Below, piece by piece: positions 1 to 64,000 of a stretch of DNA of 64,000 bases (the stretch's first letter is position 1; every line of letters starts with the position of its first letter). The translations under genes were made by a program, and so were the position numbers. Origin of the DNA: Saccharicrinis carchari (lineage in GTDB: Bacteria > Bacteroidota > Bacteroidia > Bacteroidales > Marinilabiliaceae); the NCBI RefSeq assembly GCF_900182605.1, contig NZ_FXTB01000006.1:1-64000 (forward strand), read 5' to 3'. A model generated the notes under the pieces. The model made no database searches, was not told the origin of the DNA, and saw only the letters and a list, made by a program, of their open reading frames with translations.

Positions 1-3000
1 GTAGGAGGCTTCGTATTCCTGCTCAGTTACACCCCTCACCGGATGCGACATATACCACTCCAAAGATTTAGGAATGCTCCACTCGTAATTAGTTTGCCCA
101 CTAACCGTTCCGTAAGTAATTAATGAAGATGGTTTTGACGGAGTGTTTTTCACTGTCAATTTATCATTGGTTGTTAAATTGCCATTCACCGTAAGTTTTG
201 CGCCCGGGTTTAACGTTAAAGAAGCATCGGCCTCAATGATGAGGTCGTTTACCTGTGCGAGGCCTGCGTCGGAGATTACCGGGGCCACACCCGTGTTGGT
301 GATGGTGATATCAGTACCTCCACCGGGCAAGATAGCTTGTGCCCAGTTACCCGGGTCGAACCAATCTGAGCTACCACCCAACCAATCGAATTCTGGTATA
401 CTAATAGAGCTAAAAGTTAAATACTTATTGCTCCCGGGACTAAAACTCATGTTATTCTGTAAGCGGACTGTACGCGTAAGTATCTGCAGCAGATCAATTG
501 GTACAGAGCTCCAGGATATTCCATCCCATTGTGCAACACGGAAGTTGAGGTCAGGAATCACCCCACTGGCATCGTCCCAGCGCAAAGACATATTGGCAGA
601 ACAATTTTTGTTAGGTGCCTTTATCTGCCAGTACTCATTGTGGCTCACATACTTTAGGAGACCACTTAAAGCATTTGGGTCGAAACCATCGTTACCCGGG
701 TTGGTGCTGTGGTAAGTTGCTTCCCAGATGCCTCCGGATAAAGGAGCAACACTCACCCCAATCTGACCATAGCGGGTATTATCTCCCACAGGGAAAGTAA
801 AGCTTTGTAAGTTGTTTATTTTTTTACGCAATGGTCCTTCCACATAACTTGACGTACTTCCTCCCACAACAGCGGATGATGATGCATTGGTAATCGTCAG
901 GCTTCCTCCATCCTTAGTACTTAAAACACCACTGCTTAAGTTCAATTTATTAGATACCTCTATGTTATTCTTCAGCCTGGCTTTGGCAGAATTGTTAATG
1001 GTTAGATTATACAAAGCTCCACCTCCGGAAGATGTAAAGTCCGTTGTTCCACCAACCGTTTGATGAGAGCTACCATTTAGCACAAACGAGCCGGAACGGG
1101 CACTATATGTACCGCCATTAAAATAAATATCACCACCCACCGAGAGTGTTTTGTTGTATTCGTTATCTACATCGGGTCCGTCTATCATTAAATCGCCAAA
1201 TAACTGAACATGCAGGTTCGGGAAATTCCTTGTGCCACTTCCGCTTATAGTCAGATTATTTAGTTGTGTTACCTCACTCAGTATGTCGTAATTTTTCATA
1301 CTACCGGTAAACTCTAGTGTACCTCCATTTGATGAGAAAAATTCATCATATACCCCGGCCGGCATATCACCACTTTCCAACACCAAAGTTCCGCTTCCAC
1401 TTACTTCACCAAAACGGTGGGCAAATGTAGCACCCGTTTTTAACACTCCTGAGGGCTGTAATATGGTACGATAAGCTGCGGCCTCGCCATTTCTCGATAA
1501 GCTTATTTCGTGCCTTATATGCACAGCACTCCCCCGTGGGCCCAACACAGGTACGCCCACACCCGCTGCTCCCGTAGTGGAAGTAGCCGGATCGTAAGTG
1601 GCCCAAATGCGCTGTGTTTGCCAGTCGCCATTGGCTACTGTAATGTAAGAGGGTACTTTATCGGGAATAGCCGCAGGAATACCAGCTGAATAATCTCCAT
1701 CGATATCGGCATCTGTTGCCAAGGCAAATTGGTAAGTTAAGGTATTAGGCTCCACAAAATCGTCCACATTAAACTTGTACACCGTATCACTAACCAGGGC
1801 ATACTGTGCGGTTACGTAATCCTCAACCACATGTCCGTTTAAGGCGATATCGGCAGGATCACAAATCATAGTCACGTCTGCTGTAAATCCGTTTATTCCT
1901 TGTGCATCTAAAGTCCAGTTATACTGCAACACATTATTGATATCCAATGCACTTAGGTGTGCTTCATTTGCCGCTTTTACCCGAATCGATCCTGTACCGG
2001 CCGCATAGTTCAGATTGGTAAACGAAACCGGCGTGTATTTACCAAAGGAACCCAATGGATAGGTAAAGGAGCCACCTGCTGTGCTGGGAAAATCTTTACG
2101 AATACCAGCATCTGAAAACGACAAGTTGGTCTGTACCATATTGGCACTTGTGTAGCCGCCATGGGTAGTGCCCGGACTAAAGGAAGCCGTTGGGGTTAGT
2201 ACCATCAGATTACGACCTATATCAAACACGCCATCCTCTAATGTTAACATGTCGCTTATCTCTATGGCTGCAGATTGGGTTGGCATCACCACTCCCCTTG
2301 CGTTATCAATACATAAACGACTAAACACGCCTGTACCTGACAATTCCTGTTGGTCTGCAATACTGTTCATCACAATACCCAAAGCGGTACCACTGCTTAC
2401 TGTTGTCGCGTTGTTAAGCAGATTGCCCTGTACATGCATATTATGAATATCTGTGTTCAAGGTACCGGCTAAGAGACTTAAATTATTAGCCACATCAATG
2501 TTTGATGCCAGGTTTAAGGTATTTGAAGTCTGTTTTACTAAATTATAAAAGGTGCTTGCTCCCCTAATGGTTTGGTCGTTGGTTCCATCCAGGTAGGTGG
2601 TATTGTTATTGGCCGTATAAGTACCCGCATTGTTAAAGTCACCCTTTACACTCACATCTAATCCTGCTGCATCCAACTCGGCACCCGTGCCAATGGCCAG
2701 ACTTTCTTGCAAGTTAAGCGGCAGTACCATAAGCGTTGCCTTGGGTGTATTCGTAGCATTGATGCTTAGGTTGTTAAATGGCTGCGCGGCATAAATACCC
2801 ACTTCCTGTGAGGCTGGCGTGTGCGTATCGTGGCCAATGACAAAACCACTACCGGTGCTTAGGTTCACTGTTTCCGGGTCGAACCACAAACTACGATAGC
2901 CGGCACCATGGCCGCGCGCAATGGTAATCCGTGCGTTTTGGGCCTGCGTAAAAGAACTACCCGCTCCCATGATTTCGAATACGCCCCTTGAGGTGTCACC

Positions 3001-6000
3001 CGCATCGTTCATCCCAACAGTTACTGTCGCAGTTTCATCATTCTGATTAAAGTTTAACAATCCCACATCTGTTTTTAAGGAGCGGCGAATTTGTGAACCT
3101 ATGTTGAGCTGCGCATTATTGCCCAACCATATAGTAGCCTCCCCCGAAGAGGAATACGCGATGTAATTATCCGTAAAGCCATTGGCACCCTGGTTACAAT
3201 TAACGGTTCCATTATTGTCAACGATTAAAGCGCCATCTAACCAGATACCGGTATTGGATGCTGCTCCTCCTACATTTACCGAGGCTCCCCCATCTACTTT
3301 CAGGGTTGTGCCTGATGGAATACGGAAATCTTTTCCGCCTGTGGATAAGTTAATATTGATGGCTGAATTATTTAAATGGCATTCGCCGGAAATGAGAGAG
3401 AGGGGTTTGATTGCCTTATCCGCAGGCCAACGTAAAGTAAAATCGTTAACAAATGTAACCTTCTTTCCTACCGGCTTATCTACTACTATCTTCGAAAACT
3501 GGGCTTCTTCGGCAGGTGTAGCTACCGTGGCATTTTCCAACCCTTGAAAATAGAAAGTGATGGAATTGGTTTGCGTACCCTCTACTTTATACATACGAAA
3601 GCGACGACCACTGTGGTTAATGTTTCCATCCAGTTTAATTTTATGCTCTAAGGATACGCTTCCTGCATTTTGAGCCACAATGTCGCCTGTTGTGGATGTG
3701 ATAATATCTCCACCAACAGAAACTGTTCTTTCATTACCCATTCTTCTAAACCGAATCCTGTTGGATTGAATATTCAGATTACCCAATATTTCCATATCAC
3801 CATTCGTTCCGGTGTTTAGGTCCAAATCTGCCCCGTCAATTACCAAATCTCCGGCTACCAACAAATCTACATCGGCTGTCGTCTTCCTACCACTACCTGT
3901 AATATGCAGGTTAGGATATTTATAAATACTCGCTGGCAATTCATACTGACCTCCGCTAAATTCAAAAATGGCATTGGGATTATTACAAAACTCAGAATGG
4001 TCGCCATTAATTAGGTTGTTGCCGTTGTATCGTATAGTACCTGAACCCTTAATTAAATCGATATCATGTCCCGTTTTACCTGCATTGACGATTAATGCAC
4101 CCTCAATTTGAATTTGCGAAGCATCGGCGTTGTTGGCATCAATTGTTACTGTGTCACCTGAAGCTATTATACAATAATCATTTTTCTGTGGAGCCGATGC
4201 ACTCCCAGTTGAATGATTAGGGTTGGTTGTCCAAGTATTGCCTCCATTAAACGCTCCGTTTGTTTTGCTATATAAAGTTCTTGGAGGGTCGTAGAAGAAA
4301 CCTTCAATCTTTGCAAATGTAAAATCTGTCTCTAGAAAAGAATTATATGGAAAACGGATAGTCCTATTTCTCACATCTGTTGAATAATCATTCCATTTAT
4401 AATTTGAAAAAGAGCAATTGGTAGCTCCTAAGCGAGTTAACCACCAGTTAAAGTTGGAATAATATGTAAATTGATATCTTATTTTATTTTCCTCTGTACT
4501 TAATCCCTTTTGAGTTACTTTCCAATAAAAAGGCAAAGCTAATTCTGGACTCGGATTAGTATTGGTCGGATGATAATCATTAACCGGTCGAACCGTAATT
4601 GTTCCATTAGCAGACAACACGGCATTGGCATCTGCCTGCATGGGGGTGTAGCGGGTTGTTCCTCCTTCATTTACTCCGATAGGAAAAAACTGAATATCCG
4701 TTCCATTGTCATTCTGATTAACTGATAAGGTCAGACCACCATCCGATGCTAAGCCGGATGTACGAAACAGTCTGGTTGCACCCCAATTGGCATCTGCACC
4801 CGAGTAGGTTGAATTTGAAATGTTAATGTTATATCCTTCCAAATCAAAAATCAAGTCACGTTGAAACTCAACAGAAGTGGCGTCCACATCGCTCAATAAT
4901 TTTATTTGAGGAGCCGTGCCATAGCTGTTGTTTAATATCAGCTTACCAAAACCCGGGTTTTGCCCGAGTTTCCCTTTAAGGGTTTGTTGGGCTGAAGAAC
5001 TATTTAATACTAATGCGCTAGCACCAGAAATGCCACCATAAGATATATCAATGTTTCCACCCAGGTTACGTTCAATTGAACCAACATCTAAAGTTCCTTT
5101 ACTAATAGTAAGGTCACCAGTTATATTTATCGCTCCCGCACCCAGAGTAACCGTTTGTGTTTCAGCCTCCTTTTTTAATTCCAAGGTGCTAAAATTAAGA
5201 TTCCCGGTGATAATTGATGGGTTAGCCCCTATAAAACGCGTTGTATTTGTCCCGGTTGTATAAGTTCCATTATTGGTAAAATCACCTCTAATTTCCAGGG
5301 TATGGCTGGCTGCATTTAAGGTTGTATTAGCTGCAATGTCAAGATCGTTTAACACGGTGAGCTCACTTTGCAAGGCCACTGCTTGTGAACCTCCGCGAGC
5401 AGAGTTGGTTAGACGTAGGTTGTAAAAGGGTGCAGTAGAATTAATTTGAAACGCCGTTCCTGCTCCCAGGGTAGGTGTTTTAATTTGGATGGTACCTCCT
5501 GTTACGTTGTAGTTACCCGAGGTAGCGCCAATATCAATGCCATTGGTAGCTGCGGTGTTTACTGCATCGATGACAATCTGCCCTCCAGTCATCTCAAAAT
5601 AATCGTCGGTACCGGGCAAGGCAAATATGGCTGATGAACCACGACCGTCCGCCAAGCTGTTGATATGCATCGTACCGCCCGATTGTATGTAGTTGAACTT
5701 ACCACTGGCGTCACTTTGCTTTAACTGGGTAGTATATACATCTCCACCGCTTATTTCCAACGTTCCGGGATTATCAGCATTGCTAAAATAGGTAATACCA
5801 CCCGTACCGGCCGGGTTGGTAAAAGATCCGGACGACACCTTGAGTTTACCGTAAACGGTAATGCCACGCCAGCCCCCACCCGACTCGTGTGTAGCTACCG
5901 TAGCGCCATTAATCCACAATTGCGCGCTGGCAGGTATGTGAAATTCATTGGGAGACGAACCGTTTCTGTTCGCCCCAAGGCGCGGAATATCGATGTTGGA

Positions 6001-6996
6001 CTCCAACTTTAAGGTGCCGGAATTCAGAACCAAGGCCAGTCGTTGCCACCCTGCCGGGCCATCGGTAGGTTCGATACCCGAAGCTCCACTTATGGGGCCA
6101 TCCAGGCTAAAATTAGTGGCATTGTTGGCACTCACAGCCAGGGTGTAGGTGCGGTCGGTTCCCTTATTCAGGAACATACGGTAAAACGTTGTAATACCAT
6201 TGCAAAGCAGTTCGTTATCTGAGTTACCTGTAAAATTTACATTTACTGCGCCATTACTTGCCGCAGTATATTGTGCCGCATTTGTAAAGTCGATGCTCCC
6301 GTGGTTTTTAAAATCTCCGGAAGCATTGATACGGTGTATGGCGTTGGCCGTACCAACCGTCATTCCTCCCTTGGCCTGCACAGCGATATCCTTTGCTACA
6401 TCCAGGGTTAATGGTGAGGTGTTGCTGCCGTCATTTACCTGCAAGGTTCCTTGCAGGATATTCAGGTTCCCATTTAGCTTTAAATTATTTAAAAGCGTTA
6501 CGGTTTGTCCGGCGTTGGTATTTACTTCCAAACTATAGAAGGTATCCGTGGCACCGGAACCATAAGTAAAGGAGTTGCCCTCCAGAACCACCGTTCCCTC
6601 TCCTTTTCCTTTCGTAATAAAATGAGATGCATCACTTACCGTAGGAAAGTTATTTCCTTGAATAAAAATTTTACCACTTCCCCTTAAGGTGTTCATCTTG
6701 TGATTCGTTGTGGTGCCCAACTTTAAACTGCCCTCAATGGTCACTGTTCCCAAATCCATAGTAGTAAGCGGATCTGTTACCTGCACCGTAACCACCTTAC
6801 CGGATTTAATCACCACATTATCGCCGGCCATCGGTACGGCACTCCCCACAGGAATGGCCCCAGCGGGGTCAAGTGTCCAGATATCGGCATTATGCCAGTC
6901 ACCGCTGGCCAGGGTGTAATATGTATTTTGTGCCTGGCTCCTCACTGCACCCAGCAAGAGCAACACAACTACTAAAAACGTGTAAATATTCCTCAT
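1..6996 (-). CDS. Giant secreted surface protein, C-terminus cut by window edge
   Basis: An open frame of 2332 codons runs from ATG at 6996 to the left edge without a stop in the stretches I translated. The N-terminus is a typical signal peptide (about 22 residues, hydrophobic core, ending SQAQ). The mature part starts with a Y-x-L-x-S-G-D-W motif followed by an I-W-T-L-D-P-A-G segment, and a similar YITVANGDW...IWATYDP module recurs near 1560-1680. Most of the rest is short Gly/Asn/Thr-rich beta-strand sequence rich in phrases such as GSGTL and NNLKLNGNL, as in beta-helix adhesins. The last visible part has a WLGGSSDWFDPGNW module and a WYMSHPV motif that usually stand close to the C-terminus of Bacteroidota T9SS cargo, so the missing end probably carries a sorting domain. 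Specific function unknown; adhesin or matrix protein is an inference. Confidence 0.85.
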   Translation of the reverse strand, partial: MRNIYTFLVVVLLLLGAVRSQAQNTYYTLASGDWHNADIWTLDPAGAIPVGSAVPMAGDNVVIKSGKVVTVQVTDPLTTMDLGTVTIEGSLKLGTTTNHKMNTLRGSGKIFIQGNNFPTVSDASHFITKGKGEGTVVLEGNSFTYGSGATDTFYSLEVNTNAGQTVTLLNNLKLNGNLNILQGTLQVNDGSNTSPLTLDVAKDIAVQAKGGMTVGTANAIHRINASGDFKNHGSIDFTNAAQYTAASNGAVNVNFTGNSDNELLCNGITTFYRMFLNKGTDRTYTLAVSANNATNFSLDGPISGASGIEPTDGPAGWQRLALVLNSGTLKLESNIDIPRLGANRNGSSPNEFHIPASAQLWINGATVATHESGGGWRGITVYGKLKVSSGSFTNPAGTGGITYFSNADNPGTLEISGGDVYTTQLKQSDASGKFNYIQSGGTMHINSLADGRGSSAIFALPGTDDYFEMTGGQIVIDAVNTAATNGIDIGATSGNYNVTGGTIQIKTPTLGAGTAFQINSTAPFYNLRLTNSARGGSQAVALQSELTVLNDLDIAANTTLNAASHTLEIRGDFTNNGTYTTGTNTTRFIGANPSIITGNLNFSTLELKKEAETQTVTLGAGAINITGDLTISKGTLDVGSIERNLGGNIDISYGGISGASALVLNSSSAQQTLKGKLGQNPGFGKLILNNSYGTAPQIKLLSDVDATSVEFQRDLIFDLEGYNINISNSTYSGADANWGATRLFRTSGLASDGGLTLSVNQNDNGTDIQFFPIGVNEGGTTRYTPMQADANAVLSANGTITVRPVNDYHPTNTNPSPELALPFYWKVTQKGLSTEENKIRYQFTYYSNFNWWLTRLGATNCSFSNYKWNDYSTDVRNRTIRFPYNSFLETDFTFAKIEGFFYDPPRTLYSKTNGAFNGGNTWTTNPNHSTGSASAPQKNDYCIIASGDTVTIDANNADASQIQIEGALIVNAGKTGHDIDLIKGSGTIRYNGNNLINGDHSEFCNNPNAIFEFSGGQYELPASIYKYPNLHITGSGRKTTADVDLLVAGDLVIDGADLDLNTGTNGDMEILGNLNIQSNRIRFRRMGNERTVSVGGDIITSTTGDIVAQNAGSVSLEHKIKLDGNINHSGRRFRMYKVEGTQTNSITFYFQGLENATVATPAEEAQFSKIVVDKPVGKKVTFVNDFTLRWPADKAIKPLSLISGECHLNNSAININLSTGGKDFRIPSGTTLKVDGGASVNVGGAASNTGIWLDGALIVDNNGTVNCNQGANGFTDNYIAYSSSGEATIWLGNNAQLNIGSQIRRSLKTDVGLLNFNQNDETATVTVGMNDAGDTSRGVFEIMGAGSSFTQAQNARITIARGHGAGYRSLWFDPETVNLSTGSGFVIGHDTHTPASQEVGIYAAQPFNNLSINATNTPKATLMVLPLNLQESLAIGTGAELDAAGLDVSVKGDFNNAGTYTANNNTTYLDGTNDQTIRGASTFYNLVKQTSNTLNLASNIDVANNLSLLAGTLNTDIHNMHVQGNLLNNATTVSSGTALGIVMNSIADQQELSGTGVFSRLCIDNARGVVMPTQSAAIEISDMLTLEDGVFDIGRNLMVLTPTASFSPGTTHGGYTSANMVQTNLSFSDAGIRKDFPSTAGGSFTYPLGSFGKYTPVSFTNLNYAAGTGSIRVKAANEAHLSALDINNVLQYNWTLDAQGINGFTADVTMICDPADIALNGHVVEDYVTAQYALVSDTVYKFNVDDFVEPNTLTYQFALATDADIDGDYSAGIPAAIPDKVPSYITVANGDWQTQRIWATYDPATSTTGAAGVGVPVLGPRGSAVHIRHEISLSRNGEAAAYRTILQPSGVLKTGATFAHRFGEVSGSGTLVLESGDMPAGVYDEFFSSNGGTLEFTGSMKNYDILSEVTQLNNLTISGSGTRNFPNLHVQLFGDLMIDGPDVDNEYNKTLSVGGDIYFNGGTYSARSGSFVLNGSSHQTVGGTTDFTSSGGGALYNLTINNSAKARLKNNIEVSNKLNLSSGVLSTKDGGSLTITNASSSAVVGGSTSSYVEGPLRKKINNLQSFTFPVGDNTRYGQIGVSVAPLSGGIWEATYHSTNPGNDGFDPNALSGLLKYVSHNEYWQIKAPNKNCSANMSLRWDDASGVIPDLNFRVAQWDGISWSSVPIDLLQILTRTVRLQNNMSFSPGSNKYLTFSSISIPEFDWLGGSSDWFDPGNWAQAILPGGGTDITITNTGVAPVISDAGLAQVNDLIIEADASLTLNPGAKLTVNGNLTTNDKLTVKNTPSKPSSLITYGTVSGQTNYEWSIPKSLEWYMSHPVRGVTEQEYEASY

Positions 6997-7046
6997 ACTT
7001 ATTTTATATTTTCTCTCAATTAATTATTAACTCAAAAAATCGGGCT

Positions 7047-7054
7047 CAAAAATA
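7047..7054 (-). promoter_or_regulatory. Possible -7 box upstream of the giant surface protein gene
   Basis: On the minus strand this reads TATTTTTG, a match to the Bacteroidota -7 consensus TAnnTTTG, about 50 bases before the ATG at 6996. I see no TTTG -33 box at the usual 17-23 base spacing, so support is weak. Confidence 0.3.
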
Positions 7055-7261
7055 GCACAACGAACTTTTGCTACTCGATTTTTTTGACTAAACATTCAAA
7101 TTGTTCATCTATGCGTTTGTACGCGAAATATGCAAAAGGGTTCGTTTTTTATTGACTATTTTCAACCAAATGGCTTAAAGGACTGATAGTGGGGATGAAT
7201 CAGTATTTATATAGGATAAAAAGAAAAACCTTTCCGAAAATTATCGGAACAAGCTATCCAA

Positions 7262-7636
7262 CTCCCCAAATGGGGAGAGATGGAAGAAGCCCCCTCCAAC
7301 TCCCCCAGATGGGGAGAGTTGGAGAATAGCTCTACGAGCTATTCCGGTATGACTTGGAAAAAATGGTTGATTTACAGCTTGAATCTAGCCCCACCCCCCG
7401 CAATGCAGCGGGACAGGCTCTAAAGTGGGGGCTGATTTACAGCGGGGAATTTTTATTATTTACAAAGTGCAGCATGCAACAATTCCCCGTCTTTCGGCTT
7501 GTGTAAAAAAACTCACGGGGTGAATATTTACATGACGCTCATATCCACCCCGTGAAAATAGTAAGTATCACCCGAAGCACACGCAGTGTGCTTTCCTAGC
7601 CTCCCCCCATTCGGGGGGGACTGAGGGGGGCCTTGG
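7262..7636. repeat. Cluster of GC-rich inverted repeats between two genes
   Basis: The stretch between the giant surface protein gene and the ABC exporter has no convincing gene. It holds a chain of hairpins: CTCCCC/GGGGAG (7262-7277), a longer CTCCAACT...AGTTGGAG arm pair (7294-7324), a perfect 9-bp stem GAATAGCTC/GAGCTATTC (7324-7344), nested arms around 7387-7433, a 10-bp stem TCACGGGGTG/CACCCCGTGA (7513-7555), an 8-bp stem AAGCACAC/GTGTGCTT (7575-7593) and a C6/G6 pair (7603-7618). GC content is far above the AT-rich flanks. A TGCAACAATTCCCCGTCTT segment near 7470-7490 resembles the start of the hairpin module repeated at 9.6-10.7 kb. These look like dispersed REP/MITE-like elements and could also terminate transcription of the exporter gene. 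Confidence 0.6.
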
Positions 7637-7646
7637 GGGCTTTTTT

Positions 7647-9440
7647 TTACATCAGCCCATTCCTCCGCATGGATTGCACCATATCATAAAACGCAGCTTT
7701 CTTTTCCAGCAGCTCCGAGGGGGTACCTACCTCAGCCACACCGCGTTCGTTGAGCACTACAATACGATCGGCCAAATGGATGGTGGATAAACGGTGACTG
7801 ACAATGATAGCCGTACGGTCTTTGGTGATGGCCTTAAAATTTTCAATTAACCTGGATTCGGTAAATGCATCCAGCGAGCTGGTTGGTTCGTCCAAAACAA
7901 CCAGCTGCGCATTATTAAAAAAGGAGCGCGACAGGGCGATGCGTTGCCATTCGCCCACGCTCAGCATTTCGCTGTCTTTAAATAAAGTACCCAGCACCGT
8001 GTCATATTCGTTGGGTAAGGTAGTAATCAACTTATCAATACCCGATTTTTGGGCACTAAGCACTATCTCTTCATCACTTTGCGGACGCTTAACATTACCA
8101 TACCATATATTTTCGCGGGCCGTTACATTGTAAAGCATAAAATCCTGAAACACTACGCTCACATTTTCGGCCAGAGAATCCTTATTAATTACAGAAAGAT
8201 CCACGCCGTCAAAAGTGATGCTGCCCTGGTCTGGTCGATATAAGCCACACAGTAGCTTTACCAGCGTCGACTTGCCAGCTCCATTAGCACCAACCAAGGC
8301 AATGGTTTCACCTGGATTTATATTAAAACTTACATTCTTAAGTGCTGCTCTGGAACTGTTAGGATATTTAAAGCTAACATTATCTATACATACCCCCTCT
8401 TTCATTATTCCGGGGAAGAGGGTTGCATTTTTCTTTTCATAACGTATCACATCAAAATCGATAAACTCAAACAAGTTCTTTAAAAACAGGCCATCTTCAT
8501 ACAATCCGGATATTCTGCTCAGTAAATCCTGCAAAAAACTATAGCCACGATACATAGCCAAAAAATACATTACCATTTGCCCTTGGGTAATGTTGCCCTG
8601 AATAGCCGTAGAAGCAATAAAACCAAAAACTACGATAAGAGCCGCTGCCGTAATCAACTGCACGGCTAGTTCATAAGCTGTTTTGAGCTTGAGCATGCCA
8701 TAACGCTTGCCCCTTAAATTATTCTTTTGCTCCTCAAACCGCTTTTTAAACAGACCCGACAAATTAAAAACCCGCAACTCTTTGGCGAAAGCTTTATCTG
8801 TGAGCAAGCGGTTATAGTATGCCACATTGCGTTCATCTTCCGTATGTTCGCGGTTAAAAACGAATATCTTACGCGAATATTTTAAGCGAATATAAACCAC
8901 AGGTACCGACACCAGCACCAGTACGATCATGAGTACCCAACTCAATCCGGCCAACAATCCGGCTATTAATGCCAGGGTAATGCTATTTTGGATAAGCCCC
9001 ACAAAACCATAATAGATTTTTTTAGGGCGATAGGTAGCCTCGTTGATGGCTCGATAGTATATATTTTGAAAGTTATAATCATCGAAGTTGGCAAAATCGA
9101 GTTTAGTGGTACGTTTGTGTATTAAATCCTGGACGCTGTCGTCGATATAATACGCATGTTTTTCGCTGATGATGCCGGACAATGAATTGAGTAGCGCATT
9201 AAGCACAAATACCCCGCCCGCAAAAAGCAATATGTAATACACGGATTCAACGCCCTGCACTGTATGGTCGCCCGTTAACACACGACTCACCTCATCCACG
9301 AGCATCTGCACAATAAATATCAGCAGCAAAGGCATCACCCCCTTTAACAATACCACAGCCGCATTCACAAGGCTCCAAGTCGGCGAGCTTTGCCATACTA
9401 TTTTGAGTGAGCGGAATATGTTGTTGGATGTTTTTTTCAT
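7647..9440 (-). CDS. ABC exporter, fused membrane and ATPase domains
   Basis: A 597-residue half-transporter of the type I exporter (MsbA/lasso-D) layout: an N-terminal six-helix membrane domain (about residues 15-310) followed by an ATPase domain with Walker [10 protein letters not shown], the signature LSVGEWQ, Walker B VVLDEPTSSLD and the switch histidine in VSHRLST. It would act as a homodimer in the inner membrane. There is no C39 peptidase domain, so it would not cut a leader itself. I chose ATG 9440 (MKKTSNN) rather than the longest frame from 9506, because the 22 extra residues are encoded by repeat-element DNA. It lies in the same direction as the peptidase, kinase, peptide and PqqD-like genes, separated from them by a repeat array, and fits as their exporter. 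Substrate is inferred from context only; a lipid or drug exporter is possible. Confidence 0.85.
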   Translation of the reverse strand: MKKTSNNIFRSLKIVWQSSPTWSLVNAAVVLLKGVMPLLLIFIVQMLVDEVSRVLTGDHTVQGVESVYYILLFAGGVFVLNALLNSLSGIISEKHAYYIDDSVQDLIHKRTTKLDFANFDDYNFQNIYYRAINEATYRPKKIYYGFVGLIQNSITLALIAGLLAGLSWVLMIVLVLVSVPVVYIRLKYSRKIFVFNREHTEDERNVAYYNRLLTDKAFAKELRVFNLSGLFKKRFEEQKNNLRGKRYGMLKLKTAYELAVQLITAAALIVVFGFIASTAIQGNITQGQMVMYFLAMYRGYSFLQDLLSRISGLYEDGLFLKNLFEFIDFDVIRYEKKNATLFPGIMKEGVCIDNVSFKYPNSSRAALKNVSFNINPGETIALVGANGAGKSTLVKLLCGLYRPDQGSITFDGVDLSVINKDSLAENVSVVFQDFMLYNVTARENIWYGNVKRPQSDEEIVLSAQKSGIDKLITTLPNEYDTVLGTLFKDSEMLSVGEWQRIALSRSFFNNAQLVVLDEPTSSLDAFTESRLIENFKAITKDRTAIIVSHRLSTIHLADRIVVLNERGVAEVGTPSELLEKKAAFYDMVQSMRRNGLM

Positions 9441-9490
9441 GGCCAAAAGATAAGAAAAAATAAAGCTTATTAATCCCATGTGTGTACAAA

Positions 9491-9750
9491 TAGACCCCAT
9501 CCCCATGCCTGCAGCATGGTACTTCCCCTTTTTCGCAGGAAAAAAGGGAAGAGCCGTCGCTGTATTTAAACCCCTACCTTTTTAAGGTTCTATCCAGTTC
9601 ACAACTTAAAGAAGGAAAAATATTATTTACAACGGGATCATATTGCGTAACATAGAAATGCCCGTTGCAACGATTCCCCGCCTTAGAAAAGGCGGGGTGG
9701 ATGCTATGAGGTACGAATAGCAGACGGGGTGGTTGTATGCCTTGCCGCTA
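9491..9750. repeat. Repeat unit 1 of the DUF559-associated family
   Basis: Contains module A (GCATGGTACTTCCCC ... GGGAAGAGCC hairpin, 9514-9552), a spacer with a CTATCCAGTTC core near 9590, and module B: the stem CCCCGCCTT/AAGGCGGGG (9676-9684 and 9689-9697), then GGATGCTAT ... ATAGCAGACGGGGTGG. The same order of modules returns at 10164, 10456, 10783 (truncated) and 48135. It lies directly upstream of the DUF559 gene. Confidence 0.75.
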
Positions 9751-9800
9751 AAATCTGTTTTTTACCAACATTTTCCCTAACTTGATTTAAAATTTACATC

Positions 9801-10166
9801 ATGAAATCCAACAGTCCACACTTAAAGCACTTCAGGAAACAATTGCGTAACCATTCTACACCAGCAGAAATTGAACTGTGGAAATACCTTAAAAACAAAC
9901 AGATTACAAGACTCAAGTTCAGAAGGCAACACTCCATCGATAATTTTATATTAGATTTCTTTTGCCCTCAAATAAAATTAGGTATCGAATTAGACGGGGA
10001 ACAGCATATTTATAGCGTGGAGTATGATTTAAAACGAGATGAAAAATTAAACACCTGTAATATTACCATCCTAAGAGATGAAAATGTAATGGTACTCGAA
10101 CATCCGAATATTATTATAGATGAAATAAAGGAATATCATGAGCGATGGTTGATGAGAAACGGATAG
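9801..10166 (+). CDS. DUF559 family endonuclease-like protein
   Basis: A 121-residue protein of the DUF559 family, related to the Vsr/restriction-like nuclease fold. Visible family signatures are the TPAEIELW segment (residues 20-27), F-x-R-Q (40-43), ILDFFCP with Asp52, and IELDGEQH with Glu63, Asp65 and Gln68/His69, the likely metal-binding residues. Length is normal for the family. The gene is the only plus-strand gene in this region and is flanked closely on both sides by copies of the same structured repeat, as if gene and repeats travel together. Its role is unknown: a DNA endonuclease that helps the repeat spread, or a self-contained mobile unit, are inferences from context. No terminal inverted repeats of a classical IS and no transposase were seen. 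Confidence 0.8.
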   Translation: MKSNSPHLKHFRKQLRNHSTPAEIELWKYLKNKQITRLKFRRQHSIDNFILDFFCPQIKLGIELDGEQHIYSVEYDLKRDEKLNTCNITILRDENVMVLEHPNIIIDEIKEYHERWLMRNG

Positions 10167-10430
10167 ACCCCATCCCTACCGCTATGCGGCAGTACTTCCC
10201 CTTTTTTCAGAATAAAAGGGGAAGAGCCATCTCCGTTTATAAACCTGTGCACTTTTTATGAGTTATCCAGTTCCCAACTTAAAAAAGGAAAAATATAAAT
10301 TACAAAGAAAATTTTAGTTTATCATAAAAATACCCGTTGCAACGATTCCCCGCCTTAAAAAAGGAGGGGTGGATGCTATAAGGTACGAAATAGCAGAAGG
10401 GGTGGTTATAAGCCTTACCGATAATACAAC
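10164..10430. repeat. Repeat unit 2 of the DUF559-associated family
   Basis: Starts at the stop codon of the DUF559 gene. Module A is a TTCCCCTTTT ... AAAAGGGGAAGAG hairpin (about 10194-10227). The spacer has TTATCCAGTTCCCAACTTAAAAAAGG-like sequence near 10261-10290. Module B has stem arms CCCCGCCTT (10348-10356) and AAGGAGGGG (10361-10369) with one G-A mismatch, followed by a second small hairpin GCTAT...ATAGC. Confidence 0.75.
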
Positions 10431-10455
10431 TCACATCTGAAAATAAATACGTATT

Positions 10456-10757
10456 TACCCCCATCCCTGCAACTTACTCTTGCGCCGAAGCTACAGCGTA
10501 GGAGCACGTCGCAGTACTTCCCCCTCCCTCAAAAAATGGGAGTGGGAAGAGCCATCGTTGATTGTAAAATTGCTTTATACTATGAATCTTCCAGTGCCCT
10601 AACATAAAAAAAAGAAAGAGCTAATTTACGAAGGAGATATTTTACTATCTGGCAAAATGCAACACACAACGATTCCCCTCCTTAAAAAAGGAGGGGTGGA
10701 TGCTATGAGGTACGAAATAGCAGACGGGGTGGTTATAAGCCTTACCGATAATACAAT
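10456..10757. repeat. Repeat unit 3 of the DUF559-associated family
   Basis: Module A here is TTCCCCCTCCC ... GGGAGTGGGAA (about 10518-10548), changed on both arms relative to units 1 and 2. Module B arms are CCCCTCCTT (10675-10683) and AAGGAGGGG (10688-10696), a fully paired version different from unit 1. A segment at 10348-10594 repeats at 10675-10921 (offset 327) with about eight differences, so units 2-3 and 3-4 are recent duplicates. Confidence 0.75.
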
Positions 10758-10782
10758 TCACATCTGAAAATAAATACGTATT

Positions 10783-10950
10783 GATCCCCATCCCTGCAAC
10801 TTACTCTTGCGCCGAAGCTACAGCGTAGGAGCACGTTGCAGTACTTCCCCCTCCCTCAAAAAATGGGAGTGGGAAGAGCCATCGTTGATTGTAAAATTGC
10901 TTTATACTGTGAATCTTCCAGTCCCCAACCTTAAAAATGAAAGATATCTC
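10783..10950. repeat. Truncated repeat unit 4 of the DUF559-associated family
   Basis: Module A and the spacer (CCAGTCCCCAACCTTAAAAATG) are present, then the similarity stops at the end of the peptidase gene (stop codon at 10951-10953). Module B is missing. Nothing else gene-like is visible between 10167 and 10950. Confidence 0.65.
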
Positions 10951-11409
10951 TTACATCGAAAAGAATTTATTCCAAACACGCCCTGCGTAAAAAGTAAACC
11001 GTCCCATGTAAGGCGATATATTGGCGATAATCCGTTTTACCCCTTTACGGTTGATAAAAATCTTTTCTTTCCCATTGCGGAAATGATGGATAACCACGCC
11101 ATGAACATTTTCTTCGGGCAAAAGCCTGTCCTTTGAAATCAGTCCATCGCCTTTGGCCAACACGGTTCCGTTTTCCGCATCGTATTTTAATAAGCGGTGC
11201 GCCACCAATTGGCGCTTATTGGTAAATACAATTACATTCCCTTTTTTAAGATTGCCGGGATTTGCTTTCTCCACCCGTACTGTATCGCCAGGCAAGTAAA
11301 AAGGAAACATGCTCAGTCCATAAACAGGCACATCAACGTAATGCTCCTTTTGTAGCATGGCGACAAAGGTTTCGCCAAATAAAACTTTGTTTCGATTATA
11401 GGAAGGCAT
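10951..11409 (-). CDS. S24/S26-like serine peptidase, no membrane anchor
   Basis: A 152-residue protein with the signal-peptidase-like core: GLSMFPFYLPGD with the likely nucleophile Ser33, a V-A-H-R-L motif with His71 in the place where SipW/ER-type enzymes carry histidine instead of lysine, and KGDGL (Asp88) corresponding to the third conserved box. Signal peptidases normally have an N-terminal membrane helix; none is visible here, so it may be cytosolic or peripheral. It follows the kinase-like gene on the same strand with a 250-base gap and is abutted by a repeat unit. In this setting it is the best candidate for removing the leader of the 72-aa peptide, taking the place of the transglutaminase-like B2 protease of lasso loci. 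That role is inference; an S24 (LexA-like) regulator is less likely because no DNA-binding domain is present. Confidence 0.7.
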   Translation of the reverse strand: MPSYNRNKVLFGETFVAMLQKEHYVDVPVYGLSMFPFYLPGDTVRVEKANPGNLKKGNVIVFTNKRQLVAHRLLKYDAENGTVLAKGDGLISKDRLLPEENVHGVVIHHFRNGKEKIFINRKGVKRIIANISPYMGRFTFYAGRVWNKFFSM

Positions 11410-11659
11410 TAGTGTTATTTTTTTACAACAGCAAAGGTAGTTGCATCCCCTTCTTTTGAGGTAAATGTACAGCTTATCTTTAGTTTTTTGCCATATTTCA
11501 ATATCATGTGTACAAAGAAAGCACCATGTTCACAATATTTCTTTGTGTTCGCTGTACAACCATAGTGTGCATTTTAGTCACTTTTTAAAGCAACTTATTG
11601 CGTTCTTTTTAAAAATAAAAAATCTTGTTGGCGAACATTGCTACCATACCTCCCTCCTA

Positions 11660-12559
11660 TCACTCCCCATCCATCCCTTTTATCATTGCCACAATATCAT
11701 GGTCGGGTTTAAAACCCACTTCATATACCTTCACTTTATTCAGCACCTCCTCCACCAGTCCCAGGTGGTTTTGAACCATTTGCTGCTGATAAAACTGCTG
11801 AATAAAATTACCGAGCACCCGCGAATAGGCCAGCACACCGCCCAAAGGTTGAATATAATTTTGTGGCGATTGCTTTAGCAGAAATATAGCTTTAAGTGAG
11901 GCCTCCCTTGGATGTTGCGCATAATAGGGCATGGGGTTATTATATACCCTCACCTCATCTTCGAAAGGTCGCAGCACCAGGCGATCGTCGTTAAGTATTT
12001 GGGCTCCGCACTCGCGCCATAAGCGGGCCATGGTCGATTTCCCTATGCCGGACACACCGGTAAACAAAAATGCTTTGCCATCTACTGCTACGGCCGAGGC
12101 ATGGATCAAAAGTCCCTTTTTACGCTGCATCAAATACAGCATCAACAACGAGCCCAAAGGATGAATAAAAGGATCAATGACGACAGACTTATCCAGCGCA
12201 TCTTTTAAAACGATTTGGATGTTAATGGTTGTATCATTATCAACAACAAAAGCGGTGATGGTTTGGATGTGAGGATGATCCGTATAGTCGACTGTTACAA
12301 CTACCTTTCCCTTACTATTGTACACATGCCATTTGTAGTTAAGTGCCTCATTGGCTTCGGGCTTACCAGCAAAAACAGGTTCATAGTTCGACAGGTCAAG
12401 TGAATGTACAACGGTATATTCTAAAAAATAGTCGGGGCTTATAACAGAATCTTGAGAAAGATAATGCCTGACCGAACCCTGCTTATCTAACTGTATTCGA
12501 TGGCTACCGCTTTGGCATTGGAAATAAAGACCGGCTATTTTTATGGTAAAGCGCTCCAT
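11660..12559 (-). CDS. HPr-kinase-like serine kinase of a peptide locus
   Basis: A 299-residue protein whose C-terminal half has the HprK fold signatures: an I-H-A-S motif at about residue 152, Walker A GVSGIGKST (168-176) and the acidic pair N-D-D at 190-192 in ILNDDRLVLRP. The N-terminal half (1-130) is a beta-rich domain without a clear family. True HPr kinases work on the sugar phosphotransferase protein HPr; shorter homologues (ThcoK, PadeK) phosphorylate the C-terminal serine of lasso precursor peptides. The neighbours here, a PqqD-like protein and a small peptide with a lasso-type leader, point to the second role. A gap of 146 bases separates it from the peptide gene. No HPr or PTS gene is nearby. 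Function inferred from family and context. Confidence 0.7.
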   Translation of the reverse strand: MERFTIKIAGLYFQCQSGSHRIQLDKQGSVRHYLSQDSVISPDYFLEYTVVHSLDLSNYEPVFAGKPEANEALNYKWHVYNSKGKVVVTVDYTDHPHIQTITAFVVDNDTTINIQIVLKDALDKSVVIDPFIHPLGSLLMLYLMQRKKGLLIHASAVAVDGKAFLFTGVSGIGKSTMARLWRECGAQILNDDRLVLRPFEDEVRVYNNPMPYYAQHPREASLKAIFLLKQSPQNYIQPLGGVLAYSRVLGNFIQQFYQQQMVQNHLGLVEEVLNKVKVYEVGFKPDHDIVAMIKGMDGE

Positions 12560-12705
12560 AGATTGTAGATTGTTAGATAATAGACAAAAGACGGATTTGC
12601 AGCATTTATTAACATTTACCAGACATCTGGAACACTAATCAAGTAACTAATAGCTTTACACTTACAAAAAATTAAGAAACACCTACACCCATAAAGACGA
12701 ATTAT

Positions 12706-12924
12706 TTAATATTGAGGGGTGCTTCCGCCAAAAGGATCATTGTCCGCCGAAGTATTGGATAGTTGGGCAGGTCCTTGTTGCGGAGTACGCTGAGCCGCAG
12801 GCGGATTGTCTCCTGGCCCTCCCGGAAAATCACTATCCATCACCATCGATATCTGAAAATCCACATCAATCACCTCCAGCAGTGGCTTCGAATATATTTT
12901 CTTATTTTGTATCTTCGTTTTCAT
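12706..12924 (-). CDS. Putative RiPP precursor peptide, 72 residues
   Basis: A small ORF located 23 bases after the PqqD-like gene and before the kinase-like gene, all on the same strand. The N-terminal part has Y11-S-K-P14-L-L16-E-V-I-D-V, matching the Y-x-x-P-x-L leader motif that lasso B1/RRE proteins bind, and from memory it is close to the leader of paeninodin. The C-terminal part (residues 33-72) is Gly/Pro/Gln/Ser/Thr rich: FPGGPGDNPP, then Q-R-T-P-Q-Q-G-P, ending STPQY. There is no Cys. Seven Ser/Thr residues in the second half are possible phosphorylation sites. I find no standard lasso core: no Gly/Ala start with Asp/Glu at position 7-9 and Thr at -2; Ala53 with Asp61 at position 9 is the only ring option and lacks Thr at -2. 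Modification type is therefore open. Confidence 0.65.
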   Translation of the reverse strand: MKTKIQNKKIYSKPLLEVIDVDFQISMVMDSDFPGGPGDNPPAAQRTPQQGPAQLSNTSADNDPFGGSTPQY

Positions 12925-12947
12925 TCAAATAAAATCTTACCCCATAA

Positions 12948-13238
12948 CTATTGCCTGGCGAATAAAATTCCTCTATTAACCATGTCGTTTATAAAAAAAG
13001 TGATGTCGTCTAATGCTTGGTTTTGGTCCACTTGGTAATTATTTATCAATGCTGTATGCACTTGGGCAATGTTTTTTTGTCCGTCGATGGTATCGTAAAT
13101 AAATGCGGCCACCTCGTTTAAGTTATACACCTGGTTCATGTTGGCTACGTTATCCGTTAAGGGTACCAGTACCTTTTCATCGCCAATGGCTTTTTCTACA
13201 AAGCCTTCACTTTTAACATAAACCAACGAAACATCCAT
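12948..13238 (-). CDS. PqqD-like leader-binding protein (RRE)
   Basis: A 96-residue protein of the PqqD family, the small winged-helix RiPP recognition element. Recognisable parts are L-V-P-L-T-D-N near the start, the Y-x-L-N-E-V-A-A-F-I-Y-D-T-I-D-G segment in the middle and the D-I-T-F-F-I-N-D-M-V-N-R-G-I-L end. I chose ATG 13238 (MDVSLVYV) over the longer frame from 13283, because a TAnnTTTG box lies between the two starts and the short form has the normal PqqD length. It is the first gene of the minus-strand series PqqD, peptide, kinase, peptidase. Its expected role is to hold the leader of the 72-residue peptide and present the peptide to the kinase or other enzymes; this follows from the family and gene order. 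Confidence 0.8.
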   Translation of the reverse strand: MDVSLVYVKSEGFVEKAIGDEKVLVPLTDNVANMNQVYNLNEVAAFIYDTIDGQKNIAQVHTALINNYQVDQNQALDDITFFINDMVNRGILFARQ

Positions 13239-13258
13239 ATTTATTTTATTTTCCGCCA

Positions 13259-13266
13259 CAAAAGTA
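13259..13266 (-). promoter_or_regulatory. Probable -7 box of the PqqD/peptide/kinase/peptidase operon
   Basis: Minus strand reads TACTTTTG, a match to TAnnTTTG, 21 bases before the ATG at 13238. A TTG lies only 14 bases further upstream, shorter than the usual spacing, so only the -7 box is well supported. Confidence 0.4.
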
Positions 13267-13361
13267 AAAAAAATACCTTTCAATCCTTATCCACTGGGCA
13301 AATCCTTAAATCCTTTTGATATTATTTTATATCCGGCATGGGAACGCTCTCTTTATACGGA

Positions 13362-14381
13362 TTAAAACACAACCCTTGAATAAGGGGCAGCGTCCTGTTC
13401 TACAAAATCTTTGGCCAAAAATTTATAGTAGCCTGTAATAGCCACCATTGCGGCATTATCGGTAGTGTACGCAAACTTAGGTATAAAGGTTATCCATTTT
13501 TTACGAACAGCCATTTTTTGCAGCCCATCACGTAATCCGGAATTGGCTGAAACACCTCCGGCTAAAGCTATTTGGCTGATATTTAGGTCGTCGGCCGCTT
13601 TTTCTAATTTATCCAACAAAATATCTACGATGGTACTTTGCAAGGAGGCACACAAGTCATTTTTATTTTCCTCTATAAAATTTGGATTTTCTTTTAATCG
13701 ATCTCTTAAGAAGTAAAGAAACGATGTTTTCAGTCCGCTAAAACTGTAATCGTAATCTTTAACCCTGGGCCTGGCAAATTCAAAAGCATTGGGCTTGCCT
13801 TCTTTGGCCAATTTATCCACCAAAGGTCCACCCGGATAAGGTAAGCCCATCACTTTAGCGCATTTATCAAAAGCCTCTCCTGCGGCATCATCAATGGTTT
13901 GTCCCACCACTTGCATGTGCATGTAATCTTTTACCAATACTATTTGGCTGTTACCACCCGATACCAACAAGCACAGAAAGGGAAATTCAGGATGTGCCGT
14001 TTCCTGATCCGGCTCTTTAATAAAATGAGCCAATACATGGGCATGCAGATGGTTTACATCGATGAGTGGGATATTGTTAGCCAGGGCAAAACCTTTGGCA
14101 AAGGAAGTACCCACCAGCAGGGAGCCCATCAGTCCGGGTCCGCGAGTAAATGCCACGGCATCAATATCATCGGCGTTTACTCCTGCATCTTTTAATGCTT
14201 TGTGTACCACGGGAACAATATTTTGCTGATGCGCTCTGGAGGCCAGCTCAGGAACCACCCCACCGTATTCCCGGTGTACGTTCTGGTTGGCTATGCTGTT
14301 GGATAGCACCACCTCGTTTTTAAAAACGGATGCCGAGGTGTCGTCGCATGATGATTCGATGGCGAGTATGTGTATGTTCAT
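13362..14381 (-). CDS. tsaD: tRNA N6-adenosine threonylcarbamoyltransferase TsaD
   Basis: A 339-residue TsaD/Kae1 protein, which transfers the threonylcarbamoyl group to A37 of ANN-decoding tRNAs together with TsaB and TsaE. The start ILAIESSCDDTSASV, the metal-binding histidines in NHLHAHVLAH, the LVSGGNSQIVLV nucleotide-binding segment, GEAFDK and the ALAGGVSANSGLR segment are all present. Length is normal. It starts at ATG 14381 and stands back to back with tamB, a pairing common in Bacteroidota. The intervening DNA has a heptamer repeat. No oddities were seen in the protein. Confidence 0.97.
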   Translation of the reverse strand: MNIHILAIESSCDDTSASVFKNEVVLSNSIANQNVHREYGGVVPELASRAHQQNIVPVVHKALKDAGVNADDIDAVAFTRGPGLMGSLLVGTSFAKGFALANNIPLIDVNHLHAHVLAHFIKEPDQETAHPEFPFLCLLVSGGNSQIVLVKDYMHMQVVGQTIDDAAGEAFDKCAKVMGLPYPGGPLVDKLAKEGKPNAFEFARPRVKDYDYSFSGLKTSFLYFLRDRLKENPNFIEENKNDLCASLQSTIVDILLDKLEKAADDLNISQIALAGGVSANSGLRDGLQKMAVRKKWITFIPKFAYTTDNAAMVAITGYYKFLAKDFVEQDAAPYSRVVF

Positions 14382-14394
14382 TTTTAGATGATGA

Positions 14395-14470
14395 GAAGTT
14401 AGAAATTAGAAATTAGAGGTTAGAGGTTAGAAATTAGAGGTTAGAAGTTAGAGGTTAGATTTAGAAGTTA
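14395..14470. repeat. Tandem heptamer repeat GARRTTA upstream of tsaD
   Basis: Nine contiguous 7-base units (GAAGTTA, GAAATTA or GAGGTTA) fill 14395-14457, with one further unit at 14464-14470. It begins 14 bases upstream of the tsaD start codon, so it falls in the 5' region of tsaD and in the divergent spacer with tamB. Confidence 0.9.
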
Positions 14471-14642
14471 GGGAAATATGATTAAGGTGAATTTTCATAT
14501 AGCTTAGATGTGGTTAATTCGTAATAAAACAAGATATGCTGGTTTAGTGTTCAATTATTTATAAAGTAGCCCTAAGGCCGCCGATATTTATAGCATGTTA
14601 TTTGATATGTAATATTTTTTCTCTATCACCCGTTTATAGTAA

Positions 14643-17600
14643 GTGTTTAAGTCCTTTTTTACCTATTTTTGCAAAATAAAGAACAAAGCTATTAAAAAAA
14701 TATATAAAATATTAGTCTATCTGCTGGCCGCCCTAATAATAACACCTATATTATTATATTTTACGGTGCTTATACCCGGGGTACAAAACACACTGGTAGA
14801 TATGCTTACGAAAAAATTTTCGAGGGATTTGGGCACCGAAGTTTCCATCGAAAGTGTCCGTTTTTATCCCATCCGAAAAATAGTGGTCAATGATTTTTTG
14901 GTAAAAGATCAGCAGCACGATTCCTTAATTTATGTTGAACAAATAAGCGCCCCCATAGATAGCTTCAACCTTAAACGTAAGCAAATCTATTTAGGACAAG
15001 TAAACGTAAACCGTTTACATACCAATTTGTCTACCGACTCTACACGTAACAATTATTCCTTTATCGTTGATTCTTTGTTGTCGCAGCAAAAATCCGCGCG
15101 CAAATGGCAGTTAAACCTTAAGAAAATAAGAATAAAAAACAGTGCTTTTTCGTATCAGAACAGCACAGCTCCCCCATCACAAACCAAGTTCAACCCCAAT
15201 GACATCGGTATTTCGTCACTCAGCTTACTCATTGATAAAATAGTTAACAAGGAAGGGGAGTTATCCGTACGTATCAAAGACTTATCGGCACAGGAACGTT
15301 CCGGGTTATTAGTCAAGAAATCAAAAGCCGAAATTACTGTGGGAAAAAGGAGTTTTACTTTACGCAACTTACTTTTAACGGGCAAATACTCCTTTATCAG
15401 TCTGGGCAAGCTTCAATTACAATTGGACTCCGTTGCCGGAACAAAGGATTTTATAAACACCGCAGCGCTTGAGTTGCAAGTAAATTCGGTTTCCCTGGAT
15501 TATCGCGAATGTGAGCTACTTATCCCCAATTTCCCTGTATTAAACCACCGCATTAACCTCAGAGGCGATTTTACCGGAACCATAGCCGATTTGAAAGGAC
15601 GCAACATAAATATTAACGCCGGCACCGATACACATTTGGAAACCAGTTTCGACATTACCGGCTTGCCCAACTTTAGGCAATCGTACGTATTTTTAGATGT
15701 GAAACGCCTAAGCACCAACATTGTAGATCTAAACAAAATATTATCGATAAATGCCCAATCGGAAGATGTAGATTTGCCCGAATCGTTTAAACGGATGGGC
15801 AGTATTGAATACAGTGGTAAATTTTCGGGTTTTGTTGATAACCTGGTGGCCTATGGCAGTTTCCGTACAGATTTAGGCAATATTAATACAGACCTGGGCA
15901 TTAAAATCACTGAGGATGACAAACTGATTTATTCGGGCTTTATAAACACCAAAAAATTTAACATAGGCAAAATGCTAAATTGGGAAAACAGCCTAAACAA
16001 TGTTAGTATGGATGTTTCCGTACAGGGGTACAATTCAGGAAAGCGTGATTTCAATTCATATATAAAAGGAACAATAGACTCCATTGACATCAGAGGATAT
16101 AAATACGAAGAAATTGAACTAAACGGTTTAATATCGAACAAACGCTTTAATGGCGAAATAGAATTAAATGATCCGAATGCCCAACTGCTTTTTAACGGAA
16201 TAGTTGACTTTAGCGACAATATTCCCCAATTTGACTTTAGTGCGGTGCTCAACAATATTAAACTCGATAAGTTAAATATAGCGCCCAAGCTTATTGGCAG
16301 CAATATGAGTTTAATGCTCAACTCATCATTAAACGGTACAAGCATTAATACCTTATCAGGCTCTACCTTGCTGCACAAGGGTAAACTATGGATCGACAAC
16401 CAAACCTTCCTGCTGGATTCGTTGGTAGTGCAAGCCAATCAAAACCAAAGCCCAAAAGAAATAAGCCTGCACTCGGATTTATTGGACACCCGCCTCACCG
16501 GTAATTTTAATGCAAGCAGCATCTCCAAGGCCATAAAACAAGTATTAGCGGCGTATTTTCCCGCATTTTTTTCATTCCCCAAAGAAACAACAAGTTATAC
16601 GGATCAATTTGACTTTGCCATCACCACCAAAAAACTTGCAAAACTTATGGTTGCCTTACAAAGCAATTTAACGGTTGCGGATAGTACCAGCATAAACGGC
16701 AGCGTAAATAGCTACAACAAGCAATTACAAATCCAAGCCAACAGCAACGAAATCAAATACAACTCTTTATGGGCCAAAAACATTAAATTAGAAATCAATA
16801 CTTTAAACAATCAACTAAACAGCCACTTACATACCGATATTTTTGGAATAGGGAAGCTGATACCATTAGGTCATTTTACGATTGAACAAAACGCGGCGAA
16901 CGATTCTATTGATCTGCAAATAAGTTGGAAAGACATGGATCAATCCCAAAATAAAGGAAGGATAAGCACCCAAACAAGAATCAAAAAAACCAAAGAAGGC
17001 GATATTTATACTAAAATAAATCTGATGCCGTCTTTTGTAATAGTTAAAGATTCACTGTGGACCATTCAGGATTCAGAAATCAACCTGACGCCTATAGGAT
17101 TACGGGTAAATACCTTCAGGCTGCATCATGGGAACCAGGAAATCAACATCAATGGATCGCTATACAAGAACGACAAAGGAAAGCTGACTACCTATTTTCA
17201 AAATATCGATTTACATGCTATAAGCTCTCTACTCAACCTAAATGGAATACGTTTTGACGGCTTCCTTAACGGATCACTTGAGCTAAAAGATAGTTTTGAT
17301 GAACCAGTGATTACAAGTCAACTAACGCTGGACGGTTTTAAAATCAATAACGAAGATATAGGCGACCTGAAATTACAATCTAACTGGAGCAATTTGCAAA
17401 ATGCTGTACTGGTTAAAGCCTTGGTACAAAATGGTAACAGCTGGCCACTAAGCGGTACGGGTTATTTTAAACCTGCCGACAAAGATTACAGCTTCGATTT
17501 TAAACTGGACAGTCTTCCCCTTGGACTTGTAAACATGTACACCAGTAGCGCTATACAAAATCTCAGGGGTACCGGTTCGGGCAATTTACGTTTACTAAAA

Positions 17601-19148
17601 ACCGAATATGGTTTTGGTATGGAAGGGGGCATAAAAGTTAATAAAGCTAAGTTTGATGTTGACCTTTTACAGTGTTCATTTTTTGTAGAGGATTCTGTTA
17701 TTATTACGCCGGAGTCTTTTGTATTTAAAGATATGACACTCACCGACCCCAGAGGCAGGAACGGACGGTTTACCGGGAGCATCCTCCACCGAAGATTCCG
17801 CAATATGCATTTCGATTTATATGTTCATGCCAACAACATGCTGCTGCTCAACACCAAGGAGAAAGACAATCCTTTGTATTACGGCACGGTGTATGCCGAT
17901 GGTGACCTGGCTGTGCGAGGAACAACCTACGACTTAAGCCTCGACATCAATGGCCAGTCAAAACGCAACACAAAGCTTTACATCCCCATATCTAACGATA
18001 CCGAGACACTGGATAATAATTTCATTCAATTTATATCGCACAACGATTCGTTAAAAACAACCAATCATAAACAGGAGGAGTATAAAGTAGAAGCAACCAA
18101 TTACAATTTAAATATGAGTGCGGATATCACCCCGGATGCCCAGATACAGGTTATATTTAAATCGGCCGGTGGCAACGTACTACAAAGTTGGGGTAAAGGA
18201 AGCTTGCAAATACAGATGGACAAAGAGGGTGAGATTACATTTTTGGGGGATTATACGGCCGAAAAGGGAGACTATCTGTTTTCGCTGGAGAATGTTGTAA
18301 ACAAACGTTTTGATATTAACAAAGGGGGTTCAATTGTATGGGAGGGCAGTCCCTACGATGCCATGATCGATATTACCGCTACTTACAAACTTAAAACCTC
18401 GCTTCAATCGCTTAACCCAAGCTCCAGTGCATCCAACGACATATCGGGCAGAGTACCCATTAACGTGGATTTGATATTGAGCAATCGTTTGTCGCAACCC
18501 AATATCAATTTTAACATAACTGCTCCTACCCTTGAACAAAGCACGCAAACCATTGTGCGCGAAGCTATCAGCACCGAAGAAGAGCTTAACCGACAAGTGC
18601 TTTCCTTATTGGTTCTTAACAAGTTTTATACACCCAGCTATAATTCTTCGGGCAGCTCCGGACAGAGCAGCAATTTGGCCAATGCCTATACCTACGAGCT
18701 ACTCTCTGGTCAGCTCAGCAACCTGGTTTCGCAGATGCTTGACGATGTAGATGTAGGCATCAGTTACCGCCCCGAGAACGAGATATCGAGCGAACAGATT
18801 GAAGTGGCACTTTCCACTCAAATATTTAACGATCGTGTTACCCTCAATGGAAATGTAGAATACGGCAAGTACGGTCGGTTTGGTGCTAACAACCCCAACT
18901 CAAGTAATATCGTAGGCGATTTTGATCTGGATGTTAAATTAAACCAATCGGGTAGCCTGCGTGCCAAAGCCTACACCCGTAGTAACGACGATTTTAGCTT
19001 CGACAACTCCCCCACTACCCAAGGCATAGGTTTATCGTACCAAGAAGAATTTGATACAGTTGGTGAACTGATGCGTAAGTACTGGAACTGGATTACCGGC
19101 AGGAAAAGCAAGGGTAAAACGGAGAACAGTAAAACGGTAAAAAAGTGA
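14643..19148 (+). CDS. tamB: TamB-like translocation/assembly protein
   Basis: A 1501-residue AsmA/TamB-type protein. An N-terminal membrane anchor (about residues 21-45, KILVYLLAALIITPILLYFTVL) is followed by a very long repetitive beta-sheet region (VEQISAPIDSF, FSGFVDNLVAYGSFRTD and similar strands), thought to form a hydrophobic groove across the periplasm, and a C-terminal DUF490 part (about 1050-1450) with the GEITFLGDYTAEKGDYLFSLENVVNKRFDINKGG-type core. TamB proteins act in outer membrane protein insertion or lipid transport. The frame opens at a GTG (14643), but a TAnnTTTG box at 14664-14671 lies inside that start, so translation may begin downstream at a non-ATG codon; the exact start is unresolved. 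The C-terminal tail is Lys/Ser-rich. Confidence 0.9.
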   Translation: MFKSFFTYFCKIKNKAIKKIYKILVYLLAALIITPILLYFTVLIPGVQNTLVDMLTKKFSRDLGTEVSIESVRFYPIRKIVVNDFLVKDQQHDSLIYVEQISAPIDSFNLKRKQIYLGQVNVNRLHTNLSTDSTRNNYSFIVDSLLSQQKSARKWQLNLKKIRIKNSAFSYQNSTAPPSQTKFNPNDIGISSLSLLIDKIVNKEGELSVRIKDLSAQERSGLLVKKSKAEITVGKRSFTLRNLLLTGKYSFISLGKLQLQLDSVAGTKDFINTAALELQVNSVSLDYRECELLIPNFPVLNHRINLRGDFTGTIADLKGRNININAGTDTHLETSFDITGLPNFRQSYVFLDVKRLSTNIVDLNKILSINAQSEDVDLPESFKRMGSIEYSGKFSGFVDNLVAYGSFRTDLGNINTDLGIKITEDDKLIYSGFINTKKFNIGKMLNWENSLNNVSMDVSVQGYNSGKRDFNSYIKGTIDSIDIRGYKYEEIELNGLISNKRFNGEIELNDPNAQLLFNGIVDFSDNIPQFDFSAVLNNIKLDKLNIAPKLIGSNMSLMLNSSLNGTSINTLSGSTLLHKGKLWIDNQTFLLDSLVVQANQNQSPKEISLHSDLLDTRLTGNFNASSISKAIKQVLAAYFPAFFSFPKETTSYTDQFDFAITTKKLAKLMVALQSNLTVADSTSINGSVNSYNKQLQIQANSNEIKYNSLWAKNIKLEINTLNNQLNSHLHTDIFGIGKLIPLGHFTIEQNAANDSIDLQISWKDMDQSQNKGRISTQTRIKKTKEGDIYTKINLMPSFVIVKDSLWTIQDSEINLTPIGLRVNTFRLHHGNQEININGSLYKNDKGKLTTYFQNIDLHAISSLLNLNGIRFDGFLNGSLELKDSFDEPVITSQLTLDGFKINNEDIGDLKLQSNWSNLQNAVLVKALVQNGNSWPLSGTGYFKPADKDYSFDFKLDSLPLGLVNMYTSSAIQNLRGTGSGNLRLLKTEYGFGMEGGIKVNKAKFDVDLLQCSFFVEDSVIITPESFVFKDMTLTDPRGRNGRFTGSILHRRFRNMHFDLYVHANNMLLLNTKEKDNPLYYGTVYADGDLAVRGTTYDLSLDINGQSKRNTKLYIPISNDTETLDNNFIQFISHNDSLKTTNHKQEEYKVEATNYNLNMSADITPDAQIQVIFKSAGGNVLQSWGKGSLQIQMDKEGEITFLGDYTAEKGDYLFSLENVVNKRFDINKGGSIVWEGSPYDAMIDITATYKLKTSLQSLNPSSSASNDISGRVPINVDLILSNRLSQPNINFNITAPTLEQSTQTIVREAISTEEELNRQVLSLLVLNKFYTPSYNSSGSSGQSSNLANAYTYELLSGQLSNLVSQMLDDVDVGISYRPENEISSEQIEVALSTQIFNDRVTLNGNVEYGKYGRFGANNPNSSNIVGDFDLDVKLNQSGSLRAKAYTRSNDDFSFDNSPTTQGIGLSYQEEFDTVGELMRKYWNWITGRKSKGKTENSKTVKK
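14664..14671 (+). promoter_or_regulatory. Possible -7 box at the start of tamB
   Basis: TATTTTTG matches TAnnTTTG but lies 20 bases inside the longest tamB frame. Either the tamB start is further downstream or the box is not used. No clear -33 TTG at 17-23 bases. Confidence 0.25.
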
Positions 19149-19494
19149 ACAGTGAGCAGGGTTCGCACATGCAGTAATAGGCAACTTTGTATTCGGAGGC
19201 ACGCCTTCTTTCTGTTAGAATCCCCACAAAACAAAGTAAGCTCAAAGGGTAAAAATGGATGGACAAAGTAAATAAATTACCATGGTTCCAATAGTGCTAT
19301 TTAAAAAAAGCCTCAGTGTTACTCGTATTTTTTCAAAAATTAGCCTGCAACCAAGTCTGCAAAACCTTTGTGCAACTGCTATGTCGGATAGTCGCAGACC
19401 AGAGCCTGCAGTATAGCAAGAGTTAAGCGCTTTACACCAACCGAATTCCTATTTACCCACTCTGTATGCTTAGCTAAATTTAATAAGACAATTT
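19149..19494. other. Non-coding stretch between convergent genes
   Basis: Between the end of tamB and the terminator of the LytTR gene. No convincing gene, RNA or repeat was seen; the only notable sequence is a mildly palindromic CTGCAGTATAGCAAG segment near 19410. Confidence 0.4.
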
Positions 19495-19524
19495 AAAAAA
19501 CCACTACTGCAATCAATAGTGGTT
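19495..19524 (-). terminator. Rho-independent terminator of the LytTR regulator gene
   Basis: Minus strand shows the 8-bp stem AACCACTA/TAGTGGTT around a 10-base loop, followed by six T residues, 26 bases past the stop codon at 19550. Confidence 0.8.
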
Positions 19525-19549
19525 AGTTAGGTACTTATTTACATTCATA

Positions 19550-20263
19550 CTATTTGGTAATCAGGTTGATATCATTCATCAACTGATCTTTATACGATTT
19601 ACCAATGGGAATTACTTTTGATCCTGTTTCGGTTTTAATCACCACCGAATTATCCTCAATCACTTTTATCTTACTGATATTTACAATAAATGAACGATGA
19701 ACCCGCACAAACTTATCGGCCGGCATTTTATCGGCAATGGCCTTCATGGTAAAGTGTATAGTGTACTTTTCATTAAAAGAATTTACCACAACGTAATTCT
19801 CCAAAGCTTCTATCCATAAAATATCTTGATATTTTACCCTAACCAGCGATGAGTTGTTTTTAATAAATATTTCGGTGCCGCTTTTAGTTACATCCTCTCT
19901 TTTTTCGTTTTTCTCTTTTACCTTGTTGATGGCCTTTAAAAAACGTGGATAGGTGACCGGTTTCAGCAAATAATCCGTTACATTGTACTCATAGGATTCG
20001 ACCGCATATTTATCCTGTGAAGAATAAATAATTACTTGCGGCAATACTTGTAAGGTTTTTAACACATCAATGCCTGTCATTTCCGGCATTTCAATATCCA
20101 AAAAGAGTATATCTATTTGTTCGGCATTTTTACCATTCAGATAATTAATGCCATCAACTGCACTTTCGTAAGTCCCAATTAGGTTTAACTCATCTGTTTT
20201 ATTAACAAAATCAGTAATAACCCTGGTCGAGAACTTATCATCGTCAATAATTATACAATTCAT
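19550..20263 (-). CDS. LytTR-family response regulator
   Basis: A 237-residue two-domain regulator. The receiver domain (1-115) has the acidic cluster D7-D8-D9, the phosphoacceptor Asp56 in LFLDIEMPEMTG, the conserved Ser in IIYSSQ and Lys in YLLKPV. The LytTR DNA-binding domain (about 135-235) shows LVRVKYQDILWIEALENYVVV, KFVRVHRSFIVNISKI and the typical end. Such regulators are usually paired with a membrane histidine kinase of the LytS/His_kinase type, but none is adjacent, so it is an orphan here. It is a single-gene unit with its own terminator. Targets cannot be read from the window. Confidence 0.93.
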   Translation of the reverse strand: MNCIIIDDDKFSTRVITDFVNKTDELNLIGTYESAVDGINYLNGKNAEQIDILFLDIEMPEMTGIDVLKTLQVLPQVIIYSSQDKYAVESYEYNVTDYLLKPVTYPRFLKAINKVKEKNEKREDVTKSGTEIFIKNNSSLVRVKYQDILWIEALENYVVVNSFNEKYTIHFTMKAIADKMPADKFVRVHRSFIVNISKIKVIEDNSVVIKTETGSKVIPIGKSYKDQLMNDINLITK

Positions 20264-20400
20264 AGGGCGATAGTTTATTCAAAAAATAGAAATATAAGCA
20301 CAAAGAAAACATATTTTACCATTTCTTTTGTATTTAAAGATACAAAAAAAGCTATTAATCACCGAATTCTACACCTTGGTCTATATAGAAATTGCTTTTA

Positions 20401-21072
20401 TCACTTATACTTATTATAATATTCTCTTTCAATCAAGTCGGAACTTTTTACTGAAGCTTTAATCCATTGCAATTTTACATCCTCCATTTCTTGCTTGCTT
20501 AGTTGCCAGTTTACATTCCGTTTTCGGATTTCATGTGCCAGATGTTGCAAAACCAGAGCGGCTGAAACCGATATATTAAAACTTTCGGTAAATCCATACA
20601 TGGGGATACGTAAAAATTCGTCGGCCTCTTGTTTTACCAGCTCTGAAACCCCCGTCAGTTCGGTTCCAAATACAAGCGCCGTTTTACCTTTGGTCACATC
20701 AAAATCATACAGTTCAACATCGCTGCTGTGCGGTGTAGTGGCAACAATCCTGTATCCCTGTTTTTTGAGCTTTTGTAATGCCTCTTGTGAATTGTTTTCG
20801 TTTTGATTATACTTTTTCAAGCTCAACCACTTGGCCGATCCCAATGCCACATCACGGTTCACTGTATATTTGTTTCTGTTTTCAATAATATGGATATCCT
20901 GAATCCCAAAGCAATCGCACGAACGCAGCACCGCACTTGCATTATGCGATTGATAGATATCTTCGAGCACTACAGTCAAATACCTTGTTCTATCTTTTAA
21001 AACTTTATCGAACAATGCATTTCTGTTTTCGGTGAGATGCCCGCTCAAATAATCAAGTAGTTGGGTTTTCAT
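20401..21072 (-). CDS. trmH: SpoU/TrmH family RNA 2'-O-methyltransferase
   Basis: A 223-residue SPOUT methyltransferase, most likely tRNA (guanosine-18-2'-O)-methyltransferase. Motif 1 N-x-x-A-x-x-R-S-C-D-C-F-G (about 44-56), motif 2 LVFGTELTGVS (about 133-143) and motif 3 IPMYGFTESFNISVSAALVL (about 157-176) are intact and would build the trefoil knot that binds S-adenosylmethionine. The N- and C-terminal extensions (DYLSGHLTENR and the KQEMEDVKLQWIKASVKSSDLIEREY end) fit TrmH rather than the larger rRNA enzymes. It lies downstream of HU on the same strand, but a terminator separates the two. Confidence 0.9.
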   Translation of the reverse strand: MKTQLLDYLSGHLTENRNALFDKVLKDRTRYLTVVLEDIYQSHNASAVLRSCDCFGIQDIHIIENRNKYTVNRDVALGSAKWLSLKKYNQNENNSQEALQKLKKQGYRIVATTPHSSDVELYDFDVTKGKTALVFGTELTGVSELVKQEADEFLRIPMYGFTESFNISVSAALVLQHLAHEIRKRNVNWQLSKQEMEDVKLQWIKASVKSSDLIEREYYNKYK

Positions 21073-21089
21073 CGGCTAGTAGTTATAGC

Positions 21090-21119
21090 AAAAAAAAGAG
21101 AGCACGTAAGGTACTCTCT
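21090..21119 (-). terminator. Rho-independent terminator of the HU gene
   Basis: Minus strand has arms AGAGAGTAC and GTGCTCTCT (9 bp with one G-U pair), loop CTTAC, then a run of T residues, 25 bases after the HU stop codon. Confidence 0.85.
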
Positions 21120-21143
21120 AAAATTCTTTTTGGAAAAAGAGAA

Positions 21144-21416
21144 CTAGTTTACAGAGTCACTTAATTCGCTACCTGCTTTAAATTTAACTACTTTTTTTGC
21201 AGCAATTTGAATCTCTTTACCTGTTTGTGGGTTTCTTCCTGTTCTAGCACTTCTTTCGGAAACAGAAAAAGAACCAAAACCGATAAGCGAAATACGGTCG
21301 CCATTTTTAAGCGCATCGCCGGTAACTTTAATAAATGAATCTAACGCTTTTTTTGCGTCTGCTTTTGTTAAACCAGAATCTCCGGCAATTGCATCAATTA
21401 ATTGTGCTTTGTTCAT
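21144..21416 (-). CDS. HU-family nucleoid protein
   Basis: A 90-residue HU/IHF protein that would bend and compact DNA as a dimer. The start MNKAQLIDAIA, the SLIGFGSFSV segment, the DNA-minor-groove arm RSARTGRNPQTGKEI with its conserved Pro, and the KVVKFKAGSEL end are all canonical. It has its own promoter and terminator, so it is monocistronic. HU versus IHF cannot be settled by eye; the sequence fits HU better. Confidence 0.95.
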   Translation of the reverse strand: MNKAQLIDAIAGDSGLTKADAKKALDSFIKVTGDALKNGDRISLIGFGSFSVSERSARTGRNPQTGKEIQIAAKKVVKFKAGSELSDSVN

Positions 21417-21468
21417 AATAACTGATAATTTTTAGGGTTAACAACTAAGTTCACTAATATTTGCCCTA

Positions 21469-21499
21469 CAAATATAGATTATTCAAAGTATAAACCAAA
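21469..21499 (-). promoter_or_regulatory. Promoter of the HU gene
   Basis: Minus strand reads TTTG (21499-21496), a 19-base spacer, then TATATTTG (21476-21469), matching both Bacteroidota promoter boxes. The ATG is 53 bases further on. Upstream, 21500-21735 shows nothing else recognisable. Confidence 0.65.
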
Positions 21500-21735
21500 T
21501 CTTAAGTCAATAAAATAAGGGTATACGCTCTGTTTCATTCAACAAATAGCATGTATTACCCTATTTTTAAACTTACTCCGTAGCTTTTATACATTGTTTC
21601 ATCAAAAACCATACAACACCATGTTCAATTGGGCTTCCTGGTTCATTCGCTGTTGCCCCGGCCTATTGCTATCACAAAACATCCGTTTTTTTATTAGTTT
21701 TGATATCTTCACCCACTTTGTAATTTATAGCGTAT

Positions 21736-22962
21736 ATGAAAATATTACATAGTGCCGATTGGCACGTTGGTAAAAAGCTCGAAAATTTTTCACGCATCAA
21801 GGAACAAACATTGGTATTGGGCGAGATATGCTCCATTGCCGATTCCGAAAGCGTAGATGCCGTGGTTATTTCAGGTGATCTATTTGATACATACAACCCA
21901 GCATCGGAAGCCATTGAGCTTTTTTACAGAACGGTAAAGCAACTCACGCGCGAAGGAACCAGGCCGGTAGTGGCTATTTCGGGGAACCACGATTCTCCCG
22001 ATAGAATTGAGACGGCCGACCCACTGGCACGCGAATGCGGCATTATTTTTTTGGGTTACCCCAACAGTAAAACAATGCCCTTTAAACTCGAATCGGGTTT
22101 GGAACTCTCTAAAACAGACGAAGGCTTTGTGGAATTCAATGTCCCCACGGCCAATTATCCCTTAAGGATAATCACTACCCCCTATGCCAACGAGTTTCGT
22201 TTAAAACAAGCATTAAATGTTCAGGACAAAGAAGCCGACCTGCGGGATATACTACAAAACCGGTGGGCCCAAATTGCTAACAAATACTGTGACAACAAAG
22301 GAGTGAATATTTTGGCCACTCATCTTTTTGTTGTTAAACGTGGCCAACAAGCGCAGGAGGAATCCGATGACGAAAGACCCATCCTGCATGTTGGTGGTGC
22401 CCAGGTAGTTTATGCTGATAACTTTCCTCCGCAGGTGCAATATGTTGCACTGGGCCACCTGCATCGAAAGCAAATCATAGCATCGGATATACAACCCGTA
22501 GTTTACTCAGGCAGTCCTTTATCCTACTCATTTGCCGAAACGAATCAACAAAAATATGTAATGATAGTGGAGGTAAAGCCCGGCAAAAAAGCAGAGGTAT
22601 TGGCTGTAGAACTTAAACAAGGCAAAGGGTTGTTGAGATTACGGGCAGACGGGATGAAAGAGGCCGAAGAGTTACTCTTAAGCAATCAGGACAAGCTGAT
22701 AGAGCTGACCCTAAAAACCGATGCGTATATTTCTGCTGCGGACAGGCAGCATCTTAACGCGTTACATAGCGGCATTGTTACCCTGATTCCGCAACTTAAA
22801 ACAGCAGCATCAAATCAAAGCAACAGCAAAAACATAGATATAGGCAAAGATTTTACAAGCTTGTTTACCGATTACTTTAAACATGTGAACGGACTGGAGC
22901 CTAACCCAAGCATCCTCAGTTTATTAAATGAAGTAATAGCCGATCAAAAACAAAACGCATGA
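21736..22962 (+). CDS. sbcD: Exonuclease SbcCD subunit D
   Basis: A 408-residue Mre11-type metallophosphoesterase, the nuclease subunit of SbcCD, which opens DNA hairpins and trims double-strand ends. The five phosphoesterase motifs are present: ILHSADWHVGK, VVISGDLFD, ISGNHDSPDR, LATHLF and ALGHLHRKQ. The rest is the capping and SbcC-binding region. Start ATG 21736. The stop codon overlaps the start of sbcC in an ATGA, so the two subunits are translationally coupled. With structured repeats nearby in the genome, the hairpin-cutting activity of the complex is of interest, but no direct link is shown. Confidence 0.97.
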   Translation: MKILHSADWHVGKKLENFSRIKEQTLVLGEICSIADSESVDAVVISGDLFDTYNPASEAIELFYRTVKQLTREGTRPVVAISGNHDSPDRIETADPLARECGIIFLGYPNSKTMPFKLESGLELSKTDEGFVEFNVPTANYPLRIITTPYANEFRLKQALNVQDKEADLRDILQNRWAQIANKYCDNKGVNILATHLFVVKRGQQAQEESDDERPILHVGGAQVVYADNFPPQVQYVALGHLHRKQIIASDIQPVVYSGSPLSYSFAETNQQKYVMIVEVKPGKKAEVLAVELKQGKGLLRLRADGMKEAEELLLSNQDKLIELTLKTDAYISAADRQHLNALHSGIVTLIPQLKTAASNQSNSKNIDIGKDFTSLFTDYFKHVNGLEPNPSILSLLNEVIADQKQNA

Positions 22963-25900
22963 TACCCATAAAACTTACATTTGAAGGCTTGTACTCCTAT
23001 CAGCACAGGCAAACCATCGACTTTGAAAAACTCACGTCCAATCACATCTTCGGTATTTTTGGCACAGTAGGTAGTGGAAAATCATCCATTTTAGAGGCCA
23101 TTACTTTTGCCTTATACGGAAAAACAGACCGATTACTTTTAAGCGGCGACAACCGTAACTACAATATGATGAATTTAAAATCGAACCAACTGTTTATAGC
23201 GTTTGATTTTACGGCCGGAAAAAACGGCGAGGTATACCGTGTGCAAGCTTCGGCCAAACGAAACAGCAAGCGATTTGACGATGTAAAAAAAATTGACAGA
23301 GCACTTTATAAAAAAATAAACGATAAGTTCATCCCTATAAGCCAGGAAGAGCTGGAAAGCACTATCGGCTTAAGCTACGACAATTTTAAGCGCACCATCA
23401 TCATCCCTCAGGGAAAGTTTCAAGAATTTTTACAGCTCAAAAGTAGTGAGCGCACCCAAATGATGAAGGAATTATTTGGACTGCAGAAATACGAACTTTC
23501 AGCCAAAGTAAAAAATCTGGAATTGGAAAACAATGCCAGCATACAAAACTTATCGGGTCGCCTTGAGCAGCTTGGCGAAGTATCCGTTCAACAACAAAAA
23601 GAACTTCAATTGCAACTTAAAGAAATTGAAAATAATCTACAGGTTCTTTTGCGCGAACAAATAAAACACGACCAAGCCGTGCTAGCGCTGGAAAAGCTAA
23701 AAGAAAACACCGCACAACTTAGCATCTACCAAAAAAAAGCAGATGAACTAAACAAACAAAAAGAGTCTATCATAAAGCTACAAAAAGACATAGGTGCTTA
23801 CGAATATTGTATCATCCATTTTAAAAACACACTGGAATCAATTACCGTAGTACAACAAAAAACACAAGCCCTCCAAGGCGAAATAAATGCCGACCAACTA
23901 TTACTACAAAAAACCCAGACCGATTTAAACCAACTGAACATTAAGTTTGAACAGATAAGCCAGGAATACAAAACCATCGAGCGTATAAAAAAAGAGATCG
24001 ATGACCTTGGTAAGTTATCTGAGGCAAAAAGGTTGATACTTAAGATAAACAGCGATAACCAACGGCTTAAAAAAGGTGAAGCTTTTATTACAGAACTCAC
24101 ACATAAGCTTAAATCAATGGAAGTGCAAGAGAAGGAATTGATGACCACTTTGTCCGAGCTGAAAAAACAACGCCCTGATATCGAAACCATTAACCGGGCA
24201 CAACAATGGCACTTGCACAACAAAAACCTAAACACCCTTATCGACGACACCCAACAGGAAATAAAAACGGGAAACGAGCAATCATCCAAATTAATGCAGC
24301 AACTGCGTAATAACCTACAACAAGCCGGTTTCTCACCCGCCACGGACGACCTAAAGCAATGGCTGGAAGAGCTAAGTAAAAGTACAGAACATTACGAAGA
24401 ACAGCTTAAAAATATCAATAAGCAACGTGATAGTCTACTGGTGCAATCGGGTCTGGAAACCTATGCCCTGCAACTTACCGATGGCCGTGCCTGCCCCTTG
24501 TGCGGATCGGAGCATCATCCTAAACCACATAATGCCGGAGACATCAGGCAGCAAATTAAAACCTACAAAGAAAAAGCAGAAAAAACAGAAGCGCTTTTAC
24601 AGCACAACCGCAAGCTCACCCGGCTTATTGAGCGGTATGCGGCCAGCAATAAACCGATACAAACACAACTAAAGACGCTGGATGCCAAAGTTACGCGTAT
24701 CTTAAACGAAGCAAAAGAGCATCAAAATAAAATAGTGCCGCAATACAAAGAAGAGGAACTGCTGTTAAAGGCCGCAAAAACGTATACCGAAATAAATAAC
24801 GCTATTGATGCCGACGAAAAAAAATTATTGCAATTACGCGAACGGTATGCCCGGGAAGTTAAAAACACAGAAAAATACAATCAGGAGCTAATTAAGATTG
24901 AGCGTGAAATAGACAAAAATCAAAGCGCCAAAGAGATTCTTTTACGCAACATTCCGGATAAACTTATTAACAACCTGAAAGAAACCAGCAGCGAACAAAT
25001 CACGGGTAAAGTACATGAATTGCAAAGCATCGTATCCAAAACCACTATGGAATATGAGCATCTTCGCAAACAGCTTGAAGAACATCAAAAGGTAGCGGCC
25101 GTATTACAAAGCAAAATAGACATTAATAAAAAACATTTACAATCGGAAAACAAACATCTTGACGCTTTGCAATTAAAGCTTGAGGCTGATATTGCCAACT
25201 CATCGTACAGTACCAAAGACAACATTTTATCCATCCTTTCGCTACAATTAAACATTGAAGCTTCTAAGCAAAAAATACAGGATTTCCACAATAACCATCA
25301 ACTCATCCACAACGAAATTCAAAAATTAATACTGGCGCTTAACAAGCAAACTTACCATGCCGAAAAACACCAAAAAGCAATTAGCCTGGCTGCCGAATAT
25401 AAAAAAGAAATAGATGCGGCGCACCGTAAACATGGTAAGACAGAAACAACCCTAAGCGAGCTAAATAAAAAACTCACCTTAAAAAAAGAAATAACAGAAG
25501 AGCTGGCTAAGCTTAAGCTGCGTGCTGCCGATATAGACACCCTGCGTAAATTATTTTATAAAAGTGGTTTTGTAAACTATATCTCATCGGTATATCTACA
25601 AAATTTATGTGTTGCGGCTAACCAGCGCTTTTATAAAATGACCCGGCAAAGCCTTAGTCTGGAATTAAGCCAGGACAACAGCTTTGAAGTGAGAGATTAC
25701 CTGAATGGTGGCAAGCTACGAAGTGTAAAAACGCTCTCAGGCGGACAAACCTTTCAGGCTGCCCTTTCGCTAGCCCTGGCCTTGGCCGACAATATTCAAA
25801 ACCTCACGCAGACCCAACGGAACTTCTTTTTTCTGGACGAAGGTTTTGGATCGCTTGATAAGGACTCTTTACAAGTGGTGTTTAGCACCCTGAAAAACCT

Positions 25901-26030
25901 GCGGAACGAAAACCGCATTGTTGGCGTTATATCGCATGTAGAAGAAATGCAGCAAGAAATACCCACCTTTCTGAATATTGTTCAAAACCCGGAAACAGGC
26001 AGCCACATTCAAGAGAGCTGGAAAACATAG
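22959..26030 (+). CDS. sbcC: Exonuclease SbcCD subunit C (Rad50-like)
   Basis: A 1023-residue SMC/Rad50-type ATPase. N-terminal Walker A GTVGSGKSS (about residues 36-44), long coiled coils from about 190 to 880 interrupted by a zinc hook with C-P-L-C-G at about residue 512, and a C-terminal half with the signature LSGGQTFQAALSLALALA and Walker B FFLDEGFGSLD. It forms the DNA-tethering, ATP-driven partner of SbcD. The start overlaps the sbcD stop by four bases. Length is normal. It ends 30 bases from the oppositely oriented wzc-like gene. Confidence 0.97.
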   Translation: MIPIKLTFEGLYSYQHRQTIDFEKLTSNHIFGIFGTVGSGKSSILEAITFALYGKTDRLLLSGDNRNYNMMNLKSNQLFIAFDFTAGKNGEVYRVQASAKRNSKRFDDVKKIDRALYKKINDKFIPISQEELESTIGLSYDNFKRTIIIPQGKFQEFLQLKSSERTQMMKELFGLQKYELSAKVKNLELENNASIQNLSGRLEQLGEVSVQQQKELQLQLKEIENNLQVLLREQIKHDQAVLALEKLKENTAQLSIYQKKADELNKQKESIIKLQKDIGAYEYCIIHFKNTLESITVVQQKTQALQGEINADQLLLQKTQTDLNQLNIKFEQISQEYKTIERIKKEIDDLGKLSEAKRLILKINSDNQRLKKGEAFITELTHKLKSMEVQEKELMTTLSELKKQRPDIETINRAQQWHLHNKNLNTLIDDTQQEIKTGNEQSSKLMQQLRNNLQQAGFSPATDDLKQWLEELSKSTEHYEEQLKNINKQRDSLLVQSGLETYALQLTDGRACPLCGSEHHPKPHNAGDIRQQIKTYKEKAEKTEALLQHNRKLTRLIERYAASNKPIQTQLKTLDAKVTRILNEAKEHQNKIVPQYKEEELLLKAAKTYTEINNAIDADEKKLLQLRERYAREVKNTEKYNQELIKIEREIDKNQSAKEILLRNIPDKLINNLKETSSEQITGKVHELQSIVSKTTMEYEHLRKQLEEHQKVAAVLQSKIDINKKHLQSENKHLDALQLKLEADIANSSYSTKDNILSILSLQLNIEASKQKIQDFHNNHQLIHNEIQKLILALNKQTYHAEKHQKAISLAAEYKKEIDAAHRKHGKTETTLSELNKKLTLKKEITEELAKLKLRAADIDTLRKLFYKSGFVNYISSVYLQNLCVAANQRFYKMTRQSLSLELSQDNSFEVRDYLNGGKLRSVKTLSGGQTFQAALSLALALADNIQNLTQTQRNFFFLDEGFGSLDKDSLQVVFSTLKNLRNENRIVGVISHVEEMQQEIPTFLNIVQNPETGSHIQESWKT

Positions 26031-26060
26031 GTCCATGCGCTTGTGTTTTCCGGTTTCCCT

Positions 26061-28463
26061 TTATTCCTCGTAGTATCCGTGGCCGTAACCATAGCCATAC
26101 CCATAACCGTATCCATATCCATAACCCGCTCCATAAACACCGCGTTTCATGTTCAGGTCGTTTAAAATAATACCTACGTTGGTTTCTATTCCTTCGGCCT
26201 TTAGATTGGAAACAGTATGTGCAAACATTTGCCTTATCGTGTGGTTGTGGCGCACCAGGAATATCAAGGCGTCAGATTGTCGGGCCAGCAGATAAGGATC
26301 GGCCACAACACCCATCGGTGGAGAGTCCAGAAGTATCATATCAAATTCCTTCTTCAATAAACTAAACAACTCCTTAGTTTTATCGGAGCCAATGAGTTCG
26401 GAAGGGTTTGGTGGTATTACCCCGGATGGTATGATATATAAATTACTTAAGCCCGAGGGGTCAGGTATCAGGATATCTTTTAAGGCAGACTGACCTATCA
26501 AAAAGTTTGAAACGCCATCCTTATCGTTGAGTCCCAACACTTTATTTAAACCGGGTTTACGCATATCAAAGCCAATGATAACGGTTTTTTTTCCTGCCAA
26601 CGCAAAAACTGATGCCAGATTAAGCGAACAAAACGTTTTACCTTCGCCGGGCATGGAGGAGGTTACTGTAATAATAGGTGATTCTATGTCGCCCACTAAA
26701 AAATCCAATCGGGCACGAACTCGCCTAAAAGCCTCTGTTACCACGGTTTTAGGATGATTACTTACCACGTTTACTTCGGGCTTATTGCTATGTAGCACTT
26801 GACCCACAATAGGCAGGTCAGTTATGCGCGACACATCATCCACACTGGTTATTTTATTGTTGAGTAATTGCCTTACTATAAGCAACAATAAAGGTATCAA
26901 TATACCTGCCAGAGCAGCTTTCTGAAAGTCGTTTTGTATATTGGGAGTAACCATACCCCCGCTTCGGGCAGCTTCTAAAACCTGATGATCGGGCGTGTTA
27001 GAAGCCTTTTGAATTTGTGCCTCGGATCTTTTTCGGAGCAAAAAGGTATATACCTCATTGTTTAAATCAAATTTGCGTTCTATTCCCAGCAGCTTACGCT
27101 CCGTTTCGGGCAAGCTATACAGGTTGGCTTCATATCCGGCTTTTTCGGCATCAATCCTGTCCATCTCTTTACCCAATGCCATTTTTTGACTCTCGATAGA
27201 TTTTATCAATGTTTTTTTGGCTAGCTCCATCTCCATCTCTTTTTGTTCGGAATATGGATTCCTGGCTTCTCCCAAAGGGATTTGCACCGCCAGTCGTTCG
27301 GTATTCAACTCTATTACACGTTGAATTTGAGCCGTTAACAATTGATTATCCACTTTATAAATAGCAGGGGCAATAATATCATTATCGATATCGTCATTGC
27401 CAAAATATTGAATCAGATAATCATAATAATTCTCCATAATGTGCAGTTCGGCCATTTTTCGTTCCGCCTCCTGCAATTGATTGAACAAATATTCGGCTTT
27501 TGTAGATATACTCTGTATTCGGTTACTGGTTCTGAAGTTACTTAGCTCGGCACCTGTATCACTTAGTGAATCACGGATATTTAGCAATTGCGACTCAATA
27601 AAGCGAATAGTATTGGTGGCTATCTGATTCTTTTTTTCGAGGTTGGAATCAATAAACACATTAGCCAGGGTATTTAAAAAACGGATATTTTTCGCCTTGT
27701 TAGCACCGGTTATTGAAACACGTATGATAGAAGATTCATCCGTTTTGGATGTTCTTATCAAACTTGAATATCTACTTATTAACGAGTTGGGATGGTTAAA
27801 AATAAAGTAATATTGATTTTCGTTAGATAGAGACAGACCATTACCCACCAACCTAAAGCGAAACCATTTGCTGGTTATCCATTCGCCCAATTGGTATCGT
27901 GCTACCGGCAGCATAGCACCCGGACCACCTACATAAGCTCCGGTTGTATAATTGTATGCACCTTGTCCTTCCGCAGCATAACTCAACTCAAAATGTTGCT
28001 TATCTATTTGCTTTATATAAAACGGTGTATTTAATAATTGTGGATGTAAAGTATCAAATTCCACCTTGTAGTCACTTGCCGGATATATTTCGGTTGTTTT
28101 AAAATTGCCCTGTACAAAATAACCTACATTAAAATCCAGCGCATCAATAGCCTTGCCCACCATATCCCAGGATGTTAAAACGGCCAATTGGTTATCCAGA
28201 TTTCTCATACCCGGTGTAAGGCCAAAACCCGCCATCATATCTGTCTGCGGCATTTCATTTCCTCTCTCTTCCATTAAGATACGCATTGACGCGCTGTAAA
28301 TTTCCGTTACCCATCGGTGGCGCAGATACACCCCACCCAACGCCAGTGGAATGGTAATAGCAAACAACCACCAATACCGGAGCAGGTCTCTTATTAACTT
28401 TTTATAATCCAGATTGATTATTGAGGCAGCATCAGGGGTAGAACTGTTTGGCGTTTTTTGCAT
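26061..28463 (-). CDS. Wzc-type exopolysaccharide tyrosine autokinase
   Basis: An 800-residue inner-membrane protein of the Wzc class (PCP-2a). A Wzz-like domain is bracketed by membrane helices at about 30-50 and 515-535, with a long helical periplasmic part between them. The cytosolic BY-kinase domain has Walker A MPGEGKT at about residue 605, Walker A' IIGFDMRKPG and Walker B MILLDSPP. The C-terminal tail is an almost pure Tyr-Gly series (seven YG pairs, then HGYYEE), the autophosphorylation cluster. It would control chain length and export of a polysaccharide together with the Wza-like protein, whose stop codon is 19 bases upstream. No glycosyltransferase, polymerase or flippase genes are in the window. 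Confidence 0.93.
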   Translation of the reverse strand: MQKTPNSSTPDAASIINLDYKKLIRDLLRYWWLFAITIPLALGGVYLRHRWVTEIYSASMRILMEERGNEMPQTDMMAGFGLTPGMRNLDNQLAVLTSWDMVGKAIDALDFNVGYFVQGNFKTTEIYPASDYKVEFDTLHPQLLNTPFYIKQIDKQHFELSYAAEGQGAYNYTTGAYVGGPGAMLPVARYQLGEWITSKWFRFRLVGNGLSLSNENQYYFIFNHPNSLISRYSSLIRTSKTDESSIIRVSITGANKAKNIRFLNTLANVFIDSNLEKKNQIATNTIRFIESQLLNIRDSLSDTGAELSNFRTSNRIQSISTKAEYLFNQLQEAERKMAELHIMENYYDYLIQYFGNDDIDNDIIAPAIYKVDNQLLTAQIQRVIELNTERLAVQIPLGEARNPYSEQKEMEMELAKKTLIKSIESQKMALGKEMDRIDAEKAGYEANLYSLPETERKLLGIERKFDLNNEVYTFLLRKRSEAQIQKASNTPDHQVLEAARSGGMVTPNIQNDFQKAALAGILIPLLLLIVRQLLNNKITSVDDVSRITDLPIVGQVLHSNKPEVNVVSNHPKTVVTEAFRRVRARLDFLVGDIESPIITVTSSMPGEGKTFCSLNLASVFALAGKKTVIIGFDMRKPGLNKVLGLNDKDGVSNFLIGQSALKDILIPDPSGLSNLYIIPSGVIPPNPSELIGSDKTKELFSLLKKEFDMILLDSPPMGVVADPYLLARQSDALIFLVRHNHTIRQMFAHTVSNLKAEGIETNVGIILNDLNMKRGVYGAGYGYGYGYGYGYGYGHGYYEE

Positions 28464-28481
28464 ATCAATACAGTTTTATAT

Positions 28482-29255
28482 CTATCGGGTTAAAGTAACA
28501 ATAGTAAGGGTTAAAGCCAATAGCGATGAAAAAACACCCAGGCTAAATGATTCTCCAATTCCCAATTGCTTGGCACGTATAGGCCTAACATAGATAAAAT
28601 CGTTGGGGTAAATATAATATTTATCTGATCCCACTATTTCGTTATCGGTAATATCCACTATAATGGTTTGGTAGCCACCATCGGGTTGTGGACGTACAAT
28701 TTTAACATCTTTTCTTTTTCCGAACGGGGTTAAATCGCCTGCCGTGCCCAAAGCTTCAAATATCGTTATCTGATCTTTGCTCATCTTGTGCTGTCCGGGA
28801 TTTTTCACCTCTCCTAAAATGGTGTATGCGTTACTACCCATGCGAACAATTAAATTAGCATCTTTTAAAAAGGGCTTTAAGGCCTCCTTAATCTTTTGCT
28901 TGGCACATGGCAGGTTGCATCCTTGTAGGTTGATTTTTCCGGCATATGGAAAATCTATATCCATATGGTCGTCAATCATATACATAAACATGTTACTTTG
29001 TGTACTTTGCGAGGTATTGCCCGCACGTGTTGAATTAAAAAACTCGGATATTTTAGGGTCGAAGGTAGATACTTGAATAAAAAGATAATCGTTGGGCTGC
29101 AAAATATACTTGCCGGTAATTACATCGGCGTCCGGATAATCCACCACCGATTCTTTGTTTTGCAGATACAATAATTCCTTTTGTGGAATACATGAAACAC
29201 TACCCAATAACAGCAACAGGAGCAACCATGCATTATTTCTTTTTACATTCATCAT
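28482..29255 (-). CDS. Wza-type polysaccharide export lipoprotein
   Basis: A 257-residue outer-membrane polysaccharide secretin. The signal peptide ends in a lipobox LLGSVSC (lipidated Cys22). Then follow the Poly_export domain (about 45-130, starting at YILQPNDYLFIQV), an SLBB domain (about 130-215, with AYTILGEVKNPGQHKM and ITIFEALGTAGDLTPFGKRKDVKIVR) and a C-terminal hydrophobic helix (about 235-255) typical of the shorter Bacteroidota forms. It is first in the two-gene unit with the Wzc-like kinase. Two ATGs stand next to each other; either may be used. Confidence 0.93.
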   Translation of the reverse strand: MMNVKRNNAWLLLLLLLGSVSCIPQKELLYLQNKESVVDYPDADVITGKYILQPNDYLFIQVSTFDPKISEFFNSTRAGNTSQSTQSNMFMYMIDDHMDIDFPYAGKINLQGCNLPCAKQKIKEALKPFLKDANLIVRMGSNAYTILGEVKNPGQHKMSKDQITIFEALGTAGDLTPFGKRKDVKIVRPQPDGGYQTIIVDITDNEIVGSDKYYIYPNDFIYVRPIRAKQLGIGESFSLGVFSSLLALTLTIVTLTR

Positions 29256-29796
29256 TTAAACGGGTATTATAACAAAAAAACGAGACAATATGCTGTGATA
29301 CAAATACTTAACAAATTACAAACAAATATTACCTCAATATATTTCACCAAAAATAGTGTTTTTATACATAATATCTACGATTTAAATAGCATGAATTAAC
29401 AAATGCTTCATTTACGAGGTTATCCCGGGGATGGCTAATTAGTAGCGATATGTAAAACGTCAAGTACGAGATGCGTTTGCCAGGCAAATGCGCATCCCGT
29501 GTGTGCTTATTGTAAGGGTTAAAAATAACCTTACAAAAGCGATATATTGGCGTATTTAATCATTTAAACCCCTGGATTTTGCCAAGAAATAAGAATGATA
29601 AAATCATTTTTTTAATATTCAGTCTCATAAAATTAAAGTTAATGAAAAACTTAAAATTTACTTCAACCTATCCTCCTCACGGAGAATGCCAAACACCATA
29701 AGCGAACCGTCAGAACCTTTGTTTTATTTTGTTTAGATAAGCTGTGGTACCTCATAAATATAGGTGTACATCGTAGCTTTTACCAGAAAAAATAGT
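29256..29796. other. Divergent intergenic region with two inverted repeats
   Basis: No gene seen. Two hairpins lie 13 bases apart: 29470-29496 (GATGCGTTTGC, loop CAG, GCAAATGCGCATC with one bulge) and 29510-29536 (TTGTAAGGGTTA, loop AAAA, TAACCTTACAA with one bulge). A TATTTTTG box on the minus strand at 29348-29355 could serve the wza/wzc pair, but no -33 box is visible. Confidence 0.5.
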
Positions 29797-29804
29797 TAAA
29801 TTTG
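29797..29804 (+). promoter_or_regulatory. Possible -7 box of the PAS/GAF histidine kinase gene
   Basis: TAAATTTG matches TAnnTTTG, 47 bases before the ATG at 29851. No -33 TTG at the usual spacing. Confidence 0.35.
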
Positions 29805-29850
29805 AGAAAGCCTGAATTACAATACTAACTTGCATATAATCGATAATGGT

Positions 29851-32268
29851 ATGGAAACCCAAACTACCGGAGGCTCCGAATCATCTAAAAAACCCCTTCC
29901 CCGGGAGCCTGCAATCGATGATTTTTCTATCGAAGATATCCCTCATCAAATATGGTATCTAACAAGCCCCCGGAAATATGGTGCAGCCAATAAAGCCCAT
30001 GCCGACTTTTTAGGTTACGAGGTATCTACTGTATACAACGCCGACCTATACGATTTACTACCCCAAAACGAAGCCGACGCGTATTACCAATCCAACCATA
30101 AAGTATTCGAAAGCAAAAAAACATCCCGAACATACGGTTGGTTCACCAGTAAAAATTCAGAACGAAGATACCTGTCCATCACCAAAGCGCCCAAACTAAA
30201 CAGCAAAGGCCATGTTGCCTATGTGGTTTGTACCGCCATTGATATTACCGCACAAAAGCAAATTGAAGAAAGTTTGCTCAATACCGAGCAAAAATATCGT
30301 ATTATAGTAGATAACACCAACGATATCATTGTAGTGCTCGATAGCAAAGGCATGCTCAAGTTTGTAAACGACCGTCAGCAAAAAATGCTGGGTTACAACA
30401 ACGATGAAATACTGGGCACCTCCTTTACCCAATTTGTACCCTCACGCCTGTTACCTATAATGCTTGAAAAATTGCAAACAGTTTTAAAAACCGCTTGCAT
30501 ACAAAAATTTGAAAGCAAACTACGACACCGAGATGGTAGAGAAATAGATGTTGAAATAGTGGGAAAAGCGGTTAGTTTTCAAGGGGAAAGCACCATTTAT
30601 TGCACTATACGTAACATAAGCGAACGCATACACGCCCAAAAGCAAATACAATATCAATTGGAACTGCGAAAAACCATCATGGAGTTGGCTTCAACCTTTA
30701 TAAATATTCCACTAAACAAAACTACCTGGGCAATCAACTATTCACTTAAAAAACTAGCCATTTTTGTAGGTGCCGACAGAAGCTATATATTTGATTATAA
30801 CCACAAAAAACAGATAGCTATTAATACCGGTGAGTACTGCAAAAACAACATAAAACCCCTAATAAAGCAATCGCAAGCCGTACCTTTTTCGCATTTTCCC
30901 GATTGGGTGGAAAAGCACAGCAAGGGAGAGGACGTGGAAATACTTAACGTTTCGGATTACCCTATTGAGCGTACACGCAAGATGTTGCTAAAACATGAAG
31001 TAAAAAACGTACTATCCTCACCTTTGATGCACGGTGACCATTGTACAGGATTTATCGGTTTTGATTTTGTGAAGCAACATCATGCTTTTACGGATGATGA
31101 AAAACAGATGATAAAAATTTATGCTCAAATGCTCGTGAACGTACAAATAAGATCCAAAGCCGAAGAAAACAATGCCAAATTACTAATGGCCATAGAACAA
31201 AACCCAACAAGCATAATCATCACCAACATAGAGGGTGTTATACAATACGCTAACCCATATGCTAGTGTATCTACAGGCTATACCAAAGAGGAACTCATTG
31301 GTAAAAAATGTAACTTATTTAAATCTGGATTTCATAATAATCATTTTTATAAAATATTTTGGGACACCATATTAAGTGGAAAAACATGGGTGGGAGAATT
31401 TTTAAATAAAAAAAAGAATGGCGATCTGATATGGGAAAAAACAATTACATCTCCTATTATTAACCCAAAAGGTAACATAACGAACTTTGTTTCTGTTAAA
31501 TTAGACATAACCGAACGCAAAAAAATGATTGGAGAACTGGAGCTGGCCAAAGAAAAGGCCGAAGAAAGCGACCGGTTAAAATCGGCCTTTTTGGCCAATA
31601 TGAGCCACGAAATACGAAACCCATTAAATGGTATTATTGGTTTTTCGACGTTTTTGGCAGAAGACTCCAGTGCGACACCTGACGAAATTAAACGTTACGC
31701 CAATATTATCAGCAATAGCGGCAACCACCTTTTAAGCATTATAAACGATATTATTTACATCGCCAAGTTCGATTCGGGTTATATTAAACCCACGCTGGAA
31801 CCTACCAATGTAAAAGAATTGCTACACGAACTCATTGAAATTTATAAAGAGCAAATAAGCGAGAAGAAAAGACCCATTACCATTTTGTTGGAAGTACCCA
31901 ATGAGCCACTATGCTTGATAACCGACCCAACCCGTTTACGACAAATTCTTGAAAACTTACTCAGCAACGCCCTAAAATTCACTTCTGAAGGCAGCATCAC
32001 GCTAGGATGTTCAGTGAGTGACGACTACCTTCATTTTTTCGTACGGGATACAGGTATTGGCATTGAAAAAGACAAACAGGGAAATATTTTTGATAGATTT
32101 ATACAGGCCAGTAGCAATACAGAGAAAATTTATGGCGGAACAGGCCTGGGCTTATCCATAACCAAAGCTTGCGTAGAAATGTTAGGTGGCCAAATTTGGT
32201 TGCACTCGGAAATCAATAAAGGATCTACCTTTTATTTTACCATAAATTACACCCCCTGCGATTGCTAA
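29851..32268 (+). CDS. Hybrid-sensor-type PAS/GAF histidine kinase, cytosolic
   Basis: An 805-residue soluble histidine kinase with no membrane helix. Order of domains: PAS 1 (about 15-125), PAS 2 (about 140-258, YRIIVDNTNDIIVVLDSKG), GAF (about 275-440), PAS 3 (about 450-570, with ANPYASVSTGYTKEEL), HisKA with the phosphoacceptor His in LANMSHEIRNPLNGIIGF, and HATPase with N-box LENLLSNALKFT, DTGIGI and GTGLGLSI. No receiver domain is attached and no regulator gene adjoins it, so the partner is elsewhere. I prefer ATG 29851 (METQTT) to the TTG at 29830. PAS and GAF domains suggest small-molecule, redox or light sensing; no haem or flavin residues are obvious. Confidence 0.92.
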   Translation: METQTTGGSESSKKPLPREPAIDDFSIEDIPHQIWYLTSPRKYGAANKAHADFLGYEVSTVYNADLYDLLPQNEADAYYQSNHKVFESKKTSRTYGWFTSKNSERRYLSITKAPKLNSKGHVAYVVCTAIDITAQKQIEESLLNTEQKYRIIVDNTNDIIVVLDSKGMLKFVNDRQQKMLGYNNDEILGTSFTQFVPSRLLPIMLEKLQTVLKTACIQKFESKLRHRDGREIDVEIVGKAVSFQGESTIYCTIRNISERIHAQKQIQYQLELRKTIMELASTFINIPLNKTTWAINYSLKKLAIFVGADRSYIFDYNHKKQIAINTGEYCKNNIKPLIKQSQAVPFSHFPDWVEKHSKGEDVEILNVSDYPIERTRKMLLKHEVKNVLSSPLMHGDHCTGFIGFDFVKQHHAFTDDEKQMIKIYAQMLVNVQIRSKAEENNAKLLMAIEQNPTSIIITNIEGVIQYANPYASVSTGYTKEELIGKKCNLFKSGFHNNHFYKIFWDTILSGKTWVGEFLNKKKNGDLIWEKTITSPIINPKGNITNFVSVKLDITERKKMIGELELAKEKAEESDRLKSAFLANMSHEIRNPLNGIIGFSTFLAEDSSATPDEIKRYANIISNSGNHLLSIINDIIYIAKFDSGYIKPTLEPTNVKELLHELIEIYKEQISEKKRPITILLEVPNEPLCLITDPTRLRQILENLLSNALKFTSEGSITLGCSVSDDYLHFFVRDTGIGIEKDKQGNIFDRFIQASSNTEKIYGGTGLGLSITKACVEMLGGQIWLHSEINKGSTFYFTINYTPCDC

Positions 32269-32275
32269 TCGTTAT

Positions 32276-33112
32276 TTACTCCAGCAACCGTATGCCGCCT
32301 GCTTCAATGGTGATAATCTTTTGCTTATACAGCGCTCCTACAGCCTTTTTAAAATTCTTTTTACTAATTCCCAATCTGCGGGCTATTTCATCGGCAGGAC
32401 TTTTATCGGTGATGTCGATAAACCCGTTGGCTTTTTTCAATCTTTCTAACAATGCTTGGGCTATGCCATCCACTTTACCATATCCCGGTTTTTCAAGTAC
32501 CAAATCAATTTTATCATCCTCCCTTACCTTTTTTATATAACCTTTTATTTTCTCCCCTTTTTTTAAGTTGCGGAAAACTTCGTTGTCGTAGATAATACCG
32601 GTGTGCATACCGTTAACAATGGCTTTATAACCCAGTTCCGATTGATTAAACACCATCAAATCCACCTGCTGGCCCACATGATAATTTGGAGGCAGGTTAT
32701 CTAAAAACTTTTCTATTTTTGTTGATCCTGCAATCCTACGGCTTTCGTCGTCGAGATAAATGTACACCACATACTTTTTCCCTTTTTCTATATCCATCTT
32801 CTGTTCGCGAAAAGGAACCAGTAAGTCCTTAGGTAATCCCCAGTTTAAAAAGGCACCCACCTTACTCACCGACACGGCTTCGAGAAAAGCAAATTCTCCT
32901 ACGGTTGCTTCGGGCATTTCGGTGGTGGCAATCAGCCTATCTTCCGAATCTAAATAAATAAACACCTCCAGCTCGTTACCCACGGTGCAATTTACGGGTA
33001 CGTATCTCCTGGGAATCAATATTTCGCCCAGCTCTTCTCCCCCATCTAAATACAGACCAAAGTCCAAATCTTTCACTACCTTTAAAACATTATACTTGCC
33101 TATTTCTGCCAT
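32276..33112 (-). CDS. cvfB: CvfB-like S1 RNA-binding protein
   Basis: A 278-residue protein of the CvfB/YitL family. It contains three S1-like beta-barrels (about 1-60, 62-130 and 140-210; FGLYLDGGEELGEILIPRRYVP and GAFLNWGLPKDLLVPFREQ are typical) and a C-terminal winged helix (about 220-278, SPADEIARRLGISKKNFKKAVGALYKQ). In firmicutes the protein binds RNA and affects virulence gene expression; the role in Bacteroidota is not established. ATG 33112 (MAEIGKYN) is favoured over the ATG at 33139. It converges on the PAS/GAF kinase gene with only 7 bases between stop codons. Confidence 0.9.
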   Translation of the reverse strand: MAEIGKYNVLKVVKDLDFGLYLDGGEELGEILIPRRYVPVNCTVGNELEVFIYLDSEDRLIATTEMPEATVGEFAFLEAVSVSKVGAFLNWGLPKDLLVPFREQKMDIEKGKKYVVYIYLDDESRRIAGSTKIEKFLDNLPPNYHVGQQVDLMVFNQSELGYKAIVNGMHTGIIYDNEVFRNLKKGEKIKGYIKKVREDDKIDLVLEKPGYGKVDGIAQALLERLKKANGFIDITDKSPADEIARRLGISKKNFKKAVGALYKQKIITIEAGGIRLLE

Positions 33113-33225
33113 CGTTTTTTTAAAAAATTGCACTTGCAAAGATACCTTTAATATTTGAGTTTTGTGTTTATCACAAATAAATCATATGGCGAAAGGTAGC
33201 TTGTTGCCAATTTATTTTAACCCTA

Positions 33226-34074
33226 CTAATCCATTATTGAATTACAAATATAGGTAGGTTTTATTTGTTTGTTGTCCATCATTTTTACGGCCTGGTTTTT
33301 CAGTGTGCTTCCGGAAAGCACTAAAGCCGTATCTATACCAAAGTTGTTTCCACCTGCAATATCTGTATCCAGTGTATCGCCCACCATTAAAACCTCTCGC
33401 TTCGATATCGTACGCTTTTTGTTTACCAGTTCAAAAGCCAGTTCAAAAACACTCACATCGGGTTTTCCAAAGCGAAAGAAACTGCGATTGGCCACCTTCT
33501 CCAACATGTTACCCACACTGCCTACGGCAAGCGCACTTTCGTATTCGTTTACCGGATATATCAAATCGGGGTTAGCCACAATAACAGGTACATCGGTACC
33601 TCTGATTACGTTAAGTGTTTTATTTACGGCCGGTTGAAAATCGTAACCGGCATCATCAAAAAGTACTATGGCACCCAATTGTGGATAATTAGTGGGTTTT
33701 ACCGTTTCTATTCGGATAGGGACAAGATCTGCTTTACGGATATAATACTCCGATGTTGGCCGGCCCAGATAGGCAACAGAAGCGCCGGGAGGTACGTTCT
33801 CTTTTAAAAAACGCATGCTCATCATGGCGGATGACACCATATTTTCAGGCTTTACCTGTTCAATACCTCTATCGTTATAATACTTTGCCAAAAGTTCAGG
33901 CGAGCTGGATGCATCATTGGTAATGATGTAAAAGTAAATTCCCTTATGTTTTAAATCATCAAACATTTCCTTCACTCCATCCATCATTCCTGCATGATTT
34001 ATAAGCACCCCATAAGCATCAAAAAAAATAACTTTATACTGATCTGTAAGTTCACTAAATTTTACAATGTGCAT
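33226..34074 (-). CDS. HAD-superfamily (class IIA) phosphatase
   Basis: A 282-residue HAD hydrolase of the NagD/class IIA layout. Motif I is FFDAYGVL (Asp at about 19), motif II YIITNDASSS, then an alpha/beta cap domain (about 90-200) and motif IV GDTLDTDIAGGNNFG, with the motif III lysine probably in RFGKPDVSVF. In motif I the usual second Asp (DxD) is replaced by Tyr (D-A-Y-G), as in the subgroup with DxWGVL-type motifs, so it may work differently from standard phosphatases. Substrate unknown; sugar phosphates or nucleotides are usual for the family. Confidence 0.85.
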   Translation of the reverse strand: MHIVKFSELTDQYKVIFFDAYGVLINHAGMMDGVKEMFDDLKHKGIYFYIITNDASSSPELLAKYYNDRGIEQVKPENMVSSAMMSMRFLKENVPPGASVAYLGRPTSEYYIRKADLVPIRIETVKPTNYPQLGAIVLFDDAGYDFQPAVNKTLNVIRGTDVPVIVANPDLIYPVNEYESALAVGSVGNMLEKVANRSFFRFGKPDVSVFELAFELVNKKRTISKREVLMVGDTLDTDIAGGNNFGIDTALVLSGSTLKNQAVKMMDNKQIKPTYICNSIMD

Positions 34075-34242
34075 TATATCATCCTTAATTAATCTGTTTA
34101 AATAAAATATTTTTCCTTCTGCGCAATAAAAAAGAAGACGCTTTCAATGTTTGCCACAGCTTGTACCAATTCAGCTGCAAGCGTCACATTACATTCCATA
34201 CCCCTCCGCACAACGGAAGATAAGGCAGAGGCGCTTTTTATG

Positions 34243-35034
34243 TCAATCCGTCTTTCTAAAAATAAGGGTATCTTTTTCGTTTTCCAACATCAAATGTAAG
34301 TTCTCGAAACGGTAATTGAAAGTATGGTTGCCGATAGCCTTTGCAAATTGTTGTTCCAGTTTTAAAACAGGACAGCCTATTTTGGTACTCATCACAGATG
34401 AAAAACTTATTTGCTTTCTGCCAAAATACACATCTGCCGTAAACGCATTACAACCCAAATGCCCCATTACTTTCTGTTTATCTAAATGAATTTCCATATA
34501 GGGTTGCTGCTCATCCTGTGCGATTTTCAATTTATCGCGATCCATTTTTTCCAGCATCCAAATATCGTGTAAGGCTATGGCTCCATAAAACTCACCACCA
34601 CCTACAAACTCGTACGTTGTATTAGTCTTAAAATCAATATACTTCAAGCTCACATGATACGGAAAAGCATCTTCTTGCGCAAAAGGATTTTCTTTTGTTT
34701 TTATCTCAATATTCAACTCCCCTTCACTATTGGCAACCTGATGGGTGGCATCCGGGCCTTTTAAGCCTTCGCCCAGGGTAACAATGTTCACTTCAAAAAC
34801 TGAATCCTCATTTGCTCTGAAGAATCTGACAACCCGATCAAAATCAATCTCCAGCGTCCACCCACCATTGTTACCTGAAGCATAAAATTCTATCCCTTTC
34901 ATCTGCCTTTCAAATGTATTGCCCGAAGCACTGGGCACATTGGTTTCCAATGCTTGCTTTGTAGATGTTTCCTTTATGCCGGTGCAAGCCCATAACAGCA
35001 TAAGAGTGGCAGCTATCAAAAGGTTTTTCATCAT
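34243..35034 (-). CDS. META-domain lipoprotein
   Basis: A 263-residue lipoprotein. The signal peptide ends in a lipobox LLWAC at about residue 16 (counting from MMKNLL). The middle (about 45-155) is a beta-rich domain without a clear family, with FYASGNNGGWTLEID near its start. The C-terminal third is a META/HslJ domain: H-D-I-W-M-L-E-K, then MGHLGCNAFTADV with its conserved G-x-N-x-F core, FSSVMSTKIGCP and the ending NLHLMLENEKDTLIFRK. HslJ proteins are linked to stress and novobiocin resistance in E. coli; function here is unknown. I chose the double ATG near 35034 over the upstream start because it gives a clean signal peptide. Confidence 0.8.
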   Translation of the reverse strand: MMKNLLIAATLMLLWACTGIKETSTKQALETNVPSASGNTFERQMKGIEFYASGNNGGWTLEIDFDRVVRFFRANEDSVFEVNIVTLGEGLKGPDATHQVANSEGELNIEIKTKENPFAQEDAFPYHVSLKYIDFKTNTTYEFVGGGEFYGAIALHDIWMLEKMDRDKLKIAQDEQQPYMEIHLDKQKVMGHLGCNAFTADVYFGRKQISFSSVMSTKIGCPVLKLEQQFAKAIGNHTFNYRFENLHLMLENEKDTLIFRKTD

Positions 35035-35138
35035 AATAAGTAAATAGGTTAAAAACAATCAGGCTAAAATACACATTATTCCACAATTAGTCCATTTAAT
35101 AAAACTACATTTTCCGGAAGCCACTAAATATTTATACT

Positions 35139-35146
35139 TACCTTTG
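35139..35146 (+). promoter_or_regulatory. Possible -7 box of the ABC-F gene
   Basis: TACCTTTG matches TAnnTTTG, 44 bases before the ATG at 35191. No convincing -33 box. Confidence 0.35.
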
Positions 35147-35190
35147 CGGCTATTTTATCAACAAACCGCTTAAAAGCAAAACAAATATAA

Positions 35191-36804
<1,614 letters not shown>

Positions 36805-37039
36805 TAGGCCAGTTTTTTTGTGCTTATTAGCAGATAAGCGGATTGTAACAGATGAGGATACTATTTGCTAAAAGACTAAAAACACAACTTATTGGCATAA
36901 GTGAGAGAAACCGGGGTATAGCATGTTGTTTACAATCGACAAAACCAATAAACATGCCGCCCCGGGGTTCGTGACCGGATCAAGTCATTTACTGTTTTTT
37001 CGAGCAACATCCTCACGCATGCAGTTAGGAACTTTTAGT
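36805..37039. other. Non-coding stretch with an imperfect hairpin
   Basis: No gene seen after the ABC-F stop. A large inverted repeat lies at 36911-36965: arms CCGGGG + GCATGTT and AACATGC + CCCCGG with small internal mismatches and a 23-base loop. It has no T run, so it is not a standard terminator. Confidence 0.5.
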
Positions 37040-37085
37040 AAAAAAAAAGAGACTGTCATGGTTTGGATGGGCGACAGTCTCTTTA
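37040..37085 (-). terminator. Strong rho-independent terminator of an orphan transcript
   Basis: Minus strand shows a perfect 12-bp stem AAAGAGACTGTC/GACAGTCTCTTT with a 15-base loop, then at least eight T residues. The nearest upstream minus-strand gene, the ClC channel, ends more than 500 bases away, so the terminator more likely ends the RNA proposed at 37040-37245. Confidence 0.85.
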
Positions 37086-37245
37086 AATAGTTTAGAACTA
37101 TTTTGTTAGGGCGGTATATTGTTACTTAGCGGCTATGAGAAGCACTATTTTGCGTTATTATAAAATGATAAAGTCGTAAAGATTTTAACATAACTGAAAG
37201 CTGCTCCTCGTATTCTTACGCTCTCTTCGTTTTTAAAATAATTAC
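37040..37245 (-). ncRNA. Candidate orphan structured small RNA, about 200 nt
   Basis: A promoter (37281-37250) and a strong terminator (37085-37040) on the minus strand enclose about 200 bases without a plausible ORF. Within it a long hairpin can be drawn: GAGGAGCA (37209-37202) with TGCTTCTC (37144-37137), an asymmetric internal loop, then GTTATGTTAAAAT (37194-37182) with ATTTTATAATAAC (37166-37154, 11 of 13 pairs) and a 15-base apical loop; AGCG and CGCT further out can extend the closing stem. A closing stem, central bubble and long apical stem is the general shape of 6S RNA, but I cannot confirm that identity. A regulatory sRNA or a long ClC 3' end are alternatives. Confidence 0.5.
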
Positions 37246-37249
37246 ACTT

Positions 37250-37281
37250 CAAAAATAATTTTTAATAATATAAGCACCAAA
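37250..37281 (-). promoter_or_regulatory. Promoter of the orphan RNA
   Basis: Minus strand reads TTTG (37281-37278), a 20-base spacer, then TATTTTTG (37257-37250), matching both Bacteroidota boxes at proper spacing. Apart from the RNA no minus-strand gene starts downstream. Confidence 0.55.
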
Positions 37282-37601
37282 AAGCCACTTGCGATAGGGG
37301 TGCTTTTGCGCTACTATTTAACAGTATATTGTTGGAATTTTTCAATGAATCGCTCAACTTTTAAAATGAAGTACCCATTATCCTAAACGAAGGGCATAAA
37401 CCATTTTTTTAGTTTTTTTATTTTTTTAAGCGAGCATTTCGGCACTACAATACTCTAATTAGCAATACTTTAACGAAATAGAAAAAATTGAATAGCAGGC
37501 AGTTACACGACACACCCCACCTTTTAAATATTTTATCTGTAAAAGCGATATAAAGGTTTGGGAGGTAACAAACAGGATTAAAAAAGCCCTACATGATTTT
37601 T

Positions 37602-39383
37602 TTAGTACCCCGAAGAGAACATTTTTAAGTGATTGCGATAGGCTGTAAAGGCATTAGCTCTTGAAATAAAACCTTTGTATTTCCCTTTATCAATAACGGC
37701 CACATTAAAACGCGATGATTTACGGAAAATCTCTACCAGCTCTTCCATGGAATCGTCGGGGCTGATAAAGTATTCGGGCATGTACATCAGATCTTTTACT
37801 TTTACCTTTTCATATTTTTCGGGCTTAAAAATAATATCCCTAATGTCGTCCATCTTTACCATACCCTTTAACATGTCATTTTTATCCACAACCGGGAACA
37901 AATTCCGATGTGCCGTTGTAATTACTTTTACCAGATCGCCCAAGGTGGCATCGGGCGGGATTACTGCAAAATCCGTTTCTATCAGCTTGTTCACATCCAT
38001 CATGGTCATTACGTTCTGGTCTTTATCATGTGTTAGCAACTCCTTGCGTTTGGCGAGCTGGTGGGTATAAACCGAATGTTCTTCGAAGGATTTGGCGGTA
38101 ACATAACTAATGGTAGCGGTAATCATTAAAGGTAAAAACATGCTGTATCCCCCGGAAAGGTCGGCAATAAGAAACAGACCTGTAAGCGGTGCATGTAATA
38201 CCCCGGCTATGAGCCCGGCCATACCAATGAGCGCAAAGTTTTTAACCGGAAGTTCGGCCCAGCCAAACTTATTGATGAGGGAGGCAAATAAAACGCCGGT
38301 GTTGGCGCCCATAAACAAGGTGGGTGCAAAAATACCTCCCACTCCGCCGGCACCAAAAGTAATTGAAGTAGCAATTACCTTAACCCCAATGGTAAACACC
38401 ATAATTATCACAAAATTTATAAAAGTATCGTTGATGTGAGCAAAAACACCCAGGTCGTGAAGATAGTAGAGGTCGCCCCGTAAAGCTCCGTTAATCACTT
38501 CATATCCTTCGCCAAAAAGGTGCGGAAAAAAAATCATTAAAACACCCAGGGTAAGTGCGCCAAACAGGAGCCTGTTCCATCCACTCTGTATTTTCTCAAA
38601 AAGTCTCTCGATATATTTATACATGCGGGTGAAATAGGTGGCTACCAGTCCACAGCCCAAGCCCAGGAGCACATAAAAAATAAGCTCTTTAAGTGTATAA
38701 GTATGTTCAATGTCGAAAGGATAAACTACCTCCTGACCTAAAAACAGGTAGGACACCACCACAGCCGATGCCGAACACAACAGCAGAGGAACCAATGATG
38801 CCAGGGTTAAATCCAGCATAATAACCTCGAGCGCAAACACAATACCTGCAATAGGTGCCTTAAAAATGGCCGACATAGCTGCTGCACATGCACACCCCAA
38901 TAATAAGGTAATCTGTCGGTAATTTAAATGCAAGGCCTTGCCCAGGTTGGCTCCTATGGCGGCACCGGTTGAAACGGTTGGCCCCTCCAAACCCACCGAT
39001 CCGCCAAATCCAACTGTCAGGGAGCTGGCGATAACCGACGATACCATATTATGCCGGTTCATTTGCCCCTTATTCTTGGATATGGAATAAAGCACATTGG
39101 GAATACCATGCCTAACCGGCCTGCGAACCACAATCCTGATAAATAAAACCGTAAGCAAAATACCCACCCCCGGTGCTATCAAGTAAAGCCACTCAAAACC
39201 TTGCAATGAAATAACCCCCTGAACGAGGTGATGTATAAAACCCACTGATTTTTTAATGACTACTGCGGCCAGCCCTGCGGCAACACCTACAATAACACTT
39301 AATAGCATCATAAATTGCCTATTGCTCACGTACCTGATTCGCCAGGCAAGAAATTTTTTTATCAGCGTTTCCCTTTTCCCCAT
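37602..39383 (-). CDS. ClC-family anion channel/transporter with CBS pair
   Basis: A 593-residue ClC protein: about ten membrane helices (residues 20-440) and two C-terminal CBS domains (about 455-520 and 530-585), which in this family sense nucleotides. The motifs GSVGLEGPTVS with the gating glutamate and GAGGVGGIFAPTLFMG are present. The segment matching the central Ser motif GSGIP of EcClC reads VRHGIPNVL, with His instead of Ser, so selectivity may differ. The minus-strand frame ends at 37602, over 300 bases before the orphan RNA promoter region. Whether it is a channel or a proton-coupled exchanger cannot be told here. Confidence 0.93.
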   Translation of the reverse strand: MGKRETLIKKFLAWRIRYVSNRQFMMLLSVIVGVAAGLAAVVIKKSVGFIHHLVQGVISLQGFEWLYLIAPGVGILLTVLFIRIVVRRPVRHGIPNVLYSISKNKGQMNRHNMVSSVIASSLTVGFGGSVGLEGPTVSTGAAIGANLGKALHLNYRQITLLLGCACAAAMSAIFKAPIAGIVFALEVIMLDLTLASLVPLLLCSASAVVVSYLFLGQEVVYPFDIEHTYTLKELIFYVLLGLGCGLVATYFTRMYKYIERLFEKIQSGWNRLLFGALTLGVLMIFFPHLFGEGYEVINGALRGDLYYLHDLGVFAHINDTFINFVIIMVFTIGVKVIATSITFGAGGVGGIFAPTLFMGANTGVLFASLINKFGWAELPVKNFALIGMAGLIAGVLHAPLTGLFLIADLSGGYSMFLPLMITATISYVTAKSFEEHSVYTHQLAKRKELLTHDKDQNVMTMMDVNKLIETDFAVIPPDATLGDLVKVITTAHRNLFPVVDKNDMLKGMVKMDDIRDIIFKPEKYEKVKVKDLMYMPEYFISPDDSMEELVEIFRKSSRFNVAVIDKGKYKGFISRANAFTAYRNHLKMFSSGY

Positions 39384-39626
39384 CTATGTATCCGTTTAAC
39401 TGGTTTAATTCTTAGAGTGTTTGGATGTATCCCCTGTTATTTTGTGGCTATTTTGTCTCCAATTTAATAAAAAAAAATAAGCTATTTAATCTTTTAAAAA
39501 AAAGGCAGATTACCATAAAAGAATGTGTTTTATTGTGGCGACGTTTTATAGCTTTAGAAATTTGAACTTTTATGAGGATTTTACGTTTAACAATTTGACT
39601 AAAAACTTAAACAACAATAAACCGTG

Positions 39627-42032
39627 ATGCAAAACTACAAACTCAACCTTTATATAATAATTTCCCTTCTGACTTTTTCTACTGCACTTTTATCGCAAAA
39701 CCCGGTTTTAAAGGGTGTGGTCAAAGATGCCTATTCTAACGTTCCCTTGCAATTTGTAAATATGGTAGTTTACAATACTACCAACGGCACCACCACGGAT
39801 TCTACAGGTCAGTTTTCGCTTGAAATCAGCAATAGGGAGTTTGTTCGTTTACAGCTTTCGTTTATTGGATACAAAAGTTTGGTTACCGAGGAAATAATGA
39901 TTTCGAATATACGCTCCAATTATATTGAAATACTAATGGAACCTACCTCTGAAACACTCTCGGAAATAACGGTCAAATCGTCGCCCTTTGCACAAAAGAT
40001 GCAAAGCCCCGTTTCATTGCGGCGGATAGGTATCGACCAGATTGAAAGGAGTGCCGGTGCCAACCGCGATATATCTAAGGTAATACAATCCTTTCCGGGT
40101 GTAGGCAGTACCGTGTCGTTCCGCAATGACATTATTGTGCGTGGCGGTGGCCCCGCCGAAAATAAGTTTTACATCGATGGCATCGAAATCCCTACGATCA
40201 ACCATTTTTCCACGCAGGGGGCATCCGGGGGACCGGTGGGGATATTGAATGTAGATTTTATACGCGAAGTAGATTTTTATTCCAGCGCATTTCCTGCGGC
40301 CAGAGGCAACGCCCTAAGTTCGGTATTAGAATTTAAACAAAAGGACGGCAGCAACGACCAAAGCGATTTTAAAGCCGTACTGGGTGCCAGCGAAATTGCC
40401 TTTTCGGCTTCCGGACCGCTGTCGAAAAAAACAACAGCCTTTGCCTCGGTACGCCGTTCGTACTTGCAATTTTTGTTTAAGGCACTGGATCTGCCTTTTT
40501 TACCCACTTTTAACGATTTTCAGTTTAAAACCAAAACCCGCATCAATGCCAAAAACGAAATATCCTTTTTGGGCTTTGGGGCTATAGACAACTTTGAACT
40601 GAATAACAAGGCCAGCGATACCCAGGACAACCAATACATCTTATCCTACCTGCCGGTGAATAATCAATGGAATTATACCCTCGGTACCAATTACAAACAT
40701 TTTTTTGGAAAGAGTTATCTTACTTTAATTGCCAGCCGGAGTCACTTGAATAACGAAGCCATCAAATACCGCAATAACGTAGAACGTGGCGAAAATCTCA
40801 CTTATAATTATCAATCGCAGGAGATTGAAAATAAGTTCAGAGCAGAATTAGACACAAAAACCGGTAACCTACGATTTAACACGGGTATTTCGTTAGAAGC
40901 TGCCTACTATTCTAATTCTACTTATCGTTTGGATTTTATAAATGGCGCACCCAATGAAATTAATTACCATTCGGAACTTAACTTTATTAAATACGGGGCG
41001 TTTGGTTCGGCGGGGCTTCCTCTTTTTAACGATAGATTAAACTTGTCGTTGGGTCTTAGGGTAGACGCCTCTTCCTATTCCGACAACATGCGCAACCCTT
41101 TCAATCAAATCAGTCCGCGTTTTTCGGCTTCATTGCAGTTGGCGCCCCAATTTTTCTTTAATTTTAATGTGGGACGCTATTATCAGTTACCTTCGTTTAC
41201 AACCATGGGATATCGCAATACCCAAGGAGCACTCGTGAACAAACAAAACGACCTAAAATATATCTATGCCGACCATACGGTTGTCGGACTTGAACTAAGG
41301 CCCAATAATTATTCAAAAATAACCCTTGAAGGTTTTTTTAAAGACTATAGCGATTATCCTATCTCGTTAAAAGATAGTATCTCGCTGGCCAGTAAGGGGG
41401 GTGATTTTGGTGTAGTTGGCGATGAAGCCGTACAATCCACGGGCAGCGGAAGAGCCTATGGATTTGAAGTAATGGCTCGTCAACGCTCACCCAAAGGGTT
41501 AAGCTTTATTGCCGCCTATACTTTTGTACGAAGCGAGTTTAGCAACCTTCTGGGAGAGTATGTACCCAGCTCGTGGGACAGTAAGCACCTGCTTACCGCC
41601 ACCATCAATAAAACACTTAAAAATAATTGGGACATCGGTTTAAAATGGCGTTTTCTGGGCGGATTACCCTACACCCCCGTAGATGAAAACACCACTACCC
41701 TGGTGCAGGCCTGGGATGCCACAGGAAAAGAGTACCTGGACTATGACCGCTTTAACAGCCAGCGACTGGAAAATTTTCACCAGTTAGATGTGAGGATTGA
41801 CAAACGTTACCTGTTCAACAGCTGGTCGCTCGAAGTTTACCTGGATATTCAAAACCTATACAATTACAAAATAAAGGAGCCCGTGAAATATGTTCAAAAA
41901 CTGGATACCAACGGTTCGCCCATTATTGCCAACCCCAATTCTGACGCCAACCAACAACGTTACGAATTTGACCGAATATATACCGAGAATGGCACCCTGC
42001 TGCCAACGCTGGGTGTTATAGTGGAGTTTTAA
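39627..42032 (+). CDS. TonB-dependent outer membrane receptor
   Basis: An 801-residue receptor. Signal peptide (about 1-24, ending LLSQ), a CarboxypepD_reg-like domain (about 25-115, VLKGVVKDAYSNVPLQFVNMVVYNTTNGTTTDS), a plug domain (about 125-235, with the GANRDISKVIQSFPGVGS stretch and VRGGGPAENKFYIDGIEIP) and a 22-strand-type barrel ending LGVIVEF with a terminal Phe. No SusD partner gene follows, so it is not a SusCD pair; substrates such as siderophores, cobalamin or peptides are possible. Translation probably starts at ATG 39627 rather than the GTG at 39624. It converges on the sugar-binding gene pair. Confidence 0.9.
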   Translation: MQNYKLNLYIIISLLTFSTALLSQNPVLKGVVKDAYSNVPLQFVNMVVYNTTNGTTTDSTGQFSLEISNREFVRLQLSFIGYKSLVTEEIMISNIRSNYIEILMEPTSETLSEITVKSSPFAQKMQSPVSLRRIGIDQIERSAGANRDISKVIQSFPGVGSTVSFRNDIIVRGGGPAENKFYIDGIEIPTINHFSTQGASGGPVGILNVDFIREVDFYSSAFPAARGNALSSVLEFKQKDGSNDQSDFKAVLGASEIAFSASGPLSKKTTAFASVRRSYLQFLFKALDLPFLPTFNDFQFKTKTRINAKNEISFLGFGAIDNFELNNKASDTQDNQYILSYLPVNNQWNYTLGTNYKHFFGKSYLTLIASRSHLNNEAIKYRNNVERGENLTYNYQSQEIENKFRAELDTKTGNLRFNTGISLEAAYYSNSTYRLDFINGAPNEINYHSELNFIKYGAFGSAGLPLFNDRLNLSLGLRVDASSYSDNMRNPFNQISPRFSASLQLAPQFFFNFNVGRYYQLPSFTTMGYRNTQGALVNKQNDLKYIYADHTVVGLELRPNNYSKITLEGFFKDYSDYPISLKDSISLASKGGDFGVVGDEAVQSTGSGRAYGFEVMARQRSPKGLSFIAAYTFVRSEFSNLLGEYVPSSWDSKHLLTATINKTLKNNWDIGLKWRFLGGLPYTPVDENTTTLVQAWDATGKEYLDYDRFNSQRLENFHQLDVRIDKRYLFNSWSLEVYLDIQNLYNYKIKEPVKYVQKLDTNGSPIIANPNSDANQQRYEFDRIYTENGTLLPTLGVIVEF

Positions 42033-42119
42033 TTTTTTTGCTAAACCGATGTGGACAGCATTAGTGCGATGCCGCGGCACCATGCGGCTGGCTGATGTGT
42101 TTTTTGCAAATACAAACTT

Positions 42120-43136
42120 TTACCTATCCATTTTTTTATTGCGCCAATACCGGATATAATCCTCCTGTTTTATAAAACCTACGGGGCCTTCAACAATACC
42201 ACCTTCCTGATAAAAGTCGGACACGCGAACGTGGATGGTATTTTTCTTGTCGGGATGGATAAGGCCTTGCGGTATAAGGTAACCACGCAATTGCTGATAG
42301 GCCAGCGAATACTGGTGTTGTTCCCGCTCCGGCTCCATAAAACCCGTCTGTCCAACTTTAACACCGTTCACAAATACTTCGTCCAGATCGTCTATTTTAC
42401 CTACAAGCAACACCACCCTGTCCAAGTTGAAATTACTGTTGGCCATAAATGTTTTTTGGTACCATGCGTAGCCATCGTAACGTTTGTATCCCTGATTTTC
42501 CCATGCACCGGGCACATAAATGCTACCCCAGCCATCTGCATCGTCCGATTCGTAGCGCCAATCGATATTATCGCCAATACGAAAGCCCCATTCTCCCTGC
42601 AAGTCTAAAAAAGTTTTCAATGGATTTTTCTCAGATAGCAACCTCACTTCACCCCGAACAATGCCACCTTCCAATTGCTGGTCAAATACCTTTACTGCTA
42701 TAAGGTTAGCGCTGTTATATCGTATCAGCCTATCGGGGATGGGGTACATGCGTCGGGCGGTGTAGGCGGTAGCAAAATCAGGTGGAAACTGGCCGGAGCC
42801 TCCTATTCTTTCACCGTTAAAAAACACCTCGTCCACATCATCTATATAACCTAATTCTAACACCAATTTTTCTTCCTTATGTTTTGCAGATAAGGTTATA
42901 AATTTCCGATACCAGGCGTAACCATTGTAACCGTTGAAGCCCTGCGTCTCCCAGGGCGAAGGGACATCAATCTCTTCCCAAGCAGAATGGTCGAATCCAG
43001 GCTTGGCCCATTCGGGTTTGTTGCCCAACGAAAATTTCCATTGCCCTTCCAGATTCATCAGACTTTTGTACTGTTGAGCACCAAGGGTTATCGAACAGCA
43101 GCAATAAAACGAAACCATTAAAAACTTTATACCCAT
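42120..43136 (-). CDS. Secreted tandem sugar-binding-like protein, paralogue 2
   Basis: A 338-residue secreted protein made of two repeats of about 155 residues (about 20-165 and 170-330), each a jelly-roll of the type found at the N-terminus of GH2 glycosidases: W-K/G-F-S/R-x-G-D/N, then W-x-x-x-x-V-P-x-x-W-E-x-Q-G-F/Y-x-G/R-Y-x-G-Y-A-W-Y-R/Q-K, V-L-x-L/V-G-x-I-D-D, D-E-V-F-x-N-G and A-V-K-V-F-D. No catalytic glycosidase domain follows. The signal peptide is MGIKFLMVSFYCCCSITLGAQQ. The upstream paralogue's TAA is one base before this ATG, so the genes form one transcript. Function unknown; carbohydrate binding is an inference from the fold. Confidence 0.8.
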   Translation of the reverse strand: MGIKFLMVSFYCCCSITLGAQQYKSLMNLEGQWKFSLGNKPEWAKPGFDHSAWEEIDVPSPWETQGFNGYNGYAWYRKFITLSAKHKEEKLVLELGYIDDVDEVFFNGERIGGSGQFPPDFATAYTARRMYPIPDRLIRYNSANLIAVKVFDQQLEGGIVRGEVRLLSEKNPLKTFLDLQGEWGFRIGDNIDWRYESDDADGWGSIYVPGAWENQGYKRYDGYAWYQKTFMANSNFNLDRVVLLVGKIDDLDEVFVNGVKVGQTGFMEPEREQHQYSLAYQQLRGYLIPQGLIHPDKKNTIHVRVSDFYQEGGIVEGPVGFIKQEDYIRYWRNKKMDR

Positions 43137-43137
43137 A

Positions 43138-44178
43138 TTAATCAAAAAAACGATCTAAAAAATACTCAAATAAGCTCTTCCGTTCTTCATGTTCGGTAAA
43201 GTAGCTCTCAAATGCCTGAACGGTCATTATCCCCAGGGGGCCCTCGTATATACCTCCATCCAAACGGTCGTCCCAAACCCTTACGGCCAATACGTTTTTA
43301 CCTCTATGTAGCATATTACGAGGTATCCTATAAGCCCGAAGTGTTTGATAATCTTCCTTACCGGCATGGTAAGAACCTTTTTTCATTTCGTCAATAGAGC
43401 CTATCCATTGTCCATTCAGATATACCATATCTTTATCATCAATCCGACCCAGCACCATCACCACATCTTCACCTGAGCCTGCCCTTTCCCAGCTAAAAGT
43501 TTTCCGATACCAGGCATATCCATCCAAATTCGGATAACCTTGCGATTCCCAGGTTTGCGGTACATTCACCGTATCCCAGCTTTCATCGTTGTAGTTGTAA
43601 TCACTATACCTTTGACTGTTGCCCGGCTTAAACTTCCACAAGCCGGATAAATCCGTCAGCATGTACGTTGAAGCCGCATCGATATACAAACCTGCCTGCC
43701 CGAGGATACCTCCGTTTAAATAAACATCGTAAACCCTTACCGCTATCACGTTAGCGCCATCGAAATGTATCAACTCCGAGGGTACCGGATAACGCCTTAC
43801 CTGCGACCAGGCCGTTTGTACATCAGGCGGAAATCCTCCCATACGGCCAATCAAAGTGCCATTGAAATACACTTCATCGGCATCATCAATTCGCTCTATC
43901 TGCAATATTAATTTTGTATTGGCCGACAACTTGGGAATTTCTACCCTTCGTTTATACCAGGCATAACCGTTATAACCATCGTAGCCCTGGCTTTCCCAAT
44001 TGGTACCTATTGAAATCCGATCCCATCCCGAAAAAACATGATCGGGCAATCGCCATTTTACATCATCGCCTACACTAAAACTCCAGTATCCGCTTAAGGA
44101 TTTTATTTGCTTGAGTTTTTGAGCAGGCGATGCAAGGGTAATTGCTATAAGCAATGTCAATAATATTTTAAATCTCAT
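43138..44178 (-). CDS. Secreted tandem sugar-binding-like protein, paralogue 1
   Basis: A 346-residue protein with the same architecture as its downstream neighbour: signal peptide (about 1-19, ending ASPAQ) and two GH2-N-type jelly-roll repeats (about 20-165 and 170-330) with WESQGYDGYNGYAWYKRR and WESQGYPNLDGYAWYRK, I-D-D-A-D-E-V-Y-F-N-G and I-D-D-K-D-M-V-Y-L-N-G, and AVRVYD / AVRVWDDRLDGGIYEGP. The last 15 residues (HEERKSLFEYFLDRFFD) are an extra amphipathic tail. It must have arisen from the same ancestor as the neighbour by duplication. It starts about 30 bases after the small secreted protein gene and may share its promoter. Confidence 0.8.
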   Translation of the reverse strand: MRFKILLTLLIAITLASPAQKLKQIKSLSGYWSFSVGDDVKWRLPDHVFSGWDRISIGTNWESQGYDGYNGYAWYKRRVEIPKLSANTKLILQIERIDDADEVYFNGTLIGRMGGFPPDVQTAWSQVRRYPVPSELIHFDGANVIAVRVYDVYLNGGILGQAGLYIDAASTYMLTDLSGLWKFKPGNSQRYSDYNYNDESWDTVNVPQTWESQGYPNLDGYAWYRKTFSWERAGSGEDVVMVLGRIDDKDMVYLNGQWIGSIDEMKKGSYHAGKEDYQTLRAYRIPRNMLHRGKNVLAVRVWDDRLDGGIYEGPLGIMTVQAFESYFTEHEERKSLFEYFLDRFFD

Positions 44179-44211
44179 TCTATTATCACATAAGTTACCA
44201 AACTAATCTTA

Positions 44212-44580
44212 TCAGAATTCTTTATAAACAAAGGTAATTGGAAAACGGAACACCCGATATTTACACAGCGAATCTGTTTTTAGTTCCCTGTTGTTAATGG
44301 TTGATCTCACCCAATTGCGAAACTCTTCGGACTCACCTTCCGTTTTCAGTACTTTAATATGGCTATCTCTATCTACTCTGACTGTTACCAGCAACTTTGC
44401 CTTTTCGTTTTTACCCACATACAAACTTAAATCTTCATCTATAAAAGAACGCTTAATGTCCTTTTGAATTTGTTTTGCCATTTTACGGATCACCTCTTTT
44501 TGATTTAATTTTTCGGCCTGAACATTTCCAATACTCATAAACAAAACCAATAATACTGTTAAAAATGTTGTTTTTTTCAT
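44212..44580 (-). CDS. Small secreted protein with TonB-C-like end
   Basis: A 122-residue protein with a clear signal peptide (residues 1-22, ending VQA). The mature part begins with a charged helix (KLNQKEVIRKMAKQIQKDIKRSF), followed by a small beta domain with L-L-V-T-V-R-V-D-R-D-S-H-I-K-V-L-K-T-E-G-E and a final F-P-I-T-F-V-Y-K. The pattern resembles the C-terminal domain of TonB-type proteins, but the family is not certain. It lies between the response regulator gene and the sugar-binding pair, downstream of an operator array and a -7 box, so it is probably the first gene of a unit controlled by the adjacent two-component system. Function unknown. Confidence 0.75.
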   Translation of the reverse strand: MKKTTFLTVLLVLFMSIGNVQAEKLNQKEVIRKMAKQIQKDIKRSFIDEDLSLYVGKNEKAKLLVTVRVDRDSHIKVLKTEGESEEFRNWVRSTINNRELKTDSLCKYRVFRFPITFVYKEF

Positions 44581-44624
44581 GACTGTAAGTTTTTGATGAT
44601 TAATGATGATTGTTATTTACTCTA

Positions 44625-44632
44625 CAAATGTA
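44625..44632 (-). promoter_or_regulatory. -7 box of the small secreted protein gene
   Basis: Minus strand reads TACATTTG, matching TAnnTTTG, 45 bases before the ATG at 44580. There is no -33 TTTG; instead a TGTCAT-type half-site ends 20 bases upstream, as in promoters activated by OmpR/PhoB-type regulators. Confidence 0.55.
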
Positions 44633-44652
44633 TAGTGCTCATAACACAGGGC

Positions 44653-44700
44653 TGTCATTGCCATGTCATACCATGTAAAAAGTTGTCATCAAAATGTCAT
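44653..44700 (-). promoter_or_regulatory. Operator array of TGTCAT half-sites (Pho-box-like)
   Basis: Four exact TGTCAT copies at 44653, 44664, 44684 and 44695, plus a degenerate TGTAAA at 44674, are in the same orientation at 10-11 base steps. The pair at 44684-44700 reads TGTCATCAAAATGTCAT, which fits the E. coli Pho box layout of two TGTCAT half-sites 11 bases apart. The array lies between the OmpR-type regulator gene and the 122-aa gene and ends 20 bases from the -7 box of the latter. Confidence 0.65.
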
Positions 44701-44711
44701 CAAAAACTTTT

Positions 44712-45401
44712 TTAACCCAACACCAACTTATAGCCAACTCCGTGAACGGTAAGAAGTATAGCTGGGTTATTGGGGTTATGCTCTACCTTATTCCTAAGCT
44801 TTAAAATAAAGTTATCAATGGTGCGGGTGGTAGGCTGATAATTAAATCCCCAAACGGCGTCCAACAAGCTATCGCGGCTAACGGTACGATTTTTATTGTG
44901 CCACAGATGATGCAGTATCTCGTGTTCTTTCAAACTCATTTTCACTTGCTGCTTTCCTTCATAGGCCGTATAATTATTAAAATCAACTGTTAACCTGCCT
45001 ATTTGGGCACGCTCTCCATCGCCGGGCGAGTCGTGTGCAGATGTCCTGCGGATAACGGCCTTGATGCGGGCAGACAATTCGCGCAATGAAAAGGGTTTGG
45101 TGATATAGTCATCGGCACCGGATTCCAAACCGATCACCTTATCGAGCTCCTCGCCCTTGGCAGACAGAAAGATAATTGGCGTTTGAATTTTACTTTTACG
45201 GGCTCTTTTGCAAACATCAAAACCCGACAGTTTTGGAAGCATTACATCCAACAAAACCAAATCATACCGCGAGGTCAATATTTTAGCCAATCCATCTTCA
45301 CCATCGCTGGCAATATCCACCTCATAGCCTTCGTACTCCAGGTTATCCTTCAAGCCCATTACCATATCGGGCTCATCTTCTACCACTAATATTTTTTCCA
45401 T
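44712..45401 (-). CDS. OmpR/PhoB-family response regulator
   Basis: A 229-residue regulator. The receiver domain (about 1-115) has the acidic pair in VVEDEPD, the phosphoacceptor Asp in LVLLDVMLPKLSG, Ser in IFLSAK and Lys in DYITKPFS. The winged-helix domain (about 130-229) shows LSLKEHEILHHL-type start (MSLKEHEILHHLWHNKNRTVSRD) and the DNA-contacting TIDNFILKLRNKVE plus VHGVGYKL end. I chose ATG 45401 (MEKILVVEDE) over the upstream start at 45521, because the extra 40 residues overlap the kinase gene. The gene follows the kinase by 28 bases in the same transcript. The TGTCAT array just beyond its stop is its likely binding site. Confidence 0.95.
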   Translation of the reverse strand: MEKILVVEDEPDMVMGLKDNLEYEGYEVDIASDGEDGLAKILTSRYDLVLLDVMLPKLSGFDVCKRARKSKIQTPIIFLSAKGEELDKVIGLESGADDYITKPFSLRELSARIKAVIRRTSAHDSPGDGERAQIGRLTVDFNNYTAYEGKQQVKMSLKEHEILHHLWHNKNRTVSRDSLLDAVWGFNYQPTTRTIDNFILKLRNKVEHNPNNPAILLTVHGVGYKLVLG

Positions 45402-45429
45402 CTTATTTTTATCCTTTAACCCAATTAAT

Positions 45430-46995
45430 TCACAACTTATCTCTTGTGCTTGGTAAATAAATTTTAAAAGCACTTCCTTTTCCGGGCTGGCTCTGCACGG
45501 ATACAGAACCATTGTGTGCATGTACTATTTTTTTTACAATATTCAGCCCCAAACCGGAGCCTTTAACCTCTTGCGCCAAATTGGACACGGTGACCCTATA
45601 AAATTGATTGAATATCAGGGCTTGTTCCTTTTGAGGAATACCTATGCCGCGATCCTTCACCTCCACCCAAACCATATCATCCTCCGCACCGGTGGTAATC
45701 TCAACATACTTTTGGTTTTTACTGTATTTTATGGCATTGTCTATTAGATTGGCCAATACCTCATCAACAGCCTCTTTGTCTCCCCATGCGTTCGGTATCG
45801 TTTTGTCGATATTCAGTATAAACTCCACATCGTTGGCTTGCGTTGCATACTGGTATCTGCCCAACACTTGGCGGATATTTTCGTTTAAATCGAAAGTGTC
45901 AAACCTAAATTTCCGCTTACCACTTTCCATTTTCGAAAAATTAAGGATATTATTCACTATCCCCGATAAACGCCTGGACTCTCTGTAAATAACCTGATAA
46001 CTGCGCTGTAGCTTTTCCTCACTGCTCACCCGCTTAAGCTGAAGGCTCTCGGCATACATACTGATCAATGCCAGCGGGGTACGTATCTCATGCGAAACAT
46101 TAGATACAAAATCGGCTTTTATTTTGGCCAGTTGCAGCTGCTTGCGCACATTAGCATATATCAATACGGCTCCTATCAACAATACCAAGTCCACCATTAT
46201 CAATAGCCACAAGTTATTTCTGCTTCTTTTATTCATCAAAGCCTCTGCGGTATTGCCCAATGGTTTTAAGTAAATCGCATAATGGGGCAGCTGCCATAAA
46301 GTTTCATTTATATCACTATCGTCGTATTCCGTTTCTTTATTGTTGGCGTACAAAATACTGTCATCGCGGATGTTTTTAATGGCAATAGCCATATCCTGCT
46401 GTGCCGTGGATTGGATACGGGGTACAAGTAAATCAATTAAAAACTTTTCGGTATCTACAAGCACCGAGCCAAGCCATTTATTTCCATCATTATCGCTCGT
46501 TGCAAAAACAAAAGCACTATATTGAGGAGATGTAGCCAGACTAAACGGCACTACTTTTTGATAATTATTTTGGAGGTAGGTGAACAAACGGGTGATATCG
46601 GTAGTGTTGGCTTTGCACGAATCCTGAATCTCCTGAATTAACCCCGAACGGATATCGCCAACCACCAGGGTATGATCAGTTTCGTTATTTTTTTTATACG
46701 GATAAAGCAATACACCCTTAATTTGCGGGGTGCTTTTGATAAATTCAAAGATTTTAGTTTTACTATCGATAGGAGTTTGGTTGGCCACAGATATTTTAGA
46801 AACCCATTGTCCCACCACGTCATCGGCATACATATTTAACGAAAATATAACGGACTTTAGTTGACGCTGATAGATCCTTTCAAAATTCTCTTCTTGTTGA
46901 TTGAGCGAATTAAGCTGAAACACTGTAAGCAAGACAGTTGGCACCACAATAAGTAGCAGCACCATAACAATAGGCTTAACAAGTAGCTGTTTCAT
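45430..46995 (-). CDS. Membrane sensor histidine kinase
   Basis: A 521-residue kinase with two membrane helices (about 8-28 and 263-285) around a periplasmic sensor domain of about 230 residues, then HisKA with the phosphoacceptor His in VSNVSHEIRTPLALISMY and HATPase with N-box VLANLIDNAIKYSK, DRGIGIPQ and GSGLGLNIV. No HAMP domain is obvious; a short coiled segment links the second helix to HisKA. It pairs with the response regulator directly downstream. Size and layout resemble the Bacteroides RprX/RprY pair, but identity cannot be confirmed. The signal sensed is unknown. Confidence 0.93.
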   Translation of the reverse strand: MKQLLVKPIVMVLLLIVVPTVLLTVFQLNSLNQQEENFERIYQRQLKSVIFSLNMYADDVVGQWVSKISVANQTPIDSKTKIFEFIKSTPQIKGVLLYPYKKNNETDHTLVVGDIRSGLIQEIQDSCKANTTDITRLFTYLQNNYQKVVPFSLATSPQYSAFVFATSDNDGNKWLGSVLVDTEKFLIDLLVPRIQSTAQQDMAIAIKNIRDDSILYANNKETEYDDSDINETLWQLPHYAIYLKPLGNTAEALMNKRSRNNLWLLIMVDLVLLIGAVLIYANVRKQLQLAKIKADFVSNVSHEIRTPLALISMYAESLQLKRVSSEEKLQRSYQVIYRESRRLSGIVNNILNFSKMESGKRKFRFDTFDLNENIRQVLGRYQYATQANDVEFILNIDKTIPNAWGDKEAVDEVLANLIDNAIKYSKNQKYVEITTGAEDDMVWVEVKDRGIGIPQKEQALIFNQFYRVTVSNLAQEVKGSGLGLNIVKKIVHAHNGSVSVQSQPGKGSAFKIYLPSTRDKL

Positions 46996-47172
46996 TTATT
47001 ACAAATTATTGTACCGATGGTTAAATGTAAGGATATTTGAACAAAGACGAATAAAAAATAAGGCAGTAAAAAACAAAGCATTCACTTTAAAAATGTAATA
47101 TTTGACAGGCGATTCTATAATAGCCAAATATCAACCTATTTCATCTTTTCCTGCGTCAGACTTGCATCCCAA

Positions 47173-48078
47173 TTAAAATTTAACTGTCAATTTTTGAATA
47201 AACCCACTTGTCTTAGCATCGGAAGCATAAATAACCCCATCCCGGTTCATAAAAGTAGTTTCTTTGCTATTGAGCTTCAGTTTATTACCTCCGAAATCAG
47301 AAACCGACAGCCCAAGTTCCTTAAAAATACAGGTGGTTGCGGCAAAGTCCCAGATACTTCCTCCGCCTATACTTGCCTTGGGTAGTTTAAAATAACAAGC
47401 CGGACTGTTTTCCATCACCCAAATGGCGTTCATGGCAGCGCCACCGTAATCAATTTGCTTAAATTTACTGTAGCCAATAGCGTACATGTATTGCTTAACT
47501 TGTGCTTTAATCTTCCGAAACCCGGGGTGTGTGATAAAACCCCTATCGGTGATAAATGAAAACACATCCGAACGGGCATGTACGATTATCTTTTCATAGT
47601 TTTTAAATGCCCCTTGTTGTTTGATGGCATGATACAGGCTTTTCCGTACCGGATCAAATACCACACCTACTAATGCTTCACCTGTATTTGTAAGTAAAGC
47701 AATGGATACTGCATAGCCGGGTTTGCCTTCGGTAAAAGGCAGGGTGCCATCCAAAGGGTCAACACACCAAAAATAATCTTTCGCAAAACGAGAACAATTA
47801 TCTACCGATTCTTCTGTCAGCAGACCTAAATCAAAAGTTTCAAGGGTAGGCGTCAAATGCTTTAGGATAATCTGCTGGCTCATCAAATCCACTTCGGTAA
47901 CAACCTGCGATGCCAATGTGCTTCCACCGGATACCGTATCCCCATCCGTTGTTCCGCTCTGTTTTAGTTCTACCCGTACAGCTTTATTGGCACGGGTAGA
48001 GATGTAATGGCCGGCTTCTGTTGCTGCGTTGATTGCAATGGCACAGAGCTTATTTAATTGTTCCGGTTTTAGATGCAT
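47173..48078 (-). CDS. Inositol-monophosphatase-family phosphatase
   Basis: A 301-residue Mg-dependent phosphatase of the IMPase/CysQ/FIG superfamily. Motif 1 is L-L-T-E-E-S (about residues 87-91), motif 2 WCVDPLDGT (about 104-112) and motif 3 GGGSIWDFAATTCI (about 243-256), giving the full set of metal ligands. The best guess is 3'(2'),5'-bisphosphate nucleotidase or a related sugar-phosphate phosphatase. I chose ATG 48078 (MHLKPEQ); the longer frame up to 48198 reads through repeat-element DNA. It stands after the phosphotransferase-like gene on the same strand but a repeat copy lies between them. Confidence 0.88.
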   Translation of the reverse strand: MHLKPEQLNKLCAIAINAATEAGHYISTRANKAVRVELKQSGTTDGDTVSGGSTLASQVVTEVDLMSQQIILKHLTPTLETFDLGLLTEESVDNCSRFAKDYFWCVDPLDGTLPFTEGKPGYAVSIALLTNTGEALVGVVFDPVRKSLYHAIKQQGAFKNYEKIIVHARSDVFSFITDRGFITHPGFRKIKAQVKQYMYAIGYSKFKQIDYGGAAMNAIWVMENSPACYFKLPKASIGGGSIWDFAATTCIFKELGLSVSDFGGNKLKLNSKETTFMNRDGVIYASDAKTSGFIQKLTVKF

Positions 48079-48134
48079 GTTACATTTTTTTGTTGTACTG
48101 CTGATAATTGTCGTAAAATTGGAGTACATTTTTA

Positions 48135-48345
48135 TAAATCCCCATCCCTTCTCCGAGTATAAACCCTTGCTTTTTTTTAGGCACAATCCAGTCTCCAACC
48201 TAAAAAAGAAAAGAGCTGGTTATATCCGATTGCTCTACATATTTGACAGAATGCAAGTTACGACAGCTCCCCGCCTTTTAAAGGCGGGGTGGATGCTATT
48301 GAGGCACGAAATAGCAGGCGGGGTGGTTATAAACCTTTCCGCTTA
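48135..48345. repeat. Dispersed copy of the DUF559-associated repeat
   Basis: The stretch has the same modules as at 9.5-10.9 kb: ATCCCCATCCC, the spacer core ATCCAGTCTCCAACCTAAAAAAG (truncated here to its key bases) and module B with perfect arms CCCCGCCTT (48269-48277) and AAGGCGGGG (48281-48289), loop TTA, followed by GGATGCTATTGAGGCACG and ATAGCAGGCGGGGTGG. The module A hairpin has decayed. No DUF559 gene is attached, so the repeat exists alone. Confidence 0.75.
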
Positions 48346-48359
48346 GAAGCCCCCTGCCC

Positions 48360-49331
48360 CTACATATCCCGCAGCACCTCTCGCGCCAGGCGTTCGCTAT
48401 AGCTGTTTATTTTCCAATGGCCGGGACTCCACCCTTTTAAAAACCGATGAAAATCAGTCCAGGCCACAGGGTACAGCATGCGCCATTCATTTTCCATCTC
48501 ATCAAAATCAACTTTCTTGCCTTGCTTTTTCAAAGCATCTCTTAGCGCCACAAAATAGTAATCCAATATCTTATCCTCCAATTTTTCGCAATCCTCCTCA
48601 TTAAGGCAACTGCCTATAAAATAAGCCACATCCTTCATTCCGCAACCACCGCCCACATACTGAAAATCTACGGCAGCCACTTTTTTGCCATCCGCCGAAA
48701 AACAGAAATTGGCCAGTTTGGCATCGCCATGAACAAAGGTCTGGTAATTGGCCTCGTTTAATTTTTTATCTATAATCGGAGCGGCCTCTTTTAAAGCTTT
48801 ATCGTTCAAAACCTTTAACTCATCGGGTCGGGTTTCCAAATGCCAGTACGTGCCAACTGACCAAAGCCCTTCCGGTTTTTGCATAAGGAAAGTAGCATGA
48901 AAATGAGCCAGCCACGAAAGGCAGACCTCTACATGATACCATGAAACAGACGACAGACGGGTATCAAAACCACTACTGTCCAGATCTTCCATAACCATAA
49001 ACACTTCGTTGTCTTTTGCTTCCAGAGCCAGACATTTGGGTACTCTGCAATCGACATTGCACCACGTGCTATAATTTTTATACCAAGCCGTTTCTACCTC
49101 GTAGGATTTCACTTTGCGTAAATGCGATAAATCGGTGTTCCATCCTCTGGGGTGCTTGTTCTGCGCGGGCATGCGTACATGTTTGGCTACAACACTCCGG
49201 ATTGAACCGCCCTCCAATGCAATACGCACAATACTCCCATACCCGCTCCACAGGCTTTGTATTTCCTCCTGTACAAATAAATTTACTGCACCTGTGGCCT
49301 TTATAGTAATGTTTCTAAAATGATTGTTCAT
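48360..49331 (-). CDS. Aminoglycoside/ecdysteroid-kinase-like phosphotransferase
   Basis: A 323-residue protein of the APH/EcKL superfamily. Kinase features: SVVAKHV with the ATP-binding Lys (about 50), the [11 protein letters not shown] hinge segment, the catalytic HGDAKLANF (about 199-207) and the metal-binding Asp in [19 protein letters not shown]. The repeated Gly-x-Gly pattern [11 protein letters not shown] is as in EcKL proteins (DUF1679 type), found in insects and some bacteria. Substrate unknown; small alcohols are likely. The stop codon lies at the border of a repeat copy. No operon partner of clear relevance. Confidence 0.8.
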
Positions 49332-49578
49332 GCTTTAATATTGAAAATACAAAGATAATAATAAGCCCCAGCCATAAATACTCTGTTTTTTTTATTTTTA
49401 GCTTGCTGACCAAGTAGGATAGCCTGACCAAAACAAATTGTTTTAAAAGCGCACTGCTTAAATCGTGAATACGTATTGACTAAAATATTTTACCCAATAT
49501 AGAGTTTACACTTTCAGTGTGTATGCTTTGGATACTCCTATTTACCGACCCATTACTGTCATATGCCGGAATAAAATA
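49332..49578. other. Non-coding stretch between two minus-strand genes
   Basis: AT-rich, no gene seen. A TGAATACGTATTGAC segment near 49465 recalls the AATAAATACGTATT stretch seen between repeat units at 10.4-10.8 kb, but is short. Confidence 0.35.
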
Positions 49579-49620
49579 AAAAACGGTTCTTTGCCCGCGT
49601 CATGCAAACAAAGAACCGTT
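49579..49620 (-). terminator. Terminator of the T9SS giant protein gene
   Basis: Minus strand has a 12-bp stem AACGGTTCTTTG/CAAAGAACCGTT around a 15-base loop, followed by TTTTTTATTTTATT, 45 bases past the stop at 49665. Confidence 0.85.
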
Positions 49621-49664
49621 ACCTAAACTACCACCTTACAGTTCCGGATTTTTTGAACCAGATG

Positions 49665-52600
49665 TTATGGTAAAATCACCACTTTCTTCGATATTACCTT
49701 TTTGTCGATAAATATTAGGATGTTGTACATTCCTTTCGACAGATGGTTCAAATCAAGTTGCATCGGTGTTTCTTCGCTCGGTCCGGAAATATAAACCGAC
49801 CTGCCGCTCATATCAAACACCTGAATGCGGTGTGCTTTATCCACCTCACCCGAAATGTACACCATACCCTTTGACGGATTGGGGAATACTGTGATGTAAG
49901 TATCCTGAACCTTATCATCGGCACTAACGGGCAACTGCACCACTACATCTACTTTATCGGTACGCACTACCTTACCATCGTCAACGGAAAGGATAAAGGT
50001 GTAAACCTTGTTGGCCGTAGCGCCCGACACGGTAAATTCGGGATTCATCAATGTGGCATCGTCCAACACAACACCATCCGGTGCATACCACTTATAAACC
50101 AGATTATCGTTATCCGGATCCGAGGATGCGGAACCATCCAACTGATACGTGCCGGATTGCGTGATTAACAAGTCGCTGCCTGCATTAGCAATAGGTGCCC
50201 TGTTGGTGGTTTGCAGTCGCCAGGTACTCTTCGTCGTCTGGGCACCTTTTAGGCCGCTGGTTTGCTTTTGCAAGCTCCTGATATCCATTTCGATGGAGTA
50301 GTTGCCATTGGCCAGCGGTAGCAAACTCAATCCGCTTAACGTAAATAACGAATCTGAAACTTGTGTGATGGTAATACCGGGCATAGTTATGGCCACATTG
50401 TTATGGTAAACTTTAAAGAGCTCGGCACCTAAAGTACTCTCCATGATATTTCGGGAAAATACAATACTCACAGGATCGGGGTGTGTTTCGCTAACTCCGG
50501 CTGGTAAACCTATTATCACTGCCGTCAATGGCGCTTCGTCGATAAATACCGGTAAGGAAACGATGGACGGACTACCCGTTTCGTTCACGCTGTACGCTTC
50601 TATCCGCATATGCCCACCCGTTGGCAGGGTAAACGGAATAGTCAATTCGCCCACCGGAACATTGGATCGGACGGCCAGCTGGGTCATCGTACCATTATCG
50701 TTCAGGTACAATTCCACCGTATTTCCGGCTTCGGTAACATCCATTATAGCCGACAGTTCCTTGGTTGACGTTATGCCATCGGTATCCGAGAAACCTAAAT
50801 CGGGCGCTATGCGCAGGTTCTCAACAGGAGCCGGCAGATCGCGGTTCACGGTCCATTCGTATTCAAATGCCGCTGTACCTGTCAGACCGGCACTGTCGGT
50901 TACCTCTTCGGCATGGATAACCAGCTTATATTCGCCTTCGTAATAGGTTAGTAACCTAAACTGCGACAGCAAGTAGGTGCTGGCATTCAACTCGTCCAGA
51001 TGCAATTGTGACAGCGGTTGTCTCACGTTATCCTTCCAAAGCTCAAGTTGGTCCAGGTTGAAGTTGGTGACCCCTTCGGAGAATTCAACTTCAAAATCGG
51101 CGTAATGTTGCCAATCAAATCCTTTGGACGCATCCGGCCTTACCTCAACAATAGCTGGAGGCGTGGTATCTACCTGCCACCCTACCTTTTGTTGTATCAA
51201 ACCTGCCGTACCGGCCAGGCTAACGATGCCTGTAAGATCAACCGATAATTCAAAGTTACCGTCCTGCGCCATGTAATCGGCCAAGCCCGACAGGGTAAAG
51301 AGTGTATCCCCGCTTACATGCGTTACCGTCAGGTTACCCTCCACCGTTTCGCCGTTTCGGCTTATGGCAAACCTTGCGGGAAGCACGGTGGCCATGTCAA
51401 CCGGTAGGTTAAACTCTATATCGAGCACGTTGAACGGTGGACCTGACAAGGTAGTTGGCAGCCCTGTAAATTCTACAATGGCAGGGGCGCCCAGGAATTG
51501 AGTCCATGAACCGTGCTTGCCAACCGTTCCACTTACGCCCGTTTGGTCATATATCTCATTGGCCTGAACGGTGAGCACATAATAGCCATCACCAGTGGTC
51601 AGTGTGCTCAAGTCAATCTCGAAATTATATGCATCGGTTTGTGTAACGCTGACGCTGGAGTTCATCAGATCGTTTCCACCTTGCAGCCTCAACACCAGGT
51701 CTTCGTAATTAAAGGTCGATCCATCCATCGGCTTGTTGAAAGTTACCGTTGCCGTATTCACCTGCTCGGTCACCATGGCCTTAGGCAAACCACCTATAGA
51801 AACTATTTTGGGTGCGCTACCCACATCCACTTTCCAGGCAATAATATATTCCTGCGTTTGCATGGACGGGAAGTTATCCACAAAGTGCAGCTTGTTTTCG
51901 TAAACGGGCTCCTTGCCATCGGGCAGGGTAACATGGGTCAACCACATATTATCCAATGGGATGACCTGTCCGTCGCTAACCCGGGTAACACTTTCGATGG
52001 TAAACGAACCTTTTCCCGGATCATTAATCTTCAGATAATTCCAACCGATATGTCCCGGCGTGGCGTATAGCCTGGTTGTGCCCGTAGTGGGCTGGCCCGT
52101 AGCTACGGCGTTAGTTGCTTCTTCAACATCGAGCACCACTTGCCCTTGTGAAATATAAATGGCATCCGGTACTTCGTGCGAATCTTGTATCTCGTTTACC
52201 AGGAAGTCGCTTATACCGTCATCCTGCGCACCATACACACGTATGCTCCTGATCAGTTCGTGCAAATAAGCACCGCTCACCAAACTAAGGTCGGGGTTGC
52301 CACGGCTGTCGAGATGTGTTACGTGCGCTTCGTAATTGATGAAGTGCCCCAGCAAGTCGGAGGTGAACCACCACTGACCTATCTTAGTGCTCATCGGATC
52401 AATACTGCCGAACGGAATGTCGATTAAGCCCAGTTGCTTGGGTTGCCCCTGCAAATTAGAACCTATCAGCTCAAAATGAATAGCCAATCCCTTTTCGTTA
52501 TCAATAATCTCGGGCTGTGACGATTCTATCTTCACGTTTTTAGCCGTTCCAAAGCCGTTATTTTCTATCATCACGGCCAGTTCTGCCGGAACAATGGGCT

Positions 52601-55600
52601 CTACCACATCTGGAGTTAAGGCATCATCGCCCAGTATATCACGCTGCATAAAGTAATGCAATGTAAGGTCGGGTGATGGGTGTACATCCAAAATTACAGG
52701 GAATAAAGGTTTTGTAACCGTTACCCCGGTAAACGGATCGAGGTAAGAGAAACTTCCACCAAACGAATAGCTCTTCGGAACGGTTGGTGCTGCACCCTTT
52801 TCAGGGATAAACAGAATGGTGGCACTACCTTTTTGGTTAGCGCCCAAAACACCCGTTCCATCAATACCGGTTAAGATGTCCAAGGCCTTGGTTTCAATCT
52901 CGAACAAGTCGTTGCTCAATATCCCGTTCTCGTCTTTAACCTCTAAGTCAAGCTTAATTTCCTGCATGGGCGTTGTTTCGTTACCGTTACTTATGGTCAA
53001 CGTACCTTCAAAGGCCTCGCGTGTCATAGTAAGTTTTTGCGAAATTTTGATGGTTACGGAAGCACAAACGCTGCCCCGCTTCTCATCTATCTGCTCTTCA
53101 ATAGTCACCATGCTATCGTCGTACATCTCGTCAATAGAAGCATAACCTCTACCGTCGGCGTAATCGATAACGGTTTGTATGTCGGCCACACTTTTGTTTA
53201 ACTCGGCTTTATCCACAATATCGGGATACTCGCTTGTCGGCGAGGTTACTCCCGCGTTCCAGGCTGTTAAAGTAGTGTTCCATCTTAACACAAAGGCATC
53301 AATTTCGGCAGGGGTAATGTCCGCTCCGTCCATGGCATTTTTAATGTCCAGCACGGCAGGAGGAGTTATCATACTTTCGCTGTCGATAAAAGTACCTACT
53401 GCATCGGCAAAATCGCGGATACTTTCCTTGGTTCTCCAGTCAAAGACACCAAAGTATTGGTCGAGATAATTAAATGTGGCATCAATCTGGAATTGGACAT
53501 ATTGCAAGTCGTTGGCCGCCTGCTTTATGATTGGGGGAATCGTATTGGCCTGTGCACCCTTGAGCGGGTAGGCCAATCCTCCAAACCCACCGGCGGGTCC
53601 ACCTCCGAACGAGCCATAGCAAGTGAATAATGCATCTAGTATAGCCAAAGGACAACCGATAGGTGTAAATCCCAAACCGCACATTACTGCATCTTTTAGC
53701 GATATGCCATCGGCAAAAGAATAACCGCAGGCAAAAGCATTACCATAGGGTCCGAGACATCCTATCGCATTAACTGCCAAAGCCTCGATACATTCGTCGC
53801 AGCTTGCTGCTGCCGTAGAGATGGTGGGTGTGCCACTGGATGAGGTGTAGCCACCGCTACCGCCGCCACGGACCGGGCCGCCCCAGCCGCCACCGCCCAG
53901 GCCACCACCGATACCGCCACCACCACCGCCGCCGGGACAGCTGCGCCCGGTGTAAGTGAACAGGGCGTTTCCTTGCTGCCAACGACCGTTGTCGCCGCAT
54001 ACCCAGGAGTACACTACTATAACATAATCGGTACAACCTCCACTGGCTTGCGCTCCAGCACTCGATTTCAGGGAGCTATCTTTCCGTTTCATGATAACAG
54101 GAACCTGAATGGCTTGCTGTGCCAACAAATCAATGGTGGTATAGTTCGTGATAAATTCATATTCGGGGTCGGTGGGCAAAGTCAGCTCCACATCATTGGC
54201 CGTAATCAATCCTTTGTTGGTAAGTGTTACCGGAAAAGTAAATGTTTCGTCACCAATGAGCGCCGGCATTTCTTTGGGCATTTCAATGGTCACCACAGGG
54301 ACCGGAACATTGGTTTCGAATTCCATAATCAGGTCTATCTGATATTCATCTTCTATCTCCGTTGGAACCACATCCCAGGTATAAGTGATGGCCTGGAAGC
54401 TGAGGAATATACTCTGCTCGTTAGTCCTGCCCGGATCTATCAAAATGATGTTTTGATAACTTTCGTGCTTATCCGCCTCTACGTACAAACGATAATTGCC
54501 TTCCGGAATGTCGTTCACGGTAAACTTACCATCCACGCCGGTAAAGCCTTCGGCAATAGTGACTCCGGTAAACGGATGGCGAACCACTACCCGGGCATTG
54601 GCCACATGGGGCGCCTCATCCGTGTAATACGTATATTCATCCACCACATCCACCACGAGGTTACCCGTTTCTTCCGATACCGCCTCTATCCTGTACGGAA
54701 CGGCCAAGCTGTTGCCGTTGGCCACGTTAATGGCAATCCTACCGGATATGGGTGTGTTGAGTGGAATATCCTCTCCCGGGGTCAGTTGCAACACTATGGC
54801 AACCGTATCGCCCGATAAAATAGTGGTCAAGGTATCTGGCGTAACCAAATTCATCCAGTCAAAATCGGGTATGTCGATGGCCACTTCGCCTGTCTCCCCT
54901 GCACCATCGTTATAGATGAGCAATTCGTACAGGCGCGGTACGCCTTTCGTCATAGTGGTATTGATACTGGCAGGCATAGCTTTAATATGACCGGCTTGTG
55001 CCTGGCAATAGTAATAAAGTGTAAATTCGTGTACAACACCTTCGGTGCTGCTCACTATAACAGGAACTTGAAGATAATCGTTCCCTTCGGTCAACTCGGT
55101 ACCTACCAAAGTATAGTTAAACTGTGCGGTATTTGCACCAGGCAGCACATCTATGGTATCGATACTGAGCTCGAAACCCTCGGGTATATTTTGCGGCGTG
55201 AAGACGACGTTGGTCAGGTCCACATTGCTCAGGTTTTGCATCGTCAAGGTGCCTGTGTTGTCCACATTGTAAAGGATATCCCACACCAGATTTCTGGGCC
55301 CGCTGCGTTTCATTCCCATAATATCGAACTCATCCTGTACCTCGCTCAAGCCCTGACCGGGGTAACATGCACCAACCACATAATGGCCTGATGTGCCGGG
55401 AAGCGGCTCAAATATAGTGGTAAAATCACCGGATTCATCGGTGGTAACCGTTATTACCTGTCGGATACCATTGGTAATCAGATACACATCCAACAGTGCA
55501 TTGGGCATAGGCTCGCCTTGGGTAGAAGTTGCCGATCCGCTTATGGTAATACCCTGAGCGGCTATAAACTGTTCCTCCGCAACACTGGCCATACCGCTGT

Positions 55601-58600
55601 AGTTCGGTATCAAAGTAATCTCTACCGGACTTGTTTGGTTGTTGATGTAAACCAGTTCGGTATTGCTGGATTGGGGATTTACTTTGAGTAGCACATTGAA
55701 TACGCCTGTTTTTTGGGGGGCTGTAACCAGCTCCCAAAACTCGGCAGAATCACCTTGCGCTATGGGGTTGGGAATTTCAAAACGCCCCAACACCTCATCT
55801 TTGTCATCCACCAATCCATCCTTCGACAGATATACTTCAACGGCTACGCCGCTTGGCGATTGTGCAAATCCGTGGTTGGCAATTTCACATTTAATCTCAA
55901 TTTGTTGACCGGTGACCACCGTATCGTCGGTCAAGGTCAATCCGAGCGGTTCCAGGTCGGGTTTGTTCTGATCGGTAACATAAACCCAGCCTATCCCCGG
56001 GGCAAAACCATCCGCCTCGGCGGTCACGGTCACCTGTTGGTTTCCGTCCTCCACGTTGTCGTTTACAGTAGAGATGGTAGCAGATGCCGATAGCTGGCCC
56101 TGCGGTATGGTGAGCGTCGCCGGTAGCTGAAGCTCACTGGGATCGTTATGCGATAAGTTAACTGTCAATGGCACGTCCGGAGGCGTGTTCCGGGTAACCG
56201 TAACTTGCCCTGCATCGGCTCGTCCCTCGGCCATCGAAAGCGGGTTGAATGTCAGCGACAAGGAGGGTCCGTCGTTATCTATAATGCTGATGGTGTCTGA
56301 AAATGTTCCGCCATTGGTAGCCGTGGTAACACAATTGCAAGATGGCAAGTATATGGCTGCCGTAAGAATAACCTTCCGGGTTCCATCAACCAAAGCATTG
56401 TCGATGGCACCCAGGTTAAACTTCTTCTCCCCTGTTCCCAAAGGCAAAGTAATATCCGTTGGGAAGAACAAAGCGTTGGCCACATTGGCATTTAACTTTA
56501 CTCTCACATGCTTATCTTCTGCATCTGTTTTTCGCACAATAGCCCATGCGGCATAAGGGCCGCCGCCCTCCGAAATGGAATCGGTAAGTATCTCCAGCTC
56601 TATGCCTGGGATGTCGTCATCCATTACCATCACTCCCGCTTGACCCGAAGTCATACCGGGTGAGGTTACATTGATAAACACCTCTTCATTCAACTCGGCA
56701 ATATCATCCTGGATAACGGTAACCTGAATTTCGGCAGAAGGTTGATTTGCCGGAATAGTCATTTGCCTTTCAAATTGAAGTTGCGAATTGCTTGTCGCAT
56801 TAAGGTTTACTGTAACCGCCTGGTCGGTAACCAGGTTTCGCGTTACCGTAAAAGTCAGCACATCGCCTTCGTCGGCCGTGGCCGAACTAAAGCTCGCACT
56901 TAGTGCTACCACTTCGTTGTCGTGAACCGCAAAGTCGGCCACGGCACTATTGTGTGCAGTAGCACTGGCGGTAATTTGAACATTACGCGTGCCGTCCAAA
57001 ATGTCATTATCGATAGTTGATAAATAAAATAGGGTAGAATAACTGCTTGCGGGTATTGTTACCGTAGCGGGTATTGTAATTTGTCCGGCTACATCGCTTG
57101 TTAGGTTTACCGTTAATGGTGTGGCCGGATTGCTGCTCCTGCTTACCCTGCACCGTAGGGATGAAGTGGAGTTTTCGGGCAAGGAAGAGGCCGGTAGGGA
57201 TATGAAAAGTTGGCTTCCGATATTTATCGCTGAAGCCGACACCAGGGTATTGTTGCTTGCTCCGCCCGGTTCTTCAATCAAGGCGGGATTAGGGAACAAG
57301 GCCACTTCGAGGTAGGTATCGCCTGAAAATGGTAGAGAAGTTGGGATTGCGAATTTAGCACTTCGCACAATAGCTCCGCCAGCACCCAAATCGGCCGCAT
57401 ATTTTGGCGCACCGTTCAACAGTACTTTGAGACCGGTTTGGGTGTTCAGTGAAACTTTTTCACTCCATCCACCTATGGCTGCTACCCCCGTGTTGTTTTC
57501 AACAGTCCAGGATACCGTAATGCTGTCGCCGGGCTGCACGGTGCTTTTGTCCGCCGTAATATTGGCCAGCGAAATATTGGGTAAAGCTTTTTGGGTAACA
57601 ATCAGTGCCTCCGACTGTGCTGTAGTATTATTTGAGTTATCTGTTTCCTTGACTGCATTATAAGAATCGCACACCACAATAATGTAGTAAGTGCCACTGT
57701 ATTCGGCCGGAAGCATAACATCCAGATTGTTGGAATAACTACCATTCCCGGCAAGAGTTGTTGAATTGAGTACCCTGCCCAAATAGAGGTCTGTTGGCTC
57801 ATAAGTGTTATTTTGGGAAATAAAAACCCTGTCGTACCAACTACTTTCGACGGTAGCTCCCGCAGTAAGGTTTTGAACCGTATATTGTACGTTAAAGTTG
57901 GTAGCCGACTCCACATTGGCAGGCGTGGTAATACTGCTCACCACCAAGTCGGGCAGCTCACGCACAGTAAAAGAAGAGGCATCGCTGACCGTATTATCGC
58001 AACCGTTGTACGAAATGATTCGCCAGTTGTAGGTACTTGCAGCGGTGAGGTTATAAACCGTAGTACTCGTCCCCTTGATGCCGGTATAGTACGGAACGGT
58101 CGGTTCGGTCTCCCCATCTTTCCATAATAACAGACCATAATGCGTATTGGCCGCAGAGCCTTCCCACGAAAAGGTAGCCCTGTCGTTAACATTTTGCGCA
58201 TTGCCTGCCGGCAGTAGCAAGTTTGCGGCTACCGGTGTGGGGCAAAATGCGTTAAAGATATCCGGATTACTGTAATCGGGCACTTCATCCGCCACAAAAG
58301 GGATGGTCTGGGTCAAATCGTATATCTTATCGTTAAAGATATCATAATACTTGAGTGAGACAGTTTCACCCGAAGCACTGTTGCTGTATATACGTAATTT
58401 ATACACCTTATTTCCGGTGGGTGGAAATACGTCTGCCTGGGTTTGTGCACCCCTTATCTGCCCATCCACGTAAGCTACAATGGCGCCAGACTCCAGGAAC
58501 GTGGCATCGAGACTGACCCTGATGGCATATTCTGAATTATACTCGTATAATCGGTTAAAATCTTCCACCGAAGGTATCGGTGGAAGTTGCAGGGTAGCTC

Positions 58601-58718
58601 CTAAATTGATGCATAGGAATAAACTGAAGGTAAGCAAAAGCCACCTGTATAAACTTTTCGAGGCAAGAGATTGTGTGTTGCCCGCCTCTGACGGATATGA
58701 ATAACATTTTTTTATCAT
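49665..58718 (-). CDS. Giant T9SS surface protein with Calx-beta, CARDB and PKD
   Basis: A 3017-residue secreted protein. Order: signal peptide (about 25-43), Fn3-like (165-255), two CARDB (256-500), four Calx-beta repeats (505-918, with ENSTSSLRCRV, DEGDVLTFTV, AEGRADAGQVTV), CARDB (920-1035), carboxypeptidase-regulatory-like and NPCBM-like beta domains, a Gly-rich linker at about 1590-1625 next to a Cys-rich stretch, further beta domains, three Ig-like modules (about 2430-2840), a PKD domain (about 2845-2930, NRAPIANAGSD) and a T9SS type A sorting domain (last 75 residues, VFPNPSKGMVYI to KKVVILP). Such proteins sit on the cell surface and usually bind Ca2+ and polymers. ATG 58718 overlaps the TGA of the upstream gene, so the two are co-translated. 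Substrate unknown. Confidence 0.92.
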   Translation of the reverse strand: MIKKCYSYPSEAGNTQSLASKSLYRWLLLTFSLFLCINLGATLQLPPIPSVEDFNRLYEYNSEYAIRVSLDATFLESGAIVAYVDGQIRGAQTQADVFPPTGNKVYKLRIYSNSASGETVSLKYYDIFNDKIYDLTQTIPFVADEVPDYSNPDIFNAFCPTPVAANLLLPAGNAQNVNDRATFSWEGSAANTHYGLLLWKDGETEPTVPYYTGIKGTSTTVYNLTAASTYNWRIISYNGCDNTVSDASSFTVRELPDLVVSSITTPANVESATNFNVQYTVQNLTAGATVESSWYDRVFISQNNTYEPTDLYLGRVLNSTTLAGNGSYSNNLDVMLPAEYSGTYYIIVVCDSYNAVKETDNSNNTTAQSEALIVTQKALPNISLANITADKSTVQPGDSITVSWTVENNTGVAAIGGWSEKVSLNTQTGLKVLLNGAPKYAADLGAGGAIVRSAKFAIPTSLPFSGDTYLEVALFPNPALIEEPGGASNNTLVSASAINIGSQLFISLPASSLPENSTSSLRCRVSRSSNPATPLTVNLTSDVAGQITIPATVTIPASSYSTLFYLSTIDNDILDGTRNVQITASATAHNSAVADFAVHDNEVVALSASFSSATADEGDVLTFTVTRNLVTDQAVTVNLNATSNSQLQFERQMTIPANQPSAEIQVTVIQDDIAELNEEVFINVTSPGMTSGQAGVMVMDDDIPGIELEILTDSISEGGGPYAAWAIVRKTDAEDKHVRVKLNANVANALFFPTDITLPLGTGEKKFNLGAIDNALVDGTRKVILTAAIYLPSCNCVTTATNGGTFSDTISIIDNDGPSLSLTFNPLSMAEGRADAGQVTVTRNTPPDVPLTVNLSHNDPSELQLPATLTIPQGQLSASATISTVNDNVEDGNQQVTVTAEADGFAPGIGWVYVTDQNKPDLEPLGLTLTDDTVVTGQQIEIKCEIANHGFAQSPSGVAVEVYLSKDGLVDDKDEVLGRFEIPNPIAQGDSAEFWELVTAPQKTGVFNVLLKVNPQSSNTELVYINNQTSPVEITLIPNYSGMASVAEEQFIAAQGITISGSATSTQGEPMPNALLDVYLITNGIRQVITVTTDESGDFTTIFEPLPGTSGHYVVGACYPGQGLSEVQDEFDIMGMKRSGPRNLVWDILYNVDNTGTLTMQNLSNVDLTNVVFTPQNIPEGFELSIDTIDVLPGANTAQFNYTLVGTELTEGNDYLQVPVIVSSTEGVVHEFTLYYYCQAQAGHIKAMPASINTTMTKGVPRLYELLIYNDGAGETGEVAIDIPDFDWMNLVTPDTLTTILSGDTVAIVLQLTPGEDIPLNTPISGRIAINVANGNSLAVPYRIEAVSEETGNLVVDVVDEYTYYTDEAPHVANARVVVRHPFTGVTIAEGFTGVDGKFTVNDIPEGNYRLYVEADKHESYQNIILIDPGRTNEQSIFLSFQAITYTWDVVPTEIEDEYQIDLIMEFETNVPVPVVTIEMPKEMPALIGDETFTFPVTLTNKGLITANDVELTLPTDPEYEFITNYTTIDLLAQQAIQVPVIMKRKDSSLKSSAGAQASGGCTDYVIVVYSWVCGDNGRWQQGNALFTYTGRSCPGGGGGGGIGGGLGGGGWGGPVRGGGSGGYTSSSGTPTISTAAASCDECIEALAVNAIGCLGPYGNAFACGYSFADGISLKDAVMCGLGFTPIGCPLAILDALFTCYGSFGGGPAGGFGGLAYPLKGAQANTIPPIIKQAANDLQYVQFQIDATFNYLDQYFGVFDWRTKESIRDFADAVGTFIDSESMITPPAVLDIKNAMDGADITPAEIDAFVLRWNTTLTAWNAGVTSPTSEYPDIVDKAELNKSVADIQTVIDYADGRGYASIDEMYDDSMVTIEEQIDEKRGSVCASVTIKISQKLTMTREAFEGTLTISNGNETTPMQEIKLDLEVKDENGILSNDLFEIETKALDILTGIDGTGVLGANQKGSATILFIPEKGAAPTVPKSYSFGGSFSYLDPFTGVTVTKPLFPVILDVHPSPDLTLHYFMQRDILGDDALTPDVVEPIVPAELAVMIENNGFGTAKNVKIESSQPEIIDNEKGLAIHFELIGSNLQGQPKQLGLIDIPFGSIDPMSTKIGQWWFTSDLLGHFINYEAHVTHLDSRGNPDLSLVSGAYLHELIRSIRVYGAQDDGISDFLVNEIQDSHEVPDAIYISQGQVVLDVEEATNAVATGQPTTGTTRLYATPGHIGWNYLKINDPGKGSFTIESVTRVSDGQVIPLDNMWLTHVTLPDGKEPVYENKLHFVDNFPSMQTQEYIIAWKVDVGSAPKIVSIGGLPKAMVTEQVNTATVTFNKPMDGSTFNYEDLVLRLQGGNDLMNSSVSVTQTDAYNFEIDLSTLTTGDGYYVLTVQANEIYDQTGVSGTVGKHGSWTQFLGAPAIVEFTGLPTTLSGPPFNVLDIEFNLPVDMATVLPARFAISRNGETVEGNLTVTHVSGDTLFTLSGLADYMAQDGNFELSVDLTGIVSLAGTAGLIQQKVGWQVDTTPPAIVEVRPDASKGFDWQHYADFEVEFSEGVTNFNLDQLELWKDNVRQPLSQLHLDELNASTYLLSQFRLLTYYEGEYKLVIHAEEVTDSAGLTGTAAFEYEWTVNRDLPAPVENLRIAPDLGFSDTDGITSTKELSAIMDVTEAGNTVELYLNDNGTMTQLAVRSNVPVGELTIPFTLPTGGHMRIEAYSVNETGSPSIVSLPVFIDEAPLTAVIIGLPAGVSETHPDPVSIVFSRNIMESTLGAELFKVYHNNVAITMPGITITQVSDSLFTLSGLSLLPLANGNYSIEMDIRSLQKQTSGLKGAQTTKSTWRLQTTNRAPIANAGSDLLITQSGTYQLDGSASSDPDNDNLVYKWYAPDGVVLDDATLMNPEFTVSGATANKVYTFILSVDDGKVVRTDKVDVVVQLPVSADDKVQDTYITVFPNPSKGMVYISGEVDKAHRIQVFDMSGRSVYISGPSEETPMQLDLNHLSKGMYNILIFIDKKVISKKVVILP

Positions 58719-61700
58719 CACTTGGTGGTTTTAATAAATTTATGCAAATGAACGCCGTTACTTACTGCGACTTCGATAAAATATACTCCATTGGGCAGAT
58801 GCGCTATGTTTAGCCTGCCGGAACTACTTAGCTCGTTCCACTGCATCACCTTATATCCGGTAGCGCTATAGATGCTAATGTCCAATACTTCCATATCGCT
58901 ACTGATGTTGATGAAACTGCTTGCCGGATTGGGCGATAAGCTGATGGTTCCATTTCCAAACGGGTTGTTTGCACTCGTCGCGATTGGTAAAACCAGCTTC
59001 TCGGGAGCAGAGGCACTTCCGGTAATTTCATCGGACTTAAATTCTTTCGTCCAATTCAGCTCTCTTTCCACGCCATTATGTACTACTTTAAAGTTGATGG
59101 TTTCGCCATTGTTGTTGGAGTAATAAGAGAGCACAAAGATGTACCGTCCTGTGTTGCCAACAGGGTCAGCTGTTTTTTCTCCGCGCAAAACACCATCGCT
59201 ATAGGCTCTTAAAATATCGTTTTCGGAAGTTATGGCTTGCCCGTTTTGATTCACCAGCTCCGCAACAAGCGTGGCGGAATACTCATATTCATTATCAAAA
59301 CCGTTGGTGGCCGTTGCTTTCTTTAATTTTGGGGCAGGTGGCACCGTAGTTAACGCAGCGGCATCGTAGCGGAGCATACCCGCGTTTTTCAGGTTCAGCT
59401 TATATCCGTGCAGCACCTCCATGGTTTGCAAATCTCCCACCCATCCAGAGCCGGGGAAATAAATAGACGCACCACCTTCACCTTTTATCAGCACATCGCC
59501 ATTGGGGATGGATGCCGGCAAAATAGCATCGTTAATATCTGCATTTGCCTTCAAAAGATAAGGTAAACTGTTCCAACCCGACACTACAGGTAAGCCGGTG
59601 AGCGTTGGGTTGATTTCATTGCCTGTAAGCTGCAAGGTGCCGCCCGTAGCTTTTTTGAGCCTGACGGCAAGGCTGGCAGGTAGTTCTTTTAAATCACCGA
59701 ACCAGCCGTATCCGCTGTACCAGGTTGCAGAAGCCATGGGTGATTTTATATAGTCGAGATTCGCAAAAGTAAGGCTCGACAGCACTTCATCAATACCAAA
59801 GTCGGGCGGTGTAACAGACAAGGAAAGCATGTTCCAGCCCGAAGCGATAGACCTCGACAGCGTATGTTGAGGAACATGAACGCTTACCGTCCATATCTTG
59901 GTAGTGGAACCGTCCTCGGCAGTTACCGTATAATTTTGCGGTATCGCAAAATCCCGGTTGGTCCCTCCGTCAGGCGTTATTGTGGCCCAGGTAGAGAGTT
60001 CAAAGTCCGGCGACATATTCCGCACATCGTAACCATAAGGCATGTGCAGCGCTACTGTTGCCGCACCGGCATCGATATCAGCCGATTCTAAATCGGCTAA
60101 TGTTACGTTGATGATATCTGCATCGCTGCTCAGTACGTCGATATTTTTTACCGATATATTTACCATGTCCGGCAAGGAGTTGCTCTGTCCGTCGTTTACC
60201 ACCAGGGTAAACACCAGGATAGAATCTAAACGCACACTTGGCGCGGTAAAAGTTGGCTGCGCCACAGTGTTGGATGACAGCGTTACCTCCGGCGGGGCTG
60301 TCCATAAATAAGTGATATCGTCATTGTCCGGATCGGAAGAAAGCGAACCGTTCAATTGAACATTGTCCCGCTCGTTAACCGTTTGATCCACGCCGGCATG
60401 GGCCAGTGGGATTTGATTGACCTGAAGGACCTTGATGGTCACCGTATCGGCTTGCGAATCCACGATACCGTCGTTTACGGTTAGGCTGAAGCGAAAGTCT
60501 GAATCCGTTTGAACTGCCGGGGCAATAAAGGTGGGAGTAGCACTATTGGAGTTGAACAAAACAACGCCGTCGAGCGATAGCCAGTTGAAAACAAGGGCTT
60601 GGCCATCCGGATCGAAAGAGCCCGTGCCGTTTAAGGATACATTGCTGCCTTCGGGGTACGACATGTCGGTACCAGCATTGGCTACGGGCATTTTATTTAT
60701 CTGCCTAACGGTGACCGTAACTTTTGAGGTATCCGAATTGCTTGTGCCATCATTGGTGACCAAACTAAAAGTGAAATTAGTGTTTTGGTGTACCTCAGGG
60801 GCGGTAAACGAAGGATCGACTAATGTTGGATCGTCGAGCGTAATTCCGGCGGGGGCTATCCATAAATAGGTAAAAGGATCGCCATCGTTATCATAAGAAC
60901 CCGAACCATCCAGCTGCGCCGGGGTGTTTTCATCTACCGAAAAGTTGGCGCCCGCATCAGCCACCGGCCTGTAGCTGGCCTGCTCAACACGGGTAACCCT
61001 TCCGTTTGCCAAAACAGAGTTTATATTACCTTCATTTATGGTGAAGCCGTTAAAATTAACCGCTGTATTGCTAAAAATTGATAGGGCATTCTTAATTCTA
61101 AAAAGCAGATAGAACACATTGCCCGATGAAATGGGGTTCGATCCGGCACCTACCAATTGGATAGTATTCCCATCCACCGTAGTTTCGATTAACATACCGG
61201 GGTCGGCTGCTTCTACGCCCACAAAATTCAAATATTGAGTTTGGAAAGTAACTTCTCCTTCAAAGCTAAAAATGTTTCGCCCGGAGGGGAGTTGGGATGT
61301 GCTTACGGCCACCCGGGTATCATTGTCCAAATCGCCATCGGTATTGTTAATGCTCAGCGTATGGTCGTTTACGGTAAAAGTTCCGCTCGTCACCGTTGCT
61401 CCTACGTTGTCGGTAGCCGTCACGGTGAAAGTACCACCGCTCAAACCGCTGACCACACCGGCGGCATCCACTGAAGCCACGTTGGCATCAGAAACAGAAT
61501 AGCTGTAGGGTGGGTTGCCATTACTAACGCTCATATTAATCGTTTCGCCCCACATAAGCGAACCCGATGTAGGGGATATGGTTAAGTTGGGCAAGGTGTT
61601 GACTTGTACGTAATTGTTGGTAACAAATGACAATAAAGATTCGTTGAACATCGCACTTTGAAAACTGATATATTGATTGCCCGGACTTATGCCTACAAAG

Positions 61701-62674
61701 GGTACGTAAACCAAAACGCCATTGCCGGCTATACCGGTTCCCGATGCAAAAGACAAAGAAACCCTGTTGGAATGAATCCTTCGTTCCACGGATATGGAAT
61801 AATCGCCTTGTTGAACCGGTGTCTCAGCGGGCGTGAGACCCCCGGGATAAGATAACTCAATCGTACCCGAAAATACCTGGGTTCCCGGAGCCACTTCGAT
61901 TTGTAGCGGCACCAATACGGTTTGTGAAGGATAAACGGTAAGATCGTTGGGGATAGACATGCGTATGGCCCTCACGTCCATCACACCTGTGGTATAATTT
62001 GTTTCTGCATTATTGTCAGTAACATAAGCCCGTGTGGTTCCCGGCCCAATGGCACGCAGGGTATTGTCGTTGACCACTTGTGCCACTGCTGTGTTTTCGC
62101 TGCCAAAGGTATAGGGTTCAAGGCCACCACTGGCCGAAAGGGTAATTTCGTCGCCCACAAAAAGCTGTCCGCTATCGGGCGAAATATTAGGAAAGGAACG
62201 CTGGGACGCAATTATATAACCACTTGTATAGGCTGATGCGGGCGCTCCCTCGTTCAAATAACTTTGGGCGTTGTTAAACCCAATATAGGTATTCCCGTGT
62301 CGTGTGGCTCGGAATCTAAGATAAATAACATCCCCGGTTCCCGTCAGGGCGTTGGCACCTGCACCGGCCAGCCTCAAATTTCCGGGTGAAACCAGGTTTG
62401 TTGTGGGTAATCCCCACCCCGTCAGGATATCCCCTACATCCTCTACCCCCAAAAACTCCAGATAGTTTGCGTTGTAGGTAATGTGGAACCTATAGGCAAA
62501 GATACCTTCGCCGGTCAGGTTGCTATCCGCTTGCACGGCCACAACAAAAGTATCGCGCTCTTCTACACTTTTACCTTCGACGCTAAAATTGATTGTTTGC
62601 GAAAAAGAGCTCATGCTCAGGGATATAAATACTCCCAAAATCATCAGTCTTATATGTTGGTAATAATTATCCAT
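58718..62674 (-). CDS. T9SS surface protein with cohesin-like modules and PKD
   Basis: A 1318-residue secreted protein. Signal peptide (1-25, ending SFSQ); cohesin-like module 1 (about 27-155, FRFHITYNANYLEFLGVEDV), BIG2-like module (163-235), cohesin-like 2 (237-360), BIG2-like (365-437), cohesin-like 3 (440-565, GEVTFQTQYLNFVGVEAAD), three PKD domains (570-855, VADAGANFSVDEN, VANAGTDMSYPEG, LAHAGVDQTVNER), a DUF5018-like domain (856-945, ending YTVTAEDGSTTKIW), a beta domain with SGWNMLSLSVTP and a C-terminal T9SS sorting domain (about 1245-1318). The adjacent upstream gene carries a dockerin, suggesting binding between the two. It is followed by the giant gene with a TGATG overlap. Confidence 0.9.
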   Translation of the reverse strand: MDNYYQHIRLMILGVFISLSMSSFSQTINFSVEGKSVEERDTFVVAVQADSNLTGEGIFAYRFHITYNANYLEFLGVEDVGDILTGWGLPTTNLVSPGNLRLAGAGANALTGTGDVIYLRFRATRHGNTYIGFNNAQSYLNEGAPASAYTSGYIIASQRSFPNISPDSGQLFVGDEITLSASGGLEPYTFGSENTAVAQVVNDNTLRAIGPGTTRAYVTDNNAETNYTTGVMDVRAIRMSIPNDLTVYPSQTVLVPLQIEVAPGTQVFSGTIELSYPGGLTPAETPVQQGDYSISVERRIHSNRVSLSFASGTGIAGNGVLVYVPFVGISPGNQYISFQSAMFNESLLSFVTNNYVQVNTLPNLTISPTSGSLMWGETINMSVSNGNPPYSYSVSDANVASVDAAGVVSGLSGGTFTVTATDNVGATVTSGTFTVNDHTLSINNTDGDLDNDTRVAVSTSQLPSGRNIFSFEGEVTFQTQYLNFVGVEAADPGMLIETTVDGNTIQLVGAGSNPISSGNVFYLLFRIKNALSIFSNTAVNFNGFTINEGNINSVLANGRVTRVEQASYRPVADAGANFSVDENTPAQLDGSGSYDNDGDPFTYLWIAPAGITLDDPTLVDPSFTAPEVHQNTNFTFSLVTNDGTSNSDTSKVTVTVRQINKMPVANAGTDMSYPEGSNVSLNGTGSFDPDGQALVFNWLSLDGVVLFNSNSATPTFIAPAVQTDSDFRFSLTVNDGIVDSQADTVTIKVLQVNQIPLAHAGVDQTVNERDNVQLNGSLSSDPDNDDITYLWTAPPEVTLSSNTVAQPTFTAPSVRLDSILVFTLVVNDGQSNSLPDMVNISVKNIDVLSSDADIINVTLADLESADIDAGAATVALHMPYGYDVRNMSPDFELSTWATITPDGGTNRDFAIPQNYTVTAEDGSTTKIWTVSVHVPQHTLSRSIASGWNMLSLSVTPPDFGIDEVLSSLTFANLDYIKSPMASATWYSGYGWFGDLKELPASLAVRLKKATGGTLQLTGNEINPTLTGLPVVSGWNSLPYLLKANADINDAILPASIPNGDVLIKGEGGASIYFPGSGWVGDLQTMEVLHGYKLNLKNAGMLRYDAAALTTVPPAPKLKKATATNGFDNEYEYSATLVAELVNQNGQAITSENDILRAYSDGVLRGEKTADPVGNTGRYIFVLSYYSNNNGETINFKVVHNGVERELNWTKEFKSDEITGSASAPEKLVLPIATSANNPFGNGTISLSPNPASSFINISSDMEVLDISIYSATGYKVMQWNELSSSGRLNIAHLPNGVYFIEVAVSNGVHLHKFIKTTK

Positions 62675-62715
62675 AGCTTATAATTTAAATAGTCTTACTC
62701 ATCGACAACAAATAA

Positions 62716-62746
62716 AGGGAGGTGGCCGATATGGCAGACCTCCCTT
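62716..62746 (-). terminator. Hairpin after the dockerin protein gene
   Basis: Arms AAGGGAGGT and ACCTCCCTT form a 9-bp stem, 10 bases beyond the stop at 62756. The following bases (TATTTGTTG) are only weakly T-rich, so termination may be partial and reading into the next gene is possible. Confidence 0.6.
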
Positions 62747-62755
62747 AAGTGAACA

Positions 62756-64000
62756 CTATTTCACCGATATTTTCCTGGTTACGGTAAAGTCATTGTTTCT
62801 GATGGTAATCAGATAAATGCCGGAACTGCCCGCATCGGAGCTTATCGGCAAGTTAAAGCTATGTATACCGGATTCAATATCTTCAATTACGAACTGATGA
62901 ATATTCTTACCGCTCAAATCGGTCACTGTAACGGTTGAGTTGGGCAGTGCATTTACTGTGGCAATATCCAGGTAAAGCACATTGTTGTTGTGCCATACAT
63001 TTAGCTTATCCACACCCTGCGGCAAGTCAACTGAGGTAGAAATGGGCGAAACCACTTCAATATCCAATGGAATAATGGTGCTTGCTTCGTTAGCGGAAGC
63101 GCTCATCAGCTCAATAACGGAGCTTGGGATGTTGTCGTCGAGCATCTCAAACCTAAGGTTAACATTCGTTCTATCGAAGTTTAGTTTATGAGCCGATGCC
63201 ATCGAAAGGGATATTTCGCCCGAAGAACTGTTGTATCCATTGGCTATCATGATGTCCCCTGGCAAATCGGATCCTTCCACGGAGATCAGCTTGATATGTG
63301 AAGGATTGGAGGCCAATTTTATATCGATGCCCCTTATGTCCTCATCCATCGATGTTGTAAGCTGTAGCGTGACATCAAAAAGAGATGACGTAACCTGAAC
63401 ATCCGTACCTGTAATACTTAATCCCTTTGGCCCCGTAGATTTTAATGCTGCCGCGGGAGGTGGCACATTGTTAAAATCGGTGATCAAGCCAATGGAATAC
63501 TGCAATATCAAGGAAGCGTCGTAGCTGGATATGGAAGCATCCCCTGAAACATCAGCCACACCTTGCTGAGTAGCCGACAGGGTAATATTACCCACCGTAT
63601 GCTGCAACACCAGCGAAGCATCGTAAGGTTTTATCTCTCCATTGAGGCTCACATCCCCGAGAATTGGGCTACCCAATATGGTATTCCAGGGACTAAAGGT
63701 TACCCCATCCGAAACTACCTTGCCCAAGCCGGATGCGTTGAGTGTTGCATGGTAAGGGCCGGTGGCATCGCCCCACCAGCAGTTAATGGCATTTATATTA
63801 TTTGCCGTGGTCAGGTTATAGATAGAAAAGCCCGAGTTGGGGTCAAAATTGATAAAGTCGCAATTGTTGATGACAGGTTGAGAGGTATTGCGCGAAACGA
63901 TACCGTACAGATTGTTGTCGAACAAGCAATCGGTAAGTGTAGGAGAAGAATTGTTTACGGTAACGGCTCCCCTACTGTTTGAGCCGGCATTATACGAGGC
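62756..64000 (-). CDS. T9SS beta-helix protein with dockerin, N-terminus off-window
   Basis: The frame is open to the right edge (at least 414 residues); a start is not in the window, and the internal TTG at 63925 is not a likely start. The visible part begins with a right-handed beta-helix (NosD-like: CLFDNNLYGIVSRNTSQPVINNCDF, then the INCWWGDATGP motif), followed by a type I dockerin with two Ca-loops (DVSLNGEIKPYD and DVSGDASISSYD, each followed by ASLxLQ), a cohesin-like beta domain and a T9SS C-terminal sorting domain ending VTRKISVK. It may attach to the cohesin-like modules of the next gene. Enzyme or adhesin role depends on the missing N-terminus. Confidence 0.88.
   Translation of the reverse strand, partial: ASYNAGSNSRGAVTVNNSSPTLTDCLFDNNLYGIVSRNTSQPVINNCDFINFDPNSGFSIYNLTTANNINAINCWWGDATGPYHATLNASGLGKVVSDGVTFSPWNTILGSPILGDVSLNGEIKPYDASLVLQHTVGNITLSATQQGVADVSGDASISSYDASLILQYSIGLITDFNNVPPPAAALKSTGPKGLSITGTDVQVTSSLFDVTLQLTTSMDEDIRGIDIKLASNPSHIKLISVEGSDLPGDIMIANGYNSSSGEISLSMASAHKLNFDRTNVNLRFEMLDDNIPSSVIELMSASANEASTIIPLDIEVVSPISTSVDLPQGVDKLNVWHNNNVLYLDIATVNALPNSTVTVTDLSGKNIHQFVIEDIESGIHSFNLPISSDAGSSGIYLITIRNNDFTVTRKISVK

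Follow-up and report, generated by a model that had tools for sequence, protein, structure and literature searches.

An LPP-like peptide cassette in Saccharicrinis carchari and its probable link with T9SS-type surface proteins in Bacteroidota

What kind of peptide is made by the genes at positions 7647-13238 of the 64,000-nucleotide stretch of the Saccharicrinis carchari genome analysed here (contig NZ_FXTB01000006.1; hereinafter, the window)? An earlier note on this DNA had described a lasso-like RiPP locus in which the cyclase and the B2 protease are missing, a serine peptidase takes the B2 place, and the product is either a phosphorylated, trimmed and exported linear peptide or a new RiPP class. 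The present analysis makes it quite probable that the locus is a Bacteroidota machine of the linear polyphosphorylated peptide (LPP) type that produces linear phosphopeptides from several precursors, partnered with T9SS surface proteins.

The cassette consists of five genes, all on the minus strand as the earlier note had placed them: an RRE (PqqD-like; 12948-13238; PF05402, 7e-14), a 72-aa precursor peptide (12706-12924), an HprK-like Ser/Thr kinase (11660-12559), an SpI-like serine peptidase of the archaeal/ER type of signal peptidase I (10951-11409; TIGR02228, 49.6 bits, under the cut-off of 51.85) and an MsbA-like ABC exporter (7647-9446; PF00005, 2e-34; TIGR02203 (MsbA), 7e-80, far under its cut-off). 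The exporter is read from the ATG at 9446, a longer reading starting at 9506, and no C39 peptidase domain is found among its domain matches. Upstream lies tsaD (13362-14381, minus strand; PF00814, 5e-95), a landmark neighbour outside the pathway. The order tsaD-RRE-peptide-HprK-SpI-ABC is found again in all six relatives compared (L002-L007), with tsaD at the same place and an orthologue of the precursor in each, and the cassette is therefore real and not a chance grouping; the comparison with relatives that the earlier note had proposed thus shows a conserved gene set. The S. carchari genome contains one RRE match, one HprK match and two precursors, one of them outside the cassette. A putative promoter -7 box, TACTTTTG (13259-13266, minus strand), is located 28 nt before the RRE start codon, and a TAnnTTTG box, the -7 promoter consensus of Bacteroidota, is present 27-30 nt before the RRE start in 7/7 loci, that of the window included, always in the form TA(C/T)TTTTG at -27 to -30 (about 0.5 expected over all bases searched).

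The SpI and ABC genes are separated by an insertion (9541-10944) that comprises a DUF559 gene (9801-10166, plus strand) and, beside it, a repeat array of 2 x 327 nt (10340-10944). The array by which the earlier note had the locus split does exist, and no link between it and the pathway was found: the repeat unit of 271 nt is matched 36 times across the S. carchari genome, and among the six relatives a DUF559 gene occupies the SpI-ABC gap only in L002, the ORF lists of L003-L007 containing none there. The repeats are thus an insertion outside the pathway; given the 36 matches and the further DUF559 genes elsewhere in the genome, a functional role of the array was rejected.

The precursor combines the leader YSKPLLEVIDVDFQISMVMDS with a predicted core of 41 aa that ends in DPFGGSTPQY. 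The cut is predicted after S31, that is, at Y+20, a position occupied by Ser or Thr in 51/51 complete leaders; in this comparison the search itself demanded P at +3, and D at +11 served to decide between alternative sites. No such condition was set on the Y+20 residue, although the profile behind the extra precursors derives from cassette precursors possessing it. Towards the C-terminus, P[FY] occurs within the last 16 residues of 44 of the 51 precursors and an aromatic residue within the last 13 residues of all 51. The predicted cores are 9-47 aa long and rich in Pro and Asp/Glu. Two candidate phosphosites were discarded: Ser at core position 3, which is not conserved among the predicted cores, and S26 (Y+15), which is Ser in 42/51 sequences, the others having T, N, C or A.

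The residues expected for function are conserved in the enzymes. Solved LPP and lasso RREs are among the structure-database matches of the RRE; its N41 and D78, each kept in 90% or more of 36 sequences, are probably the equivalents of N33 and D70, with which LppB binds the leader. The kinase falls below the Pfam cut-offs, and the fold of its structure model (pLDDT 85; like all models here, built from only seven sequences) matches HPr kinases, which top the fold search; H153, S170, G171, G173, K174, T176 and D192 are invariant in 39 sequences. In the SpI-like protein, the predicted leader peptidase, the candidate catalytic residues S33, H71 and D88 (with D94 as an alternative acid) are invariant in 36/36 sequences. 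A PDB search with a single SpI sequence returned only noise, and the family profile gave usable matches, including SEC11C (5e-11); the structure model, of medium confidence (seven sequences, pLDDT 75.6), resembles LexA and signal peptidases, with a best E of 1.9e-3 and no match at 1e-3 or better. In five loci, all in one clade, SpI forms the N-terminal part of a fusion protein with the exporter, which links peptidase and pump. PCAT transporters carry a C39 cysteine peptidase domain; the fusions resemble them in joining a leader peptidase to the exporter N-terminus and differ in that the peptidase is a serine SpI domain.

These features are closest to the LPPs, described from Bacillota and called restricted to that phylum (Popov et al., May 2026, PMC13381572); experiments there established that HprK phosphorylates the peptide, that SpI cleaves it in an RRE-dependent manner and that the product is linear. 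Going by that description, the lpp cluster of P. alginolyticus shares with the window a discrete RRE, an HprK-like kinase, an SpI-like leader peptidase (Ser/His/Asp), an MsbA-like exporter and a YxxP leader, with neither cyclase nor B2; RRE, HprK-like, SpI-like and MsbA-like genes occur together in the window, and no macrolactam cyclase or B2 is encoded in the cassette. Since a class with nearly the same core genes has already been published, the suggestion of a new RiPP class is not supported. When plasmids were searched for LPP loci of Bacillota, using 56 residues of LppB, nothing matched, so that the comparison is made through the description in PMC13381572 and not directly with a Bacillota locus. 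By the same description, the nucleotidyltransferase is a core gene of the LPP cluster but has no counterpart in the cassette of the window; it occurs in 22 of the 60 loci with SpI described below, and the single such gene (PF14907) of S. carchari lies on another contig. The LPP leader motif is given as YxxPxVLxHQxIxFETxxS, with 15 residues from Y to the cut, against 20 here and another consensus; YxxP, a hydrophobic residue at +5, a later Ile and a terminal Ser/Thr are common to both, whereas the full motif is not found in the window. The C-terminal P[FY], the precursors outside the cassette, the T9SS neighbourhood and the SpI::ABC fusions likewise set the present loci apart from the LPPs as described. 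The cassette thus appears to represent a Bacteroidota branch with traits of its own, namely a longer leader whose last residue is the Ser/Thr at Y+20, an optional nucleotidyltransferase and, in one clade, an SpI-exporter fusion.

For the LPP-like reading we counted the nearly identical set of core genes in an experimentally studied system and the conservation of the leader-binding residues of the RRE and of the catalytic residues of kinase and peptidase, and likewise the conserved gene order, the SpI::exporter fusions, the Ser/Thr at Y+20 and the separation, described below, of SpI loci from those with B2 and cyclase. Counted against it were the divergence from the LPP leader motif and the nucleotidyltransferase missing from the cassette, together with three further observations. 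LPP (poly)phosphorylation is described as kinase-dependent and located on Ser3 of the core, the position not conserved here; LppK did not use Thr (PMC13381572), and in 3/21 cassette precursors (L065, L068, L069) the predicted core contains Thr and lacks Ser; and no precursor was found inside the cassettes of the SpI::ABC fusion clade. Under the LPP-like reading, the RRE would bind the Y..P leader, the kinase would add phosphate to at least one Ser/Thr of the core, the RRE would guide the peptidase to cut off the leader, most likely behind the invariant Y+20 residue (Ser/Thr; S31 in the window), and the MsbA-like pump would export the linear product. A trimmed, exported and probably phosphorylated linear peptide, as the earlier note had envisaged, is supported by the conserved gene set and the lack of cyclase and B2.

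One machine would also serve precursors encoded elsewhere in the genome. In the cassette-carrying genomes, precursors with the same leader were found outside the cassette at 31 places in 17 genomes, one of them in S. carchari; two of the 31 (both G219) have internal stops, one of these not being recovered in the later neighbourhood scan, and two (G085 and G355) share a contig with their own cassette, at 34 and 35-36 kb. Most of their genes would come straight after genes for large surface proteins of the T9SS type: of 24 assessable outside precursors, 17 directly follow a gene for a large protein, apparently secreted by the crude script used as signal-peptide test, and five have no large secreted gene upstream. 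The T9SS type A sorting domain TIGR04183 was detected in 9/10 tested proteins beside outside precursors and in 7/7 just upstream of RRE genes (overall, 16 of 20 C-termini of related loci match, 14 over cut-off). In six loci the RRE gene itself abuts a T9SS cargo gene, with a gap of 3-12 nt. At least 9 of the 24 outside precursors adjoin T9SS cargo, which gives p of about 2e-15 at a rough background of 0.005 and about 2e-11 at 0.014, the background resting on counts that for G085 and G219 cover at most 150 scored candidates. Because most outside precursors lie directly downstream of such genes, the mature peptides probably work with T9SS-type proteins at the cell surface.

Several observations were counted against the T9SS link: the five precursors without a large secreted gene upstream; only 4/10 tested C-termini over the cut-off of PF18962, the Pfam model of the sorting domain; and no TIGR04183 match in the large proteins beside the cassette in the window's own clade (L002, L003 and L007 tested) or in the S. 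carchari protein beside the outside precursor (L133). The window itself contains, on the cassette strand and 651 nt beyond the exporter, a giant secreted ORF of at least 2332 aa (1-6996, minus strand; Sec-type signal by eye; G8 domain), which runs off the contig so that its C-terminus lies outside the assembly. Large downstream genes on the same strand are also present in L002, L003, L006 and L007, and none was found within 1.5 kb in L004 and L005. The giant ORF, the outside precursors and their T9SS surface-protein neighbourhood had escaped the earlier note.

How the peptides might act with these proteins admits several readings. One is that the mature phosphopeptide is a structural part of the surface proteins, for example in binding or anchoring cargo, each cargo having its own peptide. 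The position of outside precursors and RRE genes beside cargo genes fits this, as do the C-terminal P[FY] and aromatic residues and the cargo-peptide pair of S. carchari (L133, at G000:C7), which is matched by a pair in G315 (L135; G315 is probably Labilibacter marinus) with the same genes behind it. Such a role is nonetheless rather doubtful: some precursors have no cargo neighbour, and to our knowledge the attachment of T9SS cargo does not need such a peptide.

Alternatively, the product could be a stand-alone diffusible bacteriocin or pheromone, with surface-protein genes nearby for other reasons. Secreted RiPPs typically lose a leader and leave the cell through an ABC transporter, and the short predicted cores rich in Pro and Asp/Glu would suit such a product; the frequency of T9SS cargo beside outside precursors, far above the rough background, and the close spacing of RRE and cargo genes argue against it, no immunity or receptor gene was noticed in passing, and we consider it unlikely.

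A lasso pathway whose cyclase and B2 protease are encoded at other sites of the genome is very improbable. The cassette does share with the paeninodin-type lasso loci an RRE, an HprK-like kinase, an ABC transporter and a related leader motif; its RRE resembles the lasso chaperone NF033536, below cut-off, precursor residues 8-21 weakly match NF033524, the model of the paeninodin leader (13.6 bits where the cut-off is 27), and the S. carchari genome encodes four full-length Asn-synthase proteins. Yet the leader is YxxP, not WxxP, neither B2 nor macrolactam cyclase is encoded in or close to the cassette, and the cassette's contig carries only one of the Asn-synthases, at a distance of about 107 kb, the others being on different contigs. 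No protein of the B2 family PF13471 is present in the S. carchari genome; the family is absent at E<=0.001 from 32/40 relatives, and 33/40 have no match over cut-off. Seven relatives have B2 over cut-off; in one of them its gene is 369 kb distant from the cassette and in the rest it is on a different contig, in each case next to an Asn-synthase and, in 6/7 annotated loci, to a kinase and RRE of its own. Among 75 HprK loci (a count that leaves out L045, judged to lie on the same contig as L005, and loci without a kinase match, 33 of the 90 kinase matches lying outside the examined set), SpI is found in 60, none with B2 or cyclase, and B2 plus cyclase in six, none with SpI; three of these six were fetched because of B2, which makes the p-value of the contrast indicative only, and the leader, B2, cyclase and NTP profiles were built from loci that they then annotate. 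In the kinase tree, the six lasso loci and L104, which was given the lasso label although neither B2 nor cyclase is seen on its short contig, fall on one side of a branch with support of 100, under a long-branch warning. The trans-acting cyclase was rejected on the absence of B2 and the locations of Asn-synthases and B2; because the genome lacks a B2 family protein and 0/60 SpI loci carry B2 or cyclase, this is not a lasso cluster, and the lasso-like label has to be dropped. The earlier observation that cyclase and B2 are missing is borne out, and the SpI-like protein is a supported candidate for the B2 role. A mere neighbourhood of unrelated genes in which the 72-aa ORF is no RiPP precursor is hardly credible, several domain matches below curated cut-offs notwithstanding, given the conserved gene order, the conserved peptide with its fixed leader spacing and the SpI::ABC fusions.

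The LPP-like machine of S. carchari and its relatives extends to Bacteroidota a RiPP type that had been called restricted to Bacillota, as described in PMC13381572, and provides a serine-protease version of the peptidase-exporter fusion. The biological role of LPPs was called unknown by their discoverers (PMC13381572). In the relatives, many such peptides are encoded right beside giant secreted surface proteins, a hint that LPP-like peptides may be partners of type IX secreted surface proteins. More tentatively still, and with chances somewhat short of even, one cassette would equip giant T9SS surface proteins with dedicated phosphopeptides, not a free product, each dispersed peptide gene being co-encoded with its own cargo.

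All five genes claimed in the earlier note, which encode a PqqD-like RRE, the 72-aa precursor, an HprK-like kinase, a signal-peptidase-I-like protein (SpI) and an MsbA-like ABC exporter, were found on the minus strand of the window. Several of the single-gene domain matches fall under the curated cut-offs, and the assignments were therefore tested via relatives. Six loci with a related kinase were found in Saccharicrinis, Labilibacter and Plebeiobacterium, and the order tsaD, RRE, peptide, kinase, SpI, ABC exporter is retained in 6/6, which bears out the proposed gene set. A TA(C/T)TTTTG box 27–30 nt upstream of the RRE start in 7/7 loci including the window (∼0.5 expected), which we take to be a promoter element from the general consensus for Bacteroidota, suggests that the cassette is transcribed from a promoter of its own. 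A short tandem repeat of AGAAGTT units (14394–14471) lies between tsaD and the next gene. Within 9541–10944, a DUF559 gene is bordered by repeats whose cores are palindromic (CCCC...GGGG). The genome contains 36 matches to the 271-nt repeat unit, and another DUF559 gene (contig C2:262275) adjoins a cluster of the same repeats (C2:261–262 kb), which suggests a family of dispersed repeats associated with DUF559.

The classification of the locus as lasso-like does not survive, given that the genome encodes no PF13471 protein (the transglutaminase-like B2 protease) and that, among 75 annotated kinase loci, none of the 60 with SpI (scored within 6 kb) contains B2 or a cyclase. Conversely, none of the six loci with B2 and cyclase contains SpI, and nine loci have neither. 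The reported absence of both lasso enzymes from the locus is thereby upheld: of the four full-length Asn-synthase proteins of this genome, three are on other contigs and one is ∼107 kb away on the same contig. PF13471 is present in 8/40 genomes with a related kinase, and the seven matches over the cut-off are on another contig or, in one case, 369 kb away, in each instance beside an Asn-synthase. In the tree of 74 kinases, the six lasso rows and one further locus (L104) form one side of a branch with support of 100, subject to a long-branch warning. RRE, ABC exporter and nucleotidyltransferase accompany SpI in 53, 42 and 22 of the 60 loci, respectively.

At E 1e-6, the kinase profile matches 86/393 genomes of the order, the weak matches including lasso kinases. 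Run at E 1e-15 on a phylum-wide sample of 395 genomes, a wider profile matched 14, which makes the distribution outside the order patchy. One distant family has the kinase domain inside 660–670-aa proteins (L116, L117, L120). Many loci in another large Bacteroidota group (L074–L084, L092–L103, L113, L114) have RRE, SpI, HprK, NTP transferase and a ∼540–590-aa ABC protein, that is, the full gene set of the linear polyphosphorylated peptides (LPPs) (Popov et al., 2026; PMC13381572); the few precursor candidates there, picked by eye, differ.

In a single-sequence search, the window RRE matches the solved paeninodin-type and LPP RREs (9x90, 9x8z), and the family profile matches TbiB1, PbaB1, TfuB1 and LppB. 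RRE residues N41 and D78, with a conservation of 90% or more across 36 sequences, would correspond, by our reading of the alignment, to LppB N33 and D70; because the accessible text describes the latter as common to many RREs (PMC13381572), they speak for leader binding and not for class. The SpI profile matches the ER signal peptidase subunits SEC11C/A (5e-11), and residues S33, H71 and D88 are invariant (36/36); the predicted model resembles LexA and signal peptidases, with no match at E 0.001 or better. HPr kinases lead the fold matches of the predicted kinase model (pLDDT 85), and the P-loop residues, H153 and D192 are invariant in 39 sequences.

In five loci (L057, L058, L060, L061, L063), the SpI domain forms the N-terminus of the exporter, as confirmed by Pfam for L057 and L060, and the respective kinases form one clade (support 98). 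By these fusions, peptidase and pump are bound to a single task. No linked precursor was found in the five fusion cassettes; precursors occur elsewhere in four of the genomes (G306, G012, G219, G355), and the profile search detected none elsewhere in the fifth, G038.

The core gene set is nearly identical to that of the LPP clusters, for which, according to the accessible text, the kinase, the SpI peptidase and RRE-guided cleavage have been demonstrated experimentally, the primary product is linear, the biological role is called unknown and the distribution is called restricted to Bacillota (PMC13381572). The system likely works like the LPP pathway. However, it does not fit the definition of an LPP given there, owing to a different leader motif and to the lack of a nucleotidyltransferase gene in the cassette. 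The sole NTP_transf_5 match of the genome (C1:275168–275818) might act in trans, in the manner of LppN.

Altogether, 21 precursors are located inside complete or partial cassettes. A leader profile built from 20 of these and run on 17 kinase-bearing genomes gave matches in 14 genomes at 37 places, 31 of them outside any cassette (two with internal stops). This genome has one such precursor (C7:16143–16319), despite a single RRE match and a single kinase match. The leader is complete in 51 of the 52 precursor rows; it starts with Y and, without gaps, has Ser or Thr at +20 in all 51 (29 S, 22 T). D at +11 is likewise found in 51/51, although it also served to choose between sites; the search itself demanded P at +3. 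P[FY] occurs within the last 16 residues in 44/51. By analogy with T-1 of LppA, the window peptide is predicted to be cut after S31, the +20 residue; this Ser/Thr could instead be the phosphosite.

For the precursors outside cassettes, 30 stretches were fetched (31 rows); leaving out one with an adjoining RRE (L143), a second, truncated L147 row and five at contig ends yields 24. In 17 of these, a protein of at least 639 aa ends 10–293 nt upstream of the precursor on the same strand; 11 have a signal by a crude test and six are cut by the contig end. In L155 and L159, the upstream gene is cut or encodes 487 aa, and five do not fit (L134, L136, L137, L151, L158), the L136 precursor following a 633-aa purF-like gene. 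The type IX secretion (T9SS) type A sorting domain, TIGR04183, was matched by 9/10 C-termini scanned among the 17 (seven over the cut-off), the exception being the protein of this genome (L133); its apparent counterpart in L135 matches, and the L133 end looks alike by eye. PF18962, tested on nine of these proteins and L152, is weaker (7/10 at E 0.001, 4/10 over the cut-off). T9SS cargo matches number from 39 to at least 150 per genome in six genomes (52 in this one); for at least 9/24 with such cargo, p is ∼2e-15 if the background is set to 0.005 and ∼2e-11 if it is set to 0.014, both values being approximations of ours.

In six of 32 cassette loci, the RRE is preceded at a distance of 3–12 nt by the end of a gene of at least 440 aa; in L056, also among the 32, this distance is 78 nt. 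All seven of these genes carry TIGR04183. In the clade of the window, the large gene follows the exporter instead (window, L002, L003, L006, L007); L004 and L005 have none within 1.5 kb downstream, and the large proteins of L002, L003 and L007 do not match TIGR04183. The giant protein of the window (1–6996; at least 2332 aa, cut by the contig start) contains a G8 domain.

Among the matches listed in the literature search (title and abstract start, few subscription journals covered), no paper dealt with such a cassette from Bacteroidota, with SpI fused to an ABC exporter or with a connection of RiPPs to T9SS, and a word search of the accessible text of a survey of Bacteroidales RiPPs found neither S24 nor S26 nor signal peptidase. 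The putative partnership with T9SS, the nature of which we put forward as a hypothesis, is the new and testable part of this system.
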